This document shows positions 1 to 64,000 of a stretch of 64,000 nt of DNA, piece by piece; position 1 is the first letter of the stretch; every line of letters starts with the position of its first letter. Source of the DNA: Cytobacillus sp. NCCP-133. GTDB taxonomy: Bacteria > Bacillota > Bacilli > Bacillales > Cytobacillaceae. The stretch is taken from the NCBI RefSeq assembly GCF_026011715.1, contig NZ_BRVM01000012.1, forward strand, positions 1 through 64,000, read 5' to 3'. Made by a program: the position numbers and the translations under genes. Below the pieces are notes generated by a model, which saw only the letters and a list, made by a program, of their open reading frames with translations, ran no database searches and was not told the origin of the DNA.

Positions 1-456
1 ACAGGAAATCCGTCAGTTTTAGGACAATTAGCGACGTCAAGTTCTGGACAATATAGAACTTCATTAACAGTTAGGGATGAAACTATGTTCAAAACATATA
101 TGGATTATCTCAATAAAACCGCTTTAACGTTTTCTGAAACCTTCATTGATGTAAAAACCGGCAACAATACGCCCGTATCACCCAAAGTTAAGGAGCAAAT
201 CGAATACCATGCAACAAATCAGACATTGATGCATCTTGTCCTTTCAGCTCTTCATAATTACCTGCATCCTAAAACATCAAACAGCAACAATGAAAAGATT
301 TTAGCGGAGATAGCTGAACTGAGAAGGCTTATAGAGGGAGGTTCCATTCCATCCAATCGTACCAGGAATCATGAGTTTACATTTAAAAATAATACAGAAA
401 AAGCAGATTTAGACATTAATGAAGTAGTAGATGTTCTTGAAGCATTTGGCGGATAA
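1..456 (+). CDS. Unknown protein, probably cut by the left window edge
   Basis: Function not recognised. The frame is open from base 1: the 28 codons before the first ATG (position 85) contain no stop and read like ordinary protein, so the gene probably starts outside the window. The alternative is a start at 85 behind a modest AGGGA motif, giving 123 residues. The visible part is hydrophilic, probably mostly helical, with no membrane segment or known motif; an acidic stretch (EKADLDINEVVDVLEAFGG) ends it. A perfect hairpin terminator follows the stop by 3 bases, so this is the last gene of its transcript. Confidence is high that it is coding, low on its 5' end. Confidence 0.6.
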   Translation, partial: TGNPSVLGQLATSSSGQYRTSLTVRDETMFKTYMDYLNKTALTFSETFIDVKTGNNTPVSPKVKEQIEYHATNQTLMHLVLSALHNYLHPKTSNSNNEKILAEIAELRRLIEGGSIPSNRTRNHEFTFKNNTEKADLDINEVVDVLEAFGG

Positions 457-459
457 AGT

Positions 460-492
460 AAAAAGGTGTACTCAACTAAGGTACACCTTTTT
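460..492 (+). terminator. Intrinsic terminator, 12-bp stem
   Basis: Arms 460-471 and 481-492 pair perfectly (GGTGTAC core flanked by A-run and T-run). The A/T symmetry would let it work in both directions, serving the convergent spore-coat gene as well. Confidence 0.85.
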
Positions 493-564
493 ACTTTATT
501 TCTCATTTTTTTATTCAAACAGATTTTATGAATGGATTTTTTGCAAAATAGCTGCAAGATTCTT

Positions 565-1182
565 TTAAAGACGGACTGCAGGCAGACATGTTACTGCACA
601 GAAGCATGAATGATCCACATTAATGCAAATACCAGTACGAATCAAATCTTCTACATTTTCATAATCAACTTGGGCACAAGGAGAACAAAAATCTTTTAAT
701 GTGTTTTTAAATGGATCCTTTGATGATTTGCATTGCTTGAAAGTTAGCAATTCAAGAACTGCACATTTGCCATCAAATTCTTTTATCATAAAAATAAATG
801 AAGTTATACAGGCAAACTTTTTCTCCTTAGAATGGTGGGTAAAGGTTGTAACACCTGTAGCCTTAAACGGCTCACAGTCTCCACAATAAAGGATAAACGG
901 AATTATGTTCTTCTTTGGTTTTTTCGACCCGCCCAAAATCTCATCTATAGAATCCTTACATGAAGTCTTGCAGTCATTCTCTTTTTTCACCCTTTTCTGT
1001 GCTTTATGGATAGCCTCAAGTACCTCACCTACGCAACTCTCATGAAAATTGCCGTGATCTTTCTTTTCCTCATATTTATCTTTCTCAGGTTTCCAGGAAC
1101 ATTCGCAGCCAAAGACTGGATCTTCGCAATGGTCCTGATGCTTTTCATAATCTTTACATTTATTTTTGCCGTACATACCCAT
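565..1182 (-). CDS. CotY/CotZ-family spore coat (crust/exosporium) protein
   Basis: Cysteine-rich structural protein of the outer spore layers; the CotY/CotZ/ExsY family cross-links by disulfides into the crust or exosporium lattice. The 205 residues carry Cys throughout, including GDCEPF, KFACITSF and a C-terminal ICINVDHSCFCAVTCLPAV block typical of the family. The N-terminal third (Lys/Glu/His/Cys-rich, residues 1-60) makes it longer than Bacillus subtilis CotZ or CotY (about 150-160). Starts at the first ATG of an M-G-M pair behind GGGAG. It stands alone; expression in the mother cell under SigK would be expected, but I found no convincing SigK promoter upstream. Confidence 0.85.
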   Translation of the reverse strand: MGMYGKNKCKDYEKHQDHCEDPVFGCECSWKPEKDKYEEKKDHGNFHESCVGEVLEAIHKAQKRVKKENDCKTSCKDSIDEILGGSKKPKKNIIPFILYCGDCEPFKATGVTTFTHHSKEKKFACITSFIFMIKEFDGKCAVLELLTFKQCKSSKDPFKNTLKDFCSPCAQVDYENVEDLIRTGICINVDHSCFCAVTCLPAVRL

Positions 1183-1620
1183 GTTTTTCTCACTCCCTTA
1201 AGTGTTTTTCCTTCATTAGCATACGGTTCCGACCGCTTTTTGGAGTGAGAATACAGCCTAAAGAAATTAAAATATTTAGTATCATATTAAAACAGAATTG
1301 AACCTTATATTTGACCAGCCTACGATGGACACTCCTTAAAATAGGTTTTAAAAAAATATTTATTTTTATCCCTGTGTTTGCATCTGCAATTCGGAACAAT
1401 AAATAGCAATTAGATAGATTGTGCTTTTTTCCTAATGAAATAGTACAAGCTATTTTTCCAAACAAACATAACATATATAAAACTTGAATTGAGAGTTAAA
1501 TTTAAAATAAAAGATCTCTTACTTTGTTAAAACTTTGAAAAAATATATAAATTTGTCCTGCAGTATCCTTACTCTAAGAAAATCAGGTAAGTAAAAATCA
1601 AAAAAGGATGTGAATAAACA
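1183..1620. other. Gene-free AT-rich gap between spore-coat and cell-wall hydrolase genes
   Basis: About 440 bases without a credible gene. A 94-codon reverse frame (1190-1474) lacks a ribosome site and has no recognisable composition. The gap must hold the divergent promoters of the two flanking genes, but no clear -10/-35 pair stood out. Confidence 0.5.
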
Positions 1621-2964
1621 TTGAAACTATATTTAGATCCAGGGCATGGTGGATCAGACCCCGGTGCTCAAGGAAATGGATTAAAGGAAAAAGATATTAC
1701 TCTTGATATAGCAAAGAATATTAGGAATATATTAGAGCAAGGTTATGAGAATATTGATGTAAGAATGAGCAGAACCTCCGATATAACAAAAAGCTTAAGC
1801 CAAAGGACAGAAGAGGCAGACAGTTGGGGAGCCGACTTTTATCTTTCCATTCATTGTAACGCTTTTAACGGTCAGGCTCGTGGATATGAAGATTATATTC
1901 ACAGCAGCCTTAGTGATACTTCCCTGACAGGTAAGTATCAGGATATTATCCATACAGAAGTCACTAAGCTGAACAATCTTATAAATAGAGGACAAAAAAA
2001 GGCTAATTTCCATGTTCTCCGTGAAACGGCTATGCCGGCACTTTTAAGCGAGAATGGCTTTATAGATAATCCAGATGATGCAGCATTTATGAAGGATCCT
2101 TTATGGAGGCAAAAAGTAGCTCAGGGACATGTAAATGGGATAGTCAAAGCATTTAAATTAAAACCTAAAGAAGTAATGCCATCTGCTATTTATAAAGTAA
2201 TATCTGGTTCGTTTAAATCGAAAGAAAATGCAGATGAACGGGTAATTTTCCTAAAGGCTAAGGGGATAGAGTCGATTGTTGTCACAGCTTCAATAGCGGG
2301 TGCAGTATGGTTTAGAGTTCAGGCAGGTGCTTTTAATGAAAAAGAAAATGCGGAAAAACGCTTAGCTGAAGTTAAAAGTGCAGGCATTATAGGTGCTTTT
2401 ATACTTAAAGAGAATACAGCCTCTTTACCTGCAGAGTCAAAAGATTATCCAATTGTCGGTAAAACCCTTCTATCACCAGAACAAATGAATAAGTATGCTA
2501 AAAAGGTAAATCCAAATGCTATTAATCTGGGGTTTTACTATACTTCTTTTGGTGAACACTACGGAATTAGAGGGGATATAGCTTTTGCTCAAGCTATGCT
2601 TGAAACAAATTTTCTCCTATTCACTGGTGATGTAAAGGCAGGACAAAATAATTTTGCTGGGATAGGTGCTACAGGTGACGGAGCATCAGGTGCAAGTTTT
2701 GATTCGCCAAAAGATGGAGTTCTTTCTCATATCCAGCATCTTTTCGCTTATTCTTCTTCTAAGCCATTGCCTCCTGGGTATCCGCTTGTGGACCCTCGTT
2801 TTCATCTTGTTGAGAGAGGTGTTGCTTCAGCATGGACAGGGCTAAACGGAAGATGGGCTGTTCCCGGTAAAAACTATGGTGAATCCATTCTTAATATTTA
2901 CAAATCAATGTTAAGTGACTCCATACAAGACCTGGGAGATGTTTTAAAGGAGATAGACAGGTAA
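1621..2964 (+). CDS. Bifunctional wall hydrolase: amidase, SPOR-type repeats, glucosaminidase
   Basis: Predicted to cut peptidoglycan at two bonds. Residues 1-175 are a zinc N-acetylmuramoyl-L-alanine amidase (Amidase_3): DPGHGG with His9, Glu23, His78 (SIHCNAF) and catalytic Glu144 (SENGF). Residues about 190-265 hold two CwlC-like SPOR units (YKVISGSFKSKENAD; FRVQAGAFNEKENAE) that bind denuded glycan. Residues about 280-435 match the mannosyl-glycoprotein endo-beta-N-acetylglucosaminidase fold (AFAQAMLETNF with its Glu; NFAGIGATG). There is no signal peptide, as in the mother-cell lysin CwlC, so a role in sporangium lysis is a fair inference. Start is TTG at 1621 behind AAAGGATG. The combination of both activities in one chain without export signal is unusual. 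Confidence 0.85.
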   Translation: MKLYLDPGHGGSDPGAQGNGLKEKDITLDIAKNIRNILEQGYENIDVRMSRTSDITKSLSQRTEEADSWGADFYLSIHCNAFNGQARGYEDYIHSSLSDTSLTGKYQDIIHTEVTKLNNLINRGQKKANFHVLRETAMPALLSENGFIDNPDDAAFMKDPLWRQKVAQGHVNGIVKAFKLKPKEVMPSAIYKVISGSFKSKENADERVIFLKAKGIESIVVTASIAGAVWFRVQAGAFNEKENAEKRLAEVKSAGIIGAFILKENTASLPAESKDYPIVGKTLLSPEQMNKYAKKVNPNAINLGFYYTSFGEHYGIRGDIAFAQAMLETNFLLFTGDVKAGQNNFAGIGATGDGASGASFDSPKDGVLSHIQHLFAYSSSKPLPPGYPLVDPRFHLVERGVASAWTGLNGRWAVPGKNYGESILNIYKSMLSDSIQDLGDVLKEIDR

Positions 2965-3064
2965 TCCCTCTCCTAATAAAAAAAACTGGAGATACTTTAA
3001 TTTAAGATGAGTCCGGTTTAGCAACAGTCGTTAACAGTCTTAGAAACCATTCGTTTTGAAGGAT

Positions 3065-3104
3065 AAAAATGACTCCAGAGCATTTGCTGGAGTCATTTTT
3101 ATTA
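3065..3104 (+). terminator. Bidirectional terminator
   Basis: Arms 3065-3078 and 3087-3100 are perfectly complementary (AAAAATGACTCCAG and its complement) with A- and T-runs on both sides; it separates the convergent hydrolase and trhA genes. Confidence 0.9.
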
Positions 3105-3113
3105 AAGATAACT

Positions 3114-3761
3114 TCATAAAACATACATAAACACACAAAGAAAATGCGCCATACTCCCCATCATAATAAAAATGTGAAAGATCTCATGAAACCCCAAAAG
3201 CTTAAACTCCAGGATTTTAGGTTTTACAGCATAAATAACTCCGCCAATTGTGTACAGGATTCCGCCAAGAAGCAATATACTAACGCCAGCTGTGCTTAAT
3301 ATCTCAGATAGGGGAGAAAAGGCAAATACAATGATCCACCCCATAGCAATATAAAGCATTGTAGACAGCCAGCGCGGACAATTAAACCAGACCATTTTAA
3401 ACAGAACACCTGCCACAGCCACCGCAGTTACGATTGAGAATAGTACCCAGCCAGTCACTCCATTTAAGGTAATAAGGCAGAAAGGTGTATAGGATCCAGC
3501 AATTAAGACAAAAATCATGGAATGGTCAAGTTTACGTAAAAAGGCAATGACTTTATGCTTCGCAATCACCATATGATAGGTAGCTGAAGCTGAATACAGC
3601 AGGATCAAACTGATGCCAAAAATCGCGACAGATGCAATGGCAAGCGGTGAAGACGTCGTCAGCGAAGCCTTAATCACCATGGCAAGCAGACCAACAAAGG
3701 ATAAAATAGCGCCAGCTAAATGGGTAAGGCCATTAATGGGCTCCCGAATGTAAGAATTCAT
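3114..3761 (-). CDS. trhA: Hemolysin III / TrhA-family (PAQR) seven-helix membrane protein
   Basis: Integral membrane protein of the HlyIII/PAQR superfamily; B. subtilis YplQ (TrhA) belongs here and is linked to membrane fluidity and fatty-acid homeostasis. The 215 residues form seven hydrophobic helices with the family's metal-site motifs: SASATYH ending at His63, LDHSMIFVLIAGSYTPF in mid-protein and HEIFHIFIMMGSMAH near the C terminus. The usual length is about 210-220. Start ATG is behind GGAGGG (reverse strand). It is monocistronic between a terminator and a divergent DUF1836 gene. The hemolysin name is historical; toxin activity should not be assumed. Confidence 0.9.
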   Translation of the reverse strand: MNSYIREPINGLTHLAGAILSFVGLLAMVIKASLTTSSPLAIASVAIFGISLILLYSASATYHMVIAKHKVIAFLRKLDHSMIFVLIAGSYTPFCLITLNGVTGWVLFSIVTAVAVAGVLFKMVWFNCPRWLSTMLYIAMGWIIVFAFSPLSEILSTAGVSILLLGGILYTIGGVIYAVKPKILEFKLLGFHEIFHIFIMMGSMAHFLCVFMYVL

Positions 3762-3905
3762 TAATTTTCCCTCCTAATGTTCCGGTATGTAGTTTTTATA
3801 ACTATATTTAATAATATAGATAATACGTAAGGTAGTCAACATTTACATCTTGTCCTTTTTCCAGTAAAATCTAAGTAACTAATAGCAATGATTTGAGGGA
3901 TCGAA

Positions 3906-4472
3906 ATGGATTTGGAAAAATGGATCGCGGATAGTCAAATTCAATTGGAAGACATACCACAACTAGATTTATATATGGACCAGGTCATTCAGCTTTTTGA
4001 AAACACATATAGCAGCGCCAAACGCAATGAAGATGAAAAAATTCTGACGAAAACGATGATTAATAATTATGCGAAGGGGAAGGTTTTTTTTCCTGTTAAA
4101 AATAAAAAGTACTCAAAGGAGCACTTAATTCTTATTGCCCTCATTTATCAATTAAAAGGGGCTTTATCGATTAGCGATATTAAAACATCCTTGAGTGTAA
4201 TTAATGAGCAGACAGCCCATGGCGATTTTGATCTTGAGCATTTTTATCAACTATATTTGGATTTGTGTAAAATCAATCTTGAATCGTTTAGGGAAGAATT
4301 GCAAAGCCAATCGAAAAGGGTAGAAGACGAAGCGAAGGGACTCAATGAGACTGCATCAGTCAAGGCTGAAAAAGTGCTCCTTTTAACTTCATTAGTCCAT
4401 ATGAGCAATTTATACAGAAAAGCGGCTGAACGACTGGTTGACGAAATAATTGATGAATCAAATCAAAAATAG
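3906..4472 (+). CDS. DUF1836 domain protein
   Basis: Soluble 188-residue protein of the DUF1836 family, whose role is unknown. The stretch EKILTKTMINNYAKGKVFFP followed by YSKEHLILIALIYQLKGALS looks like a winged/helix-turn-helix-like DNA-binding head, with a helical, acidic C-terminal half (residues 115-185). The start ATG lies behind GAGGGATCGAA. A short membrane-protein frame overlaps its 3' end and a terminator follows that, so the two may form one transcript. Confidence 0.75.
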   Translation: MDLEKWIADSQIQLEDIPQLDLYMDQVIQLFENTYSSAKRNEDEKILTKTMINNYAKGKVFFPVKNKKYSKEHLILIALIYQLKGALSISDIKTSLSVINEQTAHGDFDLEHFYQLYLDLCKINLESFREELQSQSKRVEDEAKGLNETASVKAEKVLLLTSLVHMSNLYRKAAERLVDEIIDESNQK

Positions 4473-4632
4473 ACAAGCGGGATTGAAAATAGACAAGAAA
4501 TACCAAAGAGTAAAAGGCCTTTTTCGGTCACTCATTGATGAGGTCCGTGATTCAGTCATTTTTTCTGTCATAGCAGAGATTATTTTCTGGATTCTAAGGG
4601 GATTTATAAGGCTTTTTAAAAATTTTTTTTAA
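4453..4632 (+). CDS. Possible small single-helix membrane protein
   Basis: About 59 codons overlapping the end of the DUF1836 gene by 20 bases. The N-terminal half is basic (KNRQAGLKIDKKYQRVKG), the C-terminal half a hydrophobic helix (SVIFSVIAEIIFWILRGF) ending in a Lys/Phe tail. No good ribosome site is visible, but the overlap would allow translational coupling, and the frame runs to just before a terminator. No family recognised; a TTG at 4450 is an alternative start. Confidence 0.45.
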   Translation: MNQIKNRQAGLKIDKKYQRVKGLFRSLIDEVRDSVIFSVIAEIIFWILRGFIRLFKNFF

Positions 4633-4637
4633 TATGA

Positions 4638-4673
4638 GAAAGGAGAACCAGCATAAAGTGGCTCTCCTTTTTT
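4638..4673 (+). terminator. Terminator between DUF1836 unit and uppP
   Basis: Arms 4639-4650 and 4659-4670 (AAAGGAGAACCA with one mismatch to its partner) followed by a T-run; likely bidirectional for the convergent uppP. Confidence 0.8.
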
Positions 4674-4701
4674 ACAATTCTCCAGACTGACCGGTCCAAT
4701 T

Positions 4702-5535
4702 CTATAAAAATACGAAATAAATCAATCCTGCCAGCACAATTCTGTAGATGGCAAATGGAATTAATTTTACTTTATTAATCATCTTCAAAAAGAAGCGAAT
4801 GGATAGCAGCGCAAACACAAAGGCGCTAAGAAAACCTGCAGCAAAGAAGGGCAGGGCATCAATCGAAAAATACTCAAGATTTTTTACCAGTGAAAGCAGA
4901 CTTGCTCCAGCCATGATTGGCACAGCCATTATAAAAGTAAAATCTGCTGCGGCACGATGGCTTAGGCCCAGCAAAACTCCTCCGGAAATAGTTGAACCTG
5001 AACGGGAGAATCCCGGCCAAAGTGAGAAACATTGAATCAAGCCAATCGAGAACGCTTGTTTATAGGTGATTTGGTCAACAGCAGTGGTTCTCGGATTTTT
5101 CCCTCCAACAATATCTGCAAAGATCATCAGTAATGCCCCAATAACCAATCCTATCAATACAGTCTCAGTAGAAAACAAATATTCATCAATATAATCCTCA
5201 AATAAAATCCCCAGAACTCCCGCTGGTATCAATCCAACAATTACTTGGGAAAGTTTTAATCGGCTTTGTCCATCTGATTTCTTCTTGCCGCTTCCCAGTC
5301 CAAGCATTTCTAAAAAACGGTCTTTAAAAATAATAACAACAGCCAAAATCGAACCAAGCTGAATGACAACCTTAAAAGTGTTAGCTTCATACTTTGATAA
5401 AAACTCCTTAGAGTGAAGCCACATATCATCCACAATAATCATATGTCCCGTAGATGAGACAGGTGCAAATTCTGTCATGCCTTCTACAAACCCTAGAATG
5501 ATTGCTTTAATAATTGCTAGCAAATCCAGTTCCAC
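4702..5535 (-). CDS. uppP: Undecaprenyl-diphosphate phosphatase UppP (BacA family)
   Basis: Dephosphorylates undecaprenyl pyrophosphate at the membrane, recycling the lipid carrier for peptidoglycan and teichoic acid synthesis; extra copies give bacitracin resistance. The 277 residues show eight or so hydrophobic helices and both signature motifs: EGMTEFAPVSSTGH at residues 18-31 (catalytic Glu and His) and PGFSRSGSTISGG around residue 175. Length is normal. The start ATG lies behind AAGGAG (reverse strand, about 5545). Monocistronic. Bacillus genomes often carry a second copy elsewhere, which cannot be judged here. Confidence 0.95.
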   Translation of the reverse strand: MELDLLAIIKAIILGFVEGMTEFAPVSSTGHMIIVDDMWLHSKEFLSKYEANTFKVVIQLGSILAVVIIFKDRFLEMLGLGSGKKKSDGQSRLKLSQVIVGLIPAGVLGILFEDYIDEYLFSTETVLIGLVIGALLMIFADIVGGKNPRTTAVDQITYKQAFSIGLIQCFSLWPGFSRSGSTISGGVLLGLSHRAAADFTFIMAVPIMAGASLLSLVKNLEYFSIDALPFFAAGFLSAFVFALLSIRFFLKMINKVKLIPFAIYRIVLAGLIYFVFL

Positions 5536-5703
5536 GTATAATTTCTCCTTTAATAAAAATTAAAATCTCCATTCATTGATTATAAACATTTCAAGAAATA
5601 ATAGGTATATTTTTTTGCTATTGTAACAATGTTTTAATCTGGCAAATCTAGTTAAAAAAATACGATCACTAATTCACAAACTCTTCACAGATAAATGAAG
5701 TCT

Positions 5704-5719
5704 TGTGAGAAATATCACC
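5704..5719 (+). promoter_or_regulatory. CRP/FNR-type box of nirK, centred at -41.5
   Basis: TGTGA-N6-TCACC matches the B. subtilis Fnr consensus TGTGA-N6-TCACT. The centre (5711.5) is exactly 41.5 bp before the +1 predicted from the -10 at 5741-5746, which is class II activator geometry. Binding by Fnr is an inference; the sequence and spacing are directly visible. Confidence 0.75.
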
Positions 5720-5740
5720 AAAAAAAATCATCCGTTTTCA

Positions 5741-5746
5741 TATGAT
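5741..5746 (+). promoter_or_regulatory. -10 element of nirK promoter
   Basis: TATGAT with no good -35 hexamer upstream; the FNR-type box occupies the -35 region, as expected for an activator-dependent promoter. Predicted +1 at 5753. Confidence 0.65.
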
Positions 5747-5786
5747 AAAAGCAGATAAACCAAAAGATTAAGAGGAGGACTAGAAG

Positions 5787-6848
5787 ATGAAAAGAGGAGC
5801 AAAATATTTCGTTACTTCTGCAATCGGATTAAGCTTGCTGGCAGGATGCGCCCAGGGGGCTGTACCTGAAAAGACCCGGCAGCCGGAAGAAAAAGTACTG
5901 GCGGCAGAAACGAATAAAGCCGAAGCCATAGCACCACATAAGGACCTGAATCAGGAACCGATCCCATTGAAGGTGGAGAGGGCAGGACCCAATGAAGTAA
6001 ACGTTGAAATGACATCCCAGATTACAGACATTGAAATTGACAAAGGAAAAATGTACAAAGCCTGGACCTTTAACGGTGAAGCTCCTGGTCCGGTAGTAGT
6101 AGTCAATGAAGGAGACACCATTAATTTCACGCTAAAGAATATGGACCCTGCAATCCCGCATAGCATGGATTTCCATGCAGTTCACGCGGCTCCATCAAAA
6201 GACTTTGCCAACGTGCAGCCTGATGAAACTGGGACTTTCAGCTATCCGGCTAATAAGCCTGGGGTATTTATGTATCACTGCGGTACATCACCAGTCCTAT
6301 CGCATATTGCAAATGGAATGCACGGGACCATTATTGTAAAACCGAAAGATGGCTATCCGACGGATAAAGAGATTAATAGAGAATATACGATTATCCAAAA
6401 TGAGTGGTATAAATACAATGATCTAGATGATTTCACAAATGGAGTTCCTGGCCATGTTGTCTTTTCCACAAAGGCTCTAAAAGAAGGAGATCCTAATACG
6501 AATGGGGATACGTTCACATTAAAAGACAAGCCGCTGCTTGCTAAGGTAGGAGATAAGGTGAGGCTATACATTAATAACGTAGGGCCGAACGAAGTAAGCT
6601 CATTCCATGTCGTTGGAACGGTCTTTGATGATGTATATATAGACGGTAATCCATTTAATCGATACAAAGGGCTGCAAACAGTTATGCTTCCGGCAAGCGG
6701 CGGTGCTGTTGTTGAATTCACCGTAACGCGTGTTGGCAGCTACCCTATTGTTACTCACCAGTTTAACCATGTACAAAAAGGAGCCGTCGCAATCTTAAAG
6801 GTAACAGAGACCGGAGAAGACGACGGCAAGGCTACAATGAGCCATTAA
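5787..6848 (+). CDS. nirK: Lipoprotein copper-containing nitrite reductase (NirK)
   Basis: Two-cupredoxin-domain enzyme reducing nitrite to nitric oxide outside the membrane. The lipobox LLAGC gives a lipid-anchored Cys21, normal for Gram-positive NirK. Ligands match NirK: type 1 copper His125, Cys165, His173, Met178; type 2 copper His130, His164 and a C-terminal His in VTHQFNH; catalytic Asp128 within IPHSMDFHA. The second catalytic His appears in SSFHVVGTVFDD. Length 353 is usual for the lipoprotein form. Ribosome site AAGAGGAGG is excellent. It is monocistronic and preceded by an FNR-type box, which fits oxygen-limited expression. No nor genes are in the window, but a hemoglobin gene with a matching box lies at 58.7 kb. 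A generic multicopper oxidase is the alternative name. Confidence 0.88.
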   Translation: MKRGAKYFVTSAIGLSLLAGCAQGAVPEKTRQPEEKVLAAETNKAEAIAPHKDLNQEPIPLKVERAGPNEVNVEMTSQITDIEIDKGKMYKAWTFNGEAPGPVVVVNEGDTINFTLKNMDPAIPHSMDFHAVHAAPSKDFANVQPDETGTFSYPANKPGVFMYHCGTSPVLSHIANGMHGTIIVKPKDGYPTDKEINREYTIIQNEWYKYNDLDDFTNGVPGHVVFSTKALKEGDPNTNGDTFTLKDKPLLAKVGDKVRLYINNVGPNEVSSFHVVGTVFDDVYIDGNPFNRYKGLQTVMLPASGGAVVEFTVTRVGSYPIVTHQFNHVQKGAVAILKVTETGEDDGKATMSH

Positions 6849-6913
6849 ATATAAATAAAAAACTCAACTAAAAATAATTATACAAGAAAAAAAGAGAAAT
6901 GTGAATCATTTTT

Positions 6914-6945
6914 CCGGACCTCCATCGAGAGCAACGGAGGTCCGG
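6914..6945 (+). terminator. Hairpin after nirK
   Basis: Perfect 10-bp GC-rich arms 6914-6923 and 6936-6945 (CCGGACCTCC and complement). There is only a weak T-tract, so it may end transcription poorly or stabilise the 3' end. Confidence 0.6.
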
Positions 6946-7002
6946 TTAATGGAAAGTTCCGGTTTCAGCTAAAAAGCTTCCCAAAGGACATGAAGATTCG
7001 AA

Positions 7003-7034
7003 AAAAGCGATTCCGGAATCAGGATCGCTTTTGC
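7003..7034 (-). terminator. Terminator of the TolB-like gene
   Basis: Arms 7003-7011 and 7024-7032 (AAAAGCGAT and complement); on the reverse strand the hairpin is followed by TTTTTT, 15 bases after the stop of the gene at 7047. Confidence 0.8.
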
Positions 7035-7046
7035 CTATTCTAGAAA

Positions 7047-8297
7047 CTATTTTAAATAAAACGAATATCCTTCAACGTCCTTAGCCCATAATTTTGCCTG
7101 TTTGCCGTTAAGATCAGCTATCCAGATATCACCCTCTGCATCGGCAAGCTTCTTTCGAATCCATACAAGCTTATTTGCGCTTTTTATATATAGCGGATTA
7201 TAGTCTCCAATAGATGGTGTAGGATAGGTGATACGCGTTTGATGAGTCTTTTCCAAGCTTACTAAACATAGTGTGGGCTCTGGCCGCTTCTGCGGATCGT
7301 TGGACCATTCGCTTTCATCTACTCTCGAGGCAATCAGCGTTTTATTATCCACCCATGTAAAGCCCATCTCTGCAAATTTGGGAGGAGTCAGATTCATGGT
7401 CTTATAAGCTGGCAGCTCGGTTACTTTCAGCTTTTTATTCTTGAAGCCCATTACAATTCTGCCCCCGCCTGCAATATAGCCCAATAAATTTTCAGATGGC
7501 GACCATTTAGGAATATCCAGATGAAGAATCATTTCATCCAGGACTTCAAAGTGTTTTCCATCTGCAGCTATGACACAAACCATATCGCTATCCATTGACA
7601 AAGATGCTGTGGGATTAACAATAAAAGAGATCCACTTGCCATCCGGCGAAAATTTGAGAGTCGTGGCATTAATGGACATTATGGTCGCTTTTCCGTTACC
7701 GATTTCCTTTGGTATGGTAAAAATCGGCTCGGCATTCTCAGTCAGATTGATCGCTTCCAAATCCTCTGGCAATGGAATCCTGTAAAGCTCAGGGCTTGTC
7801 CATCCATCAGGCCTCGGCACAGCACTTGAAGAAGCGATAAAGCTTTTGCCGTCAGGATACCAATTAAAATCATCAACCCCTAAAGCCACATTGTAAAATT
7901 GCTTCAAATCTGAAATATTTAATACCCCCCCAGCGGTAAAGGCGATTCTGTTGTCAACAGGAGACCATTTGGCATTGCCGCCGTCGCGAAAGATCAGCTT
8001 GTGCTTTCGTGTCTTGAGGTTATAAACCCAAATATCGAATTGTCTGTCCAAATTGGGGCTAATCGGTTCTTTCGCTTCTTTTTCATACAGAATCCATTGC
8101 CCATCATAAGACCATTTGGGTGAGTTATCGTATTCTGCAGATTCTTTTGAGATTTGTTCTTCTTTTTCTCCGGCTTTTACCCATAAATGCCCATTCCGTA
8201 CAAAAGCAGCTTTAAGATGCTTTCCATCTGTTTGCCCCCATACCACAGCTGGAAAAAGGAGCATAATACAGCTGATTAGCAACCGCAGCTTTTTCAT
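7047..8297 (-). CDS. Secreted TolB-like beta-propeller protein
   Basis: Exported 416-residue protein with a cleavable signal peptide (MKKLRLLISCIMLLFPAVVWG). The rest is a WD40-like/TolB propeller built from repeated blades with SPDGK-type turns: PKWSYDGQWILY, AKWSPVDNRIAF, FNWYPDGKSFIA, LKFSPDGKWISF, PKWSPSENLLGY. Such proteins usually bind other proteins at the cell surface; no catalytic motif is visible and the exact role is unknown. The start ATG lies behind AAGAGGAAG. Monocistronic with its own terminator. Confidence 0.8.
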   Translation of the reverse strand: MKKLRLLISCIMLLFPAVVWGQTDGKHLKAAFVRNGHLWVKAGEKEEQISKESAEYDNSPKWSYDGQWILYEKEAKEPISPNLDRQFDIWVYNLKTRKHKLIFRDGGNAKWSPVDNRIAFTAGGVLNISDLKQFYNVALGVDDFNWYPDGKSFIASSSAVPRPDGWTSPELYRIPLPEDLEAINLTENAEPIFTIPKEIGNGKATIMSINATTLKFSPDGKWISFIVNPTASLSMDSDMVCVIAADGKHFEVLDEMILHLDIPKWSPSENLLGYIAGGGRIVMGFKNKKLKVTELPAYKTMNLTPPKFAEMGFTWVDNKTLIASRVDESEWSNDPQKRPEPTLCLVSLEKTHQTRITYPTPSIGDYNPLYIKSANKLVWIRKKLADAEGDIWIADLNGKQAKLWAKDVEGYSFYLK

Positions 8298-8514
8298 TTT
8301 TTCTTCCTCTTTTCTATAAGTTTTTCACACGCATGAATTAGTATTGGCTATGAAAAGCCTATTATTGAAAAATACGCTTGGAAAATGAAAAGGATTCATT
8401 CCTCGTATATAACTAGTCATTTCATTTTAATCCTGCCTTCATTTGATATATACTATTAATCATGATTTATCACCTCTATGAAGGTGTTAAGCCAATACAA
8501 AGTGGGTAATAAAG

Positions 8515-8640
8515 GAAAAGCGAAGGCGACTGCTTAGGGACGAAAAGCATAAGATGATTCTCGCAAGAATGGGTTTTTTTGTGAGAAGCGGCTTATGACC
8601 TCGAGTCCCTAGGAGCCGCTGCTGTACACTAAAATTACAC
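8515..8640 (-). repeat. Interspersed repeat copy (inverted orientation)
   Basis: GC-rich intergenic element containing 8589-8615, a 27-base stretch identical to the reverse complement of 58439-58465, ending in CCTCGAGTCCCTAGGAG. Its left part (GCGAAGGCGACTGCTTAGGGAC) is partly complementary to the right part, so the element can fold on itself. It fills most of the 370-base gap before the CNNM gene; the rest (8298-8514) holds no gene. Confidence 0.65.
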
Positions 8641-8667
8641 GCGTACTAATATTGGAGGCAACGAACT

Positions 8668-9900
8668 TTGTTTATCGCTATTTTGTTTTTTATGCTAATG
8701 TCATTCTTTCTGTCAGGAAGTGAGACGGCATTAACAGCAGTCAACAAAATGAAATTGAAGTCAAAAGCTAAAAACAATGATAAAAAAGCACAAAAACTTT
8801 TAGAGCTTGTATCTAAACCGGATGAATTAATCACGGGAATATTAATTGGAAACAATGTTGCAAATATTATGCTTCCAACACTTGTAACAATCATTGCCAT
8901 AGATTATGGCATTAACGTGGGTGTTGCAACGGGAATTTTAACTGTTGCGCTTATTATATTCGCAGAAGTAATCCCAAAGTCTATTGCGGCTACATTCGCA
9001 GATCGCATTGCATATTTGGTCTATCCGATTATCAGGCTTCTATTAATCATTCTAAAGCCTTTAACCTGGCTGTTATCGAAACTGACAAGGGGCATTATCA
9101 AAATATTGTCAAAGAATCAGATAGAATCTGTATCGGTATCAAAAGAAGAGCTTATTACCATGGTAGACATTGCTAGAAGTGAAGGTACTTTCCACGAGGA
9201 AGAAACGCAGCGAATCAAAGGAGTGATCGATTTTTATAAGCTGGATGTCCGTGATGCGCTGAAGACTCCGCGAATGGAAATAGAAGGCATTCCATTTGAT
9301 GCAGCCATTGATGAGGCAAAAGATATCATTATGGACAATCGTTATACAAGGTATCCCGTTTACAAAGAAAACATGGATAATATCGTTGGTGTGTTTCATT
9401 CTAAGTTGTTGCTGGCCTGGTCAACCCAGCCCGATAAAACCTTAAAAGACTTTACAGATCTTGAACCTTTGTTTGTATATGAGTTTCACAGCATTGATAA
9501 GGTTTTTAAAATGATGATGAAGGAACGAAAGCACCTTGCGATCGTTCTTGATGAATACGGCGGTACAAAAGGAATTATCTCCCATGAGGATATCCTTGAA
9601 ACCATGCTTGGACAGGAGATCGAGGACGAGACGGATGAAGACAGTGAGGTACTCATTGAAGAATTGACAGATCACCATATCATTGTTCACGCAAAATTGG
9701 CAATCCGCCGAATTAATGAAGCATTTAAAACAAAAATACCCGAAAATGAAGACATACTGGCAGGCTTCCTGTTAAAAGAGATGGGGCATTTTCCTGAAGA
9801 GGGAGAAACATTTGAGTATCATCATTTGCATTTTGAGATTAAATCAATTGAAGATAATAGGCTTAAACTGATAGAAATTAAAAAGAAAACACCACTTTAA
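8668..9900 (+). CDS. CNNM/CorC (HlyC) family membrane protein with CBS pair
   Basis: 410-residue CNNM-type protein, a family tied to magnesium or cobalt export. Order of domains: DUF21 membrane domain (residues 1-130, four helices, SGSETALTAVNKMKLKSKA at its start), a CBS pair (about 190-320, with KTPRMEIEGIP at the junction) and a CorC_HlyC C-terminal domain (about 335-410). Start is TTG behind TTGGAGG. B. subtilis has several paralogues (YhdP, YhdT, YrkA, YugS, YqhB) and I cannot tell which is closest. Monocistronic, followed by a clear terminator. Confidence 0.9.
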   Translation: MFIAILFFMLMSFFLSGSETALTAVNKMKLKSKAKNNDKKAQKLLELVSKPDELITGILIGNNVANIMLPTLVTIIAIDYGINVGVATGILTVALIIFAEVIPKSIAATFADRIAYLVYPIIRLLLIILKPLTWLLSKLTRGIIKILSKNQIESVSVSKEELITMVDIARSEGTFHEEETQRIKGVIDFYKLDVRDALKTPRMEIEGIPFDAAIDEAKDIIMDNRYTRYPVYKENMDNIVGVFHSKLLLAWSTQPDKTLKDFTDLEPLFVYEFHSIDKVFKMMMKERKHLAIVLDEYGGTKGIISHEDILETMLGQEIEDETDEDSEVLIEELTDHHIIVHAKLAIRRINEAFKTKIPENEDILAGFLLKEMGHFPEEGETFEYHHLHFEIKSIEDNRLKLIEIKKKTPL

Positions 9901-9904
9901 AAAA

Positions 9905-9942
9905 GAAAGCATTATTTCCACTTTGGAGATAATGCTTTTTCA
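9905..9942 (+). terminator. Terminator after CNNM gene
   Basis: Arms 9906-9915 and 9929-9938 (AAAGCATTAT and complement) followed by TTTTT. Confidence 0.85.
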
Positions 9943-10062
9943 TAAAAAGGAATATTGAGGGGAATATATAACCAGGAAAATTTATAAAAAAATTAATTTT
10001 CTGAATAAATAAGTCTATTTTAGTATATAATGGAAACAGTAACTTTTATGAGGTGATGATCA

Positions 10063-10212
10063 ATGAGCCAAAAGCCTTATCATTATGACGGAAGCGTACA
10101 AATGAACTATGAAAAAAATGAAGAAACGAACACCAATATTCCTTTTGAAATGACTGATGAAATGAGAAAGAGCATTGGGCACAATCCATATGCTCCAAAG
10201 GATCAAGCTTAA
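10063..10212 (+). CDS. Small acidic protein, 49 residues
   Basis: ATG behind TATGAGGTGATGATCA, ending TAA just before a terminator, so it is a complete small transcription unit. The product begins MSQKPYHYDGSVQMNYEKNE and ends GHNPYAPKDQA; it is hydrophilic, Tyr/Asn/Glu-rich and without Cys or membrane segment. No family recognised; its compactness and polarity resemble small spore-associated or stress proteins, but that is speculative. Confidence 0.7.
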   Translation: MSQKPYHYDGSVQMNYEKNEETNTNIPFEMTDEMRKSIGHNPYAPKDQA

Positions 10213-10214
10213 GG

Positions 10215-10237
10215 GACCCTATATGGGTCTTTTTTTT
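10215..10237 (+). terminator. Terminator after the 49-residue gene
   Basis: Short stem GACCC/GGGTC (10215-10219, 10225-10229) followed by eight T. Confidence 0.75.
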
Positions 10238-10239
10238 GA

Positions 10240-10326
10240 TTTCAGAATTATATCCCTTTGAACTTAGAGAACTGTCTAGCGCAAGCAGCCTTCCCCCTCG
10301 AGATCAAGGAGCCCTGCGCTTTTCTA
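10240..10326 (+). repeat. Interspersed repeat copy
   Basis: Carries the family's landmarks in order: TCAGAATTATATCC, TTTGAACTTAGAGAACTGTC, TAGCGCAAG, CCCCCTCGAGATCA and CCCTGCGCTTTTCT. It lies directly after a terminator. The remaining bases to 10500 are AT-rich with no gene seen. Confidence 0.75.
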
Positions 10327-10522
10327 AAATTTTTACTATTTAGGATTATTTTTCTAAATGAAGGGTAAATAAAGAAGGGTATAAGCAAATCATTTGAACT
10401 TATGATTTATTTCGAATAAGATTATCTCGAATTCAGAATAAAATTTGTTCAACCTGCAGGTGAATACATAAGGTGTTTCTGATTCAAACTAAACTATCTT
10501 AAAAATGGAAAGGTGATTGATT

Positions 10523-11158
10523 ATGGCGCAAGTATTATATATTACAGCCCACCCGCATGATGATAAGATGTCATATAGCATGGCAGTCGGCAAGGCATTC
10601 ATAGATGCCTATAAAGAAGCAAATCCAAATGATGAAGTGGTTCATATCGATTTATACAAAGAAAACATACCGCAGATTGATGTAGATGTATTTAGCGGAT
10701 GGGGCAAGCTCCAATCCGGCAAAGGATTTGAAGAACTTTCCGAAGAAGAAAAAGCAAAGGTAGGCCGCCTATCTGAATTAAGCGAACAATTCGTGGCAGC
10801 TGATAAATATGTTTTCGTTACACCGCTTTGGAATTTCTCGTTCCCGCCGGTCATGAAAGCGTACCTTGACTCTGTTGCAGTAGCAGGGAAGACATTCAAA
10901 TATACTGCTGAAGGCCCAATCGGCTTGCTTACAAATAAAAAGGCGATTCACATTCAGGCCCGCGGCGGATTCTATTCTGAAGGACCTGCTGCTGAAATGG
11001 AAATGGGACACCGTTATCTTAATATCATGATGAACTTCTTCGGTGTACCTTCATTTGAAGGAGTATTTGTAGAAGGCCATAATGCGATGCCTGATAAAGC
11101 AGAAGAAATTAAGGCAGATGCCATTGCCCGTGCCAAGGACAAGGCTCAAACATTCTAA
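10523..11158 (+). CDS. azoR: FMN-dependent NADH-azoreductase
   Basis: Flavodoxin-fold enzyme of the AzoR/AcpD family that reduces azo bonds and quinones using NADH and FMN; in Bacillus it protects against quinones and related electrophiles. The 211 residues show [17 protein letters not shown] at the phosphate-binding start, [17 protein letters not shown] (FMN contact) in mid-protein and [11 protein letters not shown] near residue 150. I place the start at ATG 10523, seven bases after AAAGGTG, rather than at the TTG six bases earlier. B. subtilis paralogues are controlled by YodB/CatR-type repressors; no clear operator was found here. Confidence 0.92.
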
Positions 11159-11166
11159 TAGTCATT

Positions 11167-11196
11167 AAAGCAGCGGATTCCGCTGCTTTTTATTTT
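11167..11196 (+). terminator. Terminator after azoR
   Basis: Arms AAAGCAGCGG and complement (11167-11189, three-base loop) followed by a T-rich tract. Confidence 0.85.
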
Positions 11197-11287
11197 TTCT
11201 CAAATCATAGGCATTCCCATTAAAGCCTCTTGTCCAAAATGAGTATAATAAAGGAGATTAAAATTGGATAAGAAAGGGGGAGGGCGA

Positions 11288-11887
11288 ATGAAAATTTCTG
11301 AACTCGACCCTAATCATTTGAGTGATAAAGAAATTGCAGCGCTGCTATACTCTAATCTTAACGATGACATGAAAATGGGAGATTGCATCTTTGTACCTGG
11401 AAGCAGCAAAGCGGCTGAGTACCGGCTTCCAGAAGCAGTCAGACTATACAGAGCTGGCAGGGCAAAAAAAATTCTGTTCTCAGGGGGAGTAGTATGGCCA
11501 GGCAGCTCCTTATCAGAAGCAGAAGTGCTAAAAAATAAAGCCATTCTTATGGGTATTCCCGAAAAAGATATTTTAACAGAAGAAGGATCACGCCACACAA
11601 AAGAAAATGTGCTTGCTTCGATGCTAGTTCTGGACCGGGCAATAGGTCTTCATAATATCAGCCGCATCATCATCGTAACCGCTCCTTTTCATATGCGCAG
11701 AATGTTATTAACGATGAAGACCTATATGCCAACGTGGATTAATTATTCTTTAGTAATTGCCAACGATGGGACGACAAGGGCAGATAACTGGCATTCCAAT
11801 CCCTGCGGGCGGAAAAGAGCAGAAGACGAGGCGAAAAAAATTATTCATTATGTCAGATCTGGTGTTCTGAATGATTTACTGATTTAA
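11288..11887 (+). CDS. YdcF/DUF218 family protein
   Basis: 199-residue soluble protein of the YdcF (DUF218) family, a Rossmann-like fold that in E. coli binds S-adenosylmethionine and in related proteins acts on envelope precursors; the reaction here is unknown. Family motifs: IFVPGSSKAAEYRLPEAVRL, LFSGG, LSEAEVLKNKAILMGIPEKD, GSRHTKENV and IVTAPFHMRRM. Start ATG at 11288 is chosen because GGGGGAGGG sits just upstream; the frame is open further 5' without a ribosome site. No membrane anchor, unlike SanA/YdcF forms. It ends against a terminator shared with convergent cwlJ. Confidence 0.82.
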   Translation: MKISELDPNHLSDKEIAALLYSNLNDDMKMGDCIFVPGSSKAAEYRLPEAVRLYRAGRAKKILFSGGVVWPGSSLSEAEVLKNKAILMGIPEKDILTEEGSRHTKENVLASMLVLDRAIGLHNISRIIIVTAPFHMRRMLLTMKTYMPTWINYSLVIANDGTTRADNWHSNPCGRKRAEDEAKKIIHYVRSGVLNDLLI

Positions 11888-11896
11888 TAACGTCTG

Positions 11897-11934
11897 AAAA
11901 AATCCTGCCATGTTGATGATGGCAGGATTTTTAT
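11897..11934 (+). terminator. Bidirectional terminator between YdcF gene and cwlJ
   Basis: Arms AATCCTGCCAT and complement (stem ends at 11911 and 11919) flanked by A6 and T5. Confidence 0.9.
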
Positions 11935-12362
11935 TAAAAGGTATTATAAATGTTTTCACATTCCTGACCAGTAGGCTCATAAAAACAGTGAAGCTTAAAT
12001 CTGCCAACGAGCGGCTGGTTATACCAGGTTGGCGGGCAATTACCAGGGGGCCTGAAATACCATAAAGCAAATTTGGAAGGCCATATCCTCTCACCTTTTA
12101 CTGCTCTCCTTGCAAGCCTTTTCTCGACTTCTCTGGCCCTCTGATAAAAATATCCTTTTTGAACCGCTTCAAAAGCGTGTGGCTGATAAATCATTTCGGG
12201 AATCGTGCGCAGTCCTTCAAAATCTGAACAATTAGCGCGAATCCGGTTTATTCCCACATTTCCGACCATCAGCATCCCCTGTTGTCCTTCACCTTCAGCT
12301 TCTGCTCTAAGAAGGCGTGCCAATAAATCAATATCTGCTTCTCTCGCATTTACAACTGCCAT
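11934..12362 (-). CDS. cwlJ: Spore-cortex-lytic protein CwlJ
   Basis: Germination hydrolase of the SleB/CwlJ family that degrades spore cortex once calcium dipicolinate is released. From MAVVNAREADIDLLARLLRA to the C-terminal CENIYNTF the 142 residues follow B. subtilis CwlJ along their whole length, including RAEAEGEG (catalytic Glu), GNVGINRIRANC, QPHAFEAV and WYNQPLVGRFK. The frame is open 31 codons upstream but CwlJ has no such extension, so ATG 12362 behind GGCGGTGAG is the start. There is no signal peptide, as usual for CwlJ. A gerQ neighbour, common in some bacilli, is not present here. Confidence 0.95.
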   Translation of the reverse strand: MAVVNAREADIDLLARLLRAEAEGEGQQGMLMVGNVGINRIRANCSDFEGLRTIPEMIYQPHAFEAVQKGYFYQRAREVEKRLARRAVKGERIWPSKFALWYFRPPGNCPPTWYNQPLVGRFKLHCFYEPTGQECENIYNTF

Positions 12363-12454
12363 TAACTCACCGCCATCTCGAAAAATTGTTCTGGGCTGTA
12401 ATAGGTTATGCATGTAATAAAGGAAATGTTCTAAGTATGCATTTTGCCAAAACA

Positions 12455-12484
12455 AAAAAAAAGCTCCAAAAAGGGAGCTTTTTA
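12455..12484 (-). terminator. Terminator of the CAP-domain gene
   Basis: AAAAAGCTCC/GGGAGCTTTTT hairpin directly after the stop at 12485, T-run on the reverse strand; separates it from cwlJ. Confidence 0.85.
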
Positions 12485-13615
12485 TTAATCAGCATAAAAG
12501 TTTTCAGTGTAGTATGGCTGTGACTGTTTATTGAAGGCAACTCCTACACCAAGGTATTCATATTCGGAACGCAGAATATTTTCTCTGTGTCCCATTGAGT
12601 TCATTAATCCTTCATGTGCAAAAATACTGCTGAATTGACCGGAAGCGAGATTTTCACCTGCTGCCATAAAGGAAACTTCATCAGCTTTCATGCGGTCAAA
12701 AGGTGAAAGACCTTCCAAATTGGTATGGTCAAAGTAATTATTTTCTGCCATATCGAGGCTATGTTTGCGGGCAGTTTCTCTCACGTGATCATCCCAGGTT
12801 AAAATTGGTACTCCATGATTTACTCGATCTGCATTCGTTAAATCAAACAGCTGATATTCCAAGCCCTCCTTAAGTGCATTGCTTGCCTCTGCATAGAAGG
12901 ATGATTTCTGCTTCTCAAGGGATTTGCTGATGATTTGAATGGAGGTTACTGTGTTATCCCTGTGCTTATCATAAAAAACGGTGACATAATTATCATCCAG
13001 GTCAAATAAATCATAGTCCCTTTTTTCTTCCAGCTGGTAAAGGACAAATCCTTTTCTCATTTGATCCAGAGGCTTGCCTAGCTGTTCGGCAACAGCTTCT
13101 TTTGGTGTTCCGTACCCAATTTTCTTCGTTGAGGAAACGAGATCCTGATTTGTATACATCCCGGATACTTTATTGTCCTCGTCATAAGAAATCATGACGA
13201 AGTTTTGGTATTCAGAATGATAAGCATGCCATTCAGTGCCATATTCATTCAGTGATGATCTCTTTGGCTGGCCTAGCTGGCTTTCGACTTCTTCTTTGGC
13301 ATCTCCTATTTCAAAATTGTGTATGGAAAAAATCTGCTCTTCCGGGGATTTCAAAACGGGCTTTTCTGTTTCTGCATGCGGTGTTTGATTTTTTTCTTCA
13401 GAGAGCATCTCAAATTTCTGTGTCAGTTCATTCGACCAGACCGTTACTTGATTAAAAAATTCATTCAAAGCTTCAGACACTTCAGAGTTGTTTTTCAACG
13501 ATTTTATACGATCTATAACAGTGGGCGCATTCGAATTTTCAGCCATTTTTTCTTCTGGCTGTGAAAAAGCGAAACCCAGGAATAATAGAATAAAGATAAA
13601 TAAAAACTTCCTCAA
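12485..13615 (-). CDS. CAP-domain protein with CAP-associated N domain (YlbC-like)
   Basis: Exported protein with a hydrophobic N terminus (MRKFLFIFILLFLGFAFS). Residues about 90-230 form the CAP-associated domain (two GxxKEEVxxxLGxP repeats: GDAKEEVESQLGQP and GTPKEAVAEQLGKP); residues about 245-375 are a CAP/SCP domain (NADRVNHGVPILTWDDHV, ARKHSLDMAENNYFDHTN, MAAGENLASGQ, MGHRENILRSEYEYLGVGV). B. subtilis YlbC has this architecture; the function is not established. I choose TTG 13615 behind GGAGAGG; an in-frame ATG at 13648 has no ribosome site. A second CAP protein sits at 52.5 kb. Confidence 0.85.
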   Translation of the reverse strand: MRKFLFIFILLFLGFAFSQPEEKMAENSNAPTVIDRIKSLKNNSEVSEALNEFFNQVTVWSNELTQKFEMLSEEKNQTPHAETEKPVLKSPEEQIFSIHNFEIGDAKEEVESQLGQPKRSSLNEYGTEWHAYHSEYQNFVMISYDEDNKVSGMYTNQDLVSSTKKIGYGTPKEAVAEQLGKPLDQMRKGFVLYQLEEKRDYDLFDLDDNYVTVFYDKHRDNTVTSIQIISKSLEKQKSSFYAEASNALKEGLEYQLFDLTNADRVNHGVPILTWDDHVRETARKHSLDMAENNYFDHTNLEGLSPFDRMKADEVSFMAAGENLASGQFSSIFAHEGLMNSMGHRENILRSEYEYLGVGVAFNKQSQPYYTENFYAD

Positions 13616-13860
13616 GCTGACCCATCCTCTCCATGCATACGTTGCCATTCAATTATCAAAAGGTATGCCCATTCATTATAGATTTTATAAACCCTCTTTG
13701 GCAAAGGATGAGGGCTTTCCTATTTTTACTACCCTATTTAATAGGCAGAATAACCGTATTTTTTGATTCCGACTTCGACAAAACCGTTTTTTACAGAAAA
13801 GTTTGGGTAATATAATATAAAAATGATGAGATGCTGAGCAGAACAAAAGGGGGAAGACAG

Positions 13861-14685
13861 TTGAAATTAACACAAGAACAAAGAATTGAACTGCATGGTT
13901 TTAATAACCTGACCAAATCGCTTAGTTTCAATATGTATGATATCTGCTATACGAAAACAAGGGAAGAACGTGAAGCATACATCGATTATATTGATGAAGA
14001 ATATAGCGCTGATAGATTGACAAAAATATTAAAAAATGTATCGGATATTATTGGCGCACATGTCCTAAATGTGGCACAGCAGGATTATGTTCCACAAGGG
14101 GCCAGTGTGACAGTCCTAGTTTCAGAAGGGCCAGTTGTGGAGGTGCCGGATGAATCCTATATCGAATCTCCGGGTCCGCTGCCGGACAATGTTGTTATGC
14201 AGCTGGATAAAAGCCATATCACCGTTCATACTTATCCTGAATATCATCCAAATGAAGGCATAAGCACGTTCAGAGCGGATATCGATGTTTCAACATGCGG
14301 AGAAATTTCACCGCTTAAAGCTCTTAATTATCTGATCCAATCTTTTGATACTGATATCATGACCATTGATTACAGAGTCAGGGGATTTACAAGAGACAAA
14401 GACGGACAAAAGCTTTACATTGACCATGATATCAATTCTATTCAAAATTACATTCCTGATGAAGCCAAGGAGGATTTTGACATGATCGATGTCAATATTT
14501 ATCAGGCTCATACCTTTCTTACAAAGTGCAAGATTCGTGATTTTGATCTGGATAATTATTTATTCGGCTACACCAAGGACAAGCTTGATCCCAAAGAAGC
14601 TGAAGAAATTACCGAAAGGCTAACGACTGAAATGGATGAAATTTTTTACGGAAAAAACATTATGCCCGGTTCTATACAAGAGTAA
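13861..14685 (+). CDS. speD: S-adenosylmethionine decarboxylase proenzyme, long (E. coli) type
   Basis: Makes decarboxylated SAM, the aminopropyl donor for spermidine. It is the 264-275 residue E. coli-type enzyme: [13 protein letters not shown] contains Lys117-Ser118, the autocleavage site that turns Ser118 into the pyruvoyl cofactor. B. subtilis instead uses a short (about 126-residue) archaeal-type SpeD. The start is TTG 13861, seven bases after AAAGGGGG; upstream codons from ATG 13831 contain the ribosome site itself. No speE neighbour. A short stub of a DUF3231 gene follows. Confidence 0.93.
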
Positions 14686-14717
14686 ATATAAAGCAGAAGC
14701 TCCCTGCCATGGGGTCT

Positions 14718-14749
14718 TTTGTATAATATCAGAATTTATCTCAAGCCCC
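14718..14749 (+). repeat. Interspersed repeat fragment (left end only)
   Basis: TATAATATCAGAATTTAT, the left end of the repeat family, then a break into the DUF3231 remnant. Confidence 0.55.
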
Positions 14750-15027
14750 TAACGCCTGACTATGCCGTTAGTTCCAGTACGATTTCTCCCTTTTCAGAGC
14801 GCTTAATGATGCAGCTTATGTCGCTTTTAAGTGCACTTGAAACTGGCAACTGCGCTGCAGCAGCATTAGCGAGCCAGAGGAGTAATCTTTTCATGAACTA
14901 TGAAAGATTGTCACTCGAAATTGCCCAATTTACCAAAGATGGGGCAGACGTCATGATCAAATATAAGTGGCTTGAACAGCCGCTTGCCTTCCCAAACAGA
15001 AAAGACCTTGCCAAGAAGGAAAACTAA
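14719..15027 (+). pseudogene. C-terminal remnant of a DUF3231 (CotF-like) protein
   Basis: Only the last part resembles a gene: NYERLSLEIAQFTKDGADVM then IKYKWLEQP and NRKDLAKK is the C terminus of DUF3231 proteins, about 330-residue, ferritin-like, two-repeat spore or general proteins of bacilli. The open frame begins inside a repeat fragment (14718-14749) with no ribosome site, so the N-terminal two thirds have been lost and replaced by repeat DNA. A second, similar stub is at 57506. It ends at a strong terminator, which may have outlived the gene. Confidence 0.7.
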
Positions 15028-15056
15028 AACCAGGAGAACAAACTCCTGGTTTTGTG
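15026..15056 (+). terminator. Terminator after the DUF3231 remnant
   Basis: Perfect 11-bp stem (AAAACCAGGAG and complement, 15026-15036 and 15043-15053). A second GC-rich hairpin without T-run lies at 15068-15093. Confidence 0.85.
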
Positions 15057-15282
15057 TTTAAAAGAGGGAAGGGGCAGCAGTAGAACTGCTGCCCGGACGG
15101 AATACAATTTGAGCTGTACCGTTTTCTCCCATTATTGATTTTTATAATGACTTTATTCGCTTCCAAAAGGCTTCATGTATCATCTTACCTTAAGTATTAA
15201 AATCCAAATTACCATTTCAAGACATCATGCAAAGAGTTCTACACCAAGCCTTACTCCACACCTACAGCCGAATCAACCTGGA

Positions 15283-16218
15283 TTACTTCCAAACCTCCCA
15301 CCACTTTTTGGTCTTTTCCTGTGCCGCCGCGGCATTTCGGAAAGAGACAATCATGTCCTGGAAGACATCTTCTCTTTGCTTGACTTCATGCCAATATTGT
15401 TCTCGTTCTTTATTAATCGTTTCGATATAGATTTCTCTGTCTGTGTTGAGGGTTTCAATTAGCGAGCTGATTTCAGTGCTTGTGACTTCAGCAGAAGAGG
15501 AGATGTATTGAATCATGGTTTTGAATTCTTCGGAAGAGGCTTCCGAGGATTCTGCCAGTTTGTTTTTTAGCTGATGAATTTGGTCGGAGGTGCGTTTCGA
15601 ACTCTTCGCAACCCTCTTGGAAAGCGTTCCGACTGTTTCGGAAGTATCTTTTGATGTCTCCTGAATCTTCGATGAGAGGTCTTCAATTTCAGCTTTTGTC
15701 TTTTCGCTGGATTTATAAATAGAGTCTGAAAGGCTTTTAACAGTGTGCAGGGATCCTTTTGAAATCTCTTTTTTCACTTCTTCTAATACTTCCTTTCGAA
15801 TTCCATTGCGGATTTCATTTCGAACCTCAGTGATCAAACGATCCTTAAAGGCCTCCATCCAAACGATGAATTGCTCTGCATCCATGACTGATTGCAGTTC
15901 AGTATGTATCCCGTGATCCTGCTGGACTGGCTTAAGTGAGGTTTCGAATGGTTCGGAACCACCTTCCGAAAAGAGGTCCATATGTTTTTGCATTAATTCC
16001 CGAATCATTTCTTTGCTCAAATTTTTATCGCGCATTTGCTTTACTTTTTCAAGCAAGCTTATTTCAAGGTCTGTATAAAACCTGGCACCTTGTTTTGACC
16101 TTGGTATTAACAAAAGCCCGTTTAAATCCTTTTCCCATTGGCGTAATGTGCCAGGGGGAACATTCAAAATTTTAGAAACCTCTTTAATTGTGTATGCCTT
16201 CATGTATTGTGTATCCAT
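15283..16218 (-). CDS. MerR-type HTH protein with long coiled coil (DUF3967)
   Basis: N-terminal MerR-like helix-turn-helix (YTIKEVSKILNVPPGTLRQW, then IPRSKQGARFYTDLEI) joined to a very long Ser/Lys/Glu-rich coiled coil (residues about 100-290) and a C-terminal DUF3967 tail (REDVFQDMIVSF, ending KKWWEVWK). The layout recalls the RacA chromosome-anchoring protein and plasmid-borne DUF3967 proteins; a DNA-binding and tethering role is plausible but unproved. I choose ATG 16218 behind AAAGGG; the frame remains open to a TTG at 16371 without a ribosome site, and that extension may be translated. Confidence 0.75.
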   Translation of the reverse strand: MDTQYMKAYTIKEVSKILNVPPGTLRQWEKDLNGLLLIPRSKQGARFYTDLEISLLEKVKQMRDKNLSKEMIRELMQKHMDLFSEGGSEPFETSLKPVQQDHGIHTELQSVMDAEQFIVWMEAFKDRLITEVRNEIRNGIRKEVLEEVKKEISKGSLHTVKSLSDSIYKSSEKTKAEIEDLSSKIQETSKDTSETVGTLSKRVAKSSKRTSDQIHQLKNKLAESSEASSEEFKTMIQYISSSAEVTSTEISSLIETLNTDREIYIETINKEREQYWHEVKQREDVFQDMIVSFRNAAAAQEKTKKWWEVWK

Positions 16219-16519
16219 TTCAATCAGCCCTTTCATCTTATCGTTGTATTCTGAATGTTTCGGAAGCCAGTTGCGAATATTGCTTTTAACGTATTCAGCA
16301 AAGGTTCCCCCTTTTTCCTGCCTCATGACAAAAGCTATCAAAAGAAGATGTTTTTCATCAGAATGAAACAAAACAGACGTTTTCTGACAAAAATAGTAAA
16401 GTTATTAGCAAAGAGCCGGCTTATTTGTCATATCTTCCCCGATATGGCACAATGTATCTTGGAGTTTAGTAAACTAGTAAAGCATTCATATATATAGCTT
16501 GAAAAAGGGAGTAGGTAAA

Positions 16520-17269
16520 TTGAGTAATAGGATTCTTGCTGTATCGATCGCAGCCGCGATTGGTTTATCGCTGACTTTGGGAAGCATTCAGCTGGGAAAT
16601 GGCGAAAAATCAGAGGAAAAGGAGATACAATATACAGCAGTGCCACATGCTGAAGCAAAACATCTGCCGCTCAAAAAAGAAGAAATCAAGAAGTCCATTC
16701 TTCTCGATGTCCCTATGTTCAATCAAATGGATCATCCGCGTTTATATAATGGATGTGAGGTAACAAGCCTTGCCATGATTCTGAAATATGAAGGCGTCGA
16801 CGTGACAAAAAATGATTTGGCCAATAAAATTAACAGGGTGCCTCTCCGTTACAGCAGCGGAGAGTACGGAAACCCGAATGCTGGCTTTGTAGGAAACATG
16901 GAAGATGGACCGGGTTTAGGTGTTTACCAGGCTCCTATATTTGAACTGGCAAAAAAATATTTCCCTGACCGCTCAGAAAATTTGACTGGAAAACCATTTA
17001 ATGTGCTTCTTCAAAAAGTAGCAGATGGATCTCCTGTCTGGATCATAACTACCGCCAGCCTGTCGCCCGCAGCATCATTTGAAACCTGGAACACACCGGA
17101 TGGACCGGTTGATGTGACGTTCCAGATGCACAGTGTTGCCCTTACTGGCTATGATGAGAACTTCGTCTATATAAATGATCCATATGGGACAAAAAACAAA
17201 AAAATCGCAAAAGAACCATTTAAACAAGCATGGGAGCTAATGGGCTCTCAGGCTGTTGTCATTAACTAA
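16520..17269 (+). CDS. Exported C39-like peptidase-fold protein
   Basis: 249-residue protein with an N-terminal signal/anchor (ILAVSIAAAIGLSLTLGSIQ) and a C39_2 papain-like domain from about residue 65: LDVPMFNQMDHPRLYNGCEV (catalytic Cys in NGCEVTSLAMIL), later MHSVALTGYD (His) and YINDPYGT (Asp/Asn). Such proteins (YvpB type) are common in bacilli; substrates are unknown. Start TTG 16520 lies eight bases after GGGAG. It is divergent from the MerR/DUF3967 gene and ends at a terminator. Confidence 0.8.
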   Translation: MSNRILAVSIAAAIGLSLTLGSIQLGNGEKSEEKEIQYTAVPHAEAKHLPLKKEEIKKSILLDVPMFNQMDHPRLYNGCEVTSLAMILKYEGVDVTKNDLANKINRVPLRYSSGEYGNPNAGFVGNMEDGPGLGVYQAPIFELAKKYFPDRSENLTGKPFNVLLQKVADGSPVWIITTASLSPAASFETWNTPDGPVDVTFQMHSVALTGYDENFVYINDPYGTKNKKIAKEPFKQAWELMGSQAVVIN

Positions 17270-17270
17270 A

Positions 17271-17306
17271 GAAGGGACTGCCCGATAATGGGGCAGTCCC
17301 TTTCTT
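17271..17306 (+). terminator. Terminator after C39-like gene
   Basis: GAAGGGACTGCCC and complement (17271-17283, 17291-17304), strong GC-rich stem, T-tract. Confidence 0.85.
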
Positions 17307-17314
17307 CGAAAAAC

Positions 17315-17354
17315 AAATGTGCTTCCCGAGCAGTCAAGGCGCCCTGCGCTTGAC
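17315..17354 (+). repeat. Interspersed repeat fragment (right end)
   Basis: GTCAAGGCGCCCTGCGCTT, the right-end signature of the repeat family, between two convergent genes. Confidence 0.55.
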
Positions 17355-18416
17355 TTACTCTGAAGCTTCCATTTTTCTAAACTTGTAAAATATCCATTTT
17401 AAAAATGGGGGAACGACAAAAAAGATAAAAAACAATCGAAAAAGCTGATACCCCGTCACGATAGCTAAATTGCCCTGAATCTCATGGGCCACTATCGCCA
17501 TTTGATCCATTCCGCCAGGTGCTAGACTTAAAAAGCTTGTAGCAGGGGAGAGGTGGAAGAATCGCATAATCAGCATACTCAGCAAAAGGGAAGCAACAAT
17601 GAGAAGCAGGCCGCTTAAGGCAGCAAGTGAAATGGTTCTCACTTTATGCGACAGCTTTTCAGGCTTCATCATCAAGCCTATATGGGCACCGATTAAGAGC
17701 TGGGAGAAATCAAGAATAGCCGGCGGAAGCTCAGGACCATTCATACCAGCAATGACAAGGCTGGCTGTTCCCATAATCGGGCCCAGCAAGTATGGTGTGG
17801 GCAGATTAAGGCGCTTGCTTAATAAGATGCCTATGAAAGAAAAAAGGGCAAAGAAAAGGATATTCGGAAATAAATCTCCCCATACAGGTTCCGTAGCCTG
17901 GATAGAAAAACCCGGCGATGCGTGGAACCATGGGCCAAAAATCAAAAAAGGAACGATAAAGATTATCATCGTCAGCCTTGCAACCTGCATAAACGTCACA
18001 ACTGTAATATCGATTCCCTTTACTTCCTCAGCCAAAAGAATCATTTGCGAAAGACCGCCTGGAATGCTTCCAATCAAGACTGTAGGATAGTCCATTCTCA
18101 TTAACTTAGCAATCCAGAGAGCGGACAGGGCACTGAAAAGAATCATGCAAACAGTCACAAGAAGGATAAAGGGGAGCTTTTGCAGAATTAATAAAACCGC
18201 TTCCTTTGTAAAAGAAAGGCCAATACTGTATCCAACTATTGCAATTCCAGCATCCCTAAGCTTAACAGGCCAATAAAAAGGAGTTCTGCTTACACGGCTG
18301 CCAATCAGCACAGCTGTCATCGCACCAAGCAGAAAAGCGACTGGAATACTCAATAATGAAAACAAAAAAGCTCCAATCGAAGCTGCTGTTAAGGTGATCA
18401 CGAAATTTTTCTTCAC
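17355..18416 (-). CDS. AbrB-family (PF05145) membrane protein
   Basis: 353-residue, about ten-helix membrane protein of the family named after Pseudomonas putida/E. coli AbrB, a putative regulator of ammonia monooxygenase; it is unrelated to the Bacillus transition regulator AbrB. Two internal repeats are visible, each with an LLGAMTAVLIG/LLGPIMGTASLV start and a GG motif (GSIPGGLSQMILLAEE; SLAPGGMDQMAIVAHE). The duplication and the paired GG-L/M-D-Q-M motifs suggest transport, substrate unknown. GTG start behind AAGAAGG. Monocistronic. Confidence 0.82.
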   Translation of the reverse strand: MKKNFVITLTAASIGAFLFSLLSIPVAFLLGAMTAVLIGSRVSRTPFYWPVKLRDAGIAIVGYSIGLSFTKEAVLLILQKLPFILLVTVCMILFSALSALWIAKLMRMDYPTVLIGSIPGGLSQMILLAEEVKGIDITVVTFMQVARLTMIIFIVPFLIFGPWFHASPGFSIQATEPVWGDLFPNILFFALFSFIGILLSKRLNLPTPYLLGPIMGTASLVIAGMNGPELPPAILDFSQLLIGAHIGLMMKPEKLSHKVRTISLAALSGLLLIVASLLLSMLIMRFFHLSPATSFLSLAPGGMDQMAIVAHEIQGNLAIVTGYQLFRLFFIFFVVPPFLKWIFYKFRKMEASE

Positions 18417-18570
18417 TCAAAAACCTTCTTTAACAAAAACAATTTTAAAACCCTAGTTTTACCATATATAAACATTGAATTAATTACAAGTTTTATACAG
18501 AAGGATTTATTCATACATTTTACAAAACGGAAGATCATTAAAAGAATATTAGAAGAAAGGGGGACTAACC

Positions 18571-18861
18571 ATGCCGGAAAAATTAAGCCATTTTGTTTTT
18601 ATCCTCTCGTTTATTTGTCTTGGTTTATTTTTACTGCTCGGTTTTTCACCTCTATATGATATTTATCTGGATAAGGTAGGGCAGAGGCCATTTTCTGTCC
18701 TGCTTGTTATAACAGTCAGCGTTTTCCTTCTAAGTGTGTACGGCCTGAAAAAGGCGGAAAATTGGCAATCAGGATTTCACGTTTTATTTTCCATTATTCT
18801 AAGCTTGTTTCTTTCCTCCGTTTTGGCAATCATTGTTTTCTTTGGAAGGCTTTTTATGTGA
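18571..18861 (+). CDS. Small three-helix membrane protein
   Basis: 96 residues with three hydrophobic helices (about 8-28, 40-58, 68-92). No family recognised. ATG sits behind GAAAGGGGGACTAACC, an excellent ribosome site, which together with the length makes it a real gene. No clear terminator follows before the HAD phosphatase gene 130 bases on; the two may be cotranscribed. Confidence 0.7.
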   Translation: MPEKLSHFVFILSFICLGLFLLLGFSPLYDIYLDKVGQRPFSVLLVITVSVFLLSVYGLKKAENWQSGFHVLFSIILSLFLSSVLAIIVFFGRLFM

Positions 18862-18990
18862 CATAAAAAAGCTGGCCCGTGCAAGGTACAAGATGCCTGA
18901 AGTTTATTTCCCCTTTGTGCGTCCTCTTTGAAATGAAATGTTATTTCTATATATAATGACTTTATTGTTTAAAGAAAGAAGGAGATTAAC

Positions 18991-19740
18991 ATGACAGAAA
19001 AAATGAAGGTTCCACAGATAAAGCTAATCGCTCTTGATATGGACGGAACATTATTAAATTCGAATGGTGAAATTCCTGAAGAAAACCGCAAGGCCATCCG
19101 GGAAGCAAAAGATAAAGGAATAGAGGTGATCCTGAGCACTGGCCGCTCCAGGCTAACAGCCCGTGATCATGTAGATTCTCTTGAATTGAATTCTTATTTA
19201 ATCACGGTAAACGGAAGTGAAATTTTTGGGCCTGAAGGGGACTTAATCGCGAGAATACCGGTTGACTCGAAAGTGATGGAGTGGATGTGGAATTTATCGC
19301 AAACTTATAAAACCCATTTCTGGGCAACAAGCTGCGACCGGGTATGGATGAATGAAATGCCTGAAAACATCCATGATTATGAATGGCTGAAATTTGGATT
19401 TGACATTTCTGATGATAAAGTGAGAGACATGATCCATCAGGAGCTCCATTCACAGGGAAATCTGGAAATAACCAATTCCAGTCTCACCAATATAGAAGTG
19501 AATGCGCTCGGCATTAATAAAGCAAAAGGAATCCAGCAGGTAACCGATATTCTCGGAATTTCCATGGAAAATGTCATGGCTATAGGCGATAGTTTAAATG
19601 ATATTGCCATGATTGAGGAATCAGGCTGGGGTATTGCAATGGGCAATGCCCAGGATATAGTGAAAGAGACAGCCAATGCAGTGACAGCGACAAACGATGA
19701 AAACGGCGTTGCCAATGCGATAAGGAAATGGGCATTATAA
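18991..19740 (+). CDS. Cof-type HAD-IIB sugar/nucleotide phosphatase
   Basis: 249-residue haloacid-dehalogenase phosphatase of the Cof (IIB) subfamily. Motif I LDMDGTLL (nucleophile Asp and acid/base Asp), motif II STGRSR, motif III Lys in GINKAKG, motif IV GDSLNDIAMIEESG. A C2-type cap lies between motifs II and III. B. subtilis relatives dephosphorylate small phosphosugars, FMN-pathway intermediates or pyridoxal phosphate; the substrate cannot be read here. Good ribosome site GAAGGAG. Ends at a terminator, followed by a repeat element and the TPP riboswitch. Confidence 0.88.
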   Translation: MTEKMKVPQIKLIALDMDGTLLNSNGEIPEENRKAIREAKDKGIEVILSTGRSRLTARDHVDSLELNSYLITVNGSEIFGPEGDLIARIPVDSKVMEWMWNLSQTYKTHFWATSCDRVWMNEMPENIHDYEWLKFGFDISDDKVRDMIHQELHSQGNLEITNSSLTNIEVNALGINKAKGIQQVTDILGISMENVMAIGDSLNDIAMIEESGWGIAMGNAQDIVKETANAVTATNDENGVANAIRKWAL

Positions 19741-19745
19741 ACGTG

Positions 19746-19774
19746 AAAAACCGGCAAAATGCCGGTTTTTCTTA
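19746..19774 (+). terminator. Terminator after HAD gene
   Basis: AAAAACCGGC/GCCGGTTTTT, five-base loop, perfect stem. Confidence 0.9.
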
Positions 19775-19875
19775 TAATATCAGAATTTATATCCCTTTAA
19801 ACTTAGATACCTGTCTAGCGCAAGGCGCCTACCCCCTCGAGGTCACAAGCTTGTGCGGCATCCACCATGAAGAGC
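19775..19875 (+). repeat. Interspersed repeat copy
   Basis: Left end ATATCAGAATTTATATCC, then AACTTAGATACCTGTCTAGC, GCAAGGCGCCTACC, CCCTCGAGGTCACAAGCTTG. The right end is diverged or lost into the sequence upstream of the TPP riboswitch. Confidence 0.75.
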
Positions 19876-19949
19876 CGACGCCCGAATTACAAGACTTTAC
19901 AGATTTTATTTTTCAGGCTAAGATGAAATCAGCCAACTGAATAGTTTTA

Positions 19950-20047
19950 CTGCTAGGGGTGCCCGTTGCGCGGGCTGAGAAAGAAACCGATCTGTTTTTT
20001 ACCCTTCGGACCTGATCTGGATTATGCCAGCGGAGGAAAGTAGTTAT
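19950..20047 (+). ncRNA. TPP riboswitch (THI element) of thiMDE
   Basis: Shows conserved TPP-box elements in order: AGGGGTGCC, CTGAGA, ACCCTTCGGACCTGATCTGG, and ATTATGCCAGCG with AGGAAAG after it. It precedes an intrinsic terminator (20081-20114), so it should turn off thiamine salvage genes when thiamine pyrophosphate is plentiful. Confidence 0.95.
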
Positions 20048-20080
20048 TAGGGAAAGTATGTTTATTCTCTTATATGATTC

Positions 20081-20114
20081 AACCAGGTCCATTCATGGAT
20101 CTGGTTTTTATTTT
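20081..20114 (+). terminator. Riboswitch expression-platform terminator
   Basis: AACCAGGTCC/GGATCTGGTT hairpin (one G-T pair) plus T-tract, about 35 bases after the TPP aptamer. Confidence 0.8.
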
Positions 20115-20155
20115 GTCCGAAAAAGCAGAGCGGGGCTGGAAGCTGCATTGATTAT

Positions 20156-20230
20156 TCTTTCGCAACGCCATGGGGCAGGGAGGTTACTGGCCAGAACCTT
20201 GTGGTTGCCGGAGGACTTGTCATGAACTAA
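20156..20230 (+). pseudogene. C-terminal stub of a short-chain dehydrogenase
   Basis: Reading from 20156 gives FATPWGREVTGQNLVVAGGL then VMN and a stop; this is the typical SDR C terminus (VTGQxxVVDGG). Nothing of the catalytic part is left between it and the riboswitch terminator. It now lies in the thiM leader. Confidence 0.65.
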
Positions 20231-20254
20231 CTAAATGATTGAGGAGGAACAAGA

Positions 20255-21067
20255 ATGAATATTTGCGAGGTTGGGAGTCTATTAGAAAAGGTAAGGGCGG
20301 AAAATCCGCTGGTACATAATATCACAAATGTCGTGGTAACCAATTTTACCGCAAACGGCCTGCTTGCAATCGGTGCTTCGCCAGTTATGGCTTATGCACA
20401 TGAAGAAGCAGCTGAAATGGCTAAAATAGCGGGGGCATTGGTTCTAAATATGGGTACTTTGACTGAAAAGGAGGTACAAAGCATGCTGATTGCCGGAAGG
20501 TCAGCAAATGAGCATGGCGTACCGGTCATCTTTGATCCGGTCGGGGTTGGAGCAACCGCTTATCGGACCGAAACCGCTAACAGGATCGCAGGAGAATTGA
20601 ATATTTCAATCATAAGAGGAAATGCAGCAGAAATAGCTAATTCTGCCGGCCATCATTGGGAAATAAAAGGGGTGGATGCCGGTGTAGGGAAAGGCAGCAC
20701 CATTGAACTCGCCAGGACAGCTGCCAAGGAACTTAAGACAGCTGCAGTCATAACAGGCAAACAGGATATCGTTTCAGATGGCACTTCCACTTATGCCATC
20801 TATAATGGCCATCCTCTTCTAACAAAAGTGACCGGTGCAGGTTGTTTGTTGACTTCGGTTATTGGCGCTTTTGCCGCTGTAGAGAAAGATCCCGTTAAAG
20901 CAGCTGTTTCTTCCCTGGTCGTTTACGGTACTGCTGCGGAGATAGCTGCAGAAAATACGAATGGAAGAGGCCCAGGCACTTTCCAGATTGAGTTTTTGAA
21001 TAGCTTATATAACATTTCACCATCAGATGTCGAAACGCGCGGATCTTTTGAAAGCATAAGTGAATAG
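20255..21067 (+). CDS. thiM: Hydroxyethylthiazole kinase ThiM
   Basis: Phosphorylates the thiamine thiazole moiety for salvage. The 270 residues fit the family: [20 protein letters not shown] near the N terminus, [10 protein letters not shown] in the middle, and [15 protein letters not shown] near residue 195. In that last motif the usual catalytic Cys of GAGC is present. ATG lies behind GAGGAGGAAC. First gene of thiM-thiD-thiE, controlled by the upstream TPP riboswitch, 12 bases before thiD. Confidence 0.96.
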
Positions 21068-21079
21068 GAGGGAGCTAGG

Positions 21080-21904
21080 ATGAGAATAAGCAAAGCCTTA
21101 ACGATAGCAGGTTCAGATAGCGGAGGGGGCGCTGGCATCCAAGCGGACTTGAAAACATTTCAGGAACTTGGTGTTTTTGGAATGTCTGCGCTAACTGCGG
21201 TTACTGCCCAAAATACAACAGGAGTTCAGGGAGTATATCCAATACCCGCGGCTGCTGTCATTGCACAGATTCAGTCAGTGGGAGAAGATCTAAAGCCTGA
21301 TGCAGTTAAGACTGGGATGCTTTTTAGCGCAGATATTATTGAGAGTGTTTCCCGTGAGGTGAAGCGTTTCCAATGGAAGAATGTCGTGATCGATCCTGTC
21401 ATGATTGCAAAAGGAGGAGCAAGCCTGCTGCAGGAAGAAGCTATTACGGCTCTGAAGGAATATCTAATACCTCTATCCACTGTTATTACACCAAATATTC
21501 CAGAGGCTGCGGTTTTAACTGGATTGACGATTAGAACAGAAGATGATAAAAAAGAAACCGCAATAAAGCTTCATCAACTCGGCGCAAAGAATGTCATCAT
21601 AAAAGGCGGCCATGAGGAAGCTGAAAAGATGGCCGCGGACCTTTTATTTGATGGGCAGAACTTTTATGAGTTTAAGAGTGAAAGAGTTCACACGGTAAAT
21701 ACGCATGGTACGGGATGCACCTTCTCGGCTGCCATCACTGCTGGCCTTGCAGCAGGAATGCCCCTTTTGAATGCTGTAGAACGTGCCAAGCAATTTATTC
21801 AAGCTGCCATAGAGGATGACTTGCAGCTCGGAAGCGGGCACGGACCGACCAACCATTGGGCTTATAACCGCCGGAAGAAGGAGCGTTTCGTTCATGGCAG
21901 TTAA
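21080..21904 (+). CDS. thiD: Hydroxymethylpyrimidine/phosphomethylpyrimidine kinase ThiD
   Basis: Phosphorylates hydroxymethylpyrimidine twice to the diphosphate used by ThiE. Ribokinase-like fold: [20 protein letters not shown] at the start, DPVMIAKGG in mid-protein and [16 protein letters not shown] (anion hole, catalytic Cys) near residue 210. Length 274 is usual. The ribosome site GGAGGGAGC overlaps the end of thiM's short spacer; thiE begins 11 bases before its stop. B. subtilis has a paralogue, PdxK, but the thi-operon context favours ThiD. Confidence 0.95.
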
Positions 21905-22562
21905 AACGGAAGAACTGAGAAAATTGTTAAAGGTATATTTTATTATGGGCAGTACAAACTGCAATGAGGATCCTGAAAATGTTTTGCGATCAGCCATTGA
22001 GGGCGGCATCACTCTCTTCCAATACCGGGAAAAAGGAGAAGGCTGTCTAAAAGGGGAAGAAAAGCGACAGTTGGCTAAAAGGCTGCAAGCTATCTGCCGA
22101 GGGAATCATATTCCTTTTATTGTAAATGACGATATAGATCTGGCCTTGGAAGTGAATGCTGATGGAGTTCATATCGGCCAGGAAGACGAGCCTGCTGATA
22201 CCATCCGCCGAAAAATCGGCAATAAAATCCTTGGTGTTTCTGCACATAATTTAACTGAAGCGAGGAAAGCAATTGCGGAAGGCGCTGATTACCTCGGTAT
22301 CGGCCCCATTTATCCGACTTCCACTAAGAAAGACGCCAAGGCAGTACAAGGATTACGCTTTTTAAAAGAATTGAGAGCTTCTGAAATCCAAATTCCATTA
22401 GTCGGCATAGGCGGCATAACGGCTGAGAATGCAGCTCCCATTATCACAGCAGGTGCTGATGGCGTATCTGTTATAACGGCAATCAGCCGTGCCGATTCAC
22501 CCGAAACAGCGGCACTGCAGCTATATAATACTGTTATGAATAAGCGAAAAATGCCCAGTTAG
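21894..22562 (+). CDS. thiE: Thiamine-phosphate synthase ThiE
   Basis: Joins hydroxymethylpyrimidine diphosphate and thiazole phosphate into thiamine phosphate. TIM-barrel with [43 protein letters not shown] and GIGGI phosphate-binding end. ATG 21894 ([10 protein letters not shown]) is ten bases after AAGGAG and overlaps thiD by 11 bases, implying coupled translation; the longer frame from 21816 lies inside thiD. 222 residues, normal length. A terminator closes the operon. Confidence 0.95.
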
Positions 22563-22577
22563 TTGGGCATTTTTTTA
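22547..22577 (+). terminator. Terminator of thiMDE
   Basis: AAAAATGCCCA/TGGGCATTTTTTT overlapping the thiE stop. Confidence 0.9.
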
Positions 22578-22661
22578 TATGTTGACCGATTTTTCGCCTG
22601 AAAATGAATAAGAAGATAGTCATTTAATAAAAATAGGAATTATGGCTTTGAATTCTCGGAG

Positions 22662-22715
22662 TTTTTACGTAATGTCAGAATTCTCTAGCACAAGGCGCCT
22701 TGCGCTTATCTTATG
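22662..22715 (+). repeat. Interspersed repeat copy, internally deleted
   Basis: AATGTCAGAATTCTCTAGCA joined directly to CAAGGCGCCTTGCGCTTATC: both ends of the family with the middle missing. Confidence 0.65.
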
Positions 22716-22735
22716 AAGAGGTCTACGCTGAAGAC

Positions 22736-22835
22736 AATATCATCAACTTAGGCGAAAATGGCGTCACCTAACGAATTATTTCATCAACTTTCTTTAATTA
22801 TCATCAACTAAGCCTATTATATCGTCAACTGCAGC
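22736..22835 (+). repeat. Degenerate 20-21-bp periodic array, TCAACTT type
   Basis: Core heptamers TCAACTT, TCACCTA, TCAACTT, TCAACTA, TCAACTG start at 22743, 22764, 22784, 22804 and 22825, that is steps of 21, 20, 20, 21. Usually preceded by AT and followed by a variable 13-base spacer. A sister array lies at 30947-31045. Confidence 0.7.
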
Positions 22836-22949
22836 AAGAAGACGATTTTCTATTCTAAATATTTGATTTAAATGTTTGAGACCGTCCCATTTAACCCATT
22901 CTATTGAGGGGAGCTTTTTAACAAACAATGGTAAATGAGGGATGGACAT

Positions 22950-23264
22950 TTGAAAAAATGGATAGAAATCGGTCTTTATGTTCAAGGCTTCGGTTTAATG
23001 TTAGTCGTATATTATGGCTTTTTCACCGGTCTTGTAGCAGCCGAGGCAAAAATAACGGAAATTGAAGGAAGAGTTGAAAATAAATTTCTTCAGGCATCGG
23101 TTGACAACTACTTAAGTAATTATCAAACCCACCAGGAATACTGGGTAAGGCTGGAAGATGGGAGAAACGTGAAACTGACAGCCTCCTTGTATGAAAGCAT
23201 TAAGCCGGGGGAGGATATCAAAGTGGTTCGAATGAAGGCAGGAACCATGATCTTTCAGCAATAA
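22950..23264 (+). CDS. Small membrane-anchored protein, unknown
   Basis: About 104 residues: one N-terminal helix (IEIGLYVQGFGLMLVVYYGFF) followed by a soluble, beta-rich domain with YWVRLEDGRNVKLTASLYES. The latter looks like a small OB/PH-like fold outside or inside the membrane. No family recognised. Start is TTG 22950 behind GAGGGATGGACAT; the in-frame ATG 15 bases earlier contains the ribosome site. Confidence 0.65.
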   Translation: MKKWIEIGLYVQGFGLMLVVYYGFFTGLVAAEAKITEIEGRVENKFLQASVDNYLSNYQTHQEYWVRLEDGRNVKLTASLYESIKPGEDIKVVRMKAGTMIFQQ

Positions 23265-23450
23265 GGTCTGTTCATACGGAGCGGGCCTATTTTTTGGTCC
23301 CTCGTTCCCTTGTCAGAGTAGTTTCTATATTTTACAATACCAGTACTGGCGTTGATCGTTCAAGTTATGATGCCTAAATACTGCAGAAGAATGTTATACA
23401 TGGTAATCTAGTAATCTGGCAGACTTCAATGTAAGGAGATTTCGTTAACT

Positions 23451-24206
23451 ATGAAATTTGTTTCATGGAATGTAAATGGAATCAGAGCCTGTGTGAAAAA
23501 AGGCTTTGTTGATTACTTTAAAGAAGTGGATGCGGATATTTTCTGCATTCAGGAATCCAAGCTCCAAGAGGGACAGATCGAGCTGATCCTCGAAGAATAT
23601 CACCAGTATTGGAACTATGCAATGAAGAAGGGATATTCCGGTACAGCCGTTTTTACAAAAAAAGAGCCGCTTACTGTCCGTTATGGCTTAGGCGACCAGG
23701 CATCAGAGCCAGAAGGCAGGATTTTGACGCTTGAATATGACAAATTTTATCTTGTGAATGTATATACTCCAAATTCACAGCGGGATTTGGCACGGCTTCC
23801 TTACCGTCTTGAGTGGGAAGACAGAATTCAGGAATATTTATTAGAGCTCGATAAAGTGAAACCTGTCATTTTATGCGGGGATTTAAATGTTGCCCACCAG
23901 GAGATCGATTTGAAAAACGCGAAGTCCAATCGAGGCAATTCCGGCTTTACCGAAGAAGAACGCGGAAAAATGACTGGGCTGCTGAATTCCGGCTTTGTCG
24001 ATACATTCCGTTCCAAATATCCTCAAGCAGAGGGGGCATATACCTGGTGGTCTTATATGGCTAAGGTGCGTGAGCGGAATATAGGCTGGCGGATTGATTA
24101 TTTCATCGTTTCCGAACGGATTAAAGACCGAATGATCGATGCACAGATCCATTGTAATATTATGGGGAGCGACCATTGTCCGATTGCGCTCAAACTGGAT
24201 ATTTAA
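23451..24206 (+). CDS. exoA: Exodeoxyribonuclease III / AP endonuclease
   Basis: Class II AP endonuclease of the ExoA/Xth family, cleaving 5' of abasic sites in base-excision repair. Motifs: SWNVNGIRACVKKGF at the N terminus, IQESKL (metal Glu), NVYTPNSQ, GDLNVAHQEIDLKN (Asp/Asn), and the C-terminal GSDHCPIALKL (catalytic Asp-His). 251 residues, as in B. subtilis ExoA. Ribosome site AAGGAG. Monocistronic with terminator. Confidence 0.96.
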   Translation: MKFVSWNVNGIRACVKKGFVDYFKEVDADIFCIQESKLQEGQIELILEEYHQYWNYAMKKGYSGTAVFTKKEPLTVRYGLGDQASEPEGRILTLEYDKFYLVNVYTPNSQRDLARLPYRLEWEDRIQEYLLELDKVKPVILCGDLNVAHQEIDLKNAKSNRGNSGFTEEERGKMTGLLNSGFVDTFRSKYPQAEGAYTWWSYMAKVRERNIGWRIDYFIVSERIKDRMIDAQIHCNIMGSDHCPIALKLDI

Positions 24207-24212
24207 TATTGG

Positions 24213-24240
24213 AAACCCCTGTTTTGCAGGGGTTTTTAAT
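24213..24240 (+). terminator. Terminator after exoA
   Basis: AAACCCCTG/CAGGGGTTT stem with T-run. Confidence 0.9.
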
Positions 24241-24291
24241 TTTTCAAAATCCGGCAATACTCTTATTAATCATGTTAAAAGGACTGGTAAT

Positions 24292-24567
24292 ATGAACAAA
24301 ACGGAGATGCTTAAGCTTTTTGTTCTTATAGAAAGGGTCTATCCTGGTTTTAGAATAAAAAATGATATAGTCCATTACTATTTCGGCAAATGTGAAGAAC
24401 TGGAATACGAAAGGGCACTTTCCTGCATTAAGGGTCATATCAGAAAATACCCGTATCCGCCCTCGATCAGCTCTATTGCAGCGGAATGCTTAAGACAAGA
24501 AACGTCATTAGCCTTAAGATCAATAACCTGGCAAGAAGAGTATATGCCTGCTTCCGAACTTTCTTAA
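24292..24567 (+). CDS. Replicative helicase loader/inhibitor (G39P-like) small protein
   Basis: 91 residues from ATG 24292 (behind AAAAGGACTGG). MNKTEMLKLFVLIERVYPGF and YERALSCIKGHIRKYPYPPS resemble the N-terminal domain of phage SPP1 G39P and related helicase-loader proteins (pattern: leucine-rich helix, 'Y/F-x-A-L-x-x-I/L-x-x-H-I', 'PPSIxxIAxE'). G39P binds and inhibits the host-type DnaB helicase until loading. No other phage genes are nearby, so it is either a domesticated gene or a lone remnant. The longer frame from 24139 overlaps exoA and its terminator and is rejected. Confidence 0.6.
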   Translation: MNKTEMLKLFVLIERVYPGFRIKNDIVHYYFGKCEELEYERALSCIKGHIRKYPYPPSISSIAAECLRQETSLALRSITWQEEYMPASELS

Positions 24568-24573
24568 CGAAAA

Positions 24574-24747
24574 CCATCTGTGGGTCTTCCTGTCGAAGCC
24601 ATTGCGCTTGTATTGGAAGTAGACCGCCTGCTTGATATGTGCAGAACAGCGGTGAACATTACCGGTGACGCAACATGTGCAGTGATTGTTGACAGGGGCG
24701 AAAAATCAGCGGAAGCTACCAGTACCAATAAGGAAGTAACTGCATAA
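24574..24747 (+). pseudogene. C-terminal remnant of a dicarboxylate/glutamate symporter
   Basis: The frame reads GLPVEAIALVLEVDRLLDMC then RTAVNITGDATCAVIV and stops at 24747. This is the last helix-hairpin region of Na+/H+-dicarboxylate symporters (GltP/GltT/DctA family), including the D-x-x-x-D-M-x-R-T-x-x-N-x-x-G substrate/sodium motif. The first about 350 residues are absent. The stub abuts the -35 element of the guanidine operon. Confidence 0.8.
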
Positions 24748-24748
24748 C

Positions 24749-24777
24749 TTGGAAATGCAGTGATTATTTGCTATAAT
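24749..24777 (+). promoter_or_regulatory. Promoter of the guanidine-exporter operon
   Basis: TTGGAA (24749-24754), 17-bp spacer, TATAAT (24772-24777), about 25 bases before the riboswitch. A SigA-type match with perfect -10 and spacing. Confidence 0.75.
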
Positions 24778-24799
24778 TCTAAGGATAATAATAAAAGGT

Positions 24800-24893
24800 T
24801 TTCTAGGGTTCCGCAGCACTAGCTGGCCTGGTCCGAGAGAAAACTCATAGCTGTGAAGCTATGCCACGGAAGGACAAAAGCCTGGGAGATACT
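24800..24893 (+). ncRNA. Guanidine-I (ykkC) riboswitch
   Basis: Conserved ykkC-class elements in order: CTAGGGTTCCGCAGC, CTGGCCTGGTCCGAGAG, then ACGGAAGGACAAAAGCC and GGGAGA. It is followed by an overlapping terminator and by the two SMR genes, the classic ykkC-ykkCD arrangement. Guanidine should relieve termination. Confidence 0.95.
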
Positions 24894-24925
24894 GTTAATC
24901 AGAATCTTCCGGGCCTTTTCTATTT
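24880..24925 (+). terminator. Guanidine riboswitch terminator
   Basis: GCCTGGGAGAT (24880-24890) pairs with ATCTTCCGGGC (24904-24914), then TTTTCTATTT. The 5' arm is part of the aptamer, so ligand binding and termination exclude each other. Confidence 0.85.
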
Positions 24926-24957
24926 CTGCGGATACTTTTTATGAAGGAGTTGATATT

Positions 24958-25296
24958 ATGCATTGGCTGAAAGTATTTATTGCCGCATTTTTTGAGGTGT
25001 TTTGGGTCATCGGATTAAAGTATGCCGACAGCCCATTGACATGGACAGGCACCATCATAAGCATTGCAGTCAGTTTTTATTTAATGATTATGGCAGGGAA
25101 AGTGCTACCGGTCGGAACCGTATATGCTGTTTTTGTTGGAATGGGCACTGCTGGAACCGTCCTATCCGAAATGATATTTTTCGGGGAACCCTTTAAGTTG
25201 ACTAAAATAATGCTTGTACTCATGTTATTAATCGGTGTTCTTGGATTGAAGCTTGTGACAAAGGAAGGAAAAGCAGAAGGAGCTGAGAGTTCATGA
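24958..25296 (+). CDS. ykkC: SMR guanidine exporter subunit YkkC
   Basis: Four-helix small-multidrug-resistance protein, one half of a heteromeric exporter. Glu13 in [15 protein letters not shown] is the coupling carboxylate; [16 protein letters not shown] is the family's helix-3 signature. ATG 24958 lies behind GAAGGAG; the frame upstream (from 24853) runs through the riboswitch and is not coding. It overlaps ykkD by four bases. The guanidine-I riboswitch makes guanidinium export the likely physiological role. Confidence 0.93.
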
Positions 25297-25607
25297 GCTG
25301 GGTATACCTTATCCTTGCAGGCCTGTTTGAAATGACAGGCGTGGCCATGATCAACAGCTGGCACAAAAACCGAAATTGGCAATCCATGCTCATGTTATTA
25401 GGAGGATTTGGAGCCAGTTTTTTATTCCTTGCACTAGCCATGGAGGAGCTTCCGATGGGAACAGCCTATGCCGTCTGGACTGGAATTGGCGCAGCAGGCG
25501 GCGCCATACTTGGGATGATTTTTTATGGAGAACCAAAAGATAGGAAACGAATTTTCTTTATTAGCTTGGTGTTAAGCGCTGCTATAGGGCTTAAGCTGAT
25601 TTCCTAA
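25293..25607 (+). CDS. ykkD: SMR guanidine exporter subunit YkkD
   Basis: Second SMR subunit, 104 residues and four helices, with Glu13 in [11 protein letters not shown] and [24 protein letters not shown] overlap with ykkC implies coupled translation of the pair. The order long-subunit then short-subunit is that of B. subtilis ykkCD. A strong terminator follows. Confidence 0.93.
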
Positions 25608-25801
25608 AAGAGGCCGTTCACAAATAAACGGCCTCTTTCGTGCTTCTTCCTCCTCTTATTTTTAATTCTATAGGTACGAGTTTTTACCCTCTCTTGTATC
25701 TCCCCATAAATTATAATGGTACTAAAAAGCAATAATAAGCAGGTATAAAATAACCAAACAAACAATTTTTCAGAAGCTTTCTTGCTTCCAGTATCAATCA
25801 A
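25604..25801 (-). CDS. Possible small membrane protein (doubtful)
   Basis: A 65-codon reverse frame with TTG start behind AAGAAGGA, one hydrophobic helix (FVWLFYTCLLLLFSTIIIYG) and a very basic tail. Against it: its 3' end runs through the ykkCD terminator. No family recognised. Confidence 0.25.
   Translation of the reverse strand: MIDTGSKKASEKLFVWLFYTCLLLLFSTIIIYGEIQERVKTRTYRIKNKRRKKHERGRLFVNGLF
25606..25640 (+). terminator. Terminator of ykkCD
   Basis: AAAGAGGCCGTT/AACGGCCTCTTT stem. Confidence 0.9.
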
Positions 25802-25834
25802 CCTATATCTTCCTTCTTAAAAAAACCATGAGCT

Positions 25835-25859
25835 GTTTATATTAAAAACGATAGGGTAA
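25835..25859 (+). promoter_or_regulatory. Candidate SigB promoter of the DUF302 gene
   Basis: GTTTAT-N13-GGGTAA against the SigB consensus GTTTAA-N12-15-GGGTAT (one mismatch in each box). Confidence 0.5.
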
Positions 25860-25915
25860 TGTTTAATACCCCTTTCGGTTAAATGGGGTCATAATCAAAT
25901 AAAAAGGTGGTTGCC

Positions 25916-26302
25916 ATGAATTTTGCTTATACTGTAGAAACCAAAAAGTCAATTGATGAAGCAATCTCTGATTTGGAGAAACAGCTGAAGGAAGAAAAGT
26001 TTGGCATTTTATGGACGTTTGATATTAAAGAAAAGCTTGAAGAAAAGGGTTTCCAGCTCGATGAAGAGTATAAAGTTTTGGAAGTGTGCAATCCAAAAGA
26101 AGCGGAGCGGGTTCTTAAAGAGGAAAAGATGGCGGGGTACTTCCTTCCTTGTAAAATTGTTGTTTACAAAGAAGCTGGTAGCACAAAGATTGGCCTGCCG
26201 AAACCGACAGCACTGATCAGCATGATTGATAATCAAAACCTAAAGGAAATGGCAGCAGACATTGAAAAACGTCTGATCGGCTGCCTGGATAAGACAGTTT
26301 AA
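25916..26302 (+). CDS. DUF302 domain protein
   Basis: 128-residue soluble protein of the DUF302 family: alpha-beta fold, function uncertain. Family pattern visible: EKFGILWTFDIKEKLEEKG, YKVLEVCNPKEAERVL, and FLPCKIVVYKEAGSTKIGLP. The two Cys residues (VCNP, LPCK) are the usual DUF302 positions. Start ATG 25916 after AAAAAGGTGG. Possible SigB promoter upstream suggests stress control. Confidence 0.85.
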   Translation: MNFAYTVETKKSIDEAISDLEKQLKEEKFGILWTFDIKEKLEEKGFQLDEEYKVLEVCNPKEAERVLKEEKMAGYFLPCKIVVYKEAGSTKIGLPKPTALISMIDNQNLKEMAADIEKRLIGCLDKTV

Positions 26303-26330
26303 GAAGGCTCAGATTGGGTGTTATTCTCTA

Positions 26331-26549
26331 GTGCTTTATTCTTTTTTACGTTTATTTGAAAATCTGCTTCAAAAGCCCAATGGTTACCAGGAAATCCGCG
26401 AAATCAATATGGGTAAAATTGACCTGGATTTCTTGAAAAACAATGCGAAATGGAAATTGGTCCTAATCGTTGTGCTGTGCGATAAAACTTTTAAAACAGA
26501 CAGCCATTGGTGCTGTTTGTTTTTCTTTTTATGCTTTACAATAGAGTGA
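26331..26549 (+). other. Unresolved 72-codon frame between two terminators
   Basis: A GTG-started frame reading NGYQEIREINMGKIDLDFLK and beyond looks protein-like up to about 26490, then runs into a terminator hairpin. No ribosome site and no family recognised; it may be another gene remnant. The remaining gap to 26722 holds two terminators only. Confidence 0.3.
26494..26528 (+). terminator. Terminator hairpin
   Basis: ACAGACAGC/GCTGTTTGT (one G-T pair) followed by T-rich tract. Confidence 0.65.
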
Positions 26550-26654
26550 GAATTCAAACATTACAAAAGCTAATTTTTGTCAGCTCATTGTTTGACCAAA
26601 ACATACATAAAGCTGCACTAGATAACAGAAGGCCAGGATTGATATAAAGATTGT

Positions 26655-26688
26655 AAAAACACACAGCAGCTAAATCTGTGTGTTTTTT
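26655..26688 (+). terminator. Terminator-like hairpin upstream of the SDR gene
   Basis: Perfect AAAAACACACAG/CTGTGTGTTTTTT stem with T6. No gene ends directly before it on the forward strand, so it may be a relic or attenuate read-through. Confidence 0.7.
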
Positions 26689-26722
26689 AAAGTGAATATT
26701 TTTTTGTATAAGGATGATAAAT

Positions 26723-27568
26723 ATGAAGCATAGATACGCAGTCATTACAGGCTGCTCAAGTGGATTTGGCGCTCTAATGGCGATTGAATTAGCAAAAATC
26801 GGCTTTCACATTATCGCAACAATGAGAAACACGAAAAAAAGAGCGTTCTTAATGGATAATGCAAAAAGGGAAGGAATCCAAGAGCAAATAACAATTCACG
26901 AATTGGATGTTACTTCTTCTAATTCTATTGAAGAGCTGAAATTTCACCTGAAACAGCTTCCGTCTGTTGATGTCCTGATTAACAATGCCGGTTTTGCCGG
27001 TGCGGGTTTTGCTGAAGAAATTCCGCTCGATGAATACAGAAGGCAATTTGAAACCAATGTTTTTGGAACGATCGGAGTCACACAAGCTGTGCTGCCATTT
27101 ATGCGTACACAAAGAAAGGGAACCATAATAAATATTAGTTCTATTAGTGGACGAGTGGCATTCCCGGGATTATCGCCGTACGCAGCTTCAAAGTTTGCAG
27201 TAGAAGGATGGAGCGAATCGCTCCGCCTTGAAATGAAGCCTTTTGGCGTACATGTCGTGCTGTTGGAACCAGGATCCTTTAAAACAGGTATTTGGACCAC
27301 AGGCAAACAAGTAACAGAGAAATCATTGGAAAAAGACTCCCCCTATTATCCTTACATGCTAAAGATACAGGGGTATCTTGATAAAAATGCCCCTTTCTAT
27401 GAAGAGCCCATAATTGTTGCAAAAAAAGCAGCCAGCATTGCCATGGAGGATGAACCTTCTCTAAGATATCCGGTTGGGAAAGGGGTACAAACGAAGATCA
27501 ACTTAAAAAGCCTGCTTAGATGGAAAACCTGGGAAAAGGTGATCCTCAAAACTTTGTACAAAAATTAG
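26723..27568 (+). CDS. SDR-family oxidoreductase (YusZ-like)
   Basis: Classical short-chain dehydrogenase, 281 residues. TGCSSGFG (residues 9-16) is the NAD(P)-binding glycine motif, NNAGFAGAGF the adenine-ring motif, and SSISGRVAFPGLSPYAASK carries catalytic Ser, Tyr and Lys. Arg in ATMRN favours NADP. It resembles B. subtilis YusZ; the substrate is unknown. Start ATG 26723, eight bases after AAGGA, is preferred over the ATG at 26714. Confidence 0.87.
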   Translation: MKHRYAVITGCSSGFGALMAIELAKIGFHIIATMRNTKKRAFLMDNAKREGIQEQITIHELDVTSSNSIEELKFHLKQLPSVDVLINNAGFAGAGFAEEIPLDEYRRQFETNVFGTIGVTQAVLPFMRTQRKGTIINISSISGRVAFPGLSPYAASKFAVEGWSESLRLEMKPFGVHVVLLEPGSFKTGIWTTGKQVTEKSLEKDSPYYPYMLKIQGYLDKNAPFYEEPIIVAKKAASIAMEDEPSLRYPVGKGVQTKINLKSLLRWKTWEKVILKTLYKN

Positions 27569-27681
27569 ATATAATCAAATATAGTGTAATACTTTTTCTG
27601 ATGTTTCCCAATCCCTGATTAATTTTCAAATATCAAGAGAAAATAAAAAAACCAGCCAATAATCATCAGGGGGGAGATAGA

Positions 27682-28824
27682 ATGAAAAAAGGTATAAGAA
27701 AATCGTTCATTATTTTTCTATCGTTCATGACCATGCTGATGGTCTGGAATCAAACACAAGCAACAGTCTCGGGGCCTCCGGCTATTCATTTGCGCATAAT
27801 GGAAACGACGGATCTGCATGGAAACATGATAGGGTATGATTATGAAGATCGAAAAAAAACAATCGAGTTTGGGCTTTCCAGAACAGCAACCCTGATCAAA
27901 CAGGCGAGAGAGGAAGTGCCAAACTCCGTTCTTTTTGATAATGGGGACATACTGGAGGGAAATGCTCTTGACGAGTATGCTTACAGGAGCCGCCCATTGG
28001 ACCTTGCAAATGTCCATCCCGTATATAAAGCCATGAATACGCTGCTCTATGATGCAGCTACAGTAGGGAACCATGAATTTAATTATGGGATTGATTTTAT
28101 GGAGGAAAGCATAAGGGGAGCAAACTTTCCTTACATCAACGCCAATATATATGTAGAAGACCGAAACAGCATTGCAAATGATGATCTTAATTATTTCAAC
28201 CCATATACTATTTTAGAAAAAGAAGTTACGGATACGGCAGGGGAAAAGCACAAACTGAATATTGGCGTGATCGGATTTATAACACCAATTGTCGCAGAAT
28301 GGAATAAGGAATATTTTCACGGAAACCTGAAAGTGAAAAATATAAAAGAATCAGCGGAGCATTTTATTCCGATTATGAAGAGTAAGGGAGCAGATATTAT
28401 TGTCGCGCTTGCCCACACCGGGCTTCAATCGGATAGGGGGCTGGCTGAGAGGAAAGGAAACTCGGTTTATGATCTTAGTAAAGTGAAAGGGATTGACGCC
28501 ATTCTGTTTGGTCACAGCCATTCTATTTTTCCTGTCAGGGATGAACTCCAAACGCTGCCCGGGATTGATTTGAAAGCAGGGACCATTAACGGTACAGCTG
28601 CCGTGCAGCCCGGTTACTGGGGGAATCATCTGGGACTCATTGATTTAAAAATGATCCAGCAGAATGGGACCTGGAAAGTTAAGAGCAGCCTTTCCTCCAT
28701 CAGGCCGGTGTACCGCAAAATCAATAAAAAAAGCAGGCCGATTATTCCGGCAGACCCGCTTATTGAGGAAATGATGAAAAAGGACCATAAACTAACGGTG
28801 GATTTTTTGAAAAATAAACATTAG
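27682..28824 (+). CDS. Exported metallophosphoesterase, CpdB/YfkN-like but short
   Basis: 380-residue secreted enzyme (signal peptide ending near TQA) with a calcineurin-like domain of the 2',3'-cyclic-nucleotide phosphodiesterase/5'-nucleotidase family: TTDLHGNM, DNGDILEGN, VGNHEFNYG, ALAHTGLQ and FGHSHSIF supply the two-metal site. Full CpdB/YfkN proteins continue with a 5_nucleotid_C substrate-binding domain of some 200 residues; here the chain stops within the linker helix (MKKDHKLTVDFLKNKH) and a terminator follows at once. Either a naturally short form or a 3' deletion. Ribosome site GGGGGGAG. Confidence 0.85.
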   Translation: MKKGIRKSFIIFLSFMTMLMVWNQTQATVSGPPAIHLRIMETTDLHGNMIGYDYEDRKKTIEFGLSRTATLIKQAREEVPNSVLFDNGDILEGNALDEYAYRSRPLDLANVHPVYKAMNTLLYDAATVGNHEFNYGIDFMEESIRGANFPYINANIYVEDRNSIANDDLNYFNPYTILEKEVTDTAGEKHKLNIGVIGFITPIVAEWNKEYFHGNLKVKNIKESAEHFIPIMKSKGADIIVALAHTGLQSDRGLAERKGNSVYDLSKVKGIDAILFGHSHSIFPVRDELQTLPGIDLKAGTINGTAAVQPGYWGNHLGLIDLKMIQQNGTWKVKSSLSSIRPVYRKINKKSRPIIPADPLIEEMMKKDHKLTVDFLKNKH

Positions 28825-28860
28825 AAGAAGGCGCCCATTCACATGAGCGCCTTCTTCCTA
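28824..28860 (+). terminator. Bidirectional terminator
   Basis: GAAGAAGGCGC/GCGCCTTCTTC arms 28824-28834 and 28847-28857, between convergent genes. Confidence 0.85.
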
Positions 28861-29649
28861 TAAAACGGCAAAATCCTCACTCTTCAGATCGGTTATAAAC
28901 ATATGCCCTGGTGAATGAGTAATCATGATTTCAGGTTTTACATGCATAGCAACTGCCTGCGGGGTAACTCCACATGCCCAAAATACTGGAACTTCTCCCT
29001 CTTTAATTGTCACAGAGTCGCCAAAATCAGGCTGATTGATGTTGTTTATTCCAATCGTTTCAGGGTTGCCAATATGGACTGGTGCACCATGGACAGAAGG
29101 GAAGCGGCTTGTTACCTGCACAGCTCTGATGGCATCTTTCTCTGACATGGGCCTCATGCTCACAACCATTGGGCCTTCGAACCGGCCTGCTTTTACTGAT
29201 TCCAGATTTGTTTTATACATAGGAACATTCCTGTTCTCCTCAATATGCCGGATTGGAATATGATTTTTCAGCAGTGCTTCTTCAAATGTAAAGCTGCATC
29301 CCAGCAGGAATCCGACCATATCATCATTCCACTGCGAGCTGATGTTTGTCAGCTCTTCAGCCAGCTCCCCGTTGCGATACACCCTGTATTTGGAAAGATC
29401 TGTACGAATATCAGCATCCGGAGCTGAAAGTTTTGGGATAGGGGAACCGGGCTCCGTAACATCAATGATCGGACATGATTTAGGGTTCCTTTGGCAAAAA
29501 AGCAAAAATTCAAATGCAAGCTCTTTCGGCAAAATAGCGAGGTTTGCCTGAATAAAGCCGTTCGCCATTCCCGCAGTAGGCTTGTCCCATGCTCCGCTTC
29601 TAATCGACTTGCGTGCGTCTGAAGGGCTCCATAAAGAAAGTTCGATCAT
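28858..29649 (-). CDS. ycsI: Putative hydro-lyase YcsI (DUF1445)
   Basis: 263-residue member of the YcsI/DUF1445 family, close to D-glutamate cyclase-like and putative hydro-lyase proteins. Conserved blocks: [61 protein letters not shown], and [13 protein letters not shown] near the C terminus. Last gene of the pxpB-pxpC-pxpA-ycsG-ycsI cluster, 20 bases after ycsG; the context (5-oxoproline breakdown) fits a related amino-acid cyclisation or dehydration step, not shown directly. Confidence 0.92.
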
Positions 29650-29669
29650 AAATCATTCACCCTTTTCTC

Positions 29670-30860
29670 TTATTTAAATAGCTGTGGAATACCATTTATC
29701 AATGAATAAACACCCATATAAGACATGGCAACCACGATGATGACACCAAAAATCGTCATCCAAAGCGGATGCTTATAGTCTCCGACAATTTTGGTTTTAT
29801 AGGCTGCCACCAGCATTACACCCAATGCAATCGGCAGGATTAAGCCGTTTAGAGATCCTACTAAAACCAGAATTTTAACCGGCTTTCCAATGATGACAAA
29901 AACGAGCGTAGATAAAGCGATAAACGTAACAATCAGCCATTTTTGATATTTTTCCAGAACAGGGCTGAACGTACGGATAAAGGAAACAGAAGTATAGGCT
30001 GCGCCAACCACTGATGTTACGGCAGCGGCCCACATGACAACCCCAAAAATCCTATAGCCGATATTGCCTGCGGCGAGCTGGAAAACGGAAGCTGGAGGAT
30101 TGGATGGATCAAGAGCCAGTCCCTGAGATACTACACCTAAAGCAGCAAGGAAAAGGAAAATGCGCATGATGGAAGCAATCCCAATCGCACTGATGGAGCT
30201 TTTTGTCACTTCCGGCAAAGCTTCTTTTCCTTTTACACCTGCATCAATCAAACGATGCCCGCCAGCGAAGGTAATGTATCCGCCTACTGTTCCGCCTACT
30301 AAAGTAATAATGGCCAGAATATTAATTTTATCCGGAACAAAAGTTTTTGTCACAGCTTCGCCAACTGGAGGCTGCGCCGTAAACATTACATAAATGGTCA
30401 GGGCGATCATGACAAACCCTAAAATTTGTGTGAATCGGTCCATAAGTCTTCCTGCTTCTTTTACAAGGAAAATTCCAATCGCAAGGATTCCGCTCAGCAG
30501 TGCACCCATTTCAGGCGAGATGCCGAAAATAACATTCGTACCCAGGCCGGCCCCGGCAATATTCCCAATATTAAAAGCCAATCCTCCCATCACGATTAAA
30601 GCAGCAAGAAAATAGCCTAGGCCAGGCAAAATATCATTGGCAATATCCTGGGCACGCTTCTCGGAGACCGCGATGATCCGCCAGATATTCATTTGCGCAC
30701 CAATATCAATGATAATGGATATTAAAATAACAAAGCCAAAGCTGGCTAAAAGTGTTTCAGTAAATACAGTAGTTTGTGTCAAGAACCCCGGTCCAATGGC
30801 AGATGTCGCCATCAGGAACGCGGCACCCAGCAAGAGACTCGCATTTGTTTGCTTCTTCAT
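29670..30860 (-). CDS. ycsG: NRAMP-related transporter YcsG
   Basis: 396-residue, about eleven-helix member of the NRAMP superfamily. The canonical metal motif DPGN of helix 1 is replaced by AIGPGFLTQT, so divalent-metal transport is unlikely; similar divergent members are linked with 5-oxoprolinase genes and may carry an organic substrate. GTG-free start ATG behind GGGGG. The 343-base gap to pxpA (same strand, upstream) contains a periodic repeat array, so it may have its own promoter. Confidence 0.88.
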   Translation of the reverse strand: MKKQTNASLLLGAAFLMATSAIGPGFLTQTTVFTETLLASFGFVILISIIIDIGAQMNIWRIIAVSEKRAQDIANDILPGLGYFLAALIVMGGLAFNIGNIAGAGLGTNVIFGISPEMGALLSGILAIGIFLVKEAGRLMDRFTQILGFVMIALTIYVMFTAQPPVGEAVTKTFVPDKINILAIITLVGGTVGGYITFAGGHRLIDAGVKGKEALPEVTKSSISAIGIASIMRIFLFLAALGVVSQGLALDPSNPPASVFQLAAGNIGYRIFGVVMWAAAVTSVVGAAYTSVSFIRTFSPVLEKYQKWLIVTFIALSTLVFVIIGKPVKILVLVGSLNGLILPIALGVMLVAAYKTKIVGDYKHPLWMTIFGVIIVVAMSYMGVYSLINGIPQLFK

Positions 30861-30946
30861 TCATTTTCCCCCTGATATATATCGTTTATGGACCGTGTTT
30901 AGTTTTCCAGCAGTCTAAGAAGCGGACCAAGGAAAGAAAAGTTGGA

Positions 30947-31045
30947 ATAATGATCAACTTTCAAAAAATCTTCAAGTTTCAACAGAAATCGTCAACTTTG
31001 TATTATTATCTTCAATTTAAGCCAAATATCATCAACTTAGGCCAA
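30947..31045 (+). repeat. Degenerate 20-bp periodic array, TCAACTT type
   Basis: Cores TCAACTT, TCAAGTT, TCAACTT, TCAATTT, TCAACTT start at 30954, 30972, 30992, 31012 and 31032: steps 18, 20, 20, 20. Units have the form AT-x-x-TCAACTT plus variable bases. It sits between pxpA and ycsG on the transcribed-opposite strand. No gene is visible in the rest of the gap (30861-31203). Confidence 0.7.
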
Positions 31046-31203
31046 AATAAAGGCATTTTCCCAAACGAACTTATCAAATTATTCATGATTGAAAAATTGC
31101 AGCTGAAAAAGCCCGCTTTTCGCTTGGGTCAGCGCACAGTCACCATTTGCATAGGGTGATTCCATGAAGGGACCAATCTAATCCCAAAGAGATCAACAAA
31201 CCC

Positions 31204-31980
31204 TTATTTCAAAAAGTCTCCAATCTTGGCTACTTGAATACCGGCATCCTGTAAAGCTGTCGGAATATATTTGGCAAATTCGAGTGCACTTTCACCGTCG
31301 CCATGTATGCAAATGGTGTTGGCTTCAATCGAAACATCTGTACCCTGGACAGAAGTCACTTTGCCTTCCTTCACCATCCGGATTACCTGGTTGACAGCAA
31401 CCGTGTGGTCTGTGATGAGAGCGTTGCTTTCTCTTCTTGAGGTAAGCGATCCATCCGCCTGATAAGTACGGTCAGAGAATACTTCATGGGCAGAGCGCAG
31501 GCCGATTTTCTTCCCGGCTTTTACCAGTTCACTGCCGGCAAGTCCAAATAATATCAATTCCGGATCTATCTTATAAACGGCTTCTGCAATGGCATCTGAT
31601 AAAGAAGCACTCTTTGAAGCCATATTAAACAGGGCACCATGCGGCTTCACGTGCTGAATTATGCCGCCTTCGGATTTAACGAACGCATATAAAGCACCAA
31701 TCTGGTAGACAACAAGATCGTAAGCTTCCTGCGGTGTAATGCTGATGTCGCGCCGGCCAAACCCAGTTAAATCCTGAAGGCCAGGATGAACGCCGATTCC
31801 AACATTTTTCTCTAAAGCCATCTGTACCGTTTTTCTCATGGTTGCAGGATCGCCTGCATGAAAACCGCAAGCAATATTCGCAGATGTAATATAATCCAGA
31901 ATTTCTTCATCCCGTCCCATTTTATATGCGCCAAAGCTTTCACCCATATCACAATTAATATCAACAATATGCATTTCCAT
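31204..31980 (-). CDS. pxpA: 5-oxoprolinase subunit PxpA (YcsF/LamB)
   Basis: Subunit A of the ATP-dependent prokaryotic 5-oxoprolinase that opens pyroglutamate to glutamate. 258 residues with the LamB/YcsF signature: [70 protein letters not shown]. Ribosome site AGGAGG. Six bases after pxpC. Works with PxpB and PxpC encoded just upstream. Confidence 0.96.
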
Positions 31981-31986
31981 TTCCTC

Positions 31987-32988
31987 CTATCTGGTTTTTA
32001 AGTGGATACCTTGCTTTAGTTCTTTCAATTTCAATTCTCTGTCAAGGTATAGACGCTGCGCCTCTTCATGGGAAATTTCAGCAAATTTCAGCTTATCGCC
32101 AGGCTTGGCTTGTGCAAGAAGAGGGAGATCGGCGAATGCCACCTGTCCGATTTTTGGATAGCCTCCGGTTGTTTGCCTGTCAGCGAGCAAAACGATTGGA
32201 TTGCCATCCGGCGGAACCTGTATCGAACCAAAATTAACTGCCTCTGATATTAATTCGGCAGGTTCTGATAATGTTAACCCCGGACCCTTCAGCCTATAGC
32301 CCATTCTATCCGACTGTGCTGATACTTCAAAGGCATGATCAAGCAATGTTTCCCGGCTTTCTTTTGTAAATAGTTCAAACTGCCGGCCTTTTGTCATTCG
32401 GATCGTCGGCACGGCATTCGTGCTCGGGAGCAGATCAGAAGTGATCGACCAGTCATTTTCAATAAAGGATTGGTTTTGTAACTGACGTGAAAGGTAATCC
32501 ATCATTCTCTTTGATTGACTGGACGGTTTCCCAAACACAAGCTGGTCACCAGCTTTTAATGCCCTTCCTTCAAAACCGCCAATGCCTGCACGCAAGTAAG
32601 TCGCTTTGCTTTTCATTACATAAGGTACGGAAAAGCCGCCCGCAACAGACAAGTAAGCACGGCAGCCCTGCAAACAATGGCCAAATTTTAGCTCACTGCC
32701 TTTTTTTACATAAATAGATCTCCACAAGCGGACAGGCTGGCCGTTAATGGAAGGGGATAGATCCCCGCCGCAAATGGAAATAAGGGCATCTTTTTCAAAG
32801 GTTATTGCTGGCCCAATCATGGTCATTTCGAGAGTTGGTTCGCTTTCGATGTTCCCCGTTAGCAGATTCGCCACTCGATGCGATAGAGGATCCATCGCAC
32901 CGCTGGCAATCACGCCAAACTTCTGAAACCCTGTTCTCCCTAAGTCCTGAATGCTCGAAAGGAGACCAGGCTTTATTATTTTCAGCAT
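31987..32988 (-). CDS. pxpC: 5-oxoprolinase subunit PxpC (KipA, biotin-dependent carboxylase-like)
   Basis: Subunit C of 5-oxoprolinase (AHS2/KipA domain). Motifs: PGLLSSIQDLGRTGFQKFGV at the N terminus, GAMDPLSHRVANLL, and PDGNPIVLLADRQTTGGYPK in the C-terminal half. I choose ATG 32988, eight bases after AAGGAG; the frame extends 18 bases further upstream. Overlaps pxpB by seven bases. In B. subtilis KipA antagonises the kinase inhibitor KipI, but the enzymatic role is the general one. Confidence 0.95.
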   Translation of the reverse strand: MLKIIKPGLLSSIQDLGRTGFQKFGVIASGAMDPLSHRVANLLTGNIESEPTLEMTMIGPAITFEKDALISICGGDLSPSINGQPVRLWRSIYVKKGSELKFGHCLQGCRAYLSVAGGFSVPYVMKSKATYLRAGIGGFEGRALKAGDQLVFGKPSSQSKRMMDYLSRQLQNQSFIENDWSITSDLLPSTNAVPTIRMTKGRQFELFTKESRETLLDHAFEVSAQSDRMGYRLKGPGLTLSEPAELISEAVNFGSIQVPPDGNPIVLLADRQTTGGYPKIGQVAFADLPLLAQAKPGDKLKFAEISHEEAQRLYLDRELKLKELKQGIHLKTR

Positions 32989-33695
32989 GATTCCGTCTCC
33001 TTCCATTTTTCGTACTCTGCCCGGCTGATTGGCTTAAATTTGATTTTATCTCCTGCCTTTAAAAGGGTAGGGGACTCATCATGCGGGCGAAATAATCTTA
33101 CAGGTGTGCGTCCAATGAGCTGCCAGCCGCCAGGTGTTTCAATCGGATAAATGCCAGTCTGCATTCCAGCAATTCCAACCGATCGTTCTGGAATTTTTAA
33201 GCGGGGAGATTCTCTCCGTGGGGCTGCGATTTTCTCAGACATTCCGCCAATAAATGGGAAGCCTGGAGCAAATCCAATCATGTAAACCAGATAATCGCCC
33301 GAAGAGTGAATATCAATCACTTCTTCAGGTGAAATTCCATTATGCTTTGCCACATAATCAAGGTCCGGCCCAAATTTTCCGCCATAGCAAACTGGTATTT
33401 CCACTAGTCTGGATTCAGCCGTATTGCTTGCTTCAAGATCCTTTATAAGAGGCTCGATTAGCTCACAAGCATAATCAAAAGGAAGCTTTCCTTCTGAAAG
33501 CTGATAGATTGCAAGAGGGTCATAAAAAATTGTTACAGTCGTATACGCTGGAATGTATTCATTCATCCAACCGGGCGGCTGATCTTCAAGAACATCTGTT
33601 AACGCCTGAACCTTTTGATGAGATTTCTCGCTGATTTCGTTCCCGAGTTCAATAAGGACGGCATTGTCACCTAAAGGGTGTAGTGTATAATCCAT
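32982..33695 (-). CDS. pxpB: 5-oxoprolinase subunit PxpB (KipI)
   Basis: Subunit B (AHS1/KipI domain) of 5-oxoprolinase, 237 residues: LGDNAVLIELGNEISE at the start, VYMIGFAPGFPFIGGM (family hallmark), PRRESPRLKIPERSVGIAG, and TPGGWQLIGRTP. B. subtilis KipI inhibits sporulation kinase KinA. First gene of the cluster; no KipR-type (IclR) regulator gene is adjacent, unlike in B. subtilis. A perfect 16-bp palindrome lies about 90 bases upstream of its start. Confidence 0.95.
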   Translation of the reverse strand: MDYTLHPLGDNAVLIELGNEISEKSHQKVQALTDVLEDQPPGWMNEYIPAYTTVTIFYDPLAIYQLSEGKLPFDYACELIEPLIKDLEASNTAESRLVEIPVCYGGKFGPDLDYVAKHNGISPEEVIDIHSSGDYLVYMIGFAPGFPFIGGMSEKIAAPRRESPRLKIPERSVGIAGMQTGIYPIETPGGWQLIGRTPVRLFRPHDESPTLLKAGDKIKFKPISRAEYEKWKETESC

Positions 33696-33783
33696 GTTTT
33701 CACCTGCTTTCTTTTTAAATAAAGGCTTAGGTTTGCATCATGTTCATTCAGCGCATAAATTATTCCTACAATAGTAATTCGCA

Positions 33784-33799
33784 TTCATTGATCAATGAA
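33784..33799 (-). promoter_or_regulatory. 16-bp palindrome overlapping pxpB promoter region
   Basis: TTCATTGATCAATGAA is perfectly symmetric. On the reverse strand its TTGATC can act as -35 with TATTGT 16 bases downstream as -10, so a bound regulator would block the promoter. Regulator unknown. Confidence 0.5.
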
Positions 33800-34090
33800 A
33801 ATAAGATAATTATTATTTACAAACCTTGCCCTAATCAAGTTTCCAATTTAAAATACTTTTTCGCTTTAGCAAGATAGCCAATTAGAATAACGAAATATAT
33901 TATTCTATAATAGACTGAAAATTCTATTTGTGCAAATTATCTAGATATCCCGGTGAAAAAAACGGCTAAAATATTTTGGCTGGCTGCTTTTATGATATCA
34001 ACTGCTTCCTTGTCCCAATATCATCATAGTTTACAACTCCTCCAAAACTGGGAATAAAGTATGGACATTACGAATTAGGGAGAGATTATT

Positions 34091-34813
34091 GTGGGTGCCA
34101 AAACGGAAACGAACCTTTCAGAAAGATTTGAAGCGGCTTTTAACCGTATTCATAAATCTTTAAAACAATCCGCCAAAAAAGCCAGAACAGATAAATTTTA
34201 TAAATTGATTGAAATCCAAAAAAATCATTCGCTTATCCGGTTATATCAAAATGACTTGCATCAATTTGCCAAATTGAGAAATGCCATCGTTCATGAAAAA
34301 ATCGATCTTGACTATTACATTGCCGAACCTCACCTGGAAACTGTGGAGAGAATTGAGAGGATTGCAGAGGATTTTGAAAAACCGAAAACGGCACTCTCAA
34401 TTGCTGCATCACCGGTTTTTTACTTTTATGAAGATGGCAAGCTTTCAGATGTATTGGCCATTATTAACAAATTTTCACACTCCCAGTTTCCGATCTATAA
34501 CGGGAAGGAAGAGTATTCCTGGCTGCTGACTTCAGCAGATATTGTGAAATGGATGAGCGAGCATTTTACAGAAGACGCAATTCAGCTGAAAAAAATACAG
34601 ATTAAGGAGCTTTTCAATAAAAAATCAAGGCATCAAATAGCATTTGCCAGCAAGGATACCTCTATTTTTGAATTAGAGGATCTTTTCGAAGAGTACCGTT
34701 CCAGAAATGAAAAACTCGAAGGAATCATCGTAACAGAAAAGGGGGAACCGGCAGAAAAACCAAAGGGGATTATTACAGCCTGGGATCTTCTTGAAGCGGA
34801 TGCAGAAAATTAA
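34091..34813 (+). CDS. CBS-domain protein with HEPN-like N-terminal motif
   Basis: 240 residues. The N-terminal helical part (1-95) holds KLRNAIVHEKIDLDYYIAEP with Arg63-Asn64-x3-His68, the R-N-x3-H motif of HEPN folds, many of which are RNases or nucleotide-binding partners. Residues about 100-235 are a CBS pair (TALSIAASPVFYFYEDGKLS; QFPIYNGKEE; GIITAWDLLEADAE), usually an adenine-nucleotide sensor. GTG start behind AGGGAGAG. No toxin-antitoxin partner is adjacent. The combination suggests a nucleotide-gated HEPN protein, but function is inference. Confidence 0.7.
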   Translation: MGAKTETNLSERFEAAFNRIHKSLKQSAKKARTDKFYKLIEIQKNHSLIRLYQNDLHQFAKLRNAIVHEKIDLDYYIAEPHLETVERIERIAEDFEKPKTALSIAASPVFYFYEDGKLSDVLAIINKFSHSQFPIYNGKEEYSWLLTSADIVKWMSEHFTEDAIQLKKIQIKELFNKKSRHQIAFASKDTSIFELEDLFEEYRSRNEKLEGIIVTEKGEPAEKPKGIITAWDLLEADAEN

Positions 34814-34818
34814 CCATG

Positions 34819-34853
34819 AAAAAAGGTGCAAACCAACTGTTTGCACCTTTTTT
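34819..34853 (+). terminator. Terminator after CBS gene
   Basis: AAAAAAGGTGCAAAC/GTTTGCACCTTTTTT, 15-bp perfect stem. Confidence 0.95.
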
Positions 34854-34878
34854 CAGTCCCGATAGGACTTTAGGAAGC

Positions 34879-35007
34879 CTATTGCATCAGGCCGAAGCGG
34901 AGTAGTGTGGGCCTGTGCTGCACTTGCATACCTGCTGACCTCCGTGCAAAGGTTCCTTTTTTTGCAACGCCAAACGAATACCGTGAAGTCGCTGTAAACC
35001 TGATCAT
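34879..35007 (-). CDS. Possible 42-residue basic peptide (doubtful)
   Basis: Reverse-strand ATG at 35007 lies nine bases after AAAGGAGGG and opens 42 codons, rich in Arg, Ser and Thr (FTATSRYSFGVAKKGTFARR). No family recognised and no terminator; the rest of the gap before the preQ1 promoter shows nothing else. Confidence 0.3.
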   Translation of the reverse strand: MIRFTATSRYSFGVAKKGTFARRSAGMQVQHRPTLLRFGLMQ

Positions 35008-35101
35008 GGCTTCAGTCCCTCCTTTTGGTTTTGGCCTTGCATTATTACCTTTTCCACGAATCTGAAAAATAAAACATCTTCTTCTTCTCTTATAACCCGC
35101 C

Positions 35102-35129
35102 TGCACAAAAGCTAAAAATGTGATAAAAT
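35102..35129 (+). promoter_or_regulatory. Promoter of queCDE
   Basis: TGCACA, 16-bp spacer and TAAAAT with an extended -10 (TGATAAAAT), about 40 bases before the preQ1 aptamer. Confidence 0.6.
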
Positions 35130-35165
35130 AAATTGTTAGCTAAATAGAAATCCGTGTGAATACGG

Positions 35166-35202
35166 TAGAGGTTCTAGCTACCCTCTTTAAAAAACTAAGG
35201 AA
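35166..35202 (+). ncRNA. PreQ1-I riboswitch
   Basis: AGAGGTTCTAGCTACCCTCT followed by TTAAAAAACTAAGG is the minimal H-type pseudoknot aptamer of the preQ1-I class (P1 AGAGG/CCTCT, A-rich tail ending in CTAA). It precedes queC, as in B. subtilis. Confidence 0.95.
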
Positions 35203-35234
35203 AACAGGTCTGCTTTCTTAGTAGTCCTTTTTTC
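35194..35234 (+). terminator. preQ1 riboswitch terminator
   Basis: ACTAAGGAAA pairs with TTTCTTAGT (one bulge), then TCCTTTTTT. The 5' arm overlaps the aptamer tail. Confidence 0.75.
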
Positions 35235-35255
35235 TATTAAAAGGAGAATTTTCTT

Positions 35256-35915
35256 ATGAAAAGTGACAAAGCGCTCGTTGTTTTCAGCGGCGGCCAGGAT
35301 AGTACCACTTGCTTATTCTGGGCTAAGGAACGTTTTGCAGAAGTAGAAGCGGTAACTTTTAATTATAACCAGCGGCATAAACTGGAAATTAACTGTGCAA
35401 AGCAAATTGCGGGTGACCTCGGTATCAAGCATCATATCCTTGATATGTCTTTGTTGAACCAGCTTGCACCAAACGCCTTGACACGCAATGATATCGAAGT
35501 AAAAGATGGGGAAGAAGGGGAACTTCCTTCTACATTCGTACCAGGGAGAAATCTTTTATTCCTTTCGTTTGCTGGTGTTCTTGCAAGCCAAATAAGTGCG
35601 AAGCATCTAATCACTGGGGTCTGCGAAACAGATTTTAGCGGATATCCGGACTGCAGAGATGTTTTTATAAAATCTCTTAATGTCACGCTCAACCTTTCGA
35701 TGGACCAGCAATTCGTCATTCATACACCGCTTATGTGGCTAAATAAAGCAGAAACTTGGAAGCTGGCTGATGAATTGAGTGCACTTGACTATGTGCGTGA
35801 AAAGACTCTTACATGCTATAACGGCATTGTGGCTGACGGCTGCGGTGAGTGCCCAGCCTGCCGCTTAAGGCAAAAAGGGCTTGAAGAGTATCTTCATGAA
35901 AAGGGGGAGCTTTAA
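35256..35915 (+). CDS. queC: 7-cyano-7-deazaguanine synthase QueC
   Basis: Converts 7-carboxy-7-deazaguanine to preQ0 with ATP and ammonia. PP-loop SGGQDSTTC near residue 10; [19 protein letters not shown] in the centre; the zinc site [13 protein letters not shown] near the C terminus. 219 residues. Ribosome site AAAGGAG. First gene of queC-queD-queE under the preQ1 riboswitch; queD starts three bases after its stop. Confidence 0.96.
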
Positions 35916-35918
35916 GCC

Positions 35919-36395
35919 ATGTACGGATTCAGGATCGTCGATAAACTCCAGAAAATTGACAAGGATATTAAACGCGATCAGTTAAAATACCACAATAAAC
36001 GTGTTTTGATCAGCAAGGAATTTACTTTTGATTCCGCCCATCATTTGCATAGCTATGATGGAAAATGCAAGAATCTTCACGGGCACACATACAAAGTCAT
36101 ATTTGGCATTAGCGGATTGGTGGATGACCGTGGACTAATGATTGACTTTGGCGATCTAAAAGAAATGTGGAAAAATGAAATTGAAATTTTCCTTGACCAT
36201 AAATATTTGAATGAGACGCTTCCGCCGATGAATACGACAGCAGAGAATATGGTTGTCTGGATTTATGAAAAAATGGCGGAATCCCTGTGTAACCGAAAAG
36301 AACAGTATATCGGGGCAAGGGTTGAATTTGTCCGACTCTATGAAACTCCTACAAGCTATGCTGAAGCGAGAAGGGAGTGGATGGAGGTTGAGTAA
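35919..36395 (+). CDS. queD: 6-carboxytetrahydropterin synthase QueD
   Basis: Makes 6-carboxy-5,6,7,8-tetrahydropterin from dihydroneopterin triphosphate for queuosine. SAHHLHSYDGKCKNLHGHTY carries catalytic Cys and the zinc His residues; FLDHKYLN and the C-terminal ARVEFVRLYETPTS (Glu) complete the site. 158 residues. Ribosome site AAAGGGGGAG at the queC end. Overlaps queE by eight bases. Confidence 0.95.
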   Translation: MYGFRIVDKLQKIDKDIKRDQLKYHNKRVLISKEFTFDSAHHLHSYDGKCKNLHGHTYKVIFGISGLVDDRGLMIDFGDLKEMWKNEIEIFLDHKYLNETLPPMNTTAENMVVWIYEKMAESLCNRKEQYIGARVEFVRLYETPTSYAEARREWMEVE

Positions 36396-37119
36396 AATCC
36401 CTGTTCTTGAGATTTTCGGCCCAACTATTCAGGGGGAAGGAATGGTCATCGGCCAAAAAACAATGTTTGTCCGCACGGCTGGCTGCGATTATGCCTGCAG
36501 CTGGTGCGATTCGTCCTTTACCTGGAATGGAAGCGCCAAAGACAGCATCCGTCAAATGGAACCAGATGAAATTTGGAAGGAACTGAAAGAGCTGGGTGGT
36601 AACGGATTCTCTTTCGTAACAATCTCAGGCGGCAATCCCGCTCTATTAAAGAACCTGAATGAGCTGATTTCTTTATTGGAATCAGAGAGGATTAAAGTCT
36701 GCCTGGAAACCCAGGGCAGCCGCTGGCAGGATTGGTTTTTTGACATCGATGAACTGACGATTTCCCCTAAGCCTCCGAGCTCGGGTATGGAAACAGATTT
36801 CGAAGTACTTGATGGAATGATTGAAAGACTTCAGAAAAGAGGAGACAAAGATAAACATGTTTCCATGAAAGTTGTGATCTTTGATGACAAAGATTATGCG
36901 TACGCTAAAATGGTCTATCAGAGATATCAGGGTATCCCATTCTTTTTGCAGGTTGGGAATGATGATACCGGAACTACGGATGACAAGGGCCTTATCCAAA
37001 AATTGCTTGTGAAATATAATTGGCTGATTGAGAAAACAATGAAAGATCATGATTTAAAAAATGTTAAAGTCCTTCCTCAGCTCCACACGTATATCTGGGG
37101 CAATAAGCGAGGGGTATAG
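36388..37119 (+). CDS. queE: 7-carboxy-7-deazaguanine synthase QueE
   Basis: Radical-SAM enzyme making the deazaguanine ring. The cluster motif is CDYACSWC (C-x3-C-x2-C), preceded by IFGPTIQGEGMVIGQKTMFV as in other QueE. The start is TTG 36388 (MSKIPVLEIFG), ten bases after AAGGGAG inside queD; the longer frame is within queD. 243 residues. queF (preQ0 reductase), often the fourth gene, is not next in line. A terminator follows. Confidence 0.94.
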   Translation: MSKIPVLEIFGPTIQGEGMVIGQKTMFVRTAGCDYACSWCDSSFTWNGSAKDSIRQMEPDEIWKELKELGGNGFSFVTISGGNPALLKNLNELISLLESERIKVCLETQGSRWQDWFFDIDELTISPKPPSSGMETDFEVLDGMIERLQKRGDKDKHVSMKVVIFDDKDYAYAKMVYQRYQGIPFFLQVGNDDTGTTDDKGLIQKLLVKYNWLIEKTMKDHDLKNVKVLPQLHTYIWGNKRGV

Positions 37120-37127
37120 ATTTTTCC

Positions 37128-37160
37128 AGAAATCCGCACCAGCTTGGTGCGGATTTCTTA
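37128..37160 (+). terminator. Terminator of queCDE
   Basis: AGAAATCCGCACC/GGTGCGGATTTCT, 13-bp perfect stem. Confidence 0.9.
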
Positions 37161-37163
37161 GTG

Positions 37164-37294
37164 AATACACAACCGCGCATATTACAAAACAGGCTGATAA
37201 ACTAGCTGAAAACCTTGTAAAAGGCGAACGCATCATCGCAATAGGGCATGTTGGCATTACAAGGCCCAAAATGGTGTCAGTCTTAAAGGAATAG
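37164..37294 (+). pseudogene. Possible C-terminal stub of a divergent polysaccharide deacetylase
   Basis: The frame after the queE terminator reads AHITKQADKLAENLVKGERI then IAIGHVGITRP and stops at 37294. The IAIGHVG element after a helix ending in a basic-glycine turn resembles the C terminus of YibQ-type divergent polysaccharide deacetylases. No start or ribosome site. Weak call. Confidence 0.35.
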
Positions 37295-37381
37295 ATCCCT
37301 GTTTATAAGCAAAGAGCCGACATCGTCCCTCTCAGATCTAATCCCTGACTACCATCTAATCGATAAAGGTCCTTAAAAAAC

Positions 37382-37416
37382 AAAGCTGCAAACCCGGTTT
37401 GGTTTGCAGCTTTTAT
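37382..37416 (+). terminator. Hairpin with T-tract
   Basis: AAAGCTGCAAACC/GGTTTGCAGCTTT, perfect 13-bp stem and six-base loop, consistent with a relic terminator of the stub before it. Confidence 0.8.
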
Positions 37417-37453
37417 GGTGTGTATGAAAGTGGTCTAGTGGTGGTACAGATAC

Positions 37454-37537
37454 ATGGTACAAAAAAAGGGGGCCGCCTACATTCCGGTCTGGTTAGTCCC
37501 GCAACGAAGCGAAGTTAGAAGAGGTGGGCGGCCGTGA
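37454..37537 (+). other. GC-rich structured element with a 27-codon frame
   Basis: A 10-bp stem (37471-37480 with 37524-37533) closes a 43-base loop region; local GC is far above the surroundings. The same segment can be read as ATG plus 26 codons (MVQKKGAAYIPVWLVPQRSE then VRRGGRP) with a weak GGTGG ribosome site, its TGA overlapping a GTG. Structured RNA or small gene; not recognised. Confidence 0.4.
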
Positions 37538-37570
37538 ATTTAGTATATGCAAACAATAAAAAAAGATGCA

Positions 37571-37604
37571 AAAAACCTTCCTGCATCATGGCAGGAAGGT
37601 TCAG
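37571..37604 (-). terminator. Terminator of the RND pump gene
   Basis: AACCTTCCTGC/GCAGGAAGGTT with TTTTTT on the reverse strand. Confidence 0.9.
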
Positions 37605-37613
37605 CTTTTTAGA

Positions 37614-40600
37614 CTACTGGTCTAAGGTGGTATAGGTAGCTGGCACCTTTTTGAATGCCAGGTACATCATCGGCACTATGATCAAGGTTAGGATAACCGA
37701 GAACATGATACCTGAGATGATGGTGATGGCGAGCGGCATGAAGAGGGTGTCTCCGCTTGCTGCTACTGGCACAAGCGCTACAATGGATGTAAGAGCGGTG
37801 AGCAATATTGGGCGGATTCTTGTGCGGCCCGCTTCAACAACAGCTTCTTTGATTGGCATACCACTTCTTAACCCCTGTTCCATAAATTCAATTAGTACAA
37901 CAGCGTTTCTGACTACGATTCCTGTTAGTGAGACCATTCCCATAACGGCCAGGAAACTAATTGGCGTCTGCGTAACAAACAAGCCAAGAATAGCACCTGC
38001 AAGAGCCAGGTAAACAGCAATCAGAACAAGGAATGGCAGTCCCAGAGAATTAAACTGGAAGGCAATCAGCAAGTAAACCAGAAAGATGACGATGATAAAT
38101 AAAACGGTAATTTCAGCAAAAAAATCGTTTTGTGCCTGATTTTCGCCGCCTATTGAGATGCTGTAATCTTGATCATCGAGCTTTTCGCGTTCCTTATCGA
38201 CGACCTTCTGAATATTATCTTTAAAGTTGTCTTCATCCTTTGGAAATGCTCTTAGAGTGATTGCACGGTCCCCGTTCAGGTGGGGGATTCGCTGTATTTC
38301 CTCAGTCCTTTTTTCATCAACCAATGTGTCAAGGGATACTATAGAAGGAGAACCTCCAGCTGCACTCCCTGCTGCAACCTCAAGTTTAGTTAAGTCAAGC
38401 GGTTCATCTTTTTCACCAAGAAGGATGCTCATATCCCTTTTGGCAACGCCATTATCAAATGCTTTCAGTGGAATTCCTTTTGTGGCAAGACGTATTTGCT
38501 CGCTGATTTGGTTAACCTTAATGTCATAGTCCTTTAATAGCTCTCGATTAGGCACATACTTTAATGTTGGTTCAGGTTTTCCGATATTATCAACCACGAA
38601 ATCAGCACCTGCGCCTTCCATTTGAGCAGTAAGACCGTCTCTAATTTCCAGCAGCTTTTCGACTTCTGGCCCTTTAACCGTTACAGTTACCGGAGCACCC
38701 GCAGGAGGGCCTTGCTGAATGGTTTCCATAAAAATTTCTGCGCCAGGATATTCCTCACGCAGAACGGATATCCAATCATCAATCAGACCCTGTGCTGTCT
38801 GTTTTTCCCGGTCAACTCGTACAGCAATTTGGCCTGTATTAGGACCCGTCACATTGAGTGAGCTATTAAATAAGTAGGGCAGGCCGGTTCCTGCAAACAC
38901 ACTCGTTTCCTTCACACCTTCATCAGTTAATAGCATTTTTTCGATTTTTTCTAGTTCGCCAGCTGTTTCTTCAAGAGTAGTTCCAATTGGCAGTGACACA
39001 TCTATAGTCACTTCCTTGCGGTCAGCAGCTGGGAAAAACTCAAACGGAGTAAATGCGGCAAGGCCAAAAATAGCTGTAGTAAAAACTAAGCCTAGAATGC
39101 CTGCCAGCTTCGGTTTCTTAGAAAAAGGCTTCAATATCTTATCTGCATAAACATCTGCAGCCTTATTCAACGGTCTCCCCAATAAACCGGGAGCAACGGG
39201 TACTTTCTTGCTTGTTTTACGGTATAGCATAAAACGCAGCATCGGCACAAAGATCAGAGCAACCAGAGTGGAAGCAAGAATCGTGGTAATCAGGACCGTT
39301 GGCAGCGCCCGGATAAATGCACCATTGCCTCCGGATAAAAAGATAAGAGGCATGAAGGTGAATACGATTGCCAGGGAAGAGGTGACAATGGAAACCCATA
39401 TTTCTTTTGTCCCATTTACAGCCCCGTTAAAAGCGTTATCCCCCAGCTTGTAGCGCCTTTGAATATTATCATTTACAACAATCGAGTCATCCACTAGAAT
39501 GCCAAGTGCGATGATTGCTCCAATTACAGATATCTGGTTTAAATCCACCTCAACAAATGGCAGGGGAATCAGTCCCATTAAGACAGAAATCGGGATAGCA
39601 AGGGCCACCACGAAAGCACCGGATGCCGTTAACCCAAGAGCAGTAGTTACAATGACTGCTATGACCGAAATGGCTAGTGAAAAGAATAAGCCGTCAAACA
39701 CATCTGTTACAAGACTGGCTTGGGAATAGTAATTGATAAGCGTTACATTTTCAGGCAATCCCTCACTCAGCTCTTCTACTTTTTCGCTGACTCTTTCATC
39801 CACAGTGGGGATATCCTGGCCTTCTTCTACAAAAGCAGTAAAAGAAATAGAAGGTTCGCCGTCCAGTGTGACAATATCCTCTTTTTGCTTTTGAACAATT
39901 TTAGCCTTTCCCACATCTCCAATCACAACTGGTTCTCCTAGAGGAGACTTACCGATATATACATCCTCAATTAGCTTATCAGATGTATAATGATCGACTG
40001 TCAGTTGGACAACTTGTTGATTGATTTCCTGTTTGCCTATTGGTGTCGGATAATATTCCTCATTAATCGCATCGATGACATCAGGAAGGATGATACCATT
40101 TTCCTTTAGTAAATCAAGATCCAGCTGAATCACTATTTCCTCTTCAGGAAGCCCTTTGATCGTTACACTGCTAACACCCTTTATGGACTCAACTTCTTCT
40201 TTCCACCGTTCTAAATCTTTTTGAAGAGGAAGGAGATTCTCCATCTTCTCACTCGTCAAATGGTAAGAAACAACTGGCATTTTAACCGTTGCCTCATTAA
40301 TCTCGGGTTCAAATGCTTCTTCCGGAAATCCAGCGGCAGCATCAGAAACAGCCTGACGAATATTGCTGAACACTTCTTTTTTGTCTTCACCGTCAGAAAC
40401 CGTTACGATTAGAGTAGAGAAGCCTGCGGCAGATGACGAGCTCACTTCTTCAATTCCATTTAAGGACAGCAGTTTGGATTCTAAAGGGTTGGTGATCGTC
40501 CGTTCCACACTGTCTACAGTCGCACCAGGATACACCGTATTTACGGTACCGATATTGACTGTGGTTTCAGGAATCTCCCTTTGCGGAAGCTGCATGAACG

Positions 40601-40676
40601 TAAACACTCCGATAATGACAAATAATACAAACAAAATGATGAAAATTTTGGATCGCTTTAGAATCCATCCAAGCAT
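37614..40676 (-). CDS. RND-family efflux permease (SwrC/YerP-like)
   Basis: 1020-residue proton-driven exporter of the AcrB/SwrC superfamily. Two repeats each of one helix, a large outside loop and five to six helices; helix 1 at 9-28, helix 4 with GIIxxxGILVDDSIVVNDNIQ-type sequence (paired Asp for proton relay), second half starting near residue 520 and ending in a helix bundle with SLTGIVVRNAVVLIEF. B. subtilis SwrC exports surfactin and other amphiphiles without a tripartite partner; here too no membrane-fusion or outer component is adjacent. GGAGGAG ribosome site. Divergent TetR gene and two shared operators indicate repression released by substrate. Confidence 0.92.
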   Translation of the reverse strand: MLGWILKRSKIFIILFVLFVIIGVFTFMQLPQREIPETTVNIGTVNTVYPGATVDSVERTITNPLESKLLSLNGIEEVSSSSAAGFSTLIVTVSDGEDKKEVFSNIRQAVSDAAAGFPEEAFEPEINEATVKMPVVSYHLTSEKMENLLPLQKDLERWKEEVESIKGVSSVTIKGLPEEEIVIQLDLDLLKENGIILPDVIDAINEEYYPTPIGKQEINQQVVQLTVDHYTSDKLIEDVYIGKSPLGEPVVIGDVGKAKIVQKQKEDIVTLDGEPSISFTAFVEEGQDIPTVDERVSEKVEELSEGLPENVTLINYYSQASLVTDVFDGLFFSLAISVIAVIVTTALGLTASGAFVVALAIPISVLMGLIPLPFVEVDLNQISVIGAIIALGILVDDSIVVNDNIQRRYKLGDNAFNGAVNGTKEIWVSIVTSSLAIVFTFMPLIFLSGGNGAFIRALPTVLITTILASTLVALIFVPMLRFMLYRKTSKKVPVAPGLLGRPLNKAADVYADKILKPFSKKPKLAGILGLVFTTAIFGLAAFTPFEFFPAADRKEVTIDVSLPIGTTLEETAGELEKIEKMLLTDEGVKETSVFAGTGLPYLFNSSLNVTGPNTGQIAVRVDREKQTAQGLIDDWISVLREEYPGAEIFMETIQQGPPAGAPVTVTVKGPEVEKLLEIRDGLTAQMEGAGADFVVDNIGKPEPTLKYVPNRELLKDYDIKVNQISEQIRLATKGIPLKAFDNGVAKRDMSILLGEKDEPLDLTKLEVAAGSAAGGSPSIVSLDTLVDEKRTEEIQRIPHLNGDRAITLRAFPKDEDNFKDNIQKVVDKEREKLDDQDYSISIGGENQAQNDFFAEITVLFIIVIFLVYLLIAFQFNSLGLPFLVLIAVYLALAGAILGLFVTQTPISFLAVMGMVSLTGIVVRNAVVLIEFMEQGLRSGMPIKEAVVEAGRTRIRPILLTALTSIVALVPVAASGDTLFMPLAITIISGIMFSVILTLIIVPMMYLAFKKVPATYTTLDQ

Positions 40677-40695
40677 AAAAACTCCTCCTTAAATT

Positions 40696-40713
40696 TTTGA
40701 CTCGATGGTCAAA
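40696..40713. promoter_or_regulatory. TetR operator 1 (RND side)
   Basis: TTTGACTCGATGGTCAAA, near-perfect inverted repeat, about 20 bases before the RND start codon, over its leader or promoter. Same motif as operator 2. Confidence 0.65.
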
Positions 40714-40758
40714 TAATAAATAACAGAAACAAAAACACCCATATATCAATAAAAATCA

Positions 40759-40775
40759 TTTGACTCATTAGTCAT
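40759..40775. promoter_or_regulatory. TetR operator 2
   Basis: TTTGACTCATTAGTCAT. Shared consensus of both sites: TTGACTC-x-x-T-x-GTCA. Located about 62 bp from operator 1 in the divergent promoter region. Confidence 0.65.
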
Positions 40776-40856
40776 TTTGCCTTTTTTTACAGGTGGAGTC
40801 AAGAATGAATGTGCCGAGCAAGCACAATCATATAAATGAAAGTCTGAGGTGCTGAA

Positions 40857-41735
40857 ATGAACAAAAGGGAAGCTATATTGGAGGCAGCAGTTGAGCTTTT
40901 TGCCGAAAAAGGATACAGCCAAACTTCCATGCAGGAGATTGCAGATAGAGTAGGAATCTCGAAAGGATCTCTGTATTCTTTTTTTACATCAAAAGAAGAT
41001 TTGATAATTTCGATTTATGAACATTATCAGCAGCTTGTATTTGAGCGGGTTTTTATCGTCGGGCTTGATAGGCATCTGCCTCCTCGTGAAAAGCTCGAAA
41101 AACAGTTTCAGGTTCAGTTTGAAGGAATTCTGGAGTATAAAGCCTATATGAAAATGCATATGAGGGGGGAAACAGCTGCAAATAGCCAAAAGGTTTCAGC
41201 TATGGAACACCGAATGAGAGGGAGGCTATTTTCATGGCTGCAGAATCGTTTACTGGAACTTTATGGGGAAGGTATTTCCATTTATAAATGGGATTTGCTG
41301 TTCATGGTTCAATCTATTTACCGAACCTATATGATGCTCATGGTAAATGGGCAGGCTAATGCAAAACCGCTTGACATTGGCAAGCATATCGGCCGGCAGC
41401 TGGACCTAATGGCTAAGGACTTTCTTAATGGAGACAGCAAACCGATCTTGAATGATGAAATGCTGAGGGACTTTATTGTAGACATGGACAGGGAAGGTGC
41501 TTTTGTATCCTTTGAAAAAAGGGAACAGGCCTGGAAAGTGCTTTACGAAAAGCTAAACAGGCTTGAACCGGAACAATCCTTCCCTTTAAAAGAAGCTGCT
41601 AATCGCATTTCCGAAGAAACTAGGAAAGCACGACCGGAAAAATTAGTGCTAAAGGGACTTTTCGCCCTCCTTAAACAAAACAACGAAATTATCATCGAAG
41701 CGAGAGCCTTGGAAGAAGAGATCCTTCCTGTATAA
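40857..41735 (+). CDS. TetR/AcrR-family repressor
   Basis: 292 residues, longer than typical TetR (about 190-210). Residues 1-50 are the HTH: KREAILEAAVELFAEKGYSQ then TSMQEIADRVGISKGSLYSFF. The helical ligand-binding body continues to about 200; the extra 90 residues (from MDREGAFVSFEKREQAWKVL) form a further helical segment seen in YerO-type regulators of swrC/yerP. It is divergent from the RND pump and probably represses both. ATG behind TGAGGTGCTGAA. Confidence 0.9.
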   Translation: MNKREAILEAAVELFAEKGYSQTSMQEIADRVGISKGSLYSFFTSKEDLIISIYEHYQQLVFERVFIVGLDRHLPPREKLEKQFQVQFEGILEYKAYMKMHMRGETAANSQKVSAMEHRMRGRLFSWLQNRLLELYGEGISIYKWDLLFMVQSIYRTYMMLMVNGQANAKPLDIGKHIGRQLDLMAKDFLNGDSKPILNDEMLRDFIVDMDREGAFVSFEKREQAWKVLYEKLNRLEPEQSFPLKEAANRISEETRKARPEKLVLKGLFALLKQNNEIIIEARALEEEILPV

Positions 41736-41756
41736 ATAAGACCATTATATGATATG

Positions 41757-41798
41757 TAAAAAATAACATTGCCAACAACTGCGGCAATGTTATTTTTT
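41757..41798 (+). terminator. Terminator after TetR gene
   Basis: AAATAACATTGCC/GGCAATGTTATTT stem, T6. Confidence 0.9.
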
Positions 41799-41865
41799 AT
41801 TGAATTTTTTTCGTAAACTTTCTTAAACAAACAAAAAGCCTCTTTATATAATGCAATCAGCGGAA

Positions 41866-41890
41866 GTTTGTACATTGCTTTAGAGGGTAT
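41866..41890 (+). promoter_or_regulatory. SigB-type promoter of the lmo0937-family gene
   Basis: GTTTGT-N13-GGGTAT: perfect -10 and one mismatch at -35 against the SigB consensus, correct spacing, about 40 bases before the start codon. Confidence 0.7.
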
Positions 41891-41928
41891 ATATGCAATA
41901 TAAACAAAACCAGAAAGGGGAGGTAATG

Positions 41929-42081
41929 ATGCTCTGGACAATTGCAGGTATACTGCTGGTATTGTGGATACTTGGATTAATATTTGAAGTAGCAGGCGGG
42001 ATTATACATCTGCTGCTCATAATTGCAGCCATCATAATTGTAGTTAACTTTATCAAAGGCCGTGCATCTGGCAGAGGATAG
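41929..42081 (+). CDS. lmo0937-family small membrane protein
   Basis: 50 residues, two hydrophobic helices (LWTIAGILLVLWILGLIFEV; IHLLLIIAAIIIVVNFI). It matches the lmo0937 family, named after a Listeria general-stress protein of unknown function. ATG 41929 lies five bases after GGGGAGG; an upstream ATG at 41893 has no site. A SigB promoter upstream supports stress regulation. Confidence 0.8.
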   Translation: MLWTIAGILLVLWILGLIFEVAGGIIHLLLIIAAIIIVVNFIKGRASGRG

Positions 42082-42083
42082 AG

Positions 42084-42112
42084 AGAAAGCCTTCATTGAA
42101 GGCTTTTTTCTA
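42084..42112 (+). terminator. Terminator after lmo0937-family gene
   Basis: AAAGCCTTC/GAAGGCTTT with T6. Confidence 0.9.
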
Positions 42113-42160
42113 TTGCCTGATACTTTTTGAATCGCAAGTGTATATAAAAAAGGATAGATA

Positions 42161-42260
42161 AAATACCGGCCAAATTGGCACATTTACCGGCCAATATTAC
42201 ATAAATACCGGCCGAAATCGTGATTTTACCGGCCAAAACTGCCACTTTACCGGCCAACAT
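42161..42260 (+). repeat. 21-bp periodic array, ACCGGCC type
   Basis: ACCGGCC (one copy followed by G, others by A) starts at 42165, 42186, 42207, 42228 and 42249: four steps of exactly 21. The core is usually preceded by T or TTT and the 14-base spacers are unrelated to each other. A further partial CGGCCG lies at 42265. It sits between convergent genes, each with its own terminator. Confidence 0.85.
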
Positions 42261-42305
42261 AGTTCGGCCGTAAGAATCGAAATCTGCATCTCATCCTACT
42301 AACAA

Positions 42306-42335
42306 CAAAACCGGCCCCCAATCGGGACCGGCTCT
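42306..42335 (-). terminator. Terminator of the FtsH-like gene
   Basis: GCCGGTCCC-GATT-GGGGGCCGG hairpin on the reverse strand followed by TTTTGTTGTT. Confidence 0.8.
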
Positions 42336-42338
42336 TAT

Positions 42339-44069
42339 TTACGCAATAACCATGTCAGGATTTAATTCTCCTGCAATTTCCTGTACCTCAGAACCTTCCA
42401 TTGTTTCTTTTTCAAGAAGAGTTTCCACAAGGGTTTGATATTGTGGCTGATGATTTGCAATAAGCAATTCACATCTTTCCAGCGCTTTTTGGAATAAATC
42501 CTGCATTTTGGCTTCTTTTTGTCCTTTATTAAAAGTCAGTTCAAAGCCGTTATCAAGAAGTCCAGTATCGACCATTTGCTCAATAATGTGCTTGGCTTGC
42601 TTCACGTCACCGCTGACACCAATGCTGTGCTCTCCAAGGATCAATCTCTCAGCAACACCGCCTGCTAGTATCATAGCAACCTGATCGAGCAATTCACTAG
42701 TAGTAGACAAGTGAAGTTCCTTATTTATAGGCGCAACATATCCAAGTGCTTCACCACGGGGGATGATCGTAGCCTTTCTCACAGATCCAGGCTTTGTCAA
42801 GGCTGCTACAAGTGCATGACCGGCTTCATGGATGGCTACACGCTGCTTCGTTCCAGGATCCTGAAGGGCACGTGTAGTTGTTCCAAGTATCGTGCGGTCA
42901 AGCGCATAATCCAAATCTTCTTTAGAAATAATCTCCTGGCCATTTCGTACAGCTCTTCGGCTTGCTGTTTCAAACAGGGAATGAAGATCTGCGCCTGAGA
43001 AGCCAGAAGTGCTTTCTGCCAAAACACCAAGAGTCATGAAAACATCCTCAGCTAGCAATCTATTTTTCGTATGGATATGAATAATCTCTCTTCGGCCCTT
43101 TGTATCTGGAAGCGGTACATTGAAAGTGAAGTCGATGCGTCCGGGACGAAGGAAGGCTTCATCCAGCATATCTTTTCGGTTCGTTGCTGCAATAAACAAA
43201 ATGCCATCATTTGAATGTCCGCCATCCAGCTGAACAAGCAATTCTGTCAAAGTTTTTTCACTTTCCTCTCCGCCATGCTGCTTCCGGCGGCCAGCAAGGG
43301 CATCCACTTCATCAATAAAGACGACAGCAGGCGAATGCTTTCTTGCGTTTTGAAAAAGGTTTCTTACACGGGATGCACCAACACCGACAAACAATTCATT
43401 AAAGCCGGATCCGCTGGTTGAGAAAAACGTTGCACCAAGTTCTTTGGCAATAGCCTGGGCAAGAAGCGTTTTTCCTGTTCCAGGAGGTCCGTATAAAAGA
43501 ATTCCTTTCGGCGGTTTTATCCCCATTTTCAGGGAGCGTTCAGGTTCTTTTAAGATAGAAAGAGTCTGCATGATTTCCTCTTTCATTTCTTCCTGAATTC
43601 CGCCAACATCTTCTAGTGAAATGGAAGGAAGAGGCTTAGGCTTGGAAACACTTTGCTTCATTGTATTTGTAGCGCCCATTCCGCCTTTTCCTGCCTTATA
43701 TAGATAGAGCCCAATAGCTATGAATAATAAGACCACCCCAGCAAGAATCCAAGGCGTAAAAGGTCCTGTAGGTGCAAAAGTATACTGTATATTATAGGTT
43801 TCTACTAATTTATCTACTATTTCACTATTAGGAGGCACATGTGAGATGTACTCTCCATCAGGGGCAGAAATTAGCAATTTACCGTTTTTATATTCCTGTA
43901 TTGAAACAGTTTTTCCATCTTGGGAGGCAATAAGCTTTTCCACAGTGGAAAACGAGACAGTCACATCCTTATTTCCTGCTTGCACGGTCCATATAACCGC
44001 TGCCAAAATCACCGTGACCACCAATAAAAGCGAAACAACCGTTGAAGGTTTCTGTAAACGTGATTTCAA
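42339..44069 (-). CDS. FtsH-type membrane AAA+ zinc protease paralogue
   Basis: 576-residue FtsH-like protein. N-terminal helix 12-31, a short outside domain, second helix about 105-125, then AAA+ ([15 protein letters not shown]; Walker A GPPGTGKT; Walker [11 protein letters not shown]; second region [20 protein letters not shown]) and the protease domain with HEAGH. It is shorter than housekeeping FtsH (about 640), lacking the acidic C-terminal tail, and differs in pore loop ([18 protein letters not shown], with GF). Sits alone, away from hprT/tilS, so it is a second, specialised copy. Client unknown. Confidence 0.88.
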
Positions 44070-44430
44070 CTATTTCCCTCCTCATTGAACATAACTACAT
44101 TATAAGGAAAAAGAAAGGTTATTTATAGGTTTTTAAAGTTTTTAAACGTTGTAAATTATGGAAAAATAGTATTATTGCTGTGAAACTGTGTTATAACAGG
44201 GTTTTGCTGGGGTAAATTTGTGATAGAAATGTGACCAAACAGAGGAGTAATCAGGAACCTATGAAAATATTCGTTGTATTCTGCGAATCAGCCGGATCCG
44301 ATTTTGTAATCAATAAAACCGTTTAAAAGTCTTAGTCCACCGCTTTTATGGCGGGAATGACGGCTGATTCTTCGTAAGAATCTTTCTCCTTTCACCATCC
44401 CGGCAAGGCCGCAGAAGGAGGAAGCAGCCT

Positions 44431-44556
44431 TACTATTCAAACTCGGCATCCCCTCTGGGAATGGGTGTCAGCTTTACCATCAGCAGTGTGATTGCTTTCT
44501 TTTATTACCGATATGGCAAATGGCATGAGCAGGAGTTATTCGTAAAAGGAAAATAA
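44431..44556 (+). pseudogene. C-terminal remnant of a MATE-type efflux protein
   Basis: The frame reads SPLGMGVSFTISSVIAFFYY then RYGKWHEQEL and stops at 44556. A final helix followed by a W/basic tail is the usual end of MATE-family transporters (FrrGkW pattern). No start; upstream sequence is interrupted. The stretch 44100-44430 shows no gene. Confidence 0.5.
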
Positions 44557-44611
44557 TCCTTTTCATAGACAAAAGTATACTTTATACTTATATCGAATAA
44601 TTTCATAACGC

Positions 44612-44701
44612 TACCACAAGGGGAGCATATTGCTGAGAGTGAACAGTTTTGCTGTTCTGACCCTTTGAACCTGTTAGATAATGCTAGCGCAGGAATGTGG
44701 A
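44612..44701 (+). ncRNA. TPP riboswitch of thiT
   Basis: ACAAGGGGAGC, GCTGAGA, ACCCTTTGAACCTG, TAGATAATGCTAGCG and AGGAATGTGG in canonical THI-box order. About 80 bases before thiT; the sequence between (GGCAGCAGGATGC and GCTTCTGCCTG) can form a hairpin that may act as the switch. Confidence 0.95.
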
Positions 44702-44783
44702 ATAAAAGGCAGCAGGATGCATCCGCTTCTGCCTGCTTGTTCTCCCTTGGGGTATCGTCAAACGATTTAAGGGGGATTTTTTT

Positions 44784-45383
44784 ATGAAAAAATTAAGTTT
44801 AGCAGCCATGATCGAAGCCTCATTTTTTGCAGCATTTGCCGTTATTCTTGATTTTCTGCCATCCATTAAGCTGTCGCCATCGATTTCCATATCTGCAGCC
44901 ATGATACCTATTTTTATCCTGGCATTCAGATGGGGCTTTAAAGTCAGCTTCATTGCCGGCCTCTTATGGGGCATCTTGCAGATTGCCATGGGGGATGCGT
45001 GGATTGCAACGCCGCTTCAGGCATTTATTGAGTATTTTGTAGCATTTGCCTGTATCGGGTTTGCCGGTTTGTTTTACCGCCCAATTCAAAATCAGCTGTG
45101 CAGAGGGTACAAGAAGAAGGCATTGGCCTGGGCAGTGGTAGCGGTGTTCGCCGGTAGTCTTGCCAGGTACTTCTGGCATTTCATTGCAGGTGTGCTTTTC
45201 TTCGGAAGCTATGCACCAGAGGGAATGTCACCCGTTCTATTTTCCTTCCTGGCAAACGGCACAACCATGCTTGGAGCTGTCATTCTATGCTCGATTTTAG
45301 CAGTGTTAATCATTTCTTCGGCCCCAAGATTAATCATTAGAAAATCGGATGAATTTTTAGAATCTCAAAAACGTGCTTTATAA
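44784..45383 (+). CDS. thiT: Thiamine ECF transporter S-component ThiT
   Basis: Membrane thiamine-binding protein that works with the shared EcfAA'T module. 199 residues and six helices; MIEASFFAAFAVILDF, ISISAAMIPIFILAFRWGFK (contact to EcfT) and FVAFACIGFAGLF, with an aromatic-rich ARYFWHFIAG motif. ATG lies eight bases after AAGGGGG. Controlled by the upstream TPP riboswitch, so it complements the thiMDE salvage operon at 20 kb. Confidence 0.96.
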   Translation: MKKLSLAAMIEASFFAAFAVILDFLPSIKLSPSISISAAMIPIFILAFRWGFKVSFIAGLLWGILQIAMGDAWIATPLQAFIEYFVAFACIGFAGLFYRPIQNQLCRGYKKKALAWAVVAVFAGSLARYFWHFIAGVLFFGSYAPEGMSPVLFSFLANGTTMLGAVILCSILAVLIISSAPRLIIRKSDEFLESQKRAL

Positions 45384-45388
45384 TAGCA

Positions 45389-45426
45389 TCAGCCTCTTTG
45401 AATATATTTTCAGAGAGGTTTTTTTC
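45389..45426 (+). terminator. Terminator after thiT
   Basis: CCTCTTTGAA/TTCAGAGAGG (one mismatch), T7. Confidence 0.85.
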
Positions 45427-45486
45427 ATAAAATAGAAAACTGCTCCTGAAAATTGGGTATATTACTCAAAAAGGGGAGTGATGACT

Positions 45487-45756
45487 TTGTCAAACACATT
45501 GCATGGAAACATCATTGCAGGTGTATATGATGCAAAAGCCAGCGCCTTTGAAATTCAAAGAATAAAAAATTTCAGCACCCAATCTATCCTTAACAAAAAC
45601 CAGTGTGAAAATTTGTATAATTATTTATCACTACATGAAGAGGATGAGGGAGGACAGATCATCACACTGTACGATCAAATGCCATTCATGCTAACCAGGC
45701 AGGAAATATGCAGTCTGAAAAAGGATTTAGAAAACATTAAAAAGCTATATCAGTAG
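45487..45756 (+). CDS. Unknown 89-residue protein
   Basis: Small soluble protein (MSNTLHGNIIAGVYDAKASA at the start, EDEGGQIITLYDQMPFMLTR in the second half) without a recognised family. Start TTG 45487 is preferred because AAGGGGAG lies eight bases upstream; ATG 45481 and GTG 45478 are too close to that site. No terminator between it and the next small gene 97 bases on. Confidence 0.65.
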   Translation: MSNTLHGNIIAGVYDAKASAFEIQRIKNFSTQSILNKNQCENLYNYLSLHEEDEGGQIITLYDQMPFMLTRQEICSLKKDLENIKKLYQ

Positions 45757-45853
45757 AAAATCACTTTGCATCCGCAAGGCGATTATTTTTGCAAAAATAA
45801 ATTTGACAAATTTGTGAACATAGTTAGAATATTAAATAAAAGGGGATGAAAAA

Positions 45854-46093
45854 ATGACACTTAAACAGCAAAAGGTTTTGCATTTTTTTAGGAATATAAC
45901 AGCTGCCGGAATCATGTTAGGACTCATTGTTTTTATTTCAAGCTTCTTTGTAAGCGGTATCGCCGGCGAGTATGTTTTATCAATCGGCTTAAGCATTATG
46001 GTATCATCCATGCTGATTTTTGGATTCGGATTTTTCATCAATGTAATGGAAGAAATGACAAAGGGAAGCAAGGGAATCAGACAATACAAATAA
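45854..46093 (+). CDS. Small two-helix membrane protein
   Basis: 79 residues with two hydrophobic helices (ITAAGIMLGLIVFISSFFV; LSIGLSIMVSSMLIFGFGFF) and a basic C terminus; family not recognised. ATG behind AAAGGGGATG. Its stop is followed at once by a terminator that also faces the qox operon. Confidence 0.7.
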   Translation: MTLKQQKVLHFFRNITAAGIMLGLIVFISSFFVSGIAGEYVLSIGLSIMVSSMLIFGFGFFINVMEEMTKGSKGIRQYK

Positions 46094-46126
46094 AACCGGC
46101 CTCTATAAGGGAGACCGGTTTTTTAT
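46092..46126 (+). terminator. Bidirectional terminator, small gene and qoxABCD
   Basis: AAAACCGGCCTC/GGAGACCGGTTTT with one bulge, T6; located 17 bases after the qoxD stop on the other strand. Confidence 0.85.
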
Positions 46127-46142
46127 ATTGTCTTTGGAAAGC

Positions 46143-46448
46143 TTAATGAGCAGCGTGTCCAGAGGTTAAAACCCATATAGAACCAACTACAATAACGATA
46201 ACCATAAATACGGCATAAATCATATTTACTAGGTTCGTCTTGCCGTCTTCACCTTCTCTTAAGTGCATGAACATGAACAGCTGCATGCCAGCCTGTATGA
46301 CAGCCAGAGAGCCAATAATCCACATGATCACTTTAAATGAGAGATTCGTTTTTAAAGTAATACCTGCTGCTGCAAAAGTCAGCACAAGGGAAACAACAAA
46401 TCCAATGACATGGCTTATCGGGAAACTTTTTGATTGTTGATGTTCCAT
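46143..46448 (-). CDS. qoxD: Cytochrome aa3 quinol oxidase subunit IV, QoxD
   Basis: 101 residues, three helices, PISHVIGFVVSLVLTFAAAG and QAGMQLFMFMHLREGEDGKT (COX4-pro signature MHL). Fourth and last gene of qoxABCD, starting directly after the qoxC stop. The subunit stabilises the proton-pumping menaquinol oxidase. Followed by a His-Ala-Ala-His tail. Confidence 0.95.
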   Translation of the reverse strand: MEHQQSKSFPISHVIGFVVSLVLTFAAAGITLKTNLSFKVIMWIIGSLAVIQAGMQLFMFMHLREGEDGKTNLVNMIYAVFMVIVIVVGSIWVLTSGHAAH

Positions 46449-47060
46449 TTAAGCCACCAGTCCTTTCAAATACACGAATGTGAAAATAAAGATCCAGACT
46501 ACATCAAGGAAATGCCAGTAAAGTCCGATAATGAACGTCTTTCTTGCTGTAGTAGGGGTAAGGCCTCTTTTTAAAAGCTGGATAATGACCATAGTTGCCC
46601 AGCCAATTCCGAGTGTTACGTGGGCTCCATGTGTTCCCAGCAAAACAAATAAGCTGGAAAGGAACGCGCTTGTCTGCATCGTTGCCCCTTCATGCGCATA
46701 ATGAATGAATTCATTAATCTCCATGAAAAGGAAACCTGCGCCAAGGGCAAGGGTTATCACAAGCCAGATGATCAGCCCTTTTAAATTGTGGCGGCGCATT
46801 TCAAAAATGGCGATGCCCATTGTAAAGCTGCTTGTCAAAAGGAGGACTGTCTGAATCATGACATCCTTGATCACAAAAATGTCTTTATGTGTTGGACCTC
46901 CTGCAAAGCGTTCATATAATACACCATATACTCCAAACAGCGTGGCAAATAGAACGATTTCAGCGCCAAGGAAAACCCAGAAGCCAAGAATATTCATCCG
47001 ATCCTGTTCAGTTTGATATTCAAGGGGCAAGGAAGTATCCACTTTAGCTGACATGATCAT
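46449..47060 (-). CDS. qoxC: Cytochrome aa3 quinol oxidase subunit III, QoxC
   Basis: Five-helix subunit III: NILGFWVFLGAEIVLFATLF, INEFIHYAHEGATMQ, LLGTHGAHVTLGIGWATMVI and YWHFLDVVWIFIFTFVYLKG. I choose ATG 47060, six bases after AAGGAG; ATG 47054 is also possible. It overlaps the qoxB 3' end by 17 bases, implying coupled translation. Confidence 0.94.
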   Translation of the reverse strand: MIMSAKVDTSLPLEYQTEQDRMNILGFWVFLGAEIVLFATLFGVYGVLYERFAGGPTHKDIFVIKDVMIQTVLLLTSSFTMGIAIFEMRRHNLKGLIIWLVITLALGAGFLFMEINEFIHYAHEGATMQTSAFLSSLFVLLGTHGAHVTLGIGWATMVIIQLLKRGLTPTTARKTFIIGLYWHFLDVVWIFIFTFVYLKGLVA

Positions 47061-49020
47061 GCACCTCTCCTTCTGTTTTTCTCCAGGCATTTTCAATTCT
47101 GTGAATTTCATCTTTTTTAACATGGAAGCCTTCATTGTAATCGAATGAACGGATGATCAAACCAGCAAAAATGCCGATGGCAGCTAAAGCTGCAGCAATG
47201 TGCCATTCAAATACAAGGAGGAAGCCTGCGATGCCAAAGATGACACCCATATAAATCGGAAGCCAGGAATTGCTTGGCATATGAATCTCTTCAATTTCAC
47301 TGTCATATAACGTTAAGCCTTCATTCTTTTTCTTCATGTGCCAGAAAGGATCAAGGGATTTAACCTCCTGCAGCTTTGCAAAGTTATAGAATTGAACTGG
47401 TGAAGCAGTAGACCATTCCAATGTTCTTGCATCCCATGGATCGCTTGAGATGTTTCTGTCCGCATAGCGGATGCTCCAGTAAATGTTGTAGCAGAATACC
47501 GCGAATCCGGCTGCCAGAATGATCGAGCCAATGGCAGATAGCATGAAGAGTGGTGCAAATCCAGACTCGGCAGAGTATGTGTAAGCACGTCTTACAGCTC
47601 CGTTCAGACCAAGGAAGAACATAGGCATGAATGTTACGTTAAAGCCAATAACGAATAGCCAGAAATGCCATTTCCCGATTTTTTCATTCAGCATGAAGCC
47701 GAACATTTTTGGCCACCAGTAGTAAAGACCAGCAAATACCGCAAATACGACACCTGGAATTAATACATAGTGGAAGTGGGCAACAAGGAATAAAGTGTTG
47801 TGATATTGATAATCTGCTGCGCCCATTGCAAGCATGACGCCTGTAACCCCGCCAATAACGAAGCATGGGACGAATGCCAAGGCCCAAAGCATGGCGGAAG
47901 AAATTTTTATGCGTCCTTTCCGCATGGTAAACAGCCAGTTGAACATCTTGACTCCAGTTGGAATGGCGATTGCCATTGTGGTAATGGAGAAGAAGGAGTT
48001 AACAGCTGGTCCTGAACCCATTGTATAGAAATGGTGAACCCACACAACCATACTTAAAAGCGCAATCCCAAGGATGGAGAATACCATTGATTTGTAGCCA
48101 AATAAAGATTTCCTTGAGAAAGTCGAAATAACCTCTGAGAAAATTCCGAAAGCAGGCAGAGCAACAATGTATACTTCCGGGTGGCCCCATAGCCAGAACA
48201 GGTTAGCCCAAAGCATATCCATGCCTCCGCCTGATACTGTAAAGAAATGTGTGCCATACAGGCGGTCAAAAGTCATCAATGCCAATGCAACTGTGAAAAT
48301 AGGGAAAGCAGCCACAATTAGAATGGATGTTACAAAAGTAGTCCATGTAAACATCGGCATTTTCATCAATGTCATGCCTTTTGTTCTCATTTTTAAAATC
48401 GTGACGATAAAGTTAATACCTGTCATCAATGTCCCAATACCGGCAATCTGCAATGCAACCGCATAAAAGTTATTTCCGATTCCCGGACTGAATTCCTTGC
48501 CTGCTAGAGGGAAGTAAGAAGTCCATCCTGCATCAGGTGATCCTCCGATGACGAAGGAAATATTAAATAGCATAGCTCCACTGAAGAACAGCCAGAAGCT
48601 TAGTGCATTCAACTGAGGGAAGGCGACGTCACGCGCACCGATCTGCAGCGGAATGACTACGTTCATTAAACCAATCAAGAACGGCATCGCCATGAAAAGG
48701 ATCATAATGACTCCATGAGTTGTAAAAATTTCATTGTAATGCTGTGAATCAAGAAATCCCATTTCCGGCTGTGCTGTTTGAGCTTTCATTAGCAAGCCGT
48801 CCATCCCGCCGCGAAAAAACATCAATACAGCGGAGATGATATACATCATACCGATTTTTTTATGATCAACGGTTGTAAGCCATTCTGTCCATAAGTACTT
48901 CCACTTTTTCAAGTAGGTAATTCCTGCAACTGCACCAATCATGGTTAGAACAATAGCAATCTGTGAACCTAGTATAAGGGGATCGCCGGTTATAAAAAAC
49001 TCATCCCATTTAATGCTCAT
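47044..49020 (-). CDS. qoxB: Cytochrome aa3 quinol oxidase subunit I, QoxB
   Basis: Heme-copper oxidase core, about 658 residues and 14-15 helices. Heme and copper ligands are in IFTTHGVIMILF, FWLWGHPEVYIVALPAFGIF (His and the cross-linked Tyr) and VHHFYTMG, with the two final His in LVAHFHYVLIPG. It passes electrons from menaquinol to oxygen while pumping protons. ATG 49020 behind TGGAGGTG; the upstream frame lies inside qoxA, which overlaps by 11 bases. Confidence 0.96.
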   Translation of the reverse strand: MSIKWDEFFITGDPLILGSQIAIVLTMIGAVAGITYLKKWKYLWTEWLTTVDHKKIGMMYIISAVLMFFRGGMDGLLMKAQTAQPEMGFLDSQHYNEIFTTHGVIMILFMAMPFLIGLMNVVIPLQIGARDVAFPQLNALSFWLFFSGAMLFNISFVIGGSPDAGWTSYFPLAGKEFSPGIGNNFYAVALQIAGIGTLMTGINFIVTILKMRTKGMTLMKMPMFTWTTFVTSILIVAAFPIFTVALALMTFDRLYGTHFFTVSGGGMDMLWANLFWLWGHPEVYIVALPAFGIFSEVISTFSRKSLFGYKSMVFSILGIALLSMVVWVHHFYTMGSGPAVNSFFSITTMAIAIPTGVKMFNWLFTMRKGRIKISSAMLWALAFVPCFVIGGVTGVMLAMGAADYQYHNTLFLVAHFHYVLIPGVVFAVFAGLYYWWPKMFGFMLNEKIGKWHFWLFVIGFNVTFMPMFFLGLNGAVRRAYTYSAESGFAPLFMLSAIGSIILAAGFAVFCYNIYWSIRYADRNISSDPWDARTLEWSTASPVQFYNFAKLQEVKSLDPFWHMKKKNEGLTLYDSEIEEIHMPSNSWLPIYMGVIFGIAGFLLVFEWHIAAALAAIGIFAGLIIRSFDYNEGFHVKKDEIHRIENAWRKTEGEVHDHVS

Positions 49021-49999
49021 TATGGTCACCTCCATGGTTATCTTCGCTTTCATCATGTCCGCCTTGGCCATGATTTTCCATTACATTTGGCTGGTTACTT
49101 TTATAATTATCTTCTTCTTCAAACGTTTTGCCTTGATATCCATGGCCTCTATATAACTCTGGATTCGTATAGGCTTTTGAATGGGGATCTGCATGGTTTA
49201 CCCATTCGAGATGTGTGTTTGAAAACGTCAATCTTCCCATATGGGTTGGCTTCAGCAAGTCGTCATACTCAGATTCCGTTAATTTAGGAGCTGTCTCTTT
49301 AACGTCTGCAAGCCATTCATTAAATTTTTCGTCGGTTTGAGCAAGCACTTCAAACTTCATATCCGCATAGCCGCGGCCATTAAAGTTCGTATTCTGGCCA
49401 TCATAAGATCCCGGATTATCCGCAACTAAATACATTTCTGTTTCCATTTTAGGCATGGTGTATTTCTGTCCGCCTAAAGCAGGAACCCAAAATGATTGCA
49501 TTGTACTTGCAGACGTCATTTTAAATAAAACAGGAGTATCTTCCGGAATATTTACGTAGTTAACAGTCTCAATCCCTTGCTCAGGGTAGCTGAATATCCA
49601 TTTCCAGTCAGCTGATGTTACATGGATCGTAATCGGCTCTTTTTCTTCATAGCCTTTAGGTGCTTCCTCAAGTGCATAGAGGGTTTTAACTGTCGGGATT
49701 GTTAAGGCAATAACAATCAAGATTGGAATCCCAGTCCAAATAATTTCCAAAAGAGTGCTTCCGTGCTCCTCGGGCGGTTCATAATCCTTATTTTCAGGCC
49801 GTTCTCGATATTTCCATACGATATAGCCGAATAAGCCAAAAACAACAACCACAACGAGAAGCATCCAAATCAGGGACCAGTTAATCAAATCAGTTATGCT
49901 TCGTGCAACAGGCCCCTGGGGTTCGAATACAACCATATTGCATCCGCTAAGAACGAGCAGAGGCAATAAAGCTGTTAAAGAGAGCAGAATTTTCTTCAT
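49010..49999 (-). CDS. qoxA: Cytochrome aa3 quinol oxidase subunit II, QoxA
   Basis: Lipoprotein subunit II: signal with LSGC lipobox at Cys20, two helices (about 42-66 and 86-110) and a cupredoxin-fold outer domain (ITIHVTSADWKWIFSYPEQG). The CuA ligands of cytochrome c oxidases are missing, as expected for a quinol oxidase. The C-terminal tail is strikingly His/Glu/Gly/Asn-rich (GGHDESEDNHGGDHNEH) and may bind metal. First gene of qoxABCD; AAAAGGAG ribosome site. Confidence 0.95.
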   Translation of the reverse strand: MKKILLSLTALLPLLVLSGCNMVVFEPQGPVARSITDLINWSLIWMLLVVVVVFGLFGYIVWKYRERPENKDYEPPEEHGSTLLEIIWTGIPILIVIALTIPTVKTLYALEEAPKGYEEKEPITIHVTSADWKWIFSYPEQGIETVNYVNIPEDTPVLFKMTSASTMQSFWVPALGGQKYTMPKMETEMYLVADNPGSYDGQNTNFNGRGYADMKFEVLAQTDEKFNEWLADVKETAPKLTESEYDDLLKPTHMGRLTFSNTHLEWVNHADPHSKAYTNPELYRGHGYQGKTFEEEDNYKSNQPNVMENHGQGGHDESEDNHGGDHNEH

Positions 50000-50054
50000 C
50001 AGATTTTCATCTCCTTTTGTTTAAGAAAGCTATTGCTAAATAATTCACATATAA

Positions 50055-50070
50055 TGTGCGGTTTTTCACA
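50055..50070 (-). promoter_or_regulatory. FNR-like half-perfect box within the qox promoter
   Basis: On the reverse strand TGTGA-N6-GCACA, one mismatch to TGTGA-N6-TCACA. A possible promoter TTGACG-N18-CATTAT surrounds it, placing the box between -35 and -10, a repressing position. Rex (TTGTGAA-type half-site) is the other candidate. The gap 50000-50377 otherwise holds no gene. Confidence 0.45.
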
Positions 50071-50377
50071 AAATCGTCAAAAAAAATATTTTTAAAAACC
50101 GGACACTCGTTTAACACTAAGTAAACTTAGATATCACTGTGAAAATGATAATAACATGGAGAAAAAAGAAAAGTTGTGACAAAAGTGAGAAGGAAAATAA
50201 TGTGAAAGAAGATATTGCTAAATATTTATGTACAAATAGCTTAGAATCAAGGTTTTGAATCGCAAATTCTATTTTTGAACAAATTTTGAACTTTAATAAA
50301 CTGTATGTCAAAGAGCCAAGCACGTAATCGTGAACCTGCCCATATCCTAAATATTGAATTTTAAAGGAGGTTTACTT

Positions 50378-50815
50378 GTGTATTCATATTATTACGATCC
50401 TCAAAATAGATATTATCGGCAAAATGATAAACTGCTCAGCGATATCGCCAAAGCAATTAACGCAGAATACAGCGCAGTACAATGCTATCAAAAACTTGCT
50501 CAAATGGCGCCCAATTCACTGGAAAAGGAACAGATTGGTGAAATAAGTCGGGATGAAATGCAGCATTTTCGGCTCTTTAATCAAATTTATATGAACCTGA
50601 CCGGCATGGAGCATAAGCCGCAGATTTCTGAAGAATGCCCGGATAATTATAAAGAAGGATTGGATTTTTCTTTTAAGGATGAACAGGAGGCAGTTGATTT
50701 CTATTTGGACATAGCTGATCAAACGGCTGATCCATATATTAAGGAAGTTTTTAAAAGGGCGGCAGCGGATGAACAAAACCATGCTGTCTGGTTTTTATAC
50801 TTTATCAATAATTAA
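50378..50815 (+). CDS. Ferritin-like/rubrerythrin-type protein
   Basis: 145 residues, four-helix bundle with two Glu-x2-His-like half-sites: INAEYSAVQCYQKLAQMA plus SRDEMQHFRLFNQIY, and EQEAVDFYLDIADQTA plus AAADEQNHAVWFLY. This spacing is typical of di-iron ferritin-like domains found in sporulating bacilli; N terminus is Tyr-rich (YSYYYDPQNRYYR). GTG 50378 after AAAGGAGG is the start. Possible roles: peroxide defence or coat assembly; not proven. Confidence 0.8.
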   Translation: MYSYYYDPQNRYYRQNDKLLSDIAKAINAEYSAVQCYQKLAQMAPNSLEKEQIGEISRDEMQHFRLFNQIYMNLTGMEHKPQISEECPDNYKEGLDFSFKDEQEAVDFYLDIADQTADPYIKEVFKRAAADEQNHAVWFLYFINN

Positions 50816-50910
50816 AGGTAAGGTCCTTATTCCTCAGGCTCTTATTTTTATTGAAAAATACAGAATAGTAAAGTAATATGAACTAAAAAAAGGATTGGCA
50901 GGGTGAGGAA

Positions 50911-51933
50911 ATGATTGATTTAAGAAGCGATACAATAACAAAACCAACGGAGGATATGCGTAAAGCAGCATATGAAGCAGAAGTAGGGGACGATGTATAT
51001 GGGGAGGACCCATCCGTAAATCGCCTGGAGGAAGCTGCTGCTGAAATGTTAGGAAAAGAAGCCGCCTTATTTGTCACAAGCGGGACCCAAGGAAATCAAA
51101 TTGCCATACTGACGCATTGCCAGCCAGGAAATGAAATCATACTCGAAGCTGATAGCCATATTTTTTATTATGAATCAGGTGCTGCTTCTGCATTCGCTGG
51201 TGTCCAGACAAGGACGATAAAAGGGAAAAGAGGTGCCATGGATCCGGAGGAAGTCATGTATGCCTTAAGAGGTGAAGATCAGCACTACCCGGAAACCGGT
51301 TTGATATGCCTTGAAAATACTCATAACAGGGCGGGAGGTGCGGTCCTTCCTATCAAAAATATAATGAAAATATATAATATTGGGAAAGAACATCATATCC
51401 CCGTTCATATCGATGGAGCAAGACTATTTAACGCTGCTGCAGCATTAGATAAGCCAGCTGGCGAACTTGCTCAGTATTGTGATACTGTCCAAGTTTGTTT
51501 ATCCAAAGGACTTGGTGCCCCAGTTGGCTCCATCCTTGCAGGAAGCAAAGAGTTCATCTCTTCAGCCAGAAAGTGGCGCAAAAGACTGGGCGGGGGACTC
51601 CGCCAAGCAGGAATATTAGCTGCACCAGGTCTTTACGCATTAACCCAAATGCAGGAACGCCTATCAGAAGATCATGAAAACGCCTTATTCCTGGCCGGAA
51701 AACTAAGTGAGATCAGTGGTCTAAGGATCGAAAATCAAGTGGATACAAATATTATTGTGGCAGATGTTAAGGGCTTAAACATGGATTCTGTCCAATTTGT
51801 TGAAAGATTGAAACATGAAGGAGTGCTATCTGGAACATTTGGCCATTCATCAGTTCGTTTTGTCACACATTATGATGTTTCCAGAAAAGAAATCGAAAAA
51901 GCCATCTTAGCCATCCAAAGAGCGGCAGGCTAA
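50911..51933 (+). CDS. ltaE: Low-specificity L-threonine aldolase
   Basis: PLP enzyme splitting threonine or allo-threonine to glycine and acetaldehyde. 340 residues: IDLRSDTITKPTEDMRKA at the N terminus, VTSGTQGNQIA, LENTHNRAGGAVLP, VHIDGARLFNA (PLP-binding Asp) and CLSKGLGAPVGSILAG with the Schiff-base Lys. Ends normally (SVRFVTHYDVSRKEIEKA). Ribosome site GAGGAA. Monocistronic. Confidence 0.94.
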   Translation: MIDLRSDTITKPTEDMRKAAYEAEVGDDVYGEDPSVNRLEEAAAEMLGKEAALFVTSGTQGNQIAILTHCQPGNEIILEADSHIFYYESGAASAFAGVQTRTIKGKRGAMDPEEVMYALRGEDQHYPETGLICLENTHNRAGGAVLPIKNIMKIYNIGKEHHIPVHIDGARLFNAAAALDKPAGELAQYCDTVQVCLSKGLGAPVGSILAGSKEFISSARKWRKRLGGGLRQAGILAAPGLYALTQMQERLSEDHENALFLAGKLSEISGLRIENQVDTNIIVADVKGLNMDSVQFVERLKHEGVLSGTFGHSSVRFVTHYDVSRKEIEKAILAIQRAAG

Positions 51934-52126
51934 GGGCGGCAGACCTTTATTCCTAACTAAAAGGATCGAAGATAGTGAAAAATGGCGGCGAATGGGACAC
52001 CGAATAAAATGTTGTCTTTAAACATGGGAAAGGCATGGAATAGAGAGAAGTGTTCGAAAAGAATGTTTCGCATTACGGAATGCGTCTCTCATTATAATTG
52101 GTCTGATAATTCTTGGATAATTGGCT

Positions 52127-52157
52127 AAAAAACGCATGAATCTACATGCGTTTTTTT
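52127..52157 (-). terminator. Terminator of the Tyr/His-rich gene
   Basis: AAAAAACGCATG/CATGCGTTTTTT, six-base loop. Confidence 0.9.
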
Positions 52158-52342
52158 TAGCAATTAAAATCTCTCTTGCCCTGAAGGTATGGGTAATGAT
52201 GATAATGGGAATGAGGATGACTTTGTTCCCAAATGCTATGATAAGGATAACCATGGTGAGCTGGCTGAAACCATGGACCATATGGCTGTGGATATCCAAA
52301 GTAATACGCTCCATTGATGCCTGTAATCACATATTGCCTCAA
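52157..52342 (-). CDS. Small Tyr/His/Pro-rich protein, possible coat protein
   Basis: 61 residues rich in Tyr, His, Pro and Gly (AYYFGYPQPYGPWFQPAHHG; SHPHSHYHHYPYLQG), a composition common in minor spore-coat proteins. TTG start 52342 is right behind AAGGAGGG, and a terminator follows the stop. No family recognised; the coat role is inference. Confidence 0.65.
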   Translation of the reverse strand: MRQYVITGINGAYYFGYPQPYGPWFQPAHHGYPYHSIWEQSHPHSHYHHYPYLQGKRDFNC

Positions 52343-52499
52343 TGTATCCCTCCTTCCTATTGCTTCCTATAAAAAATGCTAAGCAAATAATGAAGTTCTC
52401 TTGTGCTTTGGGAATTTCTCTTTATTTCCAACTATACTTTCTGACCGACTCCGTATGATAAGAAAGTAAAATTAATTATTAAAGGAGATAAGAGAAAAA

Positions 52500-53417
52500 A
52501 TGAAAATAGTCATCTGGAAACATTTTCTGCTTAGTTTGTTTTTTGTACTATTGCTTACAGCCTGCAATAATACAGAGCAGGGGTTGAATTCCCGGGAATT
52601 GACAGGAAATGACCTGGAGGAAATCAGCAACACCAATAATGCGAATGTTGAAAGAGAGAGACGCGGAAGCTCTCCAATGGAAATCCAAAGGGTCCATAAT
52701 GGCTATTTGACGATTGACCCCAATTCATATAGCACCTCATTGCCTAGTGAAAATTTCCCTCACAGCCAATTGACAGAAGATGGCGGATTACCTTTTTTCC
52801 AGTTTGGTGAGGACGAACAGGGAAATCAAGGGATGGCTCCGGGACAGCCTGAAGGCGGCCAATTTGCACAGCCGTACGGCCAGGGAGGAATTGGCGATCA
52901 GCAGCCTGAAGCACCTCAGCCTAGAGAAGAGGCCGATCAGATACCGGCAGTGCCGACGCCGCGTGGAGGAGCTGAACAGACACCGGCGGCACCTGCACCA
53001 CGAGAAGGTGGTCAGGCACCTGCTTCACAAGCTGGTGGAATCAATAATTTTGAAGCAAAGGTCATTGAATTAACTAATGCGGAACGCTCAAAAAATGGAT
53101 TATCTGCATTAAAAGCAGATAACCCATTAAGCAATGTTGCTCAGGCAAAATCGAATGATATGCAGCAAAAGAATTATTTTTCCCATACCAGTCCAACTTA
53201 CGGTTCACCATTTGACATGATGAGAGATTTTGGTGTCGCATATAATAGTGCCGGAGAAAACATTGCTATGGGACAGCAGACACCATCAGAAGTTGTACAG
53301 GCTTGGATGGATAGTGAAGGCCACAGAAAAAATATACTGAATGGCACATTCACTCATATAGGGGTTGGCTACACAGAAAGCGGTTCTTATTGGACTCAAA
53401 TGTTTATCAGTAAATAA
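52500..53417 (+). CDS. CAP-domain lipoprotein with Pro-rich linker
   Basis: 305 residues. Lipobox LLTAC gives lipid-anchored Cys22. Residues about 25-175 are low-complexity, with Gln/Gly/Pro-rich stretches and repeats of APREGG-type units (TPRGGAEQ, APREGGQ). Residues about 180-305 form a CAP/SCP (YkwD-like) domain: LTNAERSKNGLSALKADNPL, NYFSHTSPTYGSPFDMM, AGENIAMGQ, SEGHRKNILNGTFTHIGVG. The domain is widespread in spore-formers; its function is unclear. Ribosome site AAAGGAG with long (12-base) spacing. Confidence 0.87.
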   Translation: MKIVIWKHFLLSLFFVLLLTACNNTEQGLNSRELTGNDLEEISNTNNANVERERRGSSPMEIQRVHNGYLTIDPNSYSTSLPSENFPHSQLTEDGGLPFFQFGEDEQGNQGMAPGQPEGGQFAQPYGQGGIGDQQPEAPQPREEADQIPAVPTPRGGAEQTPAAPAPREGGQAPASQAGGINNFEAKVIELTNAERSKNGLSALKADNPLSNVAQAKSNDMQQKNYFSHTSPTYGSPFDMMRDFGVAYNSAGENIAMGQQTPSEVVQAWMDSEGHRKNILNGTFTHIGVGYTESGSYWTQMFISK

Positions 53418-53450
53418 AAAAGAAATCGGCTTAGCCGATTTCTTTTTTAT
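53417..53450 (+). terminator. Bidirectional terminator
   Basis: AAAAAGAAATCGGC/GCCGATTTCTTTTTT, three-base loop; serves the CAP gene and overlaps the end of the small reverse gene. Confidence 0.9.
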
Positions 53451-53577
53451 TTACTAAAGGTTCCAGCTGACATTTAAGATCATCTACCAATTCATTGATT
53501 GTCAATTGATGGTCGGATTGTCCTTTATCCAGAGCCGATTCCAAAACCTTAGCAAAATCATTAAAATTCACATCCAT
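53431..53577 (-). CDS. Small acidic protein, 48 residues
   Basis: ATG 53577 lies behind AGAAGGTG at good spacing and opens MDVNFNDFAKVLESALDKGQ, then a helix ending LVDDLKCQLEPLVNKKEIG. Its stop is inside the shared terminator. Helical and acidic, with no known family. Good ribosome site plus correct placement support it. Confidence 0.6.
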   Translation of the reverse strand: MDVNFNDFAKVLESALDKGQSDHQLTINELVDDLKCQLEPLVNKKEIG

Positions 53578-53952
53578 TTTACGCACCTTCTAGCAAGTAT
53601 TTGGTTAGTGAACCTATTCCCTGTAAAAGATTAATTAAAACTTCAGACACTATATACTATTTAAACAAAAGAAAGTGCGTGACACTTTGTGAAAAGCCAG
53701 CCATGCAGCAATGGTTTAAGAATTGTAATTCGTGGGTACGAAGTAAAAGAAAAAGTTTTTCTGCCACCCCCACACCTGGTCAAATAACAACGAATAGTAT
53801 AGCAGAAAAGAAAATGAATACATAAAATTTTTCTAGGAAAAAACTCTGTTAAATTTCCTGCTGATTTCAGCTCAATGAAAAAAGTTGCCAAAAATCCACA
53901 AAAAGCTTAACACAATCCAGGAAAATGCAAAAATGCAATAGGAGGTCTGATT
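53578..53952. other. Gap without a recognised gene
   Basis: A 74-codon forward frame (53601-53825) has no ribosome site and unlikely composition. A palindrome AAAGTG-N5-CACTTT lies near 53671. Nothing else supported. Confidence 0.5.
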
Positions 53953-54081
53953 ATGAGATTGGTGCAAATGGATATTGACCAAATATTGGAAGCTACATTG
54001 GAAATTGCTGAAGATGATCTTGGTTATCTGATCAGACAAGTTGAAATTGATTCTTTACTTGAAAGAACCCAGGATTGGTAG
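53953..54081 (+). CDS. Small acidic helical protein, 42 residues
   Basis: ATG behind AATAGGAGG at optimal spacing, product MRLVQMDIDQILEATLEIAE then DDLGYLIRQVEIDSLLERTQ, almost one amphipathic helix. A terminator follows eight bases after the stop. No family recognised, but all expression signals are present. Confidence 0.75.
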   Translation: MRLVQMDIDQILEATLEIAEDDLGYLIRQVEIDSLLERTQDW

Positions 54082-54089
54082 AATATAAG

Positions 54090-54119
54090 AAAGCTCCCCT
54101 TAATACGGGGAGCTTTTTA
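54090..54119 (+). terminator. Terminator between small gene and EamA gene
   Basis: AAAGCTCCCC/GGGGAGCTTT with T5; works for both convergent genes. Confidence 0.9.
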
Positions 54120-55064
54120 TTGGCCTTTTGAATAAATGCCATCCTGCTTTAAGGCTTCCTTCTTTAATCTGAAAGAGGGTACAGAAGAAAGCATGACGCC
54201 AAAAATGACAATCCCTCCGCCTATAGCCTGATACAGATGCAAGGATTCAGCTGTGAACAACACAGCAAAAATGACTGCAAAAAGTGGGAGAAGATTAAGA
54301 AAGACGCCTGCTTTTGAAGCTCCTATTATTGAGACTCCATAATTCCAGGACAAAAAAGCAACAATTGATGCAAGAATGCCAACATATAGCAGTATTCCAG
54401 CAGAAGCAATCGAGAAAGCCGGCTCGACTCCAGTTATTTTGTACTCAATCAGGCTTAATGGAGCCAATAGTAAGATGCCAATAAATGAAGTTATATACAA
54501 AGTAGATAGACCCGGAAGCATACCTGAATATTTTTTCCCTATAACAGAGTATAATGCCCACATCACGACTGCCATGAGTACGATCAGGTCTCCCGGATTG
54601 ACGCTCCAGGAAAGAAAAGCATCAAGCGATCCTCGTGTAATGATGAATGTAATTCCGAGCACGGACAAGAGTATACCTGCTGTCCTTTGCCATGAGAGCT
54701 TTTCTTTTAAAATAAAAACGGCAAAAATGGCGATGAATAATGGTGTTGTACTATTTACGACAGAAGCATTGATGGATGTGGTGTATTGCAGAGCAAAATA
54801 AATAATCGTATTATAGCCTGCCACTCCTGACACAGCTAGCAGCAAAAGTACAGGTTTATGCTTGCGCAGTCGTTTCCACTCCTGTTTAAGCGGTTTGACC
54901 ATAAAAGGCGTTAAAAGCAAAAAAACAAGCACCCATCGCAATAAAGAGAACAGCACAGGGGGGAAGTACTCAACGCCGATTCTCCCAATAACAAAATTCC
55001 CGCCCCAAATCATGTTTGCCAATATCAATAATAGATAACCGTATTTTTTGTTCGGTGCCTCCAC
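54117..55064 (-). CDS. EamA/DMT-superfamily permease
   Basis: 315 residues with ten helices in two EamA repeats (first half ANMIWGGNFVIGRIGVEYFP, PLFIAIFAVFILKEKLSWQR; second half VMWALYSVIGKKYSG, LPLFAVIFAVLFTAESLHLY). Drug/metabolite exporters of this type move amino acids or other small metabolites; the substrate is unknown. The basic C-terminal tail runs to the terminator. Monocistronic. Confidence 0.9.
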   Translation of the reverse strand: MEAPNKKYGYLLLILANMIWGGNFVIGRIGVEYFPPVLFSLLRWVLVFLLLTPFMVKPLKQEWKRLRKHKPVLLLLAVSGVAGYNTIIYFALQYTTSINASVVNSTTPLFIAIFAVFILKEKLSWQRTAGILLSVLGITFIITRGSLDAFLSWSVNPGDLIVLMAVVMWALYSVIGKKYSGMLPGLSTLYITSFIGILLLAPLSLIEYKITGVEPAFSIASAGILLYVGILASIVAFLSWNYGVSIIGASKAGVFLNLLPLFAVIFAVLFTAESLHLYQAIGGGIVIFGVMLSSVPSFRLKKEALKQDGIYSKGQ

Positions 55065-55189
55065 AAATAAAAACCTCTTTCCCGCCTAATTTTATAATCT
55101 ATTTTACATTAATTTCTGAAATTTTATCAGGTTAAAGTTGTAACAATTGGAAGATTCAACCCGTCAATAAGTCAAGAGGGGTGTCTAAA

Positions 55190-57358
55190 ATGAAAAAAAA
55201 ATGGCTTTGGATTGGCGGAATGATGGGCATTTTGATCCTAATAGCTTCTTTTGCAATTGGATCCCGGCTAAAGATAGTCAGTGATCTAGCTGAAATGAAA
55301 GAAGAGCTTATTGTACTAAAAAACAAAGTGTGGGAAGTCGAGTTTTCAAAAGAACTGGATGCTCAAAGCATTAACAGCCAGACAGTCTATGTTCTGGATC
55401 AAGAAGGCAAAAAACAGCCTGTTGATCTTTTATTAGCAAAAGACCAAAAAACGGTGGTCATTCATCCACCGAATGATGGCTATAATGTAAAGTCTCCTCA
55501 TTATTCATTAACTTTCACAAAGGGTATCAAAGCAAAGTCAGGAAGCAATTTAATAAATACGGTGGAAGCCAAGTTCACAGTCATGGAAACGCTGCCGACA
55601 ATCGAATCGCGAGAAAAGCTAAATGCCTATTTTAAAAAATTGCTGAAGGAAGAGCGGACGTTTTTTACTGGAAGGGATATGGCAGTAAGCGAAGAGAGCA
55701 GTTCCGATAAAAGTGCTGCCGATTCGGCCCAAGGGGGATTCTCGGAGACAAATGTCCAAGTAGAGGGAATTGACGAGGCAGACCAAGTCAAAACGGATGG
55801 AACACATATCTATAAGATCAGCGAAGGAAAAGTTCAAATTATTAAAGCTGTTCCAGCTGGTAAAATGGCTGTAGATTCTGTGCTGCCTTTCAGTCATTCA
55901 TTTTCTCCTTATCAGCTTTTTTTGGAAGGAAATCAATTGGTCGTCATCGGACACAGTTTTAAAGAAATGAGAAAAAGCCAGGGGAAGTCTGCTGCTGATT
56001 TAATGATTGCACCTGCTTTTCAATCGACAAAAGCGATCGTTTATAACATTCAGAATAAACAACAGCCCCAGCTTGTGAGGAAAATTGAAATGGAAGGCAG
56101 TTTGCTTGCATCCAGACTAATGGACGGCAAGGTATATATGGTTACGAGCCATTATCCCGAAATATGGATTCTTGAAAGAAATAAAGAAGCGGATCTTCGT
56201 CCAAGGTACTCTGACTCGGCAGAGAATAAGGACTTACAGGTGATTGATTATAATAAAATCGAATATTTTCCAGACTCTAAACATGCACACTACACCAATA
56301 TTGCTGTTATGGATTTGCAGGAGCCAAAATCTAAATTGGGACTGACAACATACCTGGGAAGCGGAAATGAACTATTTATGTCGAAAAACAATCTGTATTT
56401 GGCTATTGCCAATTATGAAGATGCTGCATTAACAGCAGGGAGAGGATTCAGCCCTAATACCAGCATCTATAAATTCTCTATTAACGGCAGAAATGTGGAA
56501 TTTCAAAGTTCCACTGATATAAAAGGAACGGTATTAAACCAATTTTCAATGGATGAGTATAAAGGAAACTTTAGAGTTGTCACCACAAAAGGGCAAGCTT
56601 GGGATAATCAAAATCCGTCTTCCAATAACCTATATATTCTGGATGAAAATTTAAAGCAGATAGGAAAGCTTGAAGATCTGGCGAAAGGGGAGCGAATTTA
56701 CTCAGCCCGATTCATGAACGATCGGATTTATATGGTTACCTTCAAAGAAACCGACCCGCTCTTTGTCATTGATGGCTCTAATTCGGAAAAACCCGTAGTG
56801 CTCGGCGAATTGAAGATTCCGGGTTTCAGCAATTATTTGCATCCATTGGATGAAAACCATTTAATAGGCTTTGGGCATAATACCAAAGTGATGAGCGGAA
56901 AAGGAGAAGGGAACCAGCCAATTATAACAACAGAGGGTGTTAAGATATCACTTTTTGATGTTCGTGACACCACTAATCCCATTGAAAAGAATACAGAAAT
57001 CATTGGCGGCCGGGGTACTTACACTCCTTTAAATCATGACCATAAAGCTCTTCTCGTACACAAAGAAAAAAATGTATTTGCTTTTCCTATTACCGTCTAT
57101 CAAAATGCAAAAGGCAGCCAGTTTGAATCACAGTATGAATTTCAGGGTGCTTACGTTTATAAAATAGATGCCAGGGATGGAATTCAATTGCAAACGAAAA
57201 TTACCCATCAGGATGAAAATGCAATCTATGAGGAGTGGGAAAATACAATTGAACGGCTAATTTATATTGGGGATCAAATCTATAGCATCTCCCCCAAAAG
57301 GATAGATGCCTATCATCTGGATGAATTCACAAAGACAGGAGAAATAAAGCTTGATTAA
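55190..57358 (+). CDS. Exported beta-propeller domain protein (PF09826)
   Basis: 722-residue protein anchored by an N-terminal helix (LWIGGMMGILILIASFAIGS). Residues about 40-130 resemble an Ig-like/SbsA-type domain (VWEVEFSKELDAQSIN; SLTFTKGIKAKSG). From about 190 comes the large C-terminal-type beta-propeller with its signature VEGIDEADQVKTDGTHIY and repeating blades. Members are widespread in bacilli and archaea with no settled function, probably surface protein or ligand binding. Start ATG 55190 behind AGAGGGG is preferred to the GTG nine bases earlier. Confidence 0.85.
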   Translation: MKKKWLWIGGMMGILILIASFAIGSRLKIVSDLAEMKEELIVLKNKVWEVEFSKELDAQSINSQTVYVLDQEGKKQPVDLLLAKDQKTVVIHPPNDGYNVKSPHYSLTFTKGIKAKSGSNLINTVEAKFTVMETLPTIESREKLNAYFKKLLKEERTFFTGRDMAVSEESSSDKSAADSAQGGFSETNVQVEGIDEADQVKTDGTHIYKISEGKVQIIKAVPAGKMAVDSVLPFSHSFSPYQLFLEGNQLVVIGHSFKEMRKSQGKSAADLMIAPAFQSTKAIVYNIQNKQQPQLVRKIEMEGSLLASRLMDGKVYMVTSHYPEIWILERNKEADLRPRYSDSAENKDLQVIDYNKIEYFPDSKHAHYTNIAVMDLQEPKSKLGLTTYLGSGNELFMSKNNLYLAIANYEDAALTAGRGFSPNTSIYKFSINGRNVEFQSSTDIKGTVLNQFSMDEYKGNFRVVTTKGQAWDNQNPSSNNLYILDENLKQIGKLEDLAKGERIYSARFMNDRIYMVTFKETDPLFVIDGSNSEKPVVLGELKIPGFSNYLHPLDENHLIGFGHNTKVMSGKGEGNQPIITTEGVKISLFDVRDTTNPIEKNTEIIGGRGTYTPLNHDHKALLVHKEKNVFAFPITVYQNAKGSQFESQYEFQGAYVYKIDARDGIQLQTKITHQDENAIYEEWENTIERLIYIGDQIYSISPKRIDAYHLDEFTKTGEIKLD

Positions 57359-57395
57359 TTCTTGTTAGGAGGGCTAGACATTTCAGGTTGGCTTT

Positions 57396-57421
57396 TTTAT
57401 TGGAAAACATTTTCCAATAAA
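57396..57421. repeat. 12-bp perfect inverted repeat with 2-base spacer
   Basis: TTTATTGGAAAA and its exact complement with a CA spacer, after the propeller gene. AT-rich, so either a weak terminator or an operator. Confidence 0.55.
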
Positions 57422-57473
57422 TCGAATGAAAAAGGATCGATTAGTCAAACATAAGAGTTGTTAGTATATAAAT

Positions 57474-57505
57474 ATAATATTATATAAAGATAATATTATA
57501 TAAAG
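57474..57505 (+). repeat. 16-bp perfect tandem duplication
   Basis: ATAATATTATATAAAG twice in a row (57474-57489 and 57490-57505), ending directly at the ATG of the DUF3231 stub. Looks like a slippage or deletion-junction product. Confidence 0.8.
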
Positions 57506-57712
57506 ATGGCTGGTGAAAATATGAATGGCAGCAGTATTCCTAAATTAAATTCCTCTGGAATAAATATTAGAAAGGATCTTGTTGTCCGTTATGCAAAAAT
57601 GATGGCAGAAGTCGGAAATTATGCAAATGAGGGCGCCAAAATAATGATTGACAATGGATGGCTAGAAAATCCGCCTCAATCATTAGACAGAGAAGAACTA
57701 AGAAAGAAATAA
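57506..57712 (+). pseudogene. C-terminal remnant of a DUF3231 protein
   Basis: KDLVVRYAKMMAEVGNYANE then GAKIMIDNGWLENPPQSLDR is the C terminus of DUF3231 (CotF-like, ferritin-fold) proteins, about 330 residues when complete. No ribosome site exists: the first ATG abuts the 16-bp tandem duplication. It resembles the stub at 14719-15027. A perfect terminator follows. Confidence 0.72.
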
Positions 57713-57755
57713 GCGTAAGCACCGATTTTGCAGGGTGCTTACGCTTATTTCTTTC
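57707..57755 (+). terminator. Strong terminator after the DUF3231 stub
   Basis: AAATAAGCGTAAGCACC and complement, 17-bp arms. Confidence 0.9.
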
Positions 57756-57891
57756 TTAATATGACGTTCATTGAAGCCCCTCATTAGCTAAACATCACAT
57801 CACATTTATAAACAAAAAAATTTCATATGAATGCAGCAAAAAAAATGGGGTAATAGATTATTAGACAATTAAAAAAGGGAGATGAATATGA

Positions 57892-58311
57892 ATGCGTAAA
57901 CTTATTTATGCCTTATCAACTCTAATAGCCCTTACAGGCTGCGGAGCAGAGGAAGAAGCAAATAACCCTTCAAAAGAAGATGTAGAAGTAGAAGAAACAG
58001 GCATTGATGAAAACAACACAATGGAAGGACAAAAAGGGGCGGAAGAGCCTTTATCAGTTGCAGAATTAGATGATCGGATAAATGAGGGCATGAACTTGGA
58101 TACTTACTCTTCAGAGATACAGGCATGGGCTGAAAAGGGACAAGTGGAGATGGAAGAGACTGTGAAAATAGAAAAAGAGGATACGATCTCGGCAGATATA
58201 CTTCAGCTTGCTGATGGCTTTCTTGGTGTTGCCTATGATGCAAAAGAAGTGACAGAAGTAAAGATGTTCCAGTCAGTGGAGGAAGCAAAAGAGTATTTTG
58301 AATCCCTTTAA
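57892..58311 (+). CDS. Small acidic lipoprotein
   Basis: 139 residues with a lipobox (IALTGC, Cys17), then a Glu-rich low-complexity region (18-60) and an acidic helical domain (LSVAELDDRINEGMNLDTYS; ADGFLGVAYDAKEVTEVKMF). No family recognised. ATG is ten bases after GGGAG. Monocistronic with a terminator. Confidence 0.7.
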   Translation: MRKLIYALSTLIALTGCGAEEEANNPSKEDVEVEETGIDENNTMEGQKGAEEPLSVAELDDRINEGMNLDTYSSEIQAWAEKGQVEMEETVKIEKEDTISADILQLADGFLGVAYDAKEVTEVKMFQSVEEAKEYFESL

Positions 58312-58322
58312 TGCTGAAGGAT

Positions 58323-58350
58323 GACCTTCCTATGGAAGGTCTTTTCTTAT
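58323..58350 (+). terminator. Terminator after acidic lipoprotein gene
   Basis: GACCTTCC/GGAAGGTC, three-base loop, TTTTCTT. Confidence 0.85.
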
Positions 58351-58708
58351 GATATCAGAATTTATATCCTTTGAACATAGAAAACTGTCTAGCTTAAGGC
58401 GGCTACCCCCTCGAGGTCATAAGCTTCTCTTGTTGAGACTCCTAGGGACTCGAGGTCATAAGCCGATCCTTCCAGAAGGTAAGAACATCTTCTTACATGG
58501 CTTCTCTTATGCCTGAGGCCCGCAGGACAAGGAAGGCTTCGTCAGCAAATCTTTTGGCACGAAGAAAAAGCGGCAGCTTTTTTTGAAGATAACCATCGCA
58601 CGACCGAAACCGGCAGCTTTTGGGAGGATGCGGGTCATGCAGACGCTGCCACAGAACGTGGCGCTCTTAGTCTGCGTTCCTTCGTGGGCAAGTCGCCTTG
58701 CGCTTTTC
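58351..58708 (+). repeat. Large composite copy of the interspersed repeat
   Basis: Starts with ATATCAGAATTTATATCC, TTTGAACATAGAAAACTGTC and CCCCCTCGAGGTCATAAGC, then CTCCTAGGGACTCGAGGTCA and its neighbours (58439-58465, 27 bases identical to the inverted 8589-8615) and ends with CGCCTTGCGCTTTTCTT. About 360 bases between lipoprotein and hemoglobin genes; longest copy in the window, with no gene in it. Confidence 0.8.
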
Positions 58709-59092
58709 TTATTCCTTGCTGTTAACCATAATAGCAGCCACCTGCATCAATCGATCATAGAATAGTGCTGAGGCCGGATTTTGTTCTAATCCCGTTTCTT
58801 TGAAGGCTTCCTTCATGCAGCCAAGCCAGCGTTCCGCTCTTTTCGGCGTAATTTCAAATGGCATGTGCCGCTGTTTCATTGCCGGGGGGCCGAATTCCTG
58901 GCTATAGAGGGGTTGGCCACCAAGAAATTGAGTAAGGAACATCCGTTGTTTTCTCTTGATTTCCTCCATGTCCCCTTCAAAGAGAGGACTCAAGATTGGA
59001 TCGGCATAAACTCGGGGATAAAAAGCATCCACTAGTTTTTCAATTGTTTCAGAACCGCCTATTTCCTCAAAAAGCGTTTTAAACTCCTGCAA
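58709..59092 (-). CDS. Group II truncated hemoglobin (YjbI/GlbO type)
   Basis: 127-residue 2-on-2 globin. LFEEIGGSETIEKLVDAFYP, VYADPILSPLF, Gln/Lys-rich RKQRMFLTQFLGG, the proximal His in MKQRHMPFEITPKRA and Trp in ERWLGCM follow the group II (TrHbO) pattern. These proteins bind oxygen, NO or peroxide. The ribosome site is weak (AGGGTGAAAAAATT before an ATG). An FNR-type box at -41.5 of a perfect -10 controls it, suggesting oxygen-limited or NO-linked expression, parallel to nirK. Confidence 0.92.
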   Translation of the reverse strand: MQEFKTLFEEIGGSETIEKLVDAFYPRVYADPILSPLFEGDMEEIKRKQRMFLTQFLGGQPLYSQEFGPPAMKQRHMPFEITPKRAERWLGCMKEAFKETGLEQNPASALFYDRLMQVAAIMVNSKE

Positions 59093-59129
59093 ATTTTTTC
59101 ACCCTGCTTCATGAACATTATTTTATTGT

Positions 59130-59135
59130 CATTAT
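59130..59135 (-). promoter_or_regulatory. -10 element of the truncated hemoglobin promoter
   Basis: TATAAT on the reverse strand. No matching -35; predicted +1 near 59124. Confidence 0.7.
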
Positions 59136-59157
59136 ATAGCAACTATTTTAGCTTAAG

Positions 59158-59173
59158 CGTGATATATATCACA
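59158..59173 (-). promoter_or_regulatory. CRP/FNR-type box of the hemoglobin gene, centred at -41.5
   Basis: GTGATATATATCAC is perfectly palindromic; extended by the outer base it reads TGTGA-N6-TCACG on the reverse strand. Its centre (59165.5) is 41.5 bp before the +1 implied by the perfect TATAAT. Same geometry as the nirK promoter. Confidence 0.75.
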
Positions 59174-59226
59174 ATTCAAACATTTTTGAAAGTATGGTAG
59201 GAAAGAGAATGGAAAGGGTGGGAAAC

Positions 59227-59433
59227 ATGGAGAAAAAAGACTGTCTCAAGTGAGGGAGCCGGGACGCAGAAAAAAAAGAAGCGGCCATGACAGGTACTGG
59301 AATTTCTAAAATTCTTGACCTTCAGCATAGCCGATTTCTCGTCGTTTACTGCAATAACTGCGGCTACTCAGAATTCTATAAAAAGAACTCATCTGCTGCA
59401 GGCAATGTCCTCAATTTTTTCTTTGGAGGATGA
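59227..59433 (+). pseudogene. Zinc-ribbon protein with in-frame TGA at a zinc Cys codon
   Basis: A 68-codon frame (59227-59433) behind AAAGGG at good spacing is open except for codon 9, TGA. It reads MEKKDCLK-stop-GSRDAE, later MTGTGISKILDLQHSRFLVV and YCNNCGYSEFYKKNSSAAGN. The family (zinc-ribbon nucleic-acid-binding proteins) has Cys6-x2-Cys9 and Cys42-x2-Cys45; TGA occupies precisely Cys9. A single TGT/TGC to TGA change explains it. No credible SECIS-like hairpin follows, so selenocysteine is unlikely. Confidence 0.75.
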
Positions 59434-59502
59434 ATTCCTCCATACAAAAGTACTATCTCTATTTGTTGAAGCATTGCAAGTCATATGGCCGTGCTTTTCC
59501 AC

Positions 59503-59601
59503 TTTTTAACTTTGAATTTGACTGTTGAGGACATGAACAAAATCAACGGCTTAAATGAAAATCGCCGTGTAGGTCCAGATCCTGATAACTTTGATTTTTA
59601 A
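59503..59601 (+). pseudogene. C-terminal stub of an aldo/keto reductase
   Basis: The frame reads NLTVEDMNKINGLNENRRVG then PDPDNFDF and stops. This is the conserved AKR tail (LTxEDMxxIDxLNxNxRxGPDPDNFDF) of YtbE/YvgN-type enzymes; the barrel and catalytic residues are missing. Confidence 0.85.
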
Positions 59602-59608
59602 ATTAAAC

Positions 59609-59648
59609 GAACAAACCGGCTGGCAATAAACTCAGCCGGTTTTCTTTA
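59609..59648 (+). terminator. Terminator after AKR stub
   Basis: AAACCGGCTG/CAGCCGGTTT; the original gene's terminator has survived. Also faces the reverse gene at 59663. Confidence 0.85.
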
Positions 59649-59662
59649 TGTTGATTTTATTT

Positions 59663-59863
59663 TTATTTCTCAAAATAATCCCGAAATTCTTCTGTATCCG
59701 ATTCTGCTTTGTTTTGGTAATAAGGATTGTCATCAGTTGAATCCTCTGGATCTAAATTTGTCTTGATAACAAGTGTTGGTCCTGTGGTGTGCTTTGCAAT
59801 CATTCGATCATCAAGCTCGTCAAAATCCGGCAGCTTTTTGCTTCCTGGTTTTAATGGATCCAT
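59663..59863 (-). CDS. Small acidic protein, 66 residues
   Basis: Hydrophilic Asp/Glu/Asn-rich protein (LPDFDELDDRMIAKHTTGPT; DPEDSTDDNPYYQNKAESDT). No family recognised. ATG 59863 lies behind TTGGGAGG, a clear ribosome site, and the gene ends next to a terminator. Confidence 0.7.
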   Translation of the reverse strand: MDPLKPGSKKLPDFDELDDRMIAKHTTGPTLVIKTNLDPEDSTDDNPYYQNKAESDTEEFRDYFEK

Positions 59864-60103
59864 GTTGCACCTCCCAATTCATAGGGTGTAATAAGAAACA
59901 CGAGAATATGCACGATTTGGAATATACAGGCCAAAAAAGGTTTGCAAATAGACAAAAAAGGTAAATAGGAAAGAAAACAAACATTTGCAACCACCAAAAA
60001 GAACGAAAATGCGTTATCTGGTACAGGATGAAAAATATTTTTTTACACCCTTTTATATCAGAACTTAATGTGACGGTACCCAAGTGTTATGGAGGAAAAG
60101 ACT

Positions 60104-60676
60104 ATGAGTATTTTTGAAAACATATTGGATATTTTGGAGAAGAAAGGCCCCTTATCGATACCCTCTTTGCTCGATGAGATGAATCGGCTTAGCCGTTTTC
60201 AAAATACAAACCGTACACCCATTGAACTTTCACATGTTAAATCGGTAATAAGCAGGAAGAGAGAGCTTTTTACAATAAAAAATAATAGGGTTACCATTGA
60301 TCCTGATAAAGATCCGGTTCAGTTAAGTCTAAACCTCGGAGGTTATCCAGGACCCTGGTATAAAATTGAAATTGATTTTATCAATGAGCGTTTTGTTTAC
60401 TTCGAATGGCATTTAAGTTCTTTTTCTCCAAGGAATGAACTGCCTAAAGTATCAGGCAGCATCGAAGATTTCAAAAAGGAGCTATATCGTCTGAAAATCT
60501 GGAAATGGCAGTCTGAATACAACCATCCAGGCATCATTTTAGATAGTATAGCCTGGTCCGTTAAGCTGATTACGAAAGGAAACATTTATGAGTGCAATGG
60601 AGTACAATCCTTTCCAAATGGCTGGGAAAGGTTTTGCAAGGCACTTGCCAAGCTTACAGGCAAATATATATGTTAA
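60104..60676 (+). CDS. Unknown protein with HARE/HTH-like N terminus
   Basis: 190 residues. The N-terminal 70 (FENILDILEKKGPLSIPSLL and PIELSHVKSVISRKRELFTI) look like a winged-helix of the HARE-HTH or similar type, ending in a beta-hairpin; the remainder (NLGGYPGPWYKIEIDFINER onward; GWERFCKALAKLTGKY at the end) is an unrecognised alpha-beta domain. Start ATG 60104 behind GGAGG is preferred over ATG 60089. Terminator hairpin directly after. Confidence 0.65.
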   Translation: MSIFENILDILEKKGPLSIPSLLDEMNRLSRFQNTNRTPIELSHVKSVISRKRELFTIKNNRVTIDPDKDPVQLSLNLGGYPGPWYKIEIDFINERFVYFEWHLSSFSPRNELPKVSGSIEDFKKELYRLKIWKWQSEYNHPGIILDSIAWSVKLITKGNIYECNGVQSFPNGWERFCKALAKLTGKYIC

Positions 60677-60710
60677 AAGCTGCAGCTGAAAGATTGCTGC
60701 CGCTTTTTAT
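60675..60710 (+). terminator. Terminator, convergent genes
   Basis: AAGCTGCAGC paired with GCTGCCGCTT (bulged), T5. Confidence 0.7.
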
Positions 60711-61018
60711 TCATTAGAATAAATCATTTTTAAAACAAAACACTTATTTTCTTCGTCAATGAACAGGCAATATTCTTCTTCTTCTGTAATATTCAGAAGT
60801 AATTGCAGTTCCTTGGGAATATGAATGGAGCCATTTTCAGAAACTAGCCTTTTATTATGGGTGGACTCCAGATTAGCTTTTTTAATAATAATCTGGTCTT
60901 GGTCGAAGCGAAGGTCTGCCAGCCTGCCTGGAAAAAGTCCAAATTGGACGCGCCACTTGCCGGGCAGCAGAATTTTGCCAGTTTTATTAAAGGTTTTGCA
61001 TTTATATATTGTTAACAT
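60707..61018 (-). CDS. AbrB/SpoVT-like swapped-hairpin domain protein
   Basis: 103 residues. The segment NKRLVSENGSIHIPKELQLL is the beta-hairpin of AbrB/MazE/SpoVT DNA-binding domains (pattern D/E-x-x-G-x-I-x-I-P-K-E-L-x-x-x-L). The N-terminal half (KCKTFNKTGKILLPGKWRVQ) resembles a second diverged copy of it. Function presumably DNA binding. ATG behind GAAGGAG. Monocistronic. Confidence 0.6.
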   Translation of the reverse strand: MLTIYKCKTFNKTGKILLPGKWRVQFGLFPGRLADLRFDQDQIIIKKANLESTHNKRLVSENGSIHIPKELQLLLNITEEEEYCLFIDEENKCFVLKMIYSNE

Positions 61019-61172
61019 GCTGTTCAGCTCCTTCTATGATTGTTAATCTATTACACATTTTAGAACCTTCAAAACACTTTTCCGCAAAAAATTCCCATTA
61101 TCCTTAGTTAGGCCTATAGATAGAATGAATAATTCTCCCCATTAAAACAAAACCTTTAAAAAAAGGGGTACG

Positions 61173-61425
61173 ATGAATATAAAGGGTATCTCGATCATGA
61201 TCTTACTTCTATCCTGGCTGACTATTCCTTTCATAGGCAGAAGGATTTTAATCGCTTCTATCCCGCTGCAATCCTTATGGGAGTGTATATCCTCGGAGAA
61301 GGGGCTATCGCAGTAAAAGCAAATGGTGGATTATAAAGACAAAATTCCATCCTAAACTTAAGCTTTTCAATATATTTGGCCTAAAGAATATAACAAATTT
61401 TAATGATCAGGAGGAGAGAGCATAA
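61173..61425 (+). pseudogene. CBO0543-like membrane protein gene with two frameshifts
   Basis: ATG behind AAAAGGGG starts MNIKGISIMILLLSWLTIPF IGR; then the reading must shift by one base to RFYPAAILMGVYILGEGAIA, and again to KWWIIKTKFHPKLK. The joined sequence resembles the first half of CBO0543-type Bacillaceae membrane proteins (helix, FxPA motif, helix, WW-basic). Two single-base deletions, near 61246 and 61318, and lack of the remainder show decay. Confidence 0.6.
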
Positions 61426-61562
61426 TGGAGAAAAGAAAAGACATTCCATGCACGGATGAAAAAGATATTTTGCACCATCTTATGGAAGAACAAATTGCTT
61501 ATATTTGTGTCAATGAAGAAGAAGAGCGTATGAGAGAAGAGAGCCAAAACCAACAAGAATAA
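61425..61562 (+). CDS. Small acidic protein, 45 residues
   Basis: ATG is behind AGGAGGAGAG and the stop is 17 bases before the next gene. Product begins MEKRKDIPCTDEKDILHHLM and ends EEEERMREESQNQQE. Mostly helical and charged, single pair of Cys. No family recognised. Probably cotranscribed with the DUF3889 gene. Confidence 0.7.
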   Translation: MEKRKDIPCTDEKDILHHLMEEQIAYICVNEEEERMREESQNQQE

Positions 61563-61579
61563 GTGAAAAGAGGATTCGA

Positions 61580-61915
61580 ATGAAAAAATTAATGATCAGT
61601 CTAATCGCATTGGCTTTCTTGATAACATCATACAGCCTTCCTGCATTAAGCGGAGAAGCTTTTGCGGAAAGACCCGAGCCCGCTTATGCAAAATGGGGAA
61701 TACTTGCCATGAAGACAGCAAAAGAAAAATACCCTTCCGCCAAAGTCCTTGATTACTTGCATATCAGCAGGGAAAAGAAACGGAATTCAGAAATTGAAAA
61801 ATTCAAGCTCTGGGTCGAGGACGGCGGGAAAGAATTCGGCCTCTATATTGATATTGAGTTTGATCCACAAAATGATAGGGTGATTCGAATTCATACAAGA
61901 AAATCTGCAAATTAA
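61580..61915 (+). CDS. Secreted DUF3889 protein
   Basis: 111 residues with a signal peptide (cleavage near GEAFA). Core pattern of DUF3889: PAYAKWGILAMKTAKEKYPS, KVLDYLHISREKK, EKFKLWVEDGGKEFGLYIDI. A small extracytoplasmic domain of unknown role found in Bacillaceae. ATG behind AAAAGAGGATTCGA, an acceptable ribosome site. Confidence 0.8.
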   Translation: MKKLMISLIALAFLITSYSLPALSGEAFAERPEPAYAKWGILAMKTAKEKYPSAKVLDYLHISREKKRNSEIEKFKLWVEDGGKEFGLYIDIEFDPQNDRVIRIHTRKSAN

Positions 61916-62190
61916 CTCGTGCATTGAAATGCATTTAGATTATTCTTCTCCAAAATAGCCTTTACATATGGGAACAACGGCTTTTCTGCATGCTCGAATA
62001 TTCTTTCTGTCTTTCGAAAGTCAATTATTTTCTCTGCAGGGACATCGTAGACCTGGAATGCCTTTCCGCTTTTCAGCAAGGGAAGAACTTCATCAGGATG
62101 AATCTATTTTCCAGATATTTAAATAAACGATTAAACTAGAGTGGGCCATGAATCTAAAATCGTCCCATCGAAATTCCATAGAACATTCAT
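61912..62190 (-). pseudogene. HAD-family hydrolase remnant with core deletion
   Basis: Reverse strand ATG 62190 behind AAGGAG opens MNVLWNFDGTILDSWPTLV, the HAD motif I region, then stops. In the same frame 30 codons on, IHPDEVLPLLKSGKAFQVYD, later AEKIIDFRKTERIFEHAEKP and LFPYVKAILEKN form the C terminus of the same enzyme. The central ~100 residues (motifs II-IV) are gone, and the first Asp of DxD is Asn (WNFDGT). Confidence 0.65.
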
Positions 62191-62274
62191 CCAAACAACT
62201 CCTTCCATTTATATGTATTCATGTAAAGGCTTTAAAAGGGGAAAGGTAAATATCCATTACAGTGAAAAGCCCCG

Positions 62275-62297
62275 GCAAGCTGCCGGGGTTTTTATTT
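62275..62297 (+). terminator. GC-rich terminator
   Basis: AAAAGCCCCGGC/GCCGGGGTTTTT perfect stem; no intact gene ends before it on the forward strand. Confidence 0.85.
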
Positions 62298-62364
62298 ATA
62301 ATATCAGAATTTATATCCTTTTGAACTTAGATAACTGTCTAGCTCCAGGCGCCCTGCGCTTTTC
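62297..62364 (+). repeat. Interspersed repeat copy, short form
   Basis: ATATCAGAATTTATATCC, TTTTGAACTTAGATAACTGT, then CTAGCTCCAGGCGCCCTGCG and CTTTTCTTA: both ends joined with the middle missing. Lies between the terminator and the metH stop. Confidence 0.75.
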
Positions 62365-64000
62365 TTATCTTAACACATTAAAGTATCTAGCTTCCGGATG
62401 GGCAAATACCATAGCTGATACAGATGCCTCCGGTTCCATCATACATCCTTCTGTAAGCTCGACACCAATATCTTCAGGATGTATAAGGTTGAACAGCTTT
62501 TTCTGGTCTTCAAGATCCGGACAGGCAGGATAACCGTATGAAAAGCGCTGACCTTGGTATTTCGCTGCAAAACGGTCTTTCATCGACATTTCGACTGGAT
62601 CAGGGAATCCCCAGCGGTCGCGGATCTGGCGGTGGATCAATTCAGCTAATCCTTCTGCCGTTTCCAGGGCAAGCGACTGCAATGCATGACTCTCCAGGAA
62701 TCTGCCTTCCTCTTTTAAACGGTCGGCCACTTCTCGAATGTCCCTGCCGGCAGTGACGGTAAAAAAGGCTACATAGTCCATTTGGCCGCTTTCCTTGGAT
62801 TTCAGGAAGTCTGCCAGGCATAGAAATGGTTCGGTTTCCTGGCGAGGAAACACAAACGTTTCAATCACAGTCTTTTCGTCCTCATTATAGATATACACTT
62901 TATCGCCATCAGATTGGGCAGGGAAAAATTGATAAACCGCCTTAGGTTCAATCCAGTTATTCTCTTTTGATTCAGCAATCAGCTCATCAACCACTGTGTT
63001 TATCTTAATAGCCCTATCATCTTTTTCCGCAAGAAGCTTTTGCAGGTTTCCTTTTAAGCCAAGATGATGGCCAATCAGCATTTGCTTATTAATATACGGT
63101 TCGATATGGGAGAGGGAATACATTTTAAGCAAATGGCGCTTCAAATCTTTTGGTACAAATACGGGCACTTGAGTGCTCACTGTTGGTTTAGGTTTTACCG
63201 CAACAGCAACCGATCCGCGGTCAAACGGTACTGCGTTAAGCGCTGCAGCCTGTTTTTCTGCCTGCTGGATTCGCAGTTTTTCTGCTTCGCCGGGTTCCTG
63301 AAGCTGATTGGCTAAAGAGAGTCCGTTCATGGCATCCTTGGCATAAAGCACAAGACCGTCATATTCCTTGGAGATTTTAGTGTCAGTAAATTTCCTCGAG
63401 AGGGCAGCACCGCCAACTAACATCGGGATCTCGATGCCAGCCTGCTTCATGTCATGCGCGGTAATGACCATTTGCTGTGCTGATTTAACAAGCAAACCAG
63501 ATAGGCCGACCATGTCTGGCTTCTCCCGCTTAATATTTTCGATCAACTCAGCAGGGGAGACCTTAATCCCCAGATCAATCACTTCATATCCGTTATTGCT
63601 AAGGATGATATCAACAAGGTTTTTGCCGATATCGTGAACATCGCCTTTTACTGTAGCTAGGATAATTTTTCCTTTTGAGGAAGACTGGGCAGCATCCTTT
63701 TCCATATAAGGCTCAAGGTATGCAACAGATGCCTTCATGACCTCAGCGCTTTGCAGAACTTCCGCGACAATAAGCTGATTATCATTAAACAATCTGCCGA
63801 CTTCTTTCATTCCTTCCATTAATGGGCCATTAATGATATCAAGTGGAGCAGAGTATTCTTCAAGTGCCAGAGCAAGGTCAGGAATTAACCCTTCTTTTGT
63901 GCCTTCCAGAATATAATAGGCTAGCCTTTCCTCAAGTGTCATATCAGGCAGGACACTCTTGCTTTCTTTCTTTTTATCGCGATAAAAATCAGTGAAAACA
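62365..64000 (-). CDS. metH: Cobalamin-dependent methionine synthase MetH, 3' part
   Basis: Methyl transfer from methyltetrahydrofolate to homocysteine via cobalamin. The visible 545 codons cover cap and B12-binding domain (GDVHDIGKNLVDIILSNNGY: Asp-x-His-x2-Gly axial ligand; later GLSGLLVKSAQQM, LVGGAALSRKF) and the activation domain (C-terminal RFSYGYPACPDLEDQKKLF, SAM-binding). The frame is open to the right edge (codons for FYRDKKKESKSVLPD precede the first internal Met), so the pterin and homocysteine domains lie beyond base 64000. No riboswitch is visible on this side. Confidence 0.95.
   Translation of the reverse strand, partial: VFTDFYRDKKKESKSVLPDMTLEERLAYYILEGTKEGLIPDLALALEEYSAPLDIINGPLMEGMKEVGRLFNDNQLIVAEVLQSAEVMKASVAYLEPYMEKDAAQSSSKGKIILATVKGDVHDIGKNLVDIILSNNGYEVIDLGIKVSPAELIENIKREKPDMVGLSGLLVKSAQQMVITAHDMKQAGIEIPMLVGGAALSRKFTDTKISKEYDGLVLYAKDAMNGLSLANQLQEPGEAEKLRIQQAEKQAAALNAVPFDRGSVAVAVKPKPTVSTQVPVFVPKDLKRHLLKMYSLSHIEPYINKQMLIGHHLGLKGNLQKLLAEKDDRAIKINTVVDELIAESKENNWIEPKAVYQFFPAQSDGDKVYIYNEDEKTVIETFVFPRQETEPFLCLADFLKSKESGQMDYVAFFTVTAGRDIREVADRLKEEGRFLESHALQSLALETAEGLAELIHRQIRDRWGFPDPVEMSMKDRFAAKYQGQRFSYGYPACPDLEDQKKLFNLIHPEDIGVELTEGCMMEPEASVSAMVFAHPEARYFNVLR

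Follow-up and report, generated by a model that had tools for sequence, protein, structure and literature searches.

Head-to-tail arrays of short asymmetric cores at a 21-bp pitch in Cytobacillus and other Bacillus-like bacteria: possible sites of a DNA-binding protein

The array of the window and its counterparts in Cytobacillus

The stretch of DNA analyzed here, hereafter called the window, comprises 64,000 nucleotides from Cytobacillus sp. NCCP-133 and contains, between the 3′ ends of two convergent genes, five exact plus-strand copies of the heptamer ACCGGCC. The upstream gene (positions 41926 to 42081, plus strand) encodes a membrane protein of the lmo0937 family (DUF5670) with 51 residues, and the downstream gene (42339 to 44069, minus strand) an FtsH-like AAA/M41 protease that scores below the FtsH equivalog cut-off. 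The copies, hereafter cores 1 to 5, occupy 42165 to 42171, 42186 to 42192, 42207 to 42213, 42228 to 42234 and 42249 to 42255, with four steps of exactly 21 bp. Their span of 42165 to 42255 becomes 42162 to 42258 when the adjacent bases of the head-to-tail units, TTT/AAT-ACCGGCC-(A/G)A, are included. A further plus-strand heptamer, TTCGGCC at 42263 to 42269, lies 98 bp from core 1 and may be an outlying variant site, an assignment made with low confidence; the kyn arrays of two other loci (L038 and L074) carry TTCGGCC at +99.

The first-pass annotation of this DNA had reported the five copies, the coordinates of which we reproduced, and had placed them between two convergent terminators. Of these two, that of the FtsH-like gene (42335 to 42307, minus strand) was indeed called by the terminator scan, whereas that of the lmo0937-family gene was recognized by reading the sequence, as a terminator-like hairpin followed by a T run (42086 to 42110, plus strand), and was not called. 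The stem of the FtsH-like terminator also contains ACCGGCC, a copy that owes its presence to the hairpin rather than to the array. Altogether, ACCGGCC occurs 10 times on the two strands of the window, a number reached in none of 100 dinucleotide shuffles (mean 2.79, largest 7). When every 7-mer recurring four or more times at 20–22 bp was sought de novo, the array was the sole one of the window, and base-shuffled DNA (the window plus 20 stretches of 20 kb, five rounds) gave none under the same search. (Elsewhere in the window, Rfam matches lie at 24792–24890, 19945–20055, 44609–44712 and 35162–35204 on the plus strand and at 58610–58686 on the minus strand; they comprise a guanidine-I, two TPP and one PreQ1 riboswitch and one Bacillaceae-1 RNA).

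The array is not alone in its species, a point on which the first-pass annotation had made its proposal depend. The same genome has 25 pairs of ACCGGCC at 21 bp, distributed over nine loci, and such pairs are present in 19 of the 36 genomes of the genus, this one included, as well as, with one pair each, in 3 of 25 genomes from elsewhere in the family or order. We then compared the window with the eight further loci of its own genome and with 40 loci of five relatives, using a chain finder that allowed steps of 20–22 bp and at most one mismatch per core; locus L060, which has no array under this rule, was left out. The resulting 49 arrays consist of 33 with five cores, seven with four, five with three and four with six. 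Among their 232 cores 202 are exact and 30 carry one mismatch, and 173 of 178 single steps measure exactly 21 bp. One locus (L015) contains two identical units, hence a real tandem duplication. The distribution of the arrays is patchy, even inside genera. (Record NZ_MRTQ01000040.1, our locus L191, has arrays of the Cytobacillus type under the title Paenibacillus sp. FSL R5-0490, which is probably wrong).

Other cores, other lineages and genomic context

Cores different from ACCGGCC, namely ATCGGYC, GCGGAAT, TTTGTAGA and ACTGTCG, are found at a spacing of 20–21 bp in further genera and, with a patchy distribution, in the rest of the order; some of these core families use 20-bp or mixed 21/20/21 steps. 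Within Cytobacillus, a variant core (mostly ATCGGCC or AACGGCC) lies 60–62 bp before core 1 in 9 of 14 displayed loci, while downstream blocks of ATCGGTC, mostly with 20-bp steps, start at a distance from core 5 of 61 bp in L014 and L045 and of 39–40 bp in L016, L038, L074 and L075. To evaluate the pitch itself we scanned 36 stretches of DNA of the family (701 kb), of which 30 had been placed regardless of arrays and six near hbd-like genes (L315–L320). Under a strict setting, requiring at least four 7-mers and divergent spacers, five arrays were obtained at 20–22 bp and none at any other pitch tested between 11 and 64 bp; none of the five came from the hbd-placed stretches. Looser settings, with the window added, gave 8, 8 and 11 chains at 20–22 bp; the 42-bp double then contributed 0, 4 and 8, and each other pitch no more than isolated chains (0–2). 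The cores that emerged from de novo scans of the family DNA were GCGGAAT, TTTGTAGA and TGGCGGA, and no chains were found in 299 kb from 20 stretches of other families. In targeted searches for triples among 25 genomes, GCGGAAT was present in six, ACTGTCG in two and TTTGTAGA in four.

Triples of A[CT]CGG[CT]C cores occur in 40 of 161 genomes of the family, belonging to 6 of 25 genera, and in 10 of 150 genomes across the order. Nine of the latter are outside the family (9 of 145 other-family genomes), so that the ATCGGYC triple indicates a class of arrays not confined to one family, even if one of these nine (G203) has an exact tandem repeat and another (G275) a single match. Differences within a genus can be large, for one genome (G234) has 416 overlapping triple matches and a congener (G192) none; a real tandem duplication is present in G289 at 3.82 Mb. 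The reversed pattern is not a clean null control, since reversed ACCGGCC reads CCGGCCA and is present in the same arrays. Reversed CYGGCYA triples gave 17 matches in G157, six in G255, six in G258 and three in G265, possibly yet another core. Lineage-specific asymmetric cores with a patchy spread within genera could suggest the sites of a patchily inherited enzyme of the defence or restriction-modification type, recognizing an asymmetric sequence of 6–7 bp, the more so as rapidly changing specificity is typical of such enzymes. They need single sites and not phased arrays, as far as is commonly understood, and we consider this explanation very improbable.

The turnover of arrays can be followed in the thiolase-hbd space, which we compared in 13 loci of the genus. 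At least three ACCGGCC cores are found in five of them (G000, G001, G009, G011 and G012), and the slots without such an array hold decayed remnants (G025, G003, G020 and G034), another core (ATCGGCC/AACGGCC in G004), a different and longer repeat (G006 and G028) or, in G026, a bare space of 54 nt. The longer repeat, TAGTTAATC...GAATAACGCC (L225 and L226), has by eye a period of about 63 bp in G006. In another genus, the same space contains five copies of ACTGTCG at exact 21-bp steps (G148). Because relatives lose or replace arrays at the same slot, any single copy looks dispensable.

With respect to neighboring genes, as delineated by mechanical open reading frames, the 49 Cytobacillus rows comprise 17 in tandem sense, 14 in tandem antisense, 15 in convergent and three in divergent context. 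(The window row was miscounted as tandem antisense in this tally, its 51-residue neighbor falling under the ORF cut-off, and is truly convergent; two of the divergent rows, those of L046 and L057, have orthologs in tandem slots and depend on small ORFs). The low number of divergent contexts is given as a description, since many rows are mutually orthologous and were counted without a background expectation. Several of the arrays separate genes of the same direction that probably form operons, such as kynB-kynA and thiolase-hbd. This location is consistent with an element acting at the RNA level, in which the array would be transcribed as a 3′ UTR, an inter-cistronic spacer or a small RNA and its core would be bound by an RNA-binding protein. 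The orientation in tandem contexts points the same way for GCGGAAT blocks (11 sense, 3 antisense) and TTTGTAGA blocks (16 and 4), but not for ATCGGYC blocks, all from one genome (G118), which are 1 sense and 5 antisense; the ACCGGCC rows have no preference, with the 17 and 14 given above, and a strand bias may simply track the direction of genes or of replication.

Folding also speaks against a structured RNA. Relative to dinucleotide shuffles, the minus strand of the window array had a z of −3.19 and the two strands of L045 had −3.23 and −2.85, the other seven folds ranging from −1.57 to 0.36. When the cores were kept fixed and the spacers swapped among 16 slots, the effect vanished (mean z 0.12 and −0.19), which identifies the repeated, self-complementary GGCC/CCGG of the core as its source and leaves no covariation of spacers. 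No Rfam family was found on the arrays of the window and of 20 further loci. A hairpin-like complementarity between spacers 2 and 4 of L045 was considered and set aside, as the spacer swaps gave no general effect. Taken together, we regard action at the RNA level as rather improbable.

The position of arrays along the chromosome provides a lead. In G001, the contig of which starts at dnaA and measures 4.98 Mb, all 10 array loci found lie within 0.19–1.03 or 4.33–4.87 Mb, compared with nine consensus promoters, of which four fall in the arc of 4.32 Mb through 0 to 1.03 Mb. In G012, which also has dnaA at its start, eight ACCGGCC/ACCGGTC loci among the matches listed are in the arc from 5.14 Mb through 0 to 1.13 Mb, and two listed loci having ATCGGYC only are outside it, at 3.33 and 3.38 Mb. 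A bias of ACCGGCC arrays toward the origin-proximal third in these two genomes is a lead of this kind, the arc having been picked post hoc and the control being small. Judging from their translations, the contigs of G145, G148 and G118 appear to start in rRNA operons; the contig start of G086 reads N.

Conservation of cores and drift of spacers

The consensus unit of the 33 five-core arrays, which have an effective number of about 12, is TTT-ACCGGCC-(A/G)A(A); immediately beyond either edge of the array the information drops to background. In 27 ortholog pairs from six slots, the divergence per position of the 21-bp unit is 0–4% in the core and 3% at the preceding T, then 13–16% at the three bases ahead of that T and 16% at the second base after the core; the remaining positions diverge by 26–45%, with no clear three-base rhythm. 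The conserved footprint measures about 12–13 bp (TTTACCGGCCRAA), about 8–9 bp being free, and this profile across the unit is what the footprint of a protein would look like. The earlier assertion that the spacers differ fully needs correction. The flanking T and A residues belong to the longer motif, which leaves the free part just given, and spacers alternate across the family, a feature that the window array alone barely displays (identities of 0.50, 0.29 and 0.57 between neighbors, 0.50 and 0.43 between next-but-one spacers).

Comparison of 55 ortholog pairs of ACCGGCC arrays in 13 groups, counted in both directions, gave differences at 175 of 3535 core positions (5.0%), 1583 of 5637 spacer positions (28.1%) and 11896 of 41666 positions in the 220-bp flanks (28.6%), core conservation being flattered because both members of each pair were chosen for having arrays. 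The same relationship is found for two unrelated cores, namely TTTGTAGA (core 5/136, spacer 45/164 and flank 534/1646, in two pairs) and GCGGAAT (core 4/308, spacer 148/525 and flank 818/3241, in four pairs), so that in the three families together cores diverge by 1–5%, spacers by 27–28% and flanks by 25–32%. Some single pairs run against the trend, such as L044/L054 (core 9/35, spacer 7/51) and L038/L074 (core 2/35, spacer 4/56). As far as sequence comparison can tell, selection on the core, which the first-pass annotation had proposed, is therefore supported, and the spacing it had singled out is conserved while the spacers drift like the flanks. Its further proposal of selection on helical phase fares less clearly. 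The 21-bp pitch is real and common to different cores, and gaps of 1 bp are fewer in arrays than in flanks (2.2 vs. 4.3 per kb; Fisher p = 0.115, for the 38 of 55 pairs retained after those with flank divergence above 0.36 were dropped), which suggests selection on exact length; selection on helical phase itself is plausible, not proven, and the constant spacing may alternatively stem from the common descent of the copies.

The pitch equals seven codons, and one may therefore ask whether the arrays are an ordinary tandem repeat or a short repetitive protein with a 7-residue repeat; in databases they presumably appear as spurious "hypothetical proteins" of this type. Of 31 five-core arrays, frame +1 is open in 21, frame +2 in 19 and frame −1 in 18, compared with 10.8, 9.0 and 11.8 after shuffling of spacers. 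The excess is thus spread over three different frames, with frame 0 open in just two of the 31 arrays, and more likely reflects the placement of A/T tracts; moreover, the lack of a clear codon-position rhythm and the frame-breaking steps of 20 or 22 bp, or of 21/20/21 in many TTTGTAGA blocks (below), lead us to reject a protein-coding repeat. As for tandem duplication, it is real in places such as L015 and the G289 site, and the inner 8 nt of spacers within arrays are somewhat more alike (0.347) than expected from composition (0.276). Neighboring spacers of ACCGGCC arrays are only 0.40 identical, however, whereas, among the matches listed from scans of public genomes and viruses, loci with three ACCGGCC cores show spacer identities of 0.8 or more in 98 of 144 cases (26 between 0.6 and 0.8, 20 below 0.6). 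Six of the 20 listed loci of low identity are of Cytobacillus or Cytobacillus-like origin and have the extended motif (L084, L102, L113, L184, L191 and L192); the other 14 are without the motif extension or, as L155, in DNA of 72% GC with open frames. A minisatellite or VNTR was rejected on the basis of these spacer identities, exceptions such as L015 notwithstanding, and we find the whole explanation by tandem or coding repeats scarcely credible. The view of the first-pass annotation that the array is unlike CRISPR or simple tandem duplication agrees with these values and with the alignment of spacers between orthologs; nor are the spacers simply a single sequence copied and then eroded, even if a faint pattern, both position-specific and alternating, can be discerned in them.

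As to the alternation, identity in 18 ACCGGCC arrays, most of them the sole representative of their slot, is 0.51 between next-but-one spacers and 0.40 between neighbors (p < 0.001). The corresponding values are 0.60 and 0.45 for GCGGAAT (order-permutation p < 0.001), 0.53 and 0.40 for TTTGTAGA (p < 0.001) and 0.66 and 0.58 for ATCGGYC (p = 0.003), with p = 0.064 for the two ACTGTCG arrays, the p values of these non-ACCGGCC sets being optimistic because they mix orthologs and paralogs. The TTTGTAGA family has additional structure: 17 of its 28 blocks have four cores with steps of 21, 20 and 21 bp, 7 of 20 loci have two blocks at a distance of exactly 123 bp, and a GGAA-TTCC palindrome (consensus TTGGAA-n6-TTCCA) directly precedes 24 of the 28 blocks (L256, L335–L353). 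The eight sites of such a double element face one way at a helical turn of 10.26 bp (mean vector 0.99, falling to 0.60 at 10.5 bp), and a ten-site Cytobacillus row with both 61-bp gaps reaches 0.95 at 10.29 bp, while the composite 19-site row of L014 is not in phase throughout (best mean vector 0.62).

The defined shape of TTTGTAGA elements, with their palindrome and 123-bp doubling, lends some weight to the main rival explanation, namely a selfish or mobilized interspersed repeat. Such a repeat would be non-autonomous, with sites recognized by the protein of a mobile element, and its copies would spread and then decay. Spacers at the same position in different slots are more alike (0.515) than those at different positions (0.466; none of 1000 permutations gave as large a difference), which hints at descent from one five-core cassette, and the patchy presence of the ATCGGYC core in several other families, together with the large differences within a genus noted above (416 matches in G234, none in G192), is in line with such spreading. 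On the other side, no conserved ends or flanks extend beyond the array in the 33 Cytobacillus five-core arrays, resident orthologs keep their cores far better than their flanks, unlike a decaying selfish copy, and the window array, used as query, had no BLAST match in plasmid or phage collections. On balance we consider a selfish origin unlikely, if deserving of attention.

Possible function and comparison with known systems

The explanation that we tentatively favor, with a confidence somewhat short of even, is that the arrays are head-to-tail sites, spaced by two helical turns, for a putative sequence-specific DNA-binding protein. The array of the window would then belong to a modular non-coding element present in many copies on the chromosome, each copy consisting of about four to six near-identical asymmetric sites (here TTTACCGGCCRAA) in one orientation and approximately two turns apart. 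The putative protein would load along a single face of the DNA in adjacent protomers, which may act in pairs, as the 42-bp alternation of spacers suggests. The location of arrays, mostly 3′ of genes or between operons and seldom between divergent genes, makes a structural, topological or transcription-end device likelier than a promoter operator. What the sequences show directly is the pitch, the footprint of 12–13 bp, the drift of the spacers, the occurrence with different cores, the alternation and the gene context; the binding of a protein, its action at the level of DNA, the pairing of protomers and the cellular role are inferences. Against such a platform, the orientation of GCGGAAT and TTTGTAGA blocks mostly follows transcription, which a pure DNA platform need not do, and its phasing is at variance with the 20-bp steps of ATCGGTC blocks and with the L014 row, out of phase as a whole.

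A broader version of the proposed protein-binding arrays would be a nucleoprotein system extending over the whole chromosome in Bacillus-like bacteria. Its geometry (asymmetric sites, four to six in number and about two turns apart, with paired alternation every four turns) would be conserved, and the sequence of the site would be rewritten in each lineage together with a fast-evolving DNA-binding partner. We regard this version as possible, with the balance of probability against it. No description of such arrays was found in the open-licence literature with the terms used, and the passages on repeats in PMC5001198 do not treat them; the arrays constitute a widespread family of non-coding elements with a 21-bp pitch in Bacillus-like bacteria, apparently one not described so far. 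If this is true, a well-sequenced group of bacteria contains an abundant class of extragenic elements that so far has no name, and this class would offer natural experiments, in the form of the same geometry with different cores and of array-rich and array-free species in one genus, as well as ready DNA baits for the partner protein. It would also bear on chromosome organization or the insulation of transcription ends and on the genome-wide rewriting of DNA-binding specificity. Should the arrays be selfish instead, they would represent a new architecture of bacterial interspersed repeat.

Several known systems share part of these features. CRISPR arrays have the same look of repeats and spacers, but their repeats exceed about 20 nt and their spacers are unrelated and acquired, whereas the repeats considered here have 7–13 nt at a pitch of 21 bp and their drifting spacers can be aligned between orthologs. 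The clusters of transposase sites at the ends of Tn7 or Mu likewise present several asymmetric sites about 21–22 bp apart in one direction; the arrays differ from them in having no opposite inverted end in the 14 displayed loci and no conserved ends. The iterons of plasmid replication origins clearly resemble the arrays in geometry, as both have about five direct asymmetric repeats some 20–22 bp, or about two helical turns, apart, with a conserved core and on one face of the DNA. Unlike iterons, the arrays are dispersed over the chromosome in many copies, mostly 3′ of genes or between operons, with 12–13 of 21 bp conserved, and the four neighboring proteins examined at the window include no replication initiator. 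REP/BIME, ERIC and BOX elements, as commonly described, share with the arrays the many extragenic copies (here nine loci in one genome and pairs in 19 of 36 genomes of the genus), the location mostly at 3′ ends or within operons, the restriction to lineages and the turnover between relatives. They are, however, palindromic hairpins, whereas the units described here are direct, evenly spaced short cores with drifting spacers, a palindrome being found only beside TTTGTAGA blocks. The likeness to REP elements in dispersal is also clear, but as REP elements are defined by a palindromic unit and iterons by the binding of an initiator encoded nearby, we class the arrays as neither. Finally, the parS, Noc, SlmA and MatP systems, as generally known, correspond to the arrays in having dispersed chromosomal sites for one protein, possibly in an origin-proximal distribution; their sites are single palindromes, whereas those described here form five-fold head-to-tail arrays.
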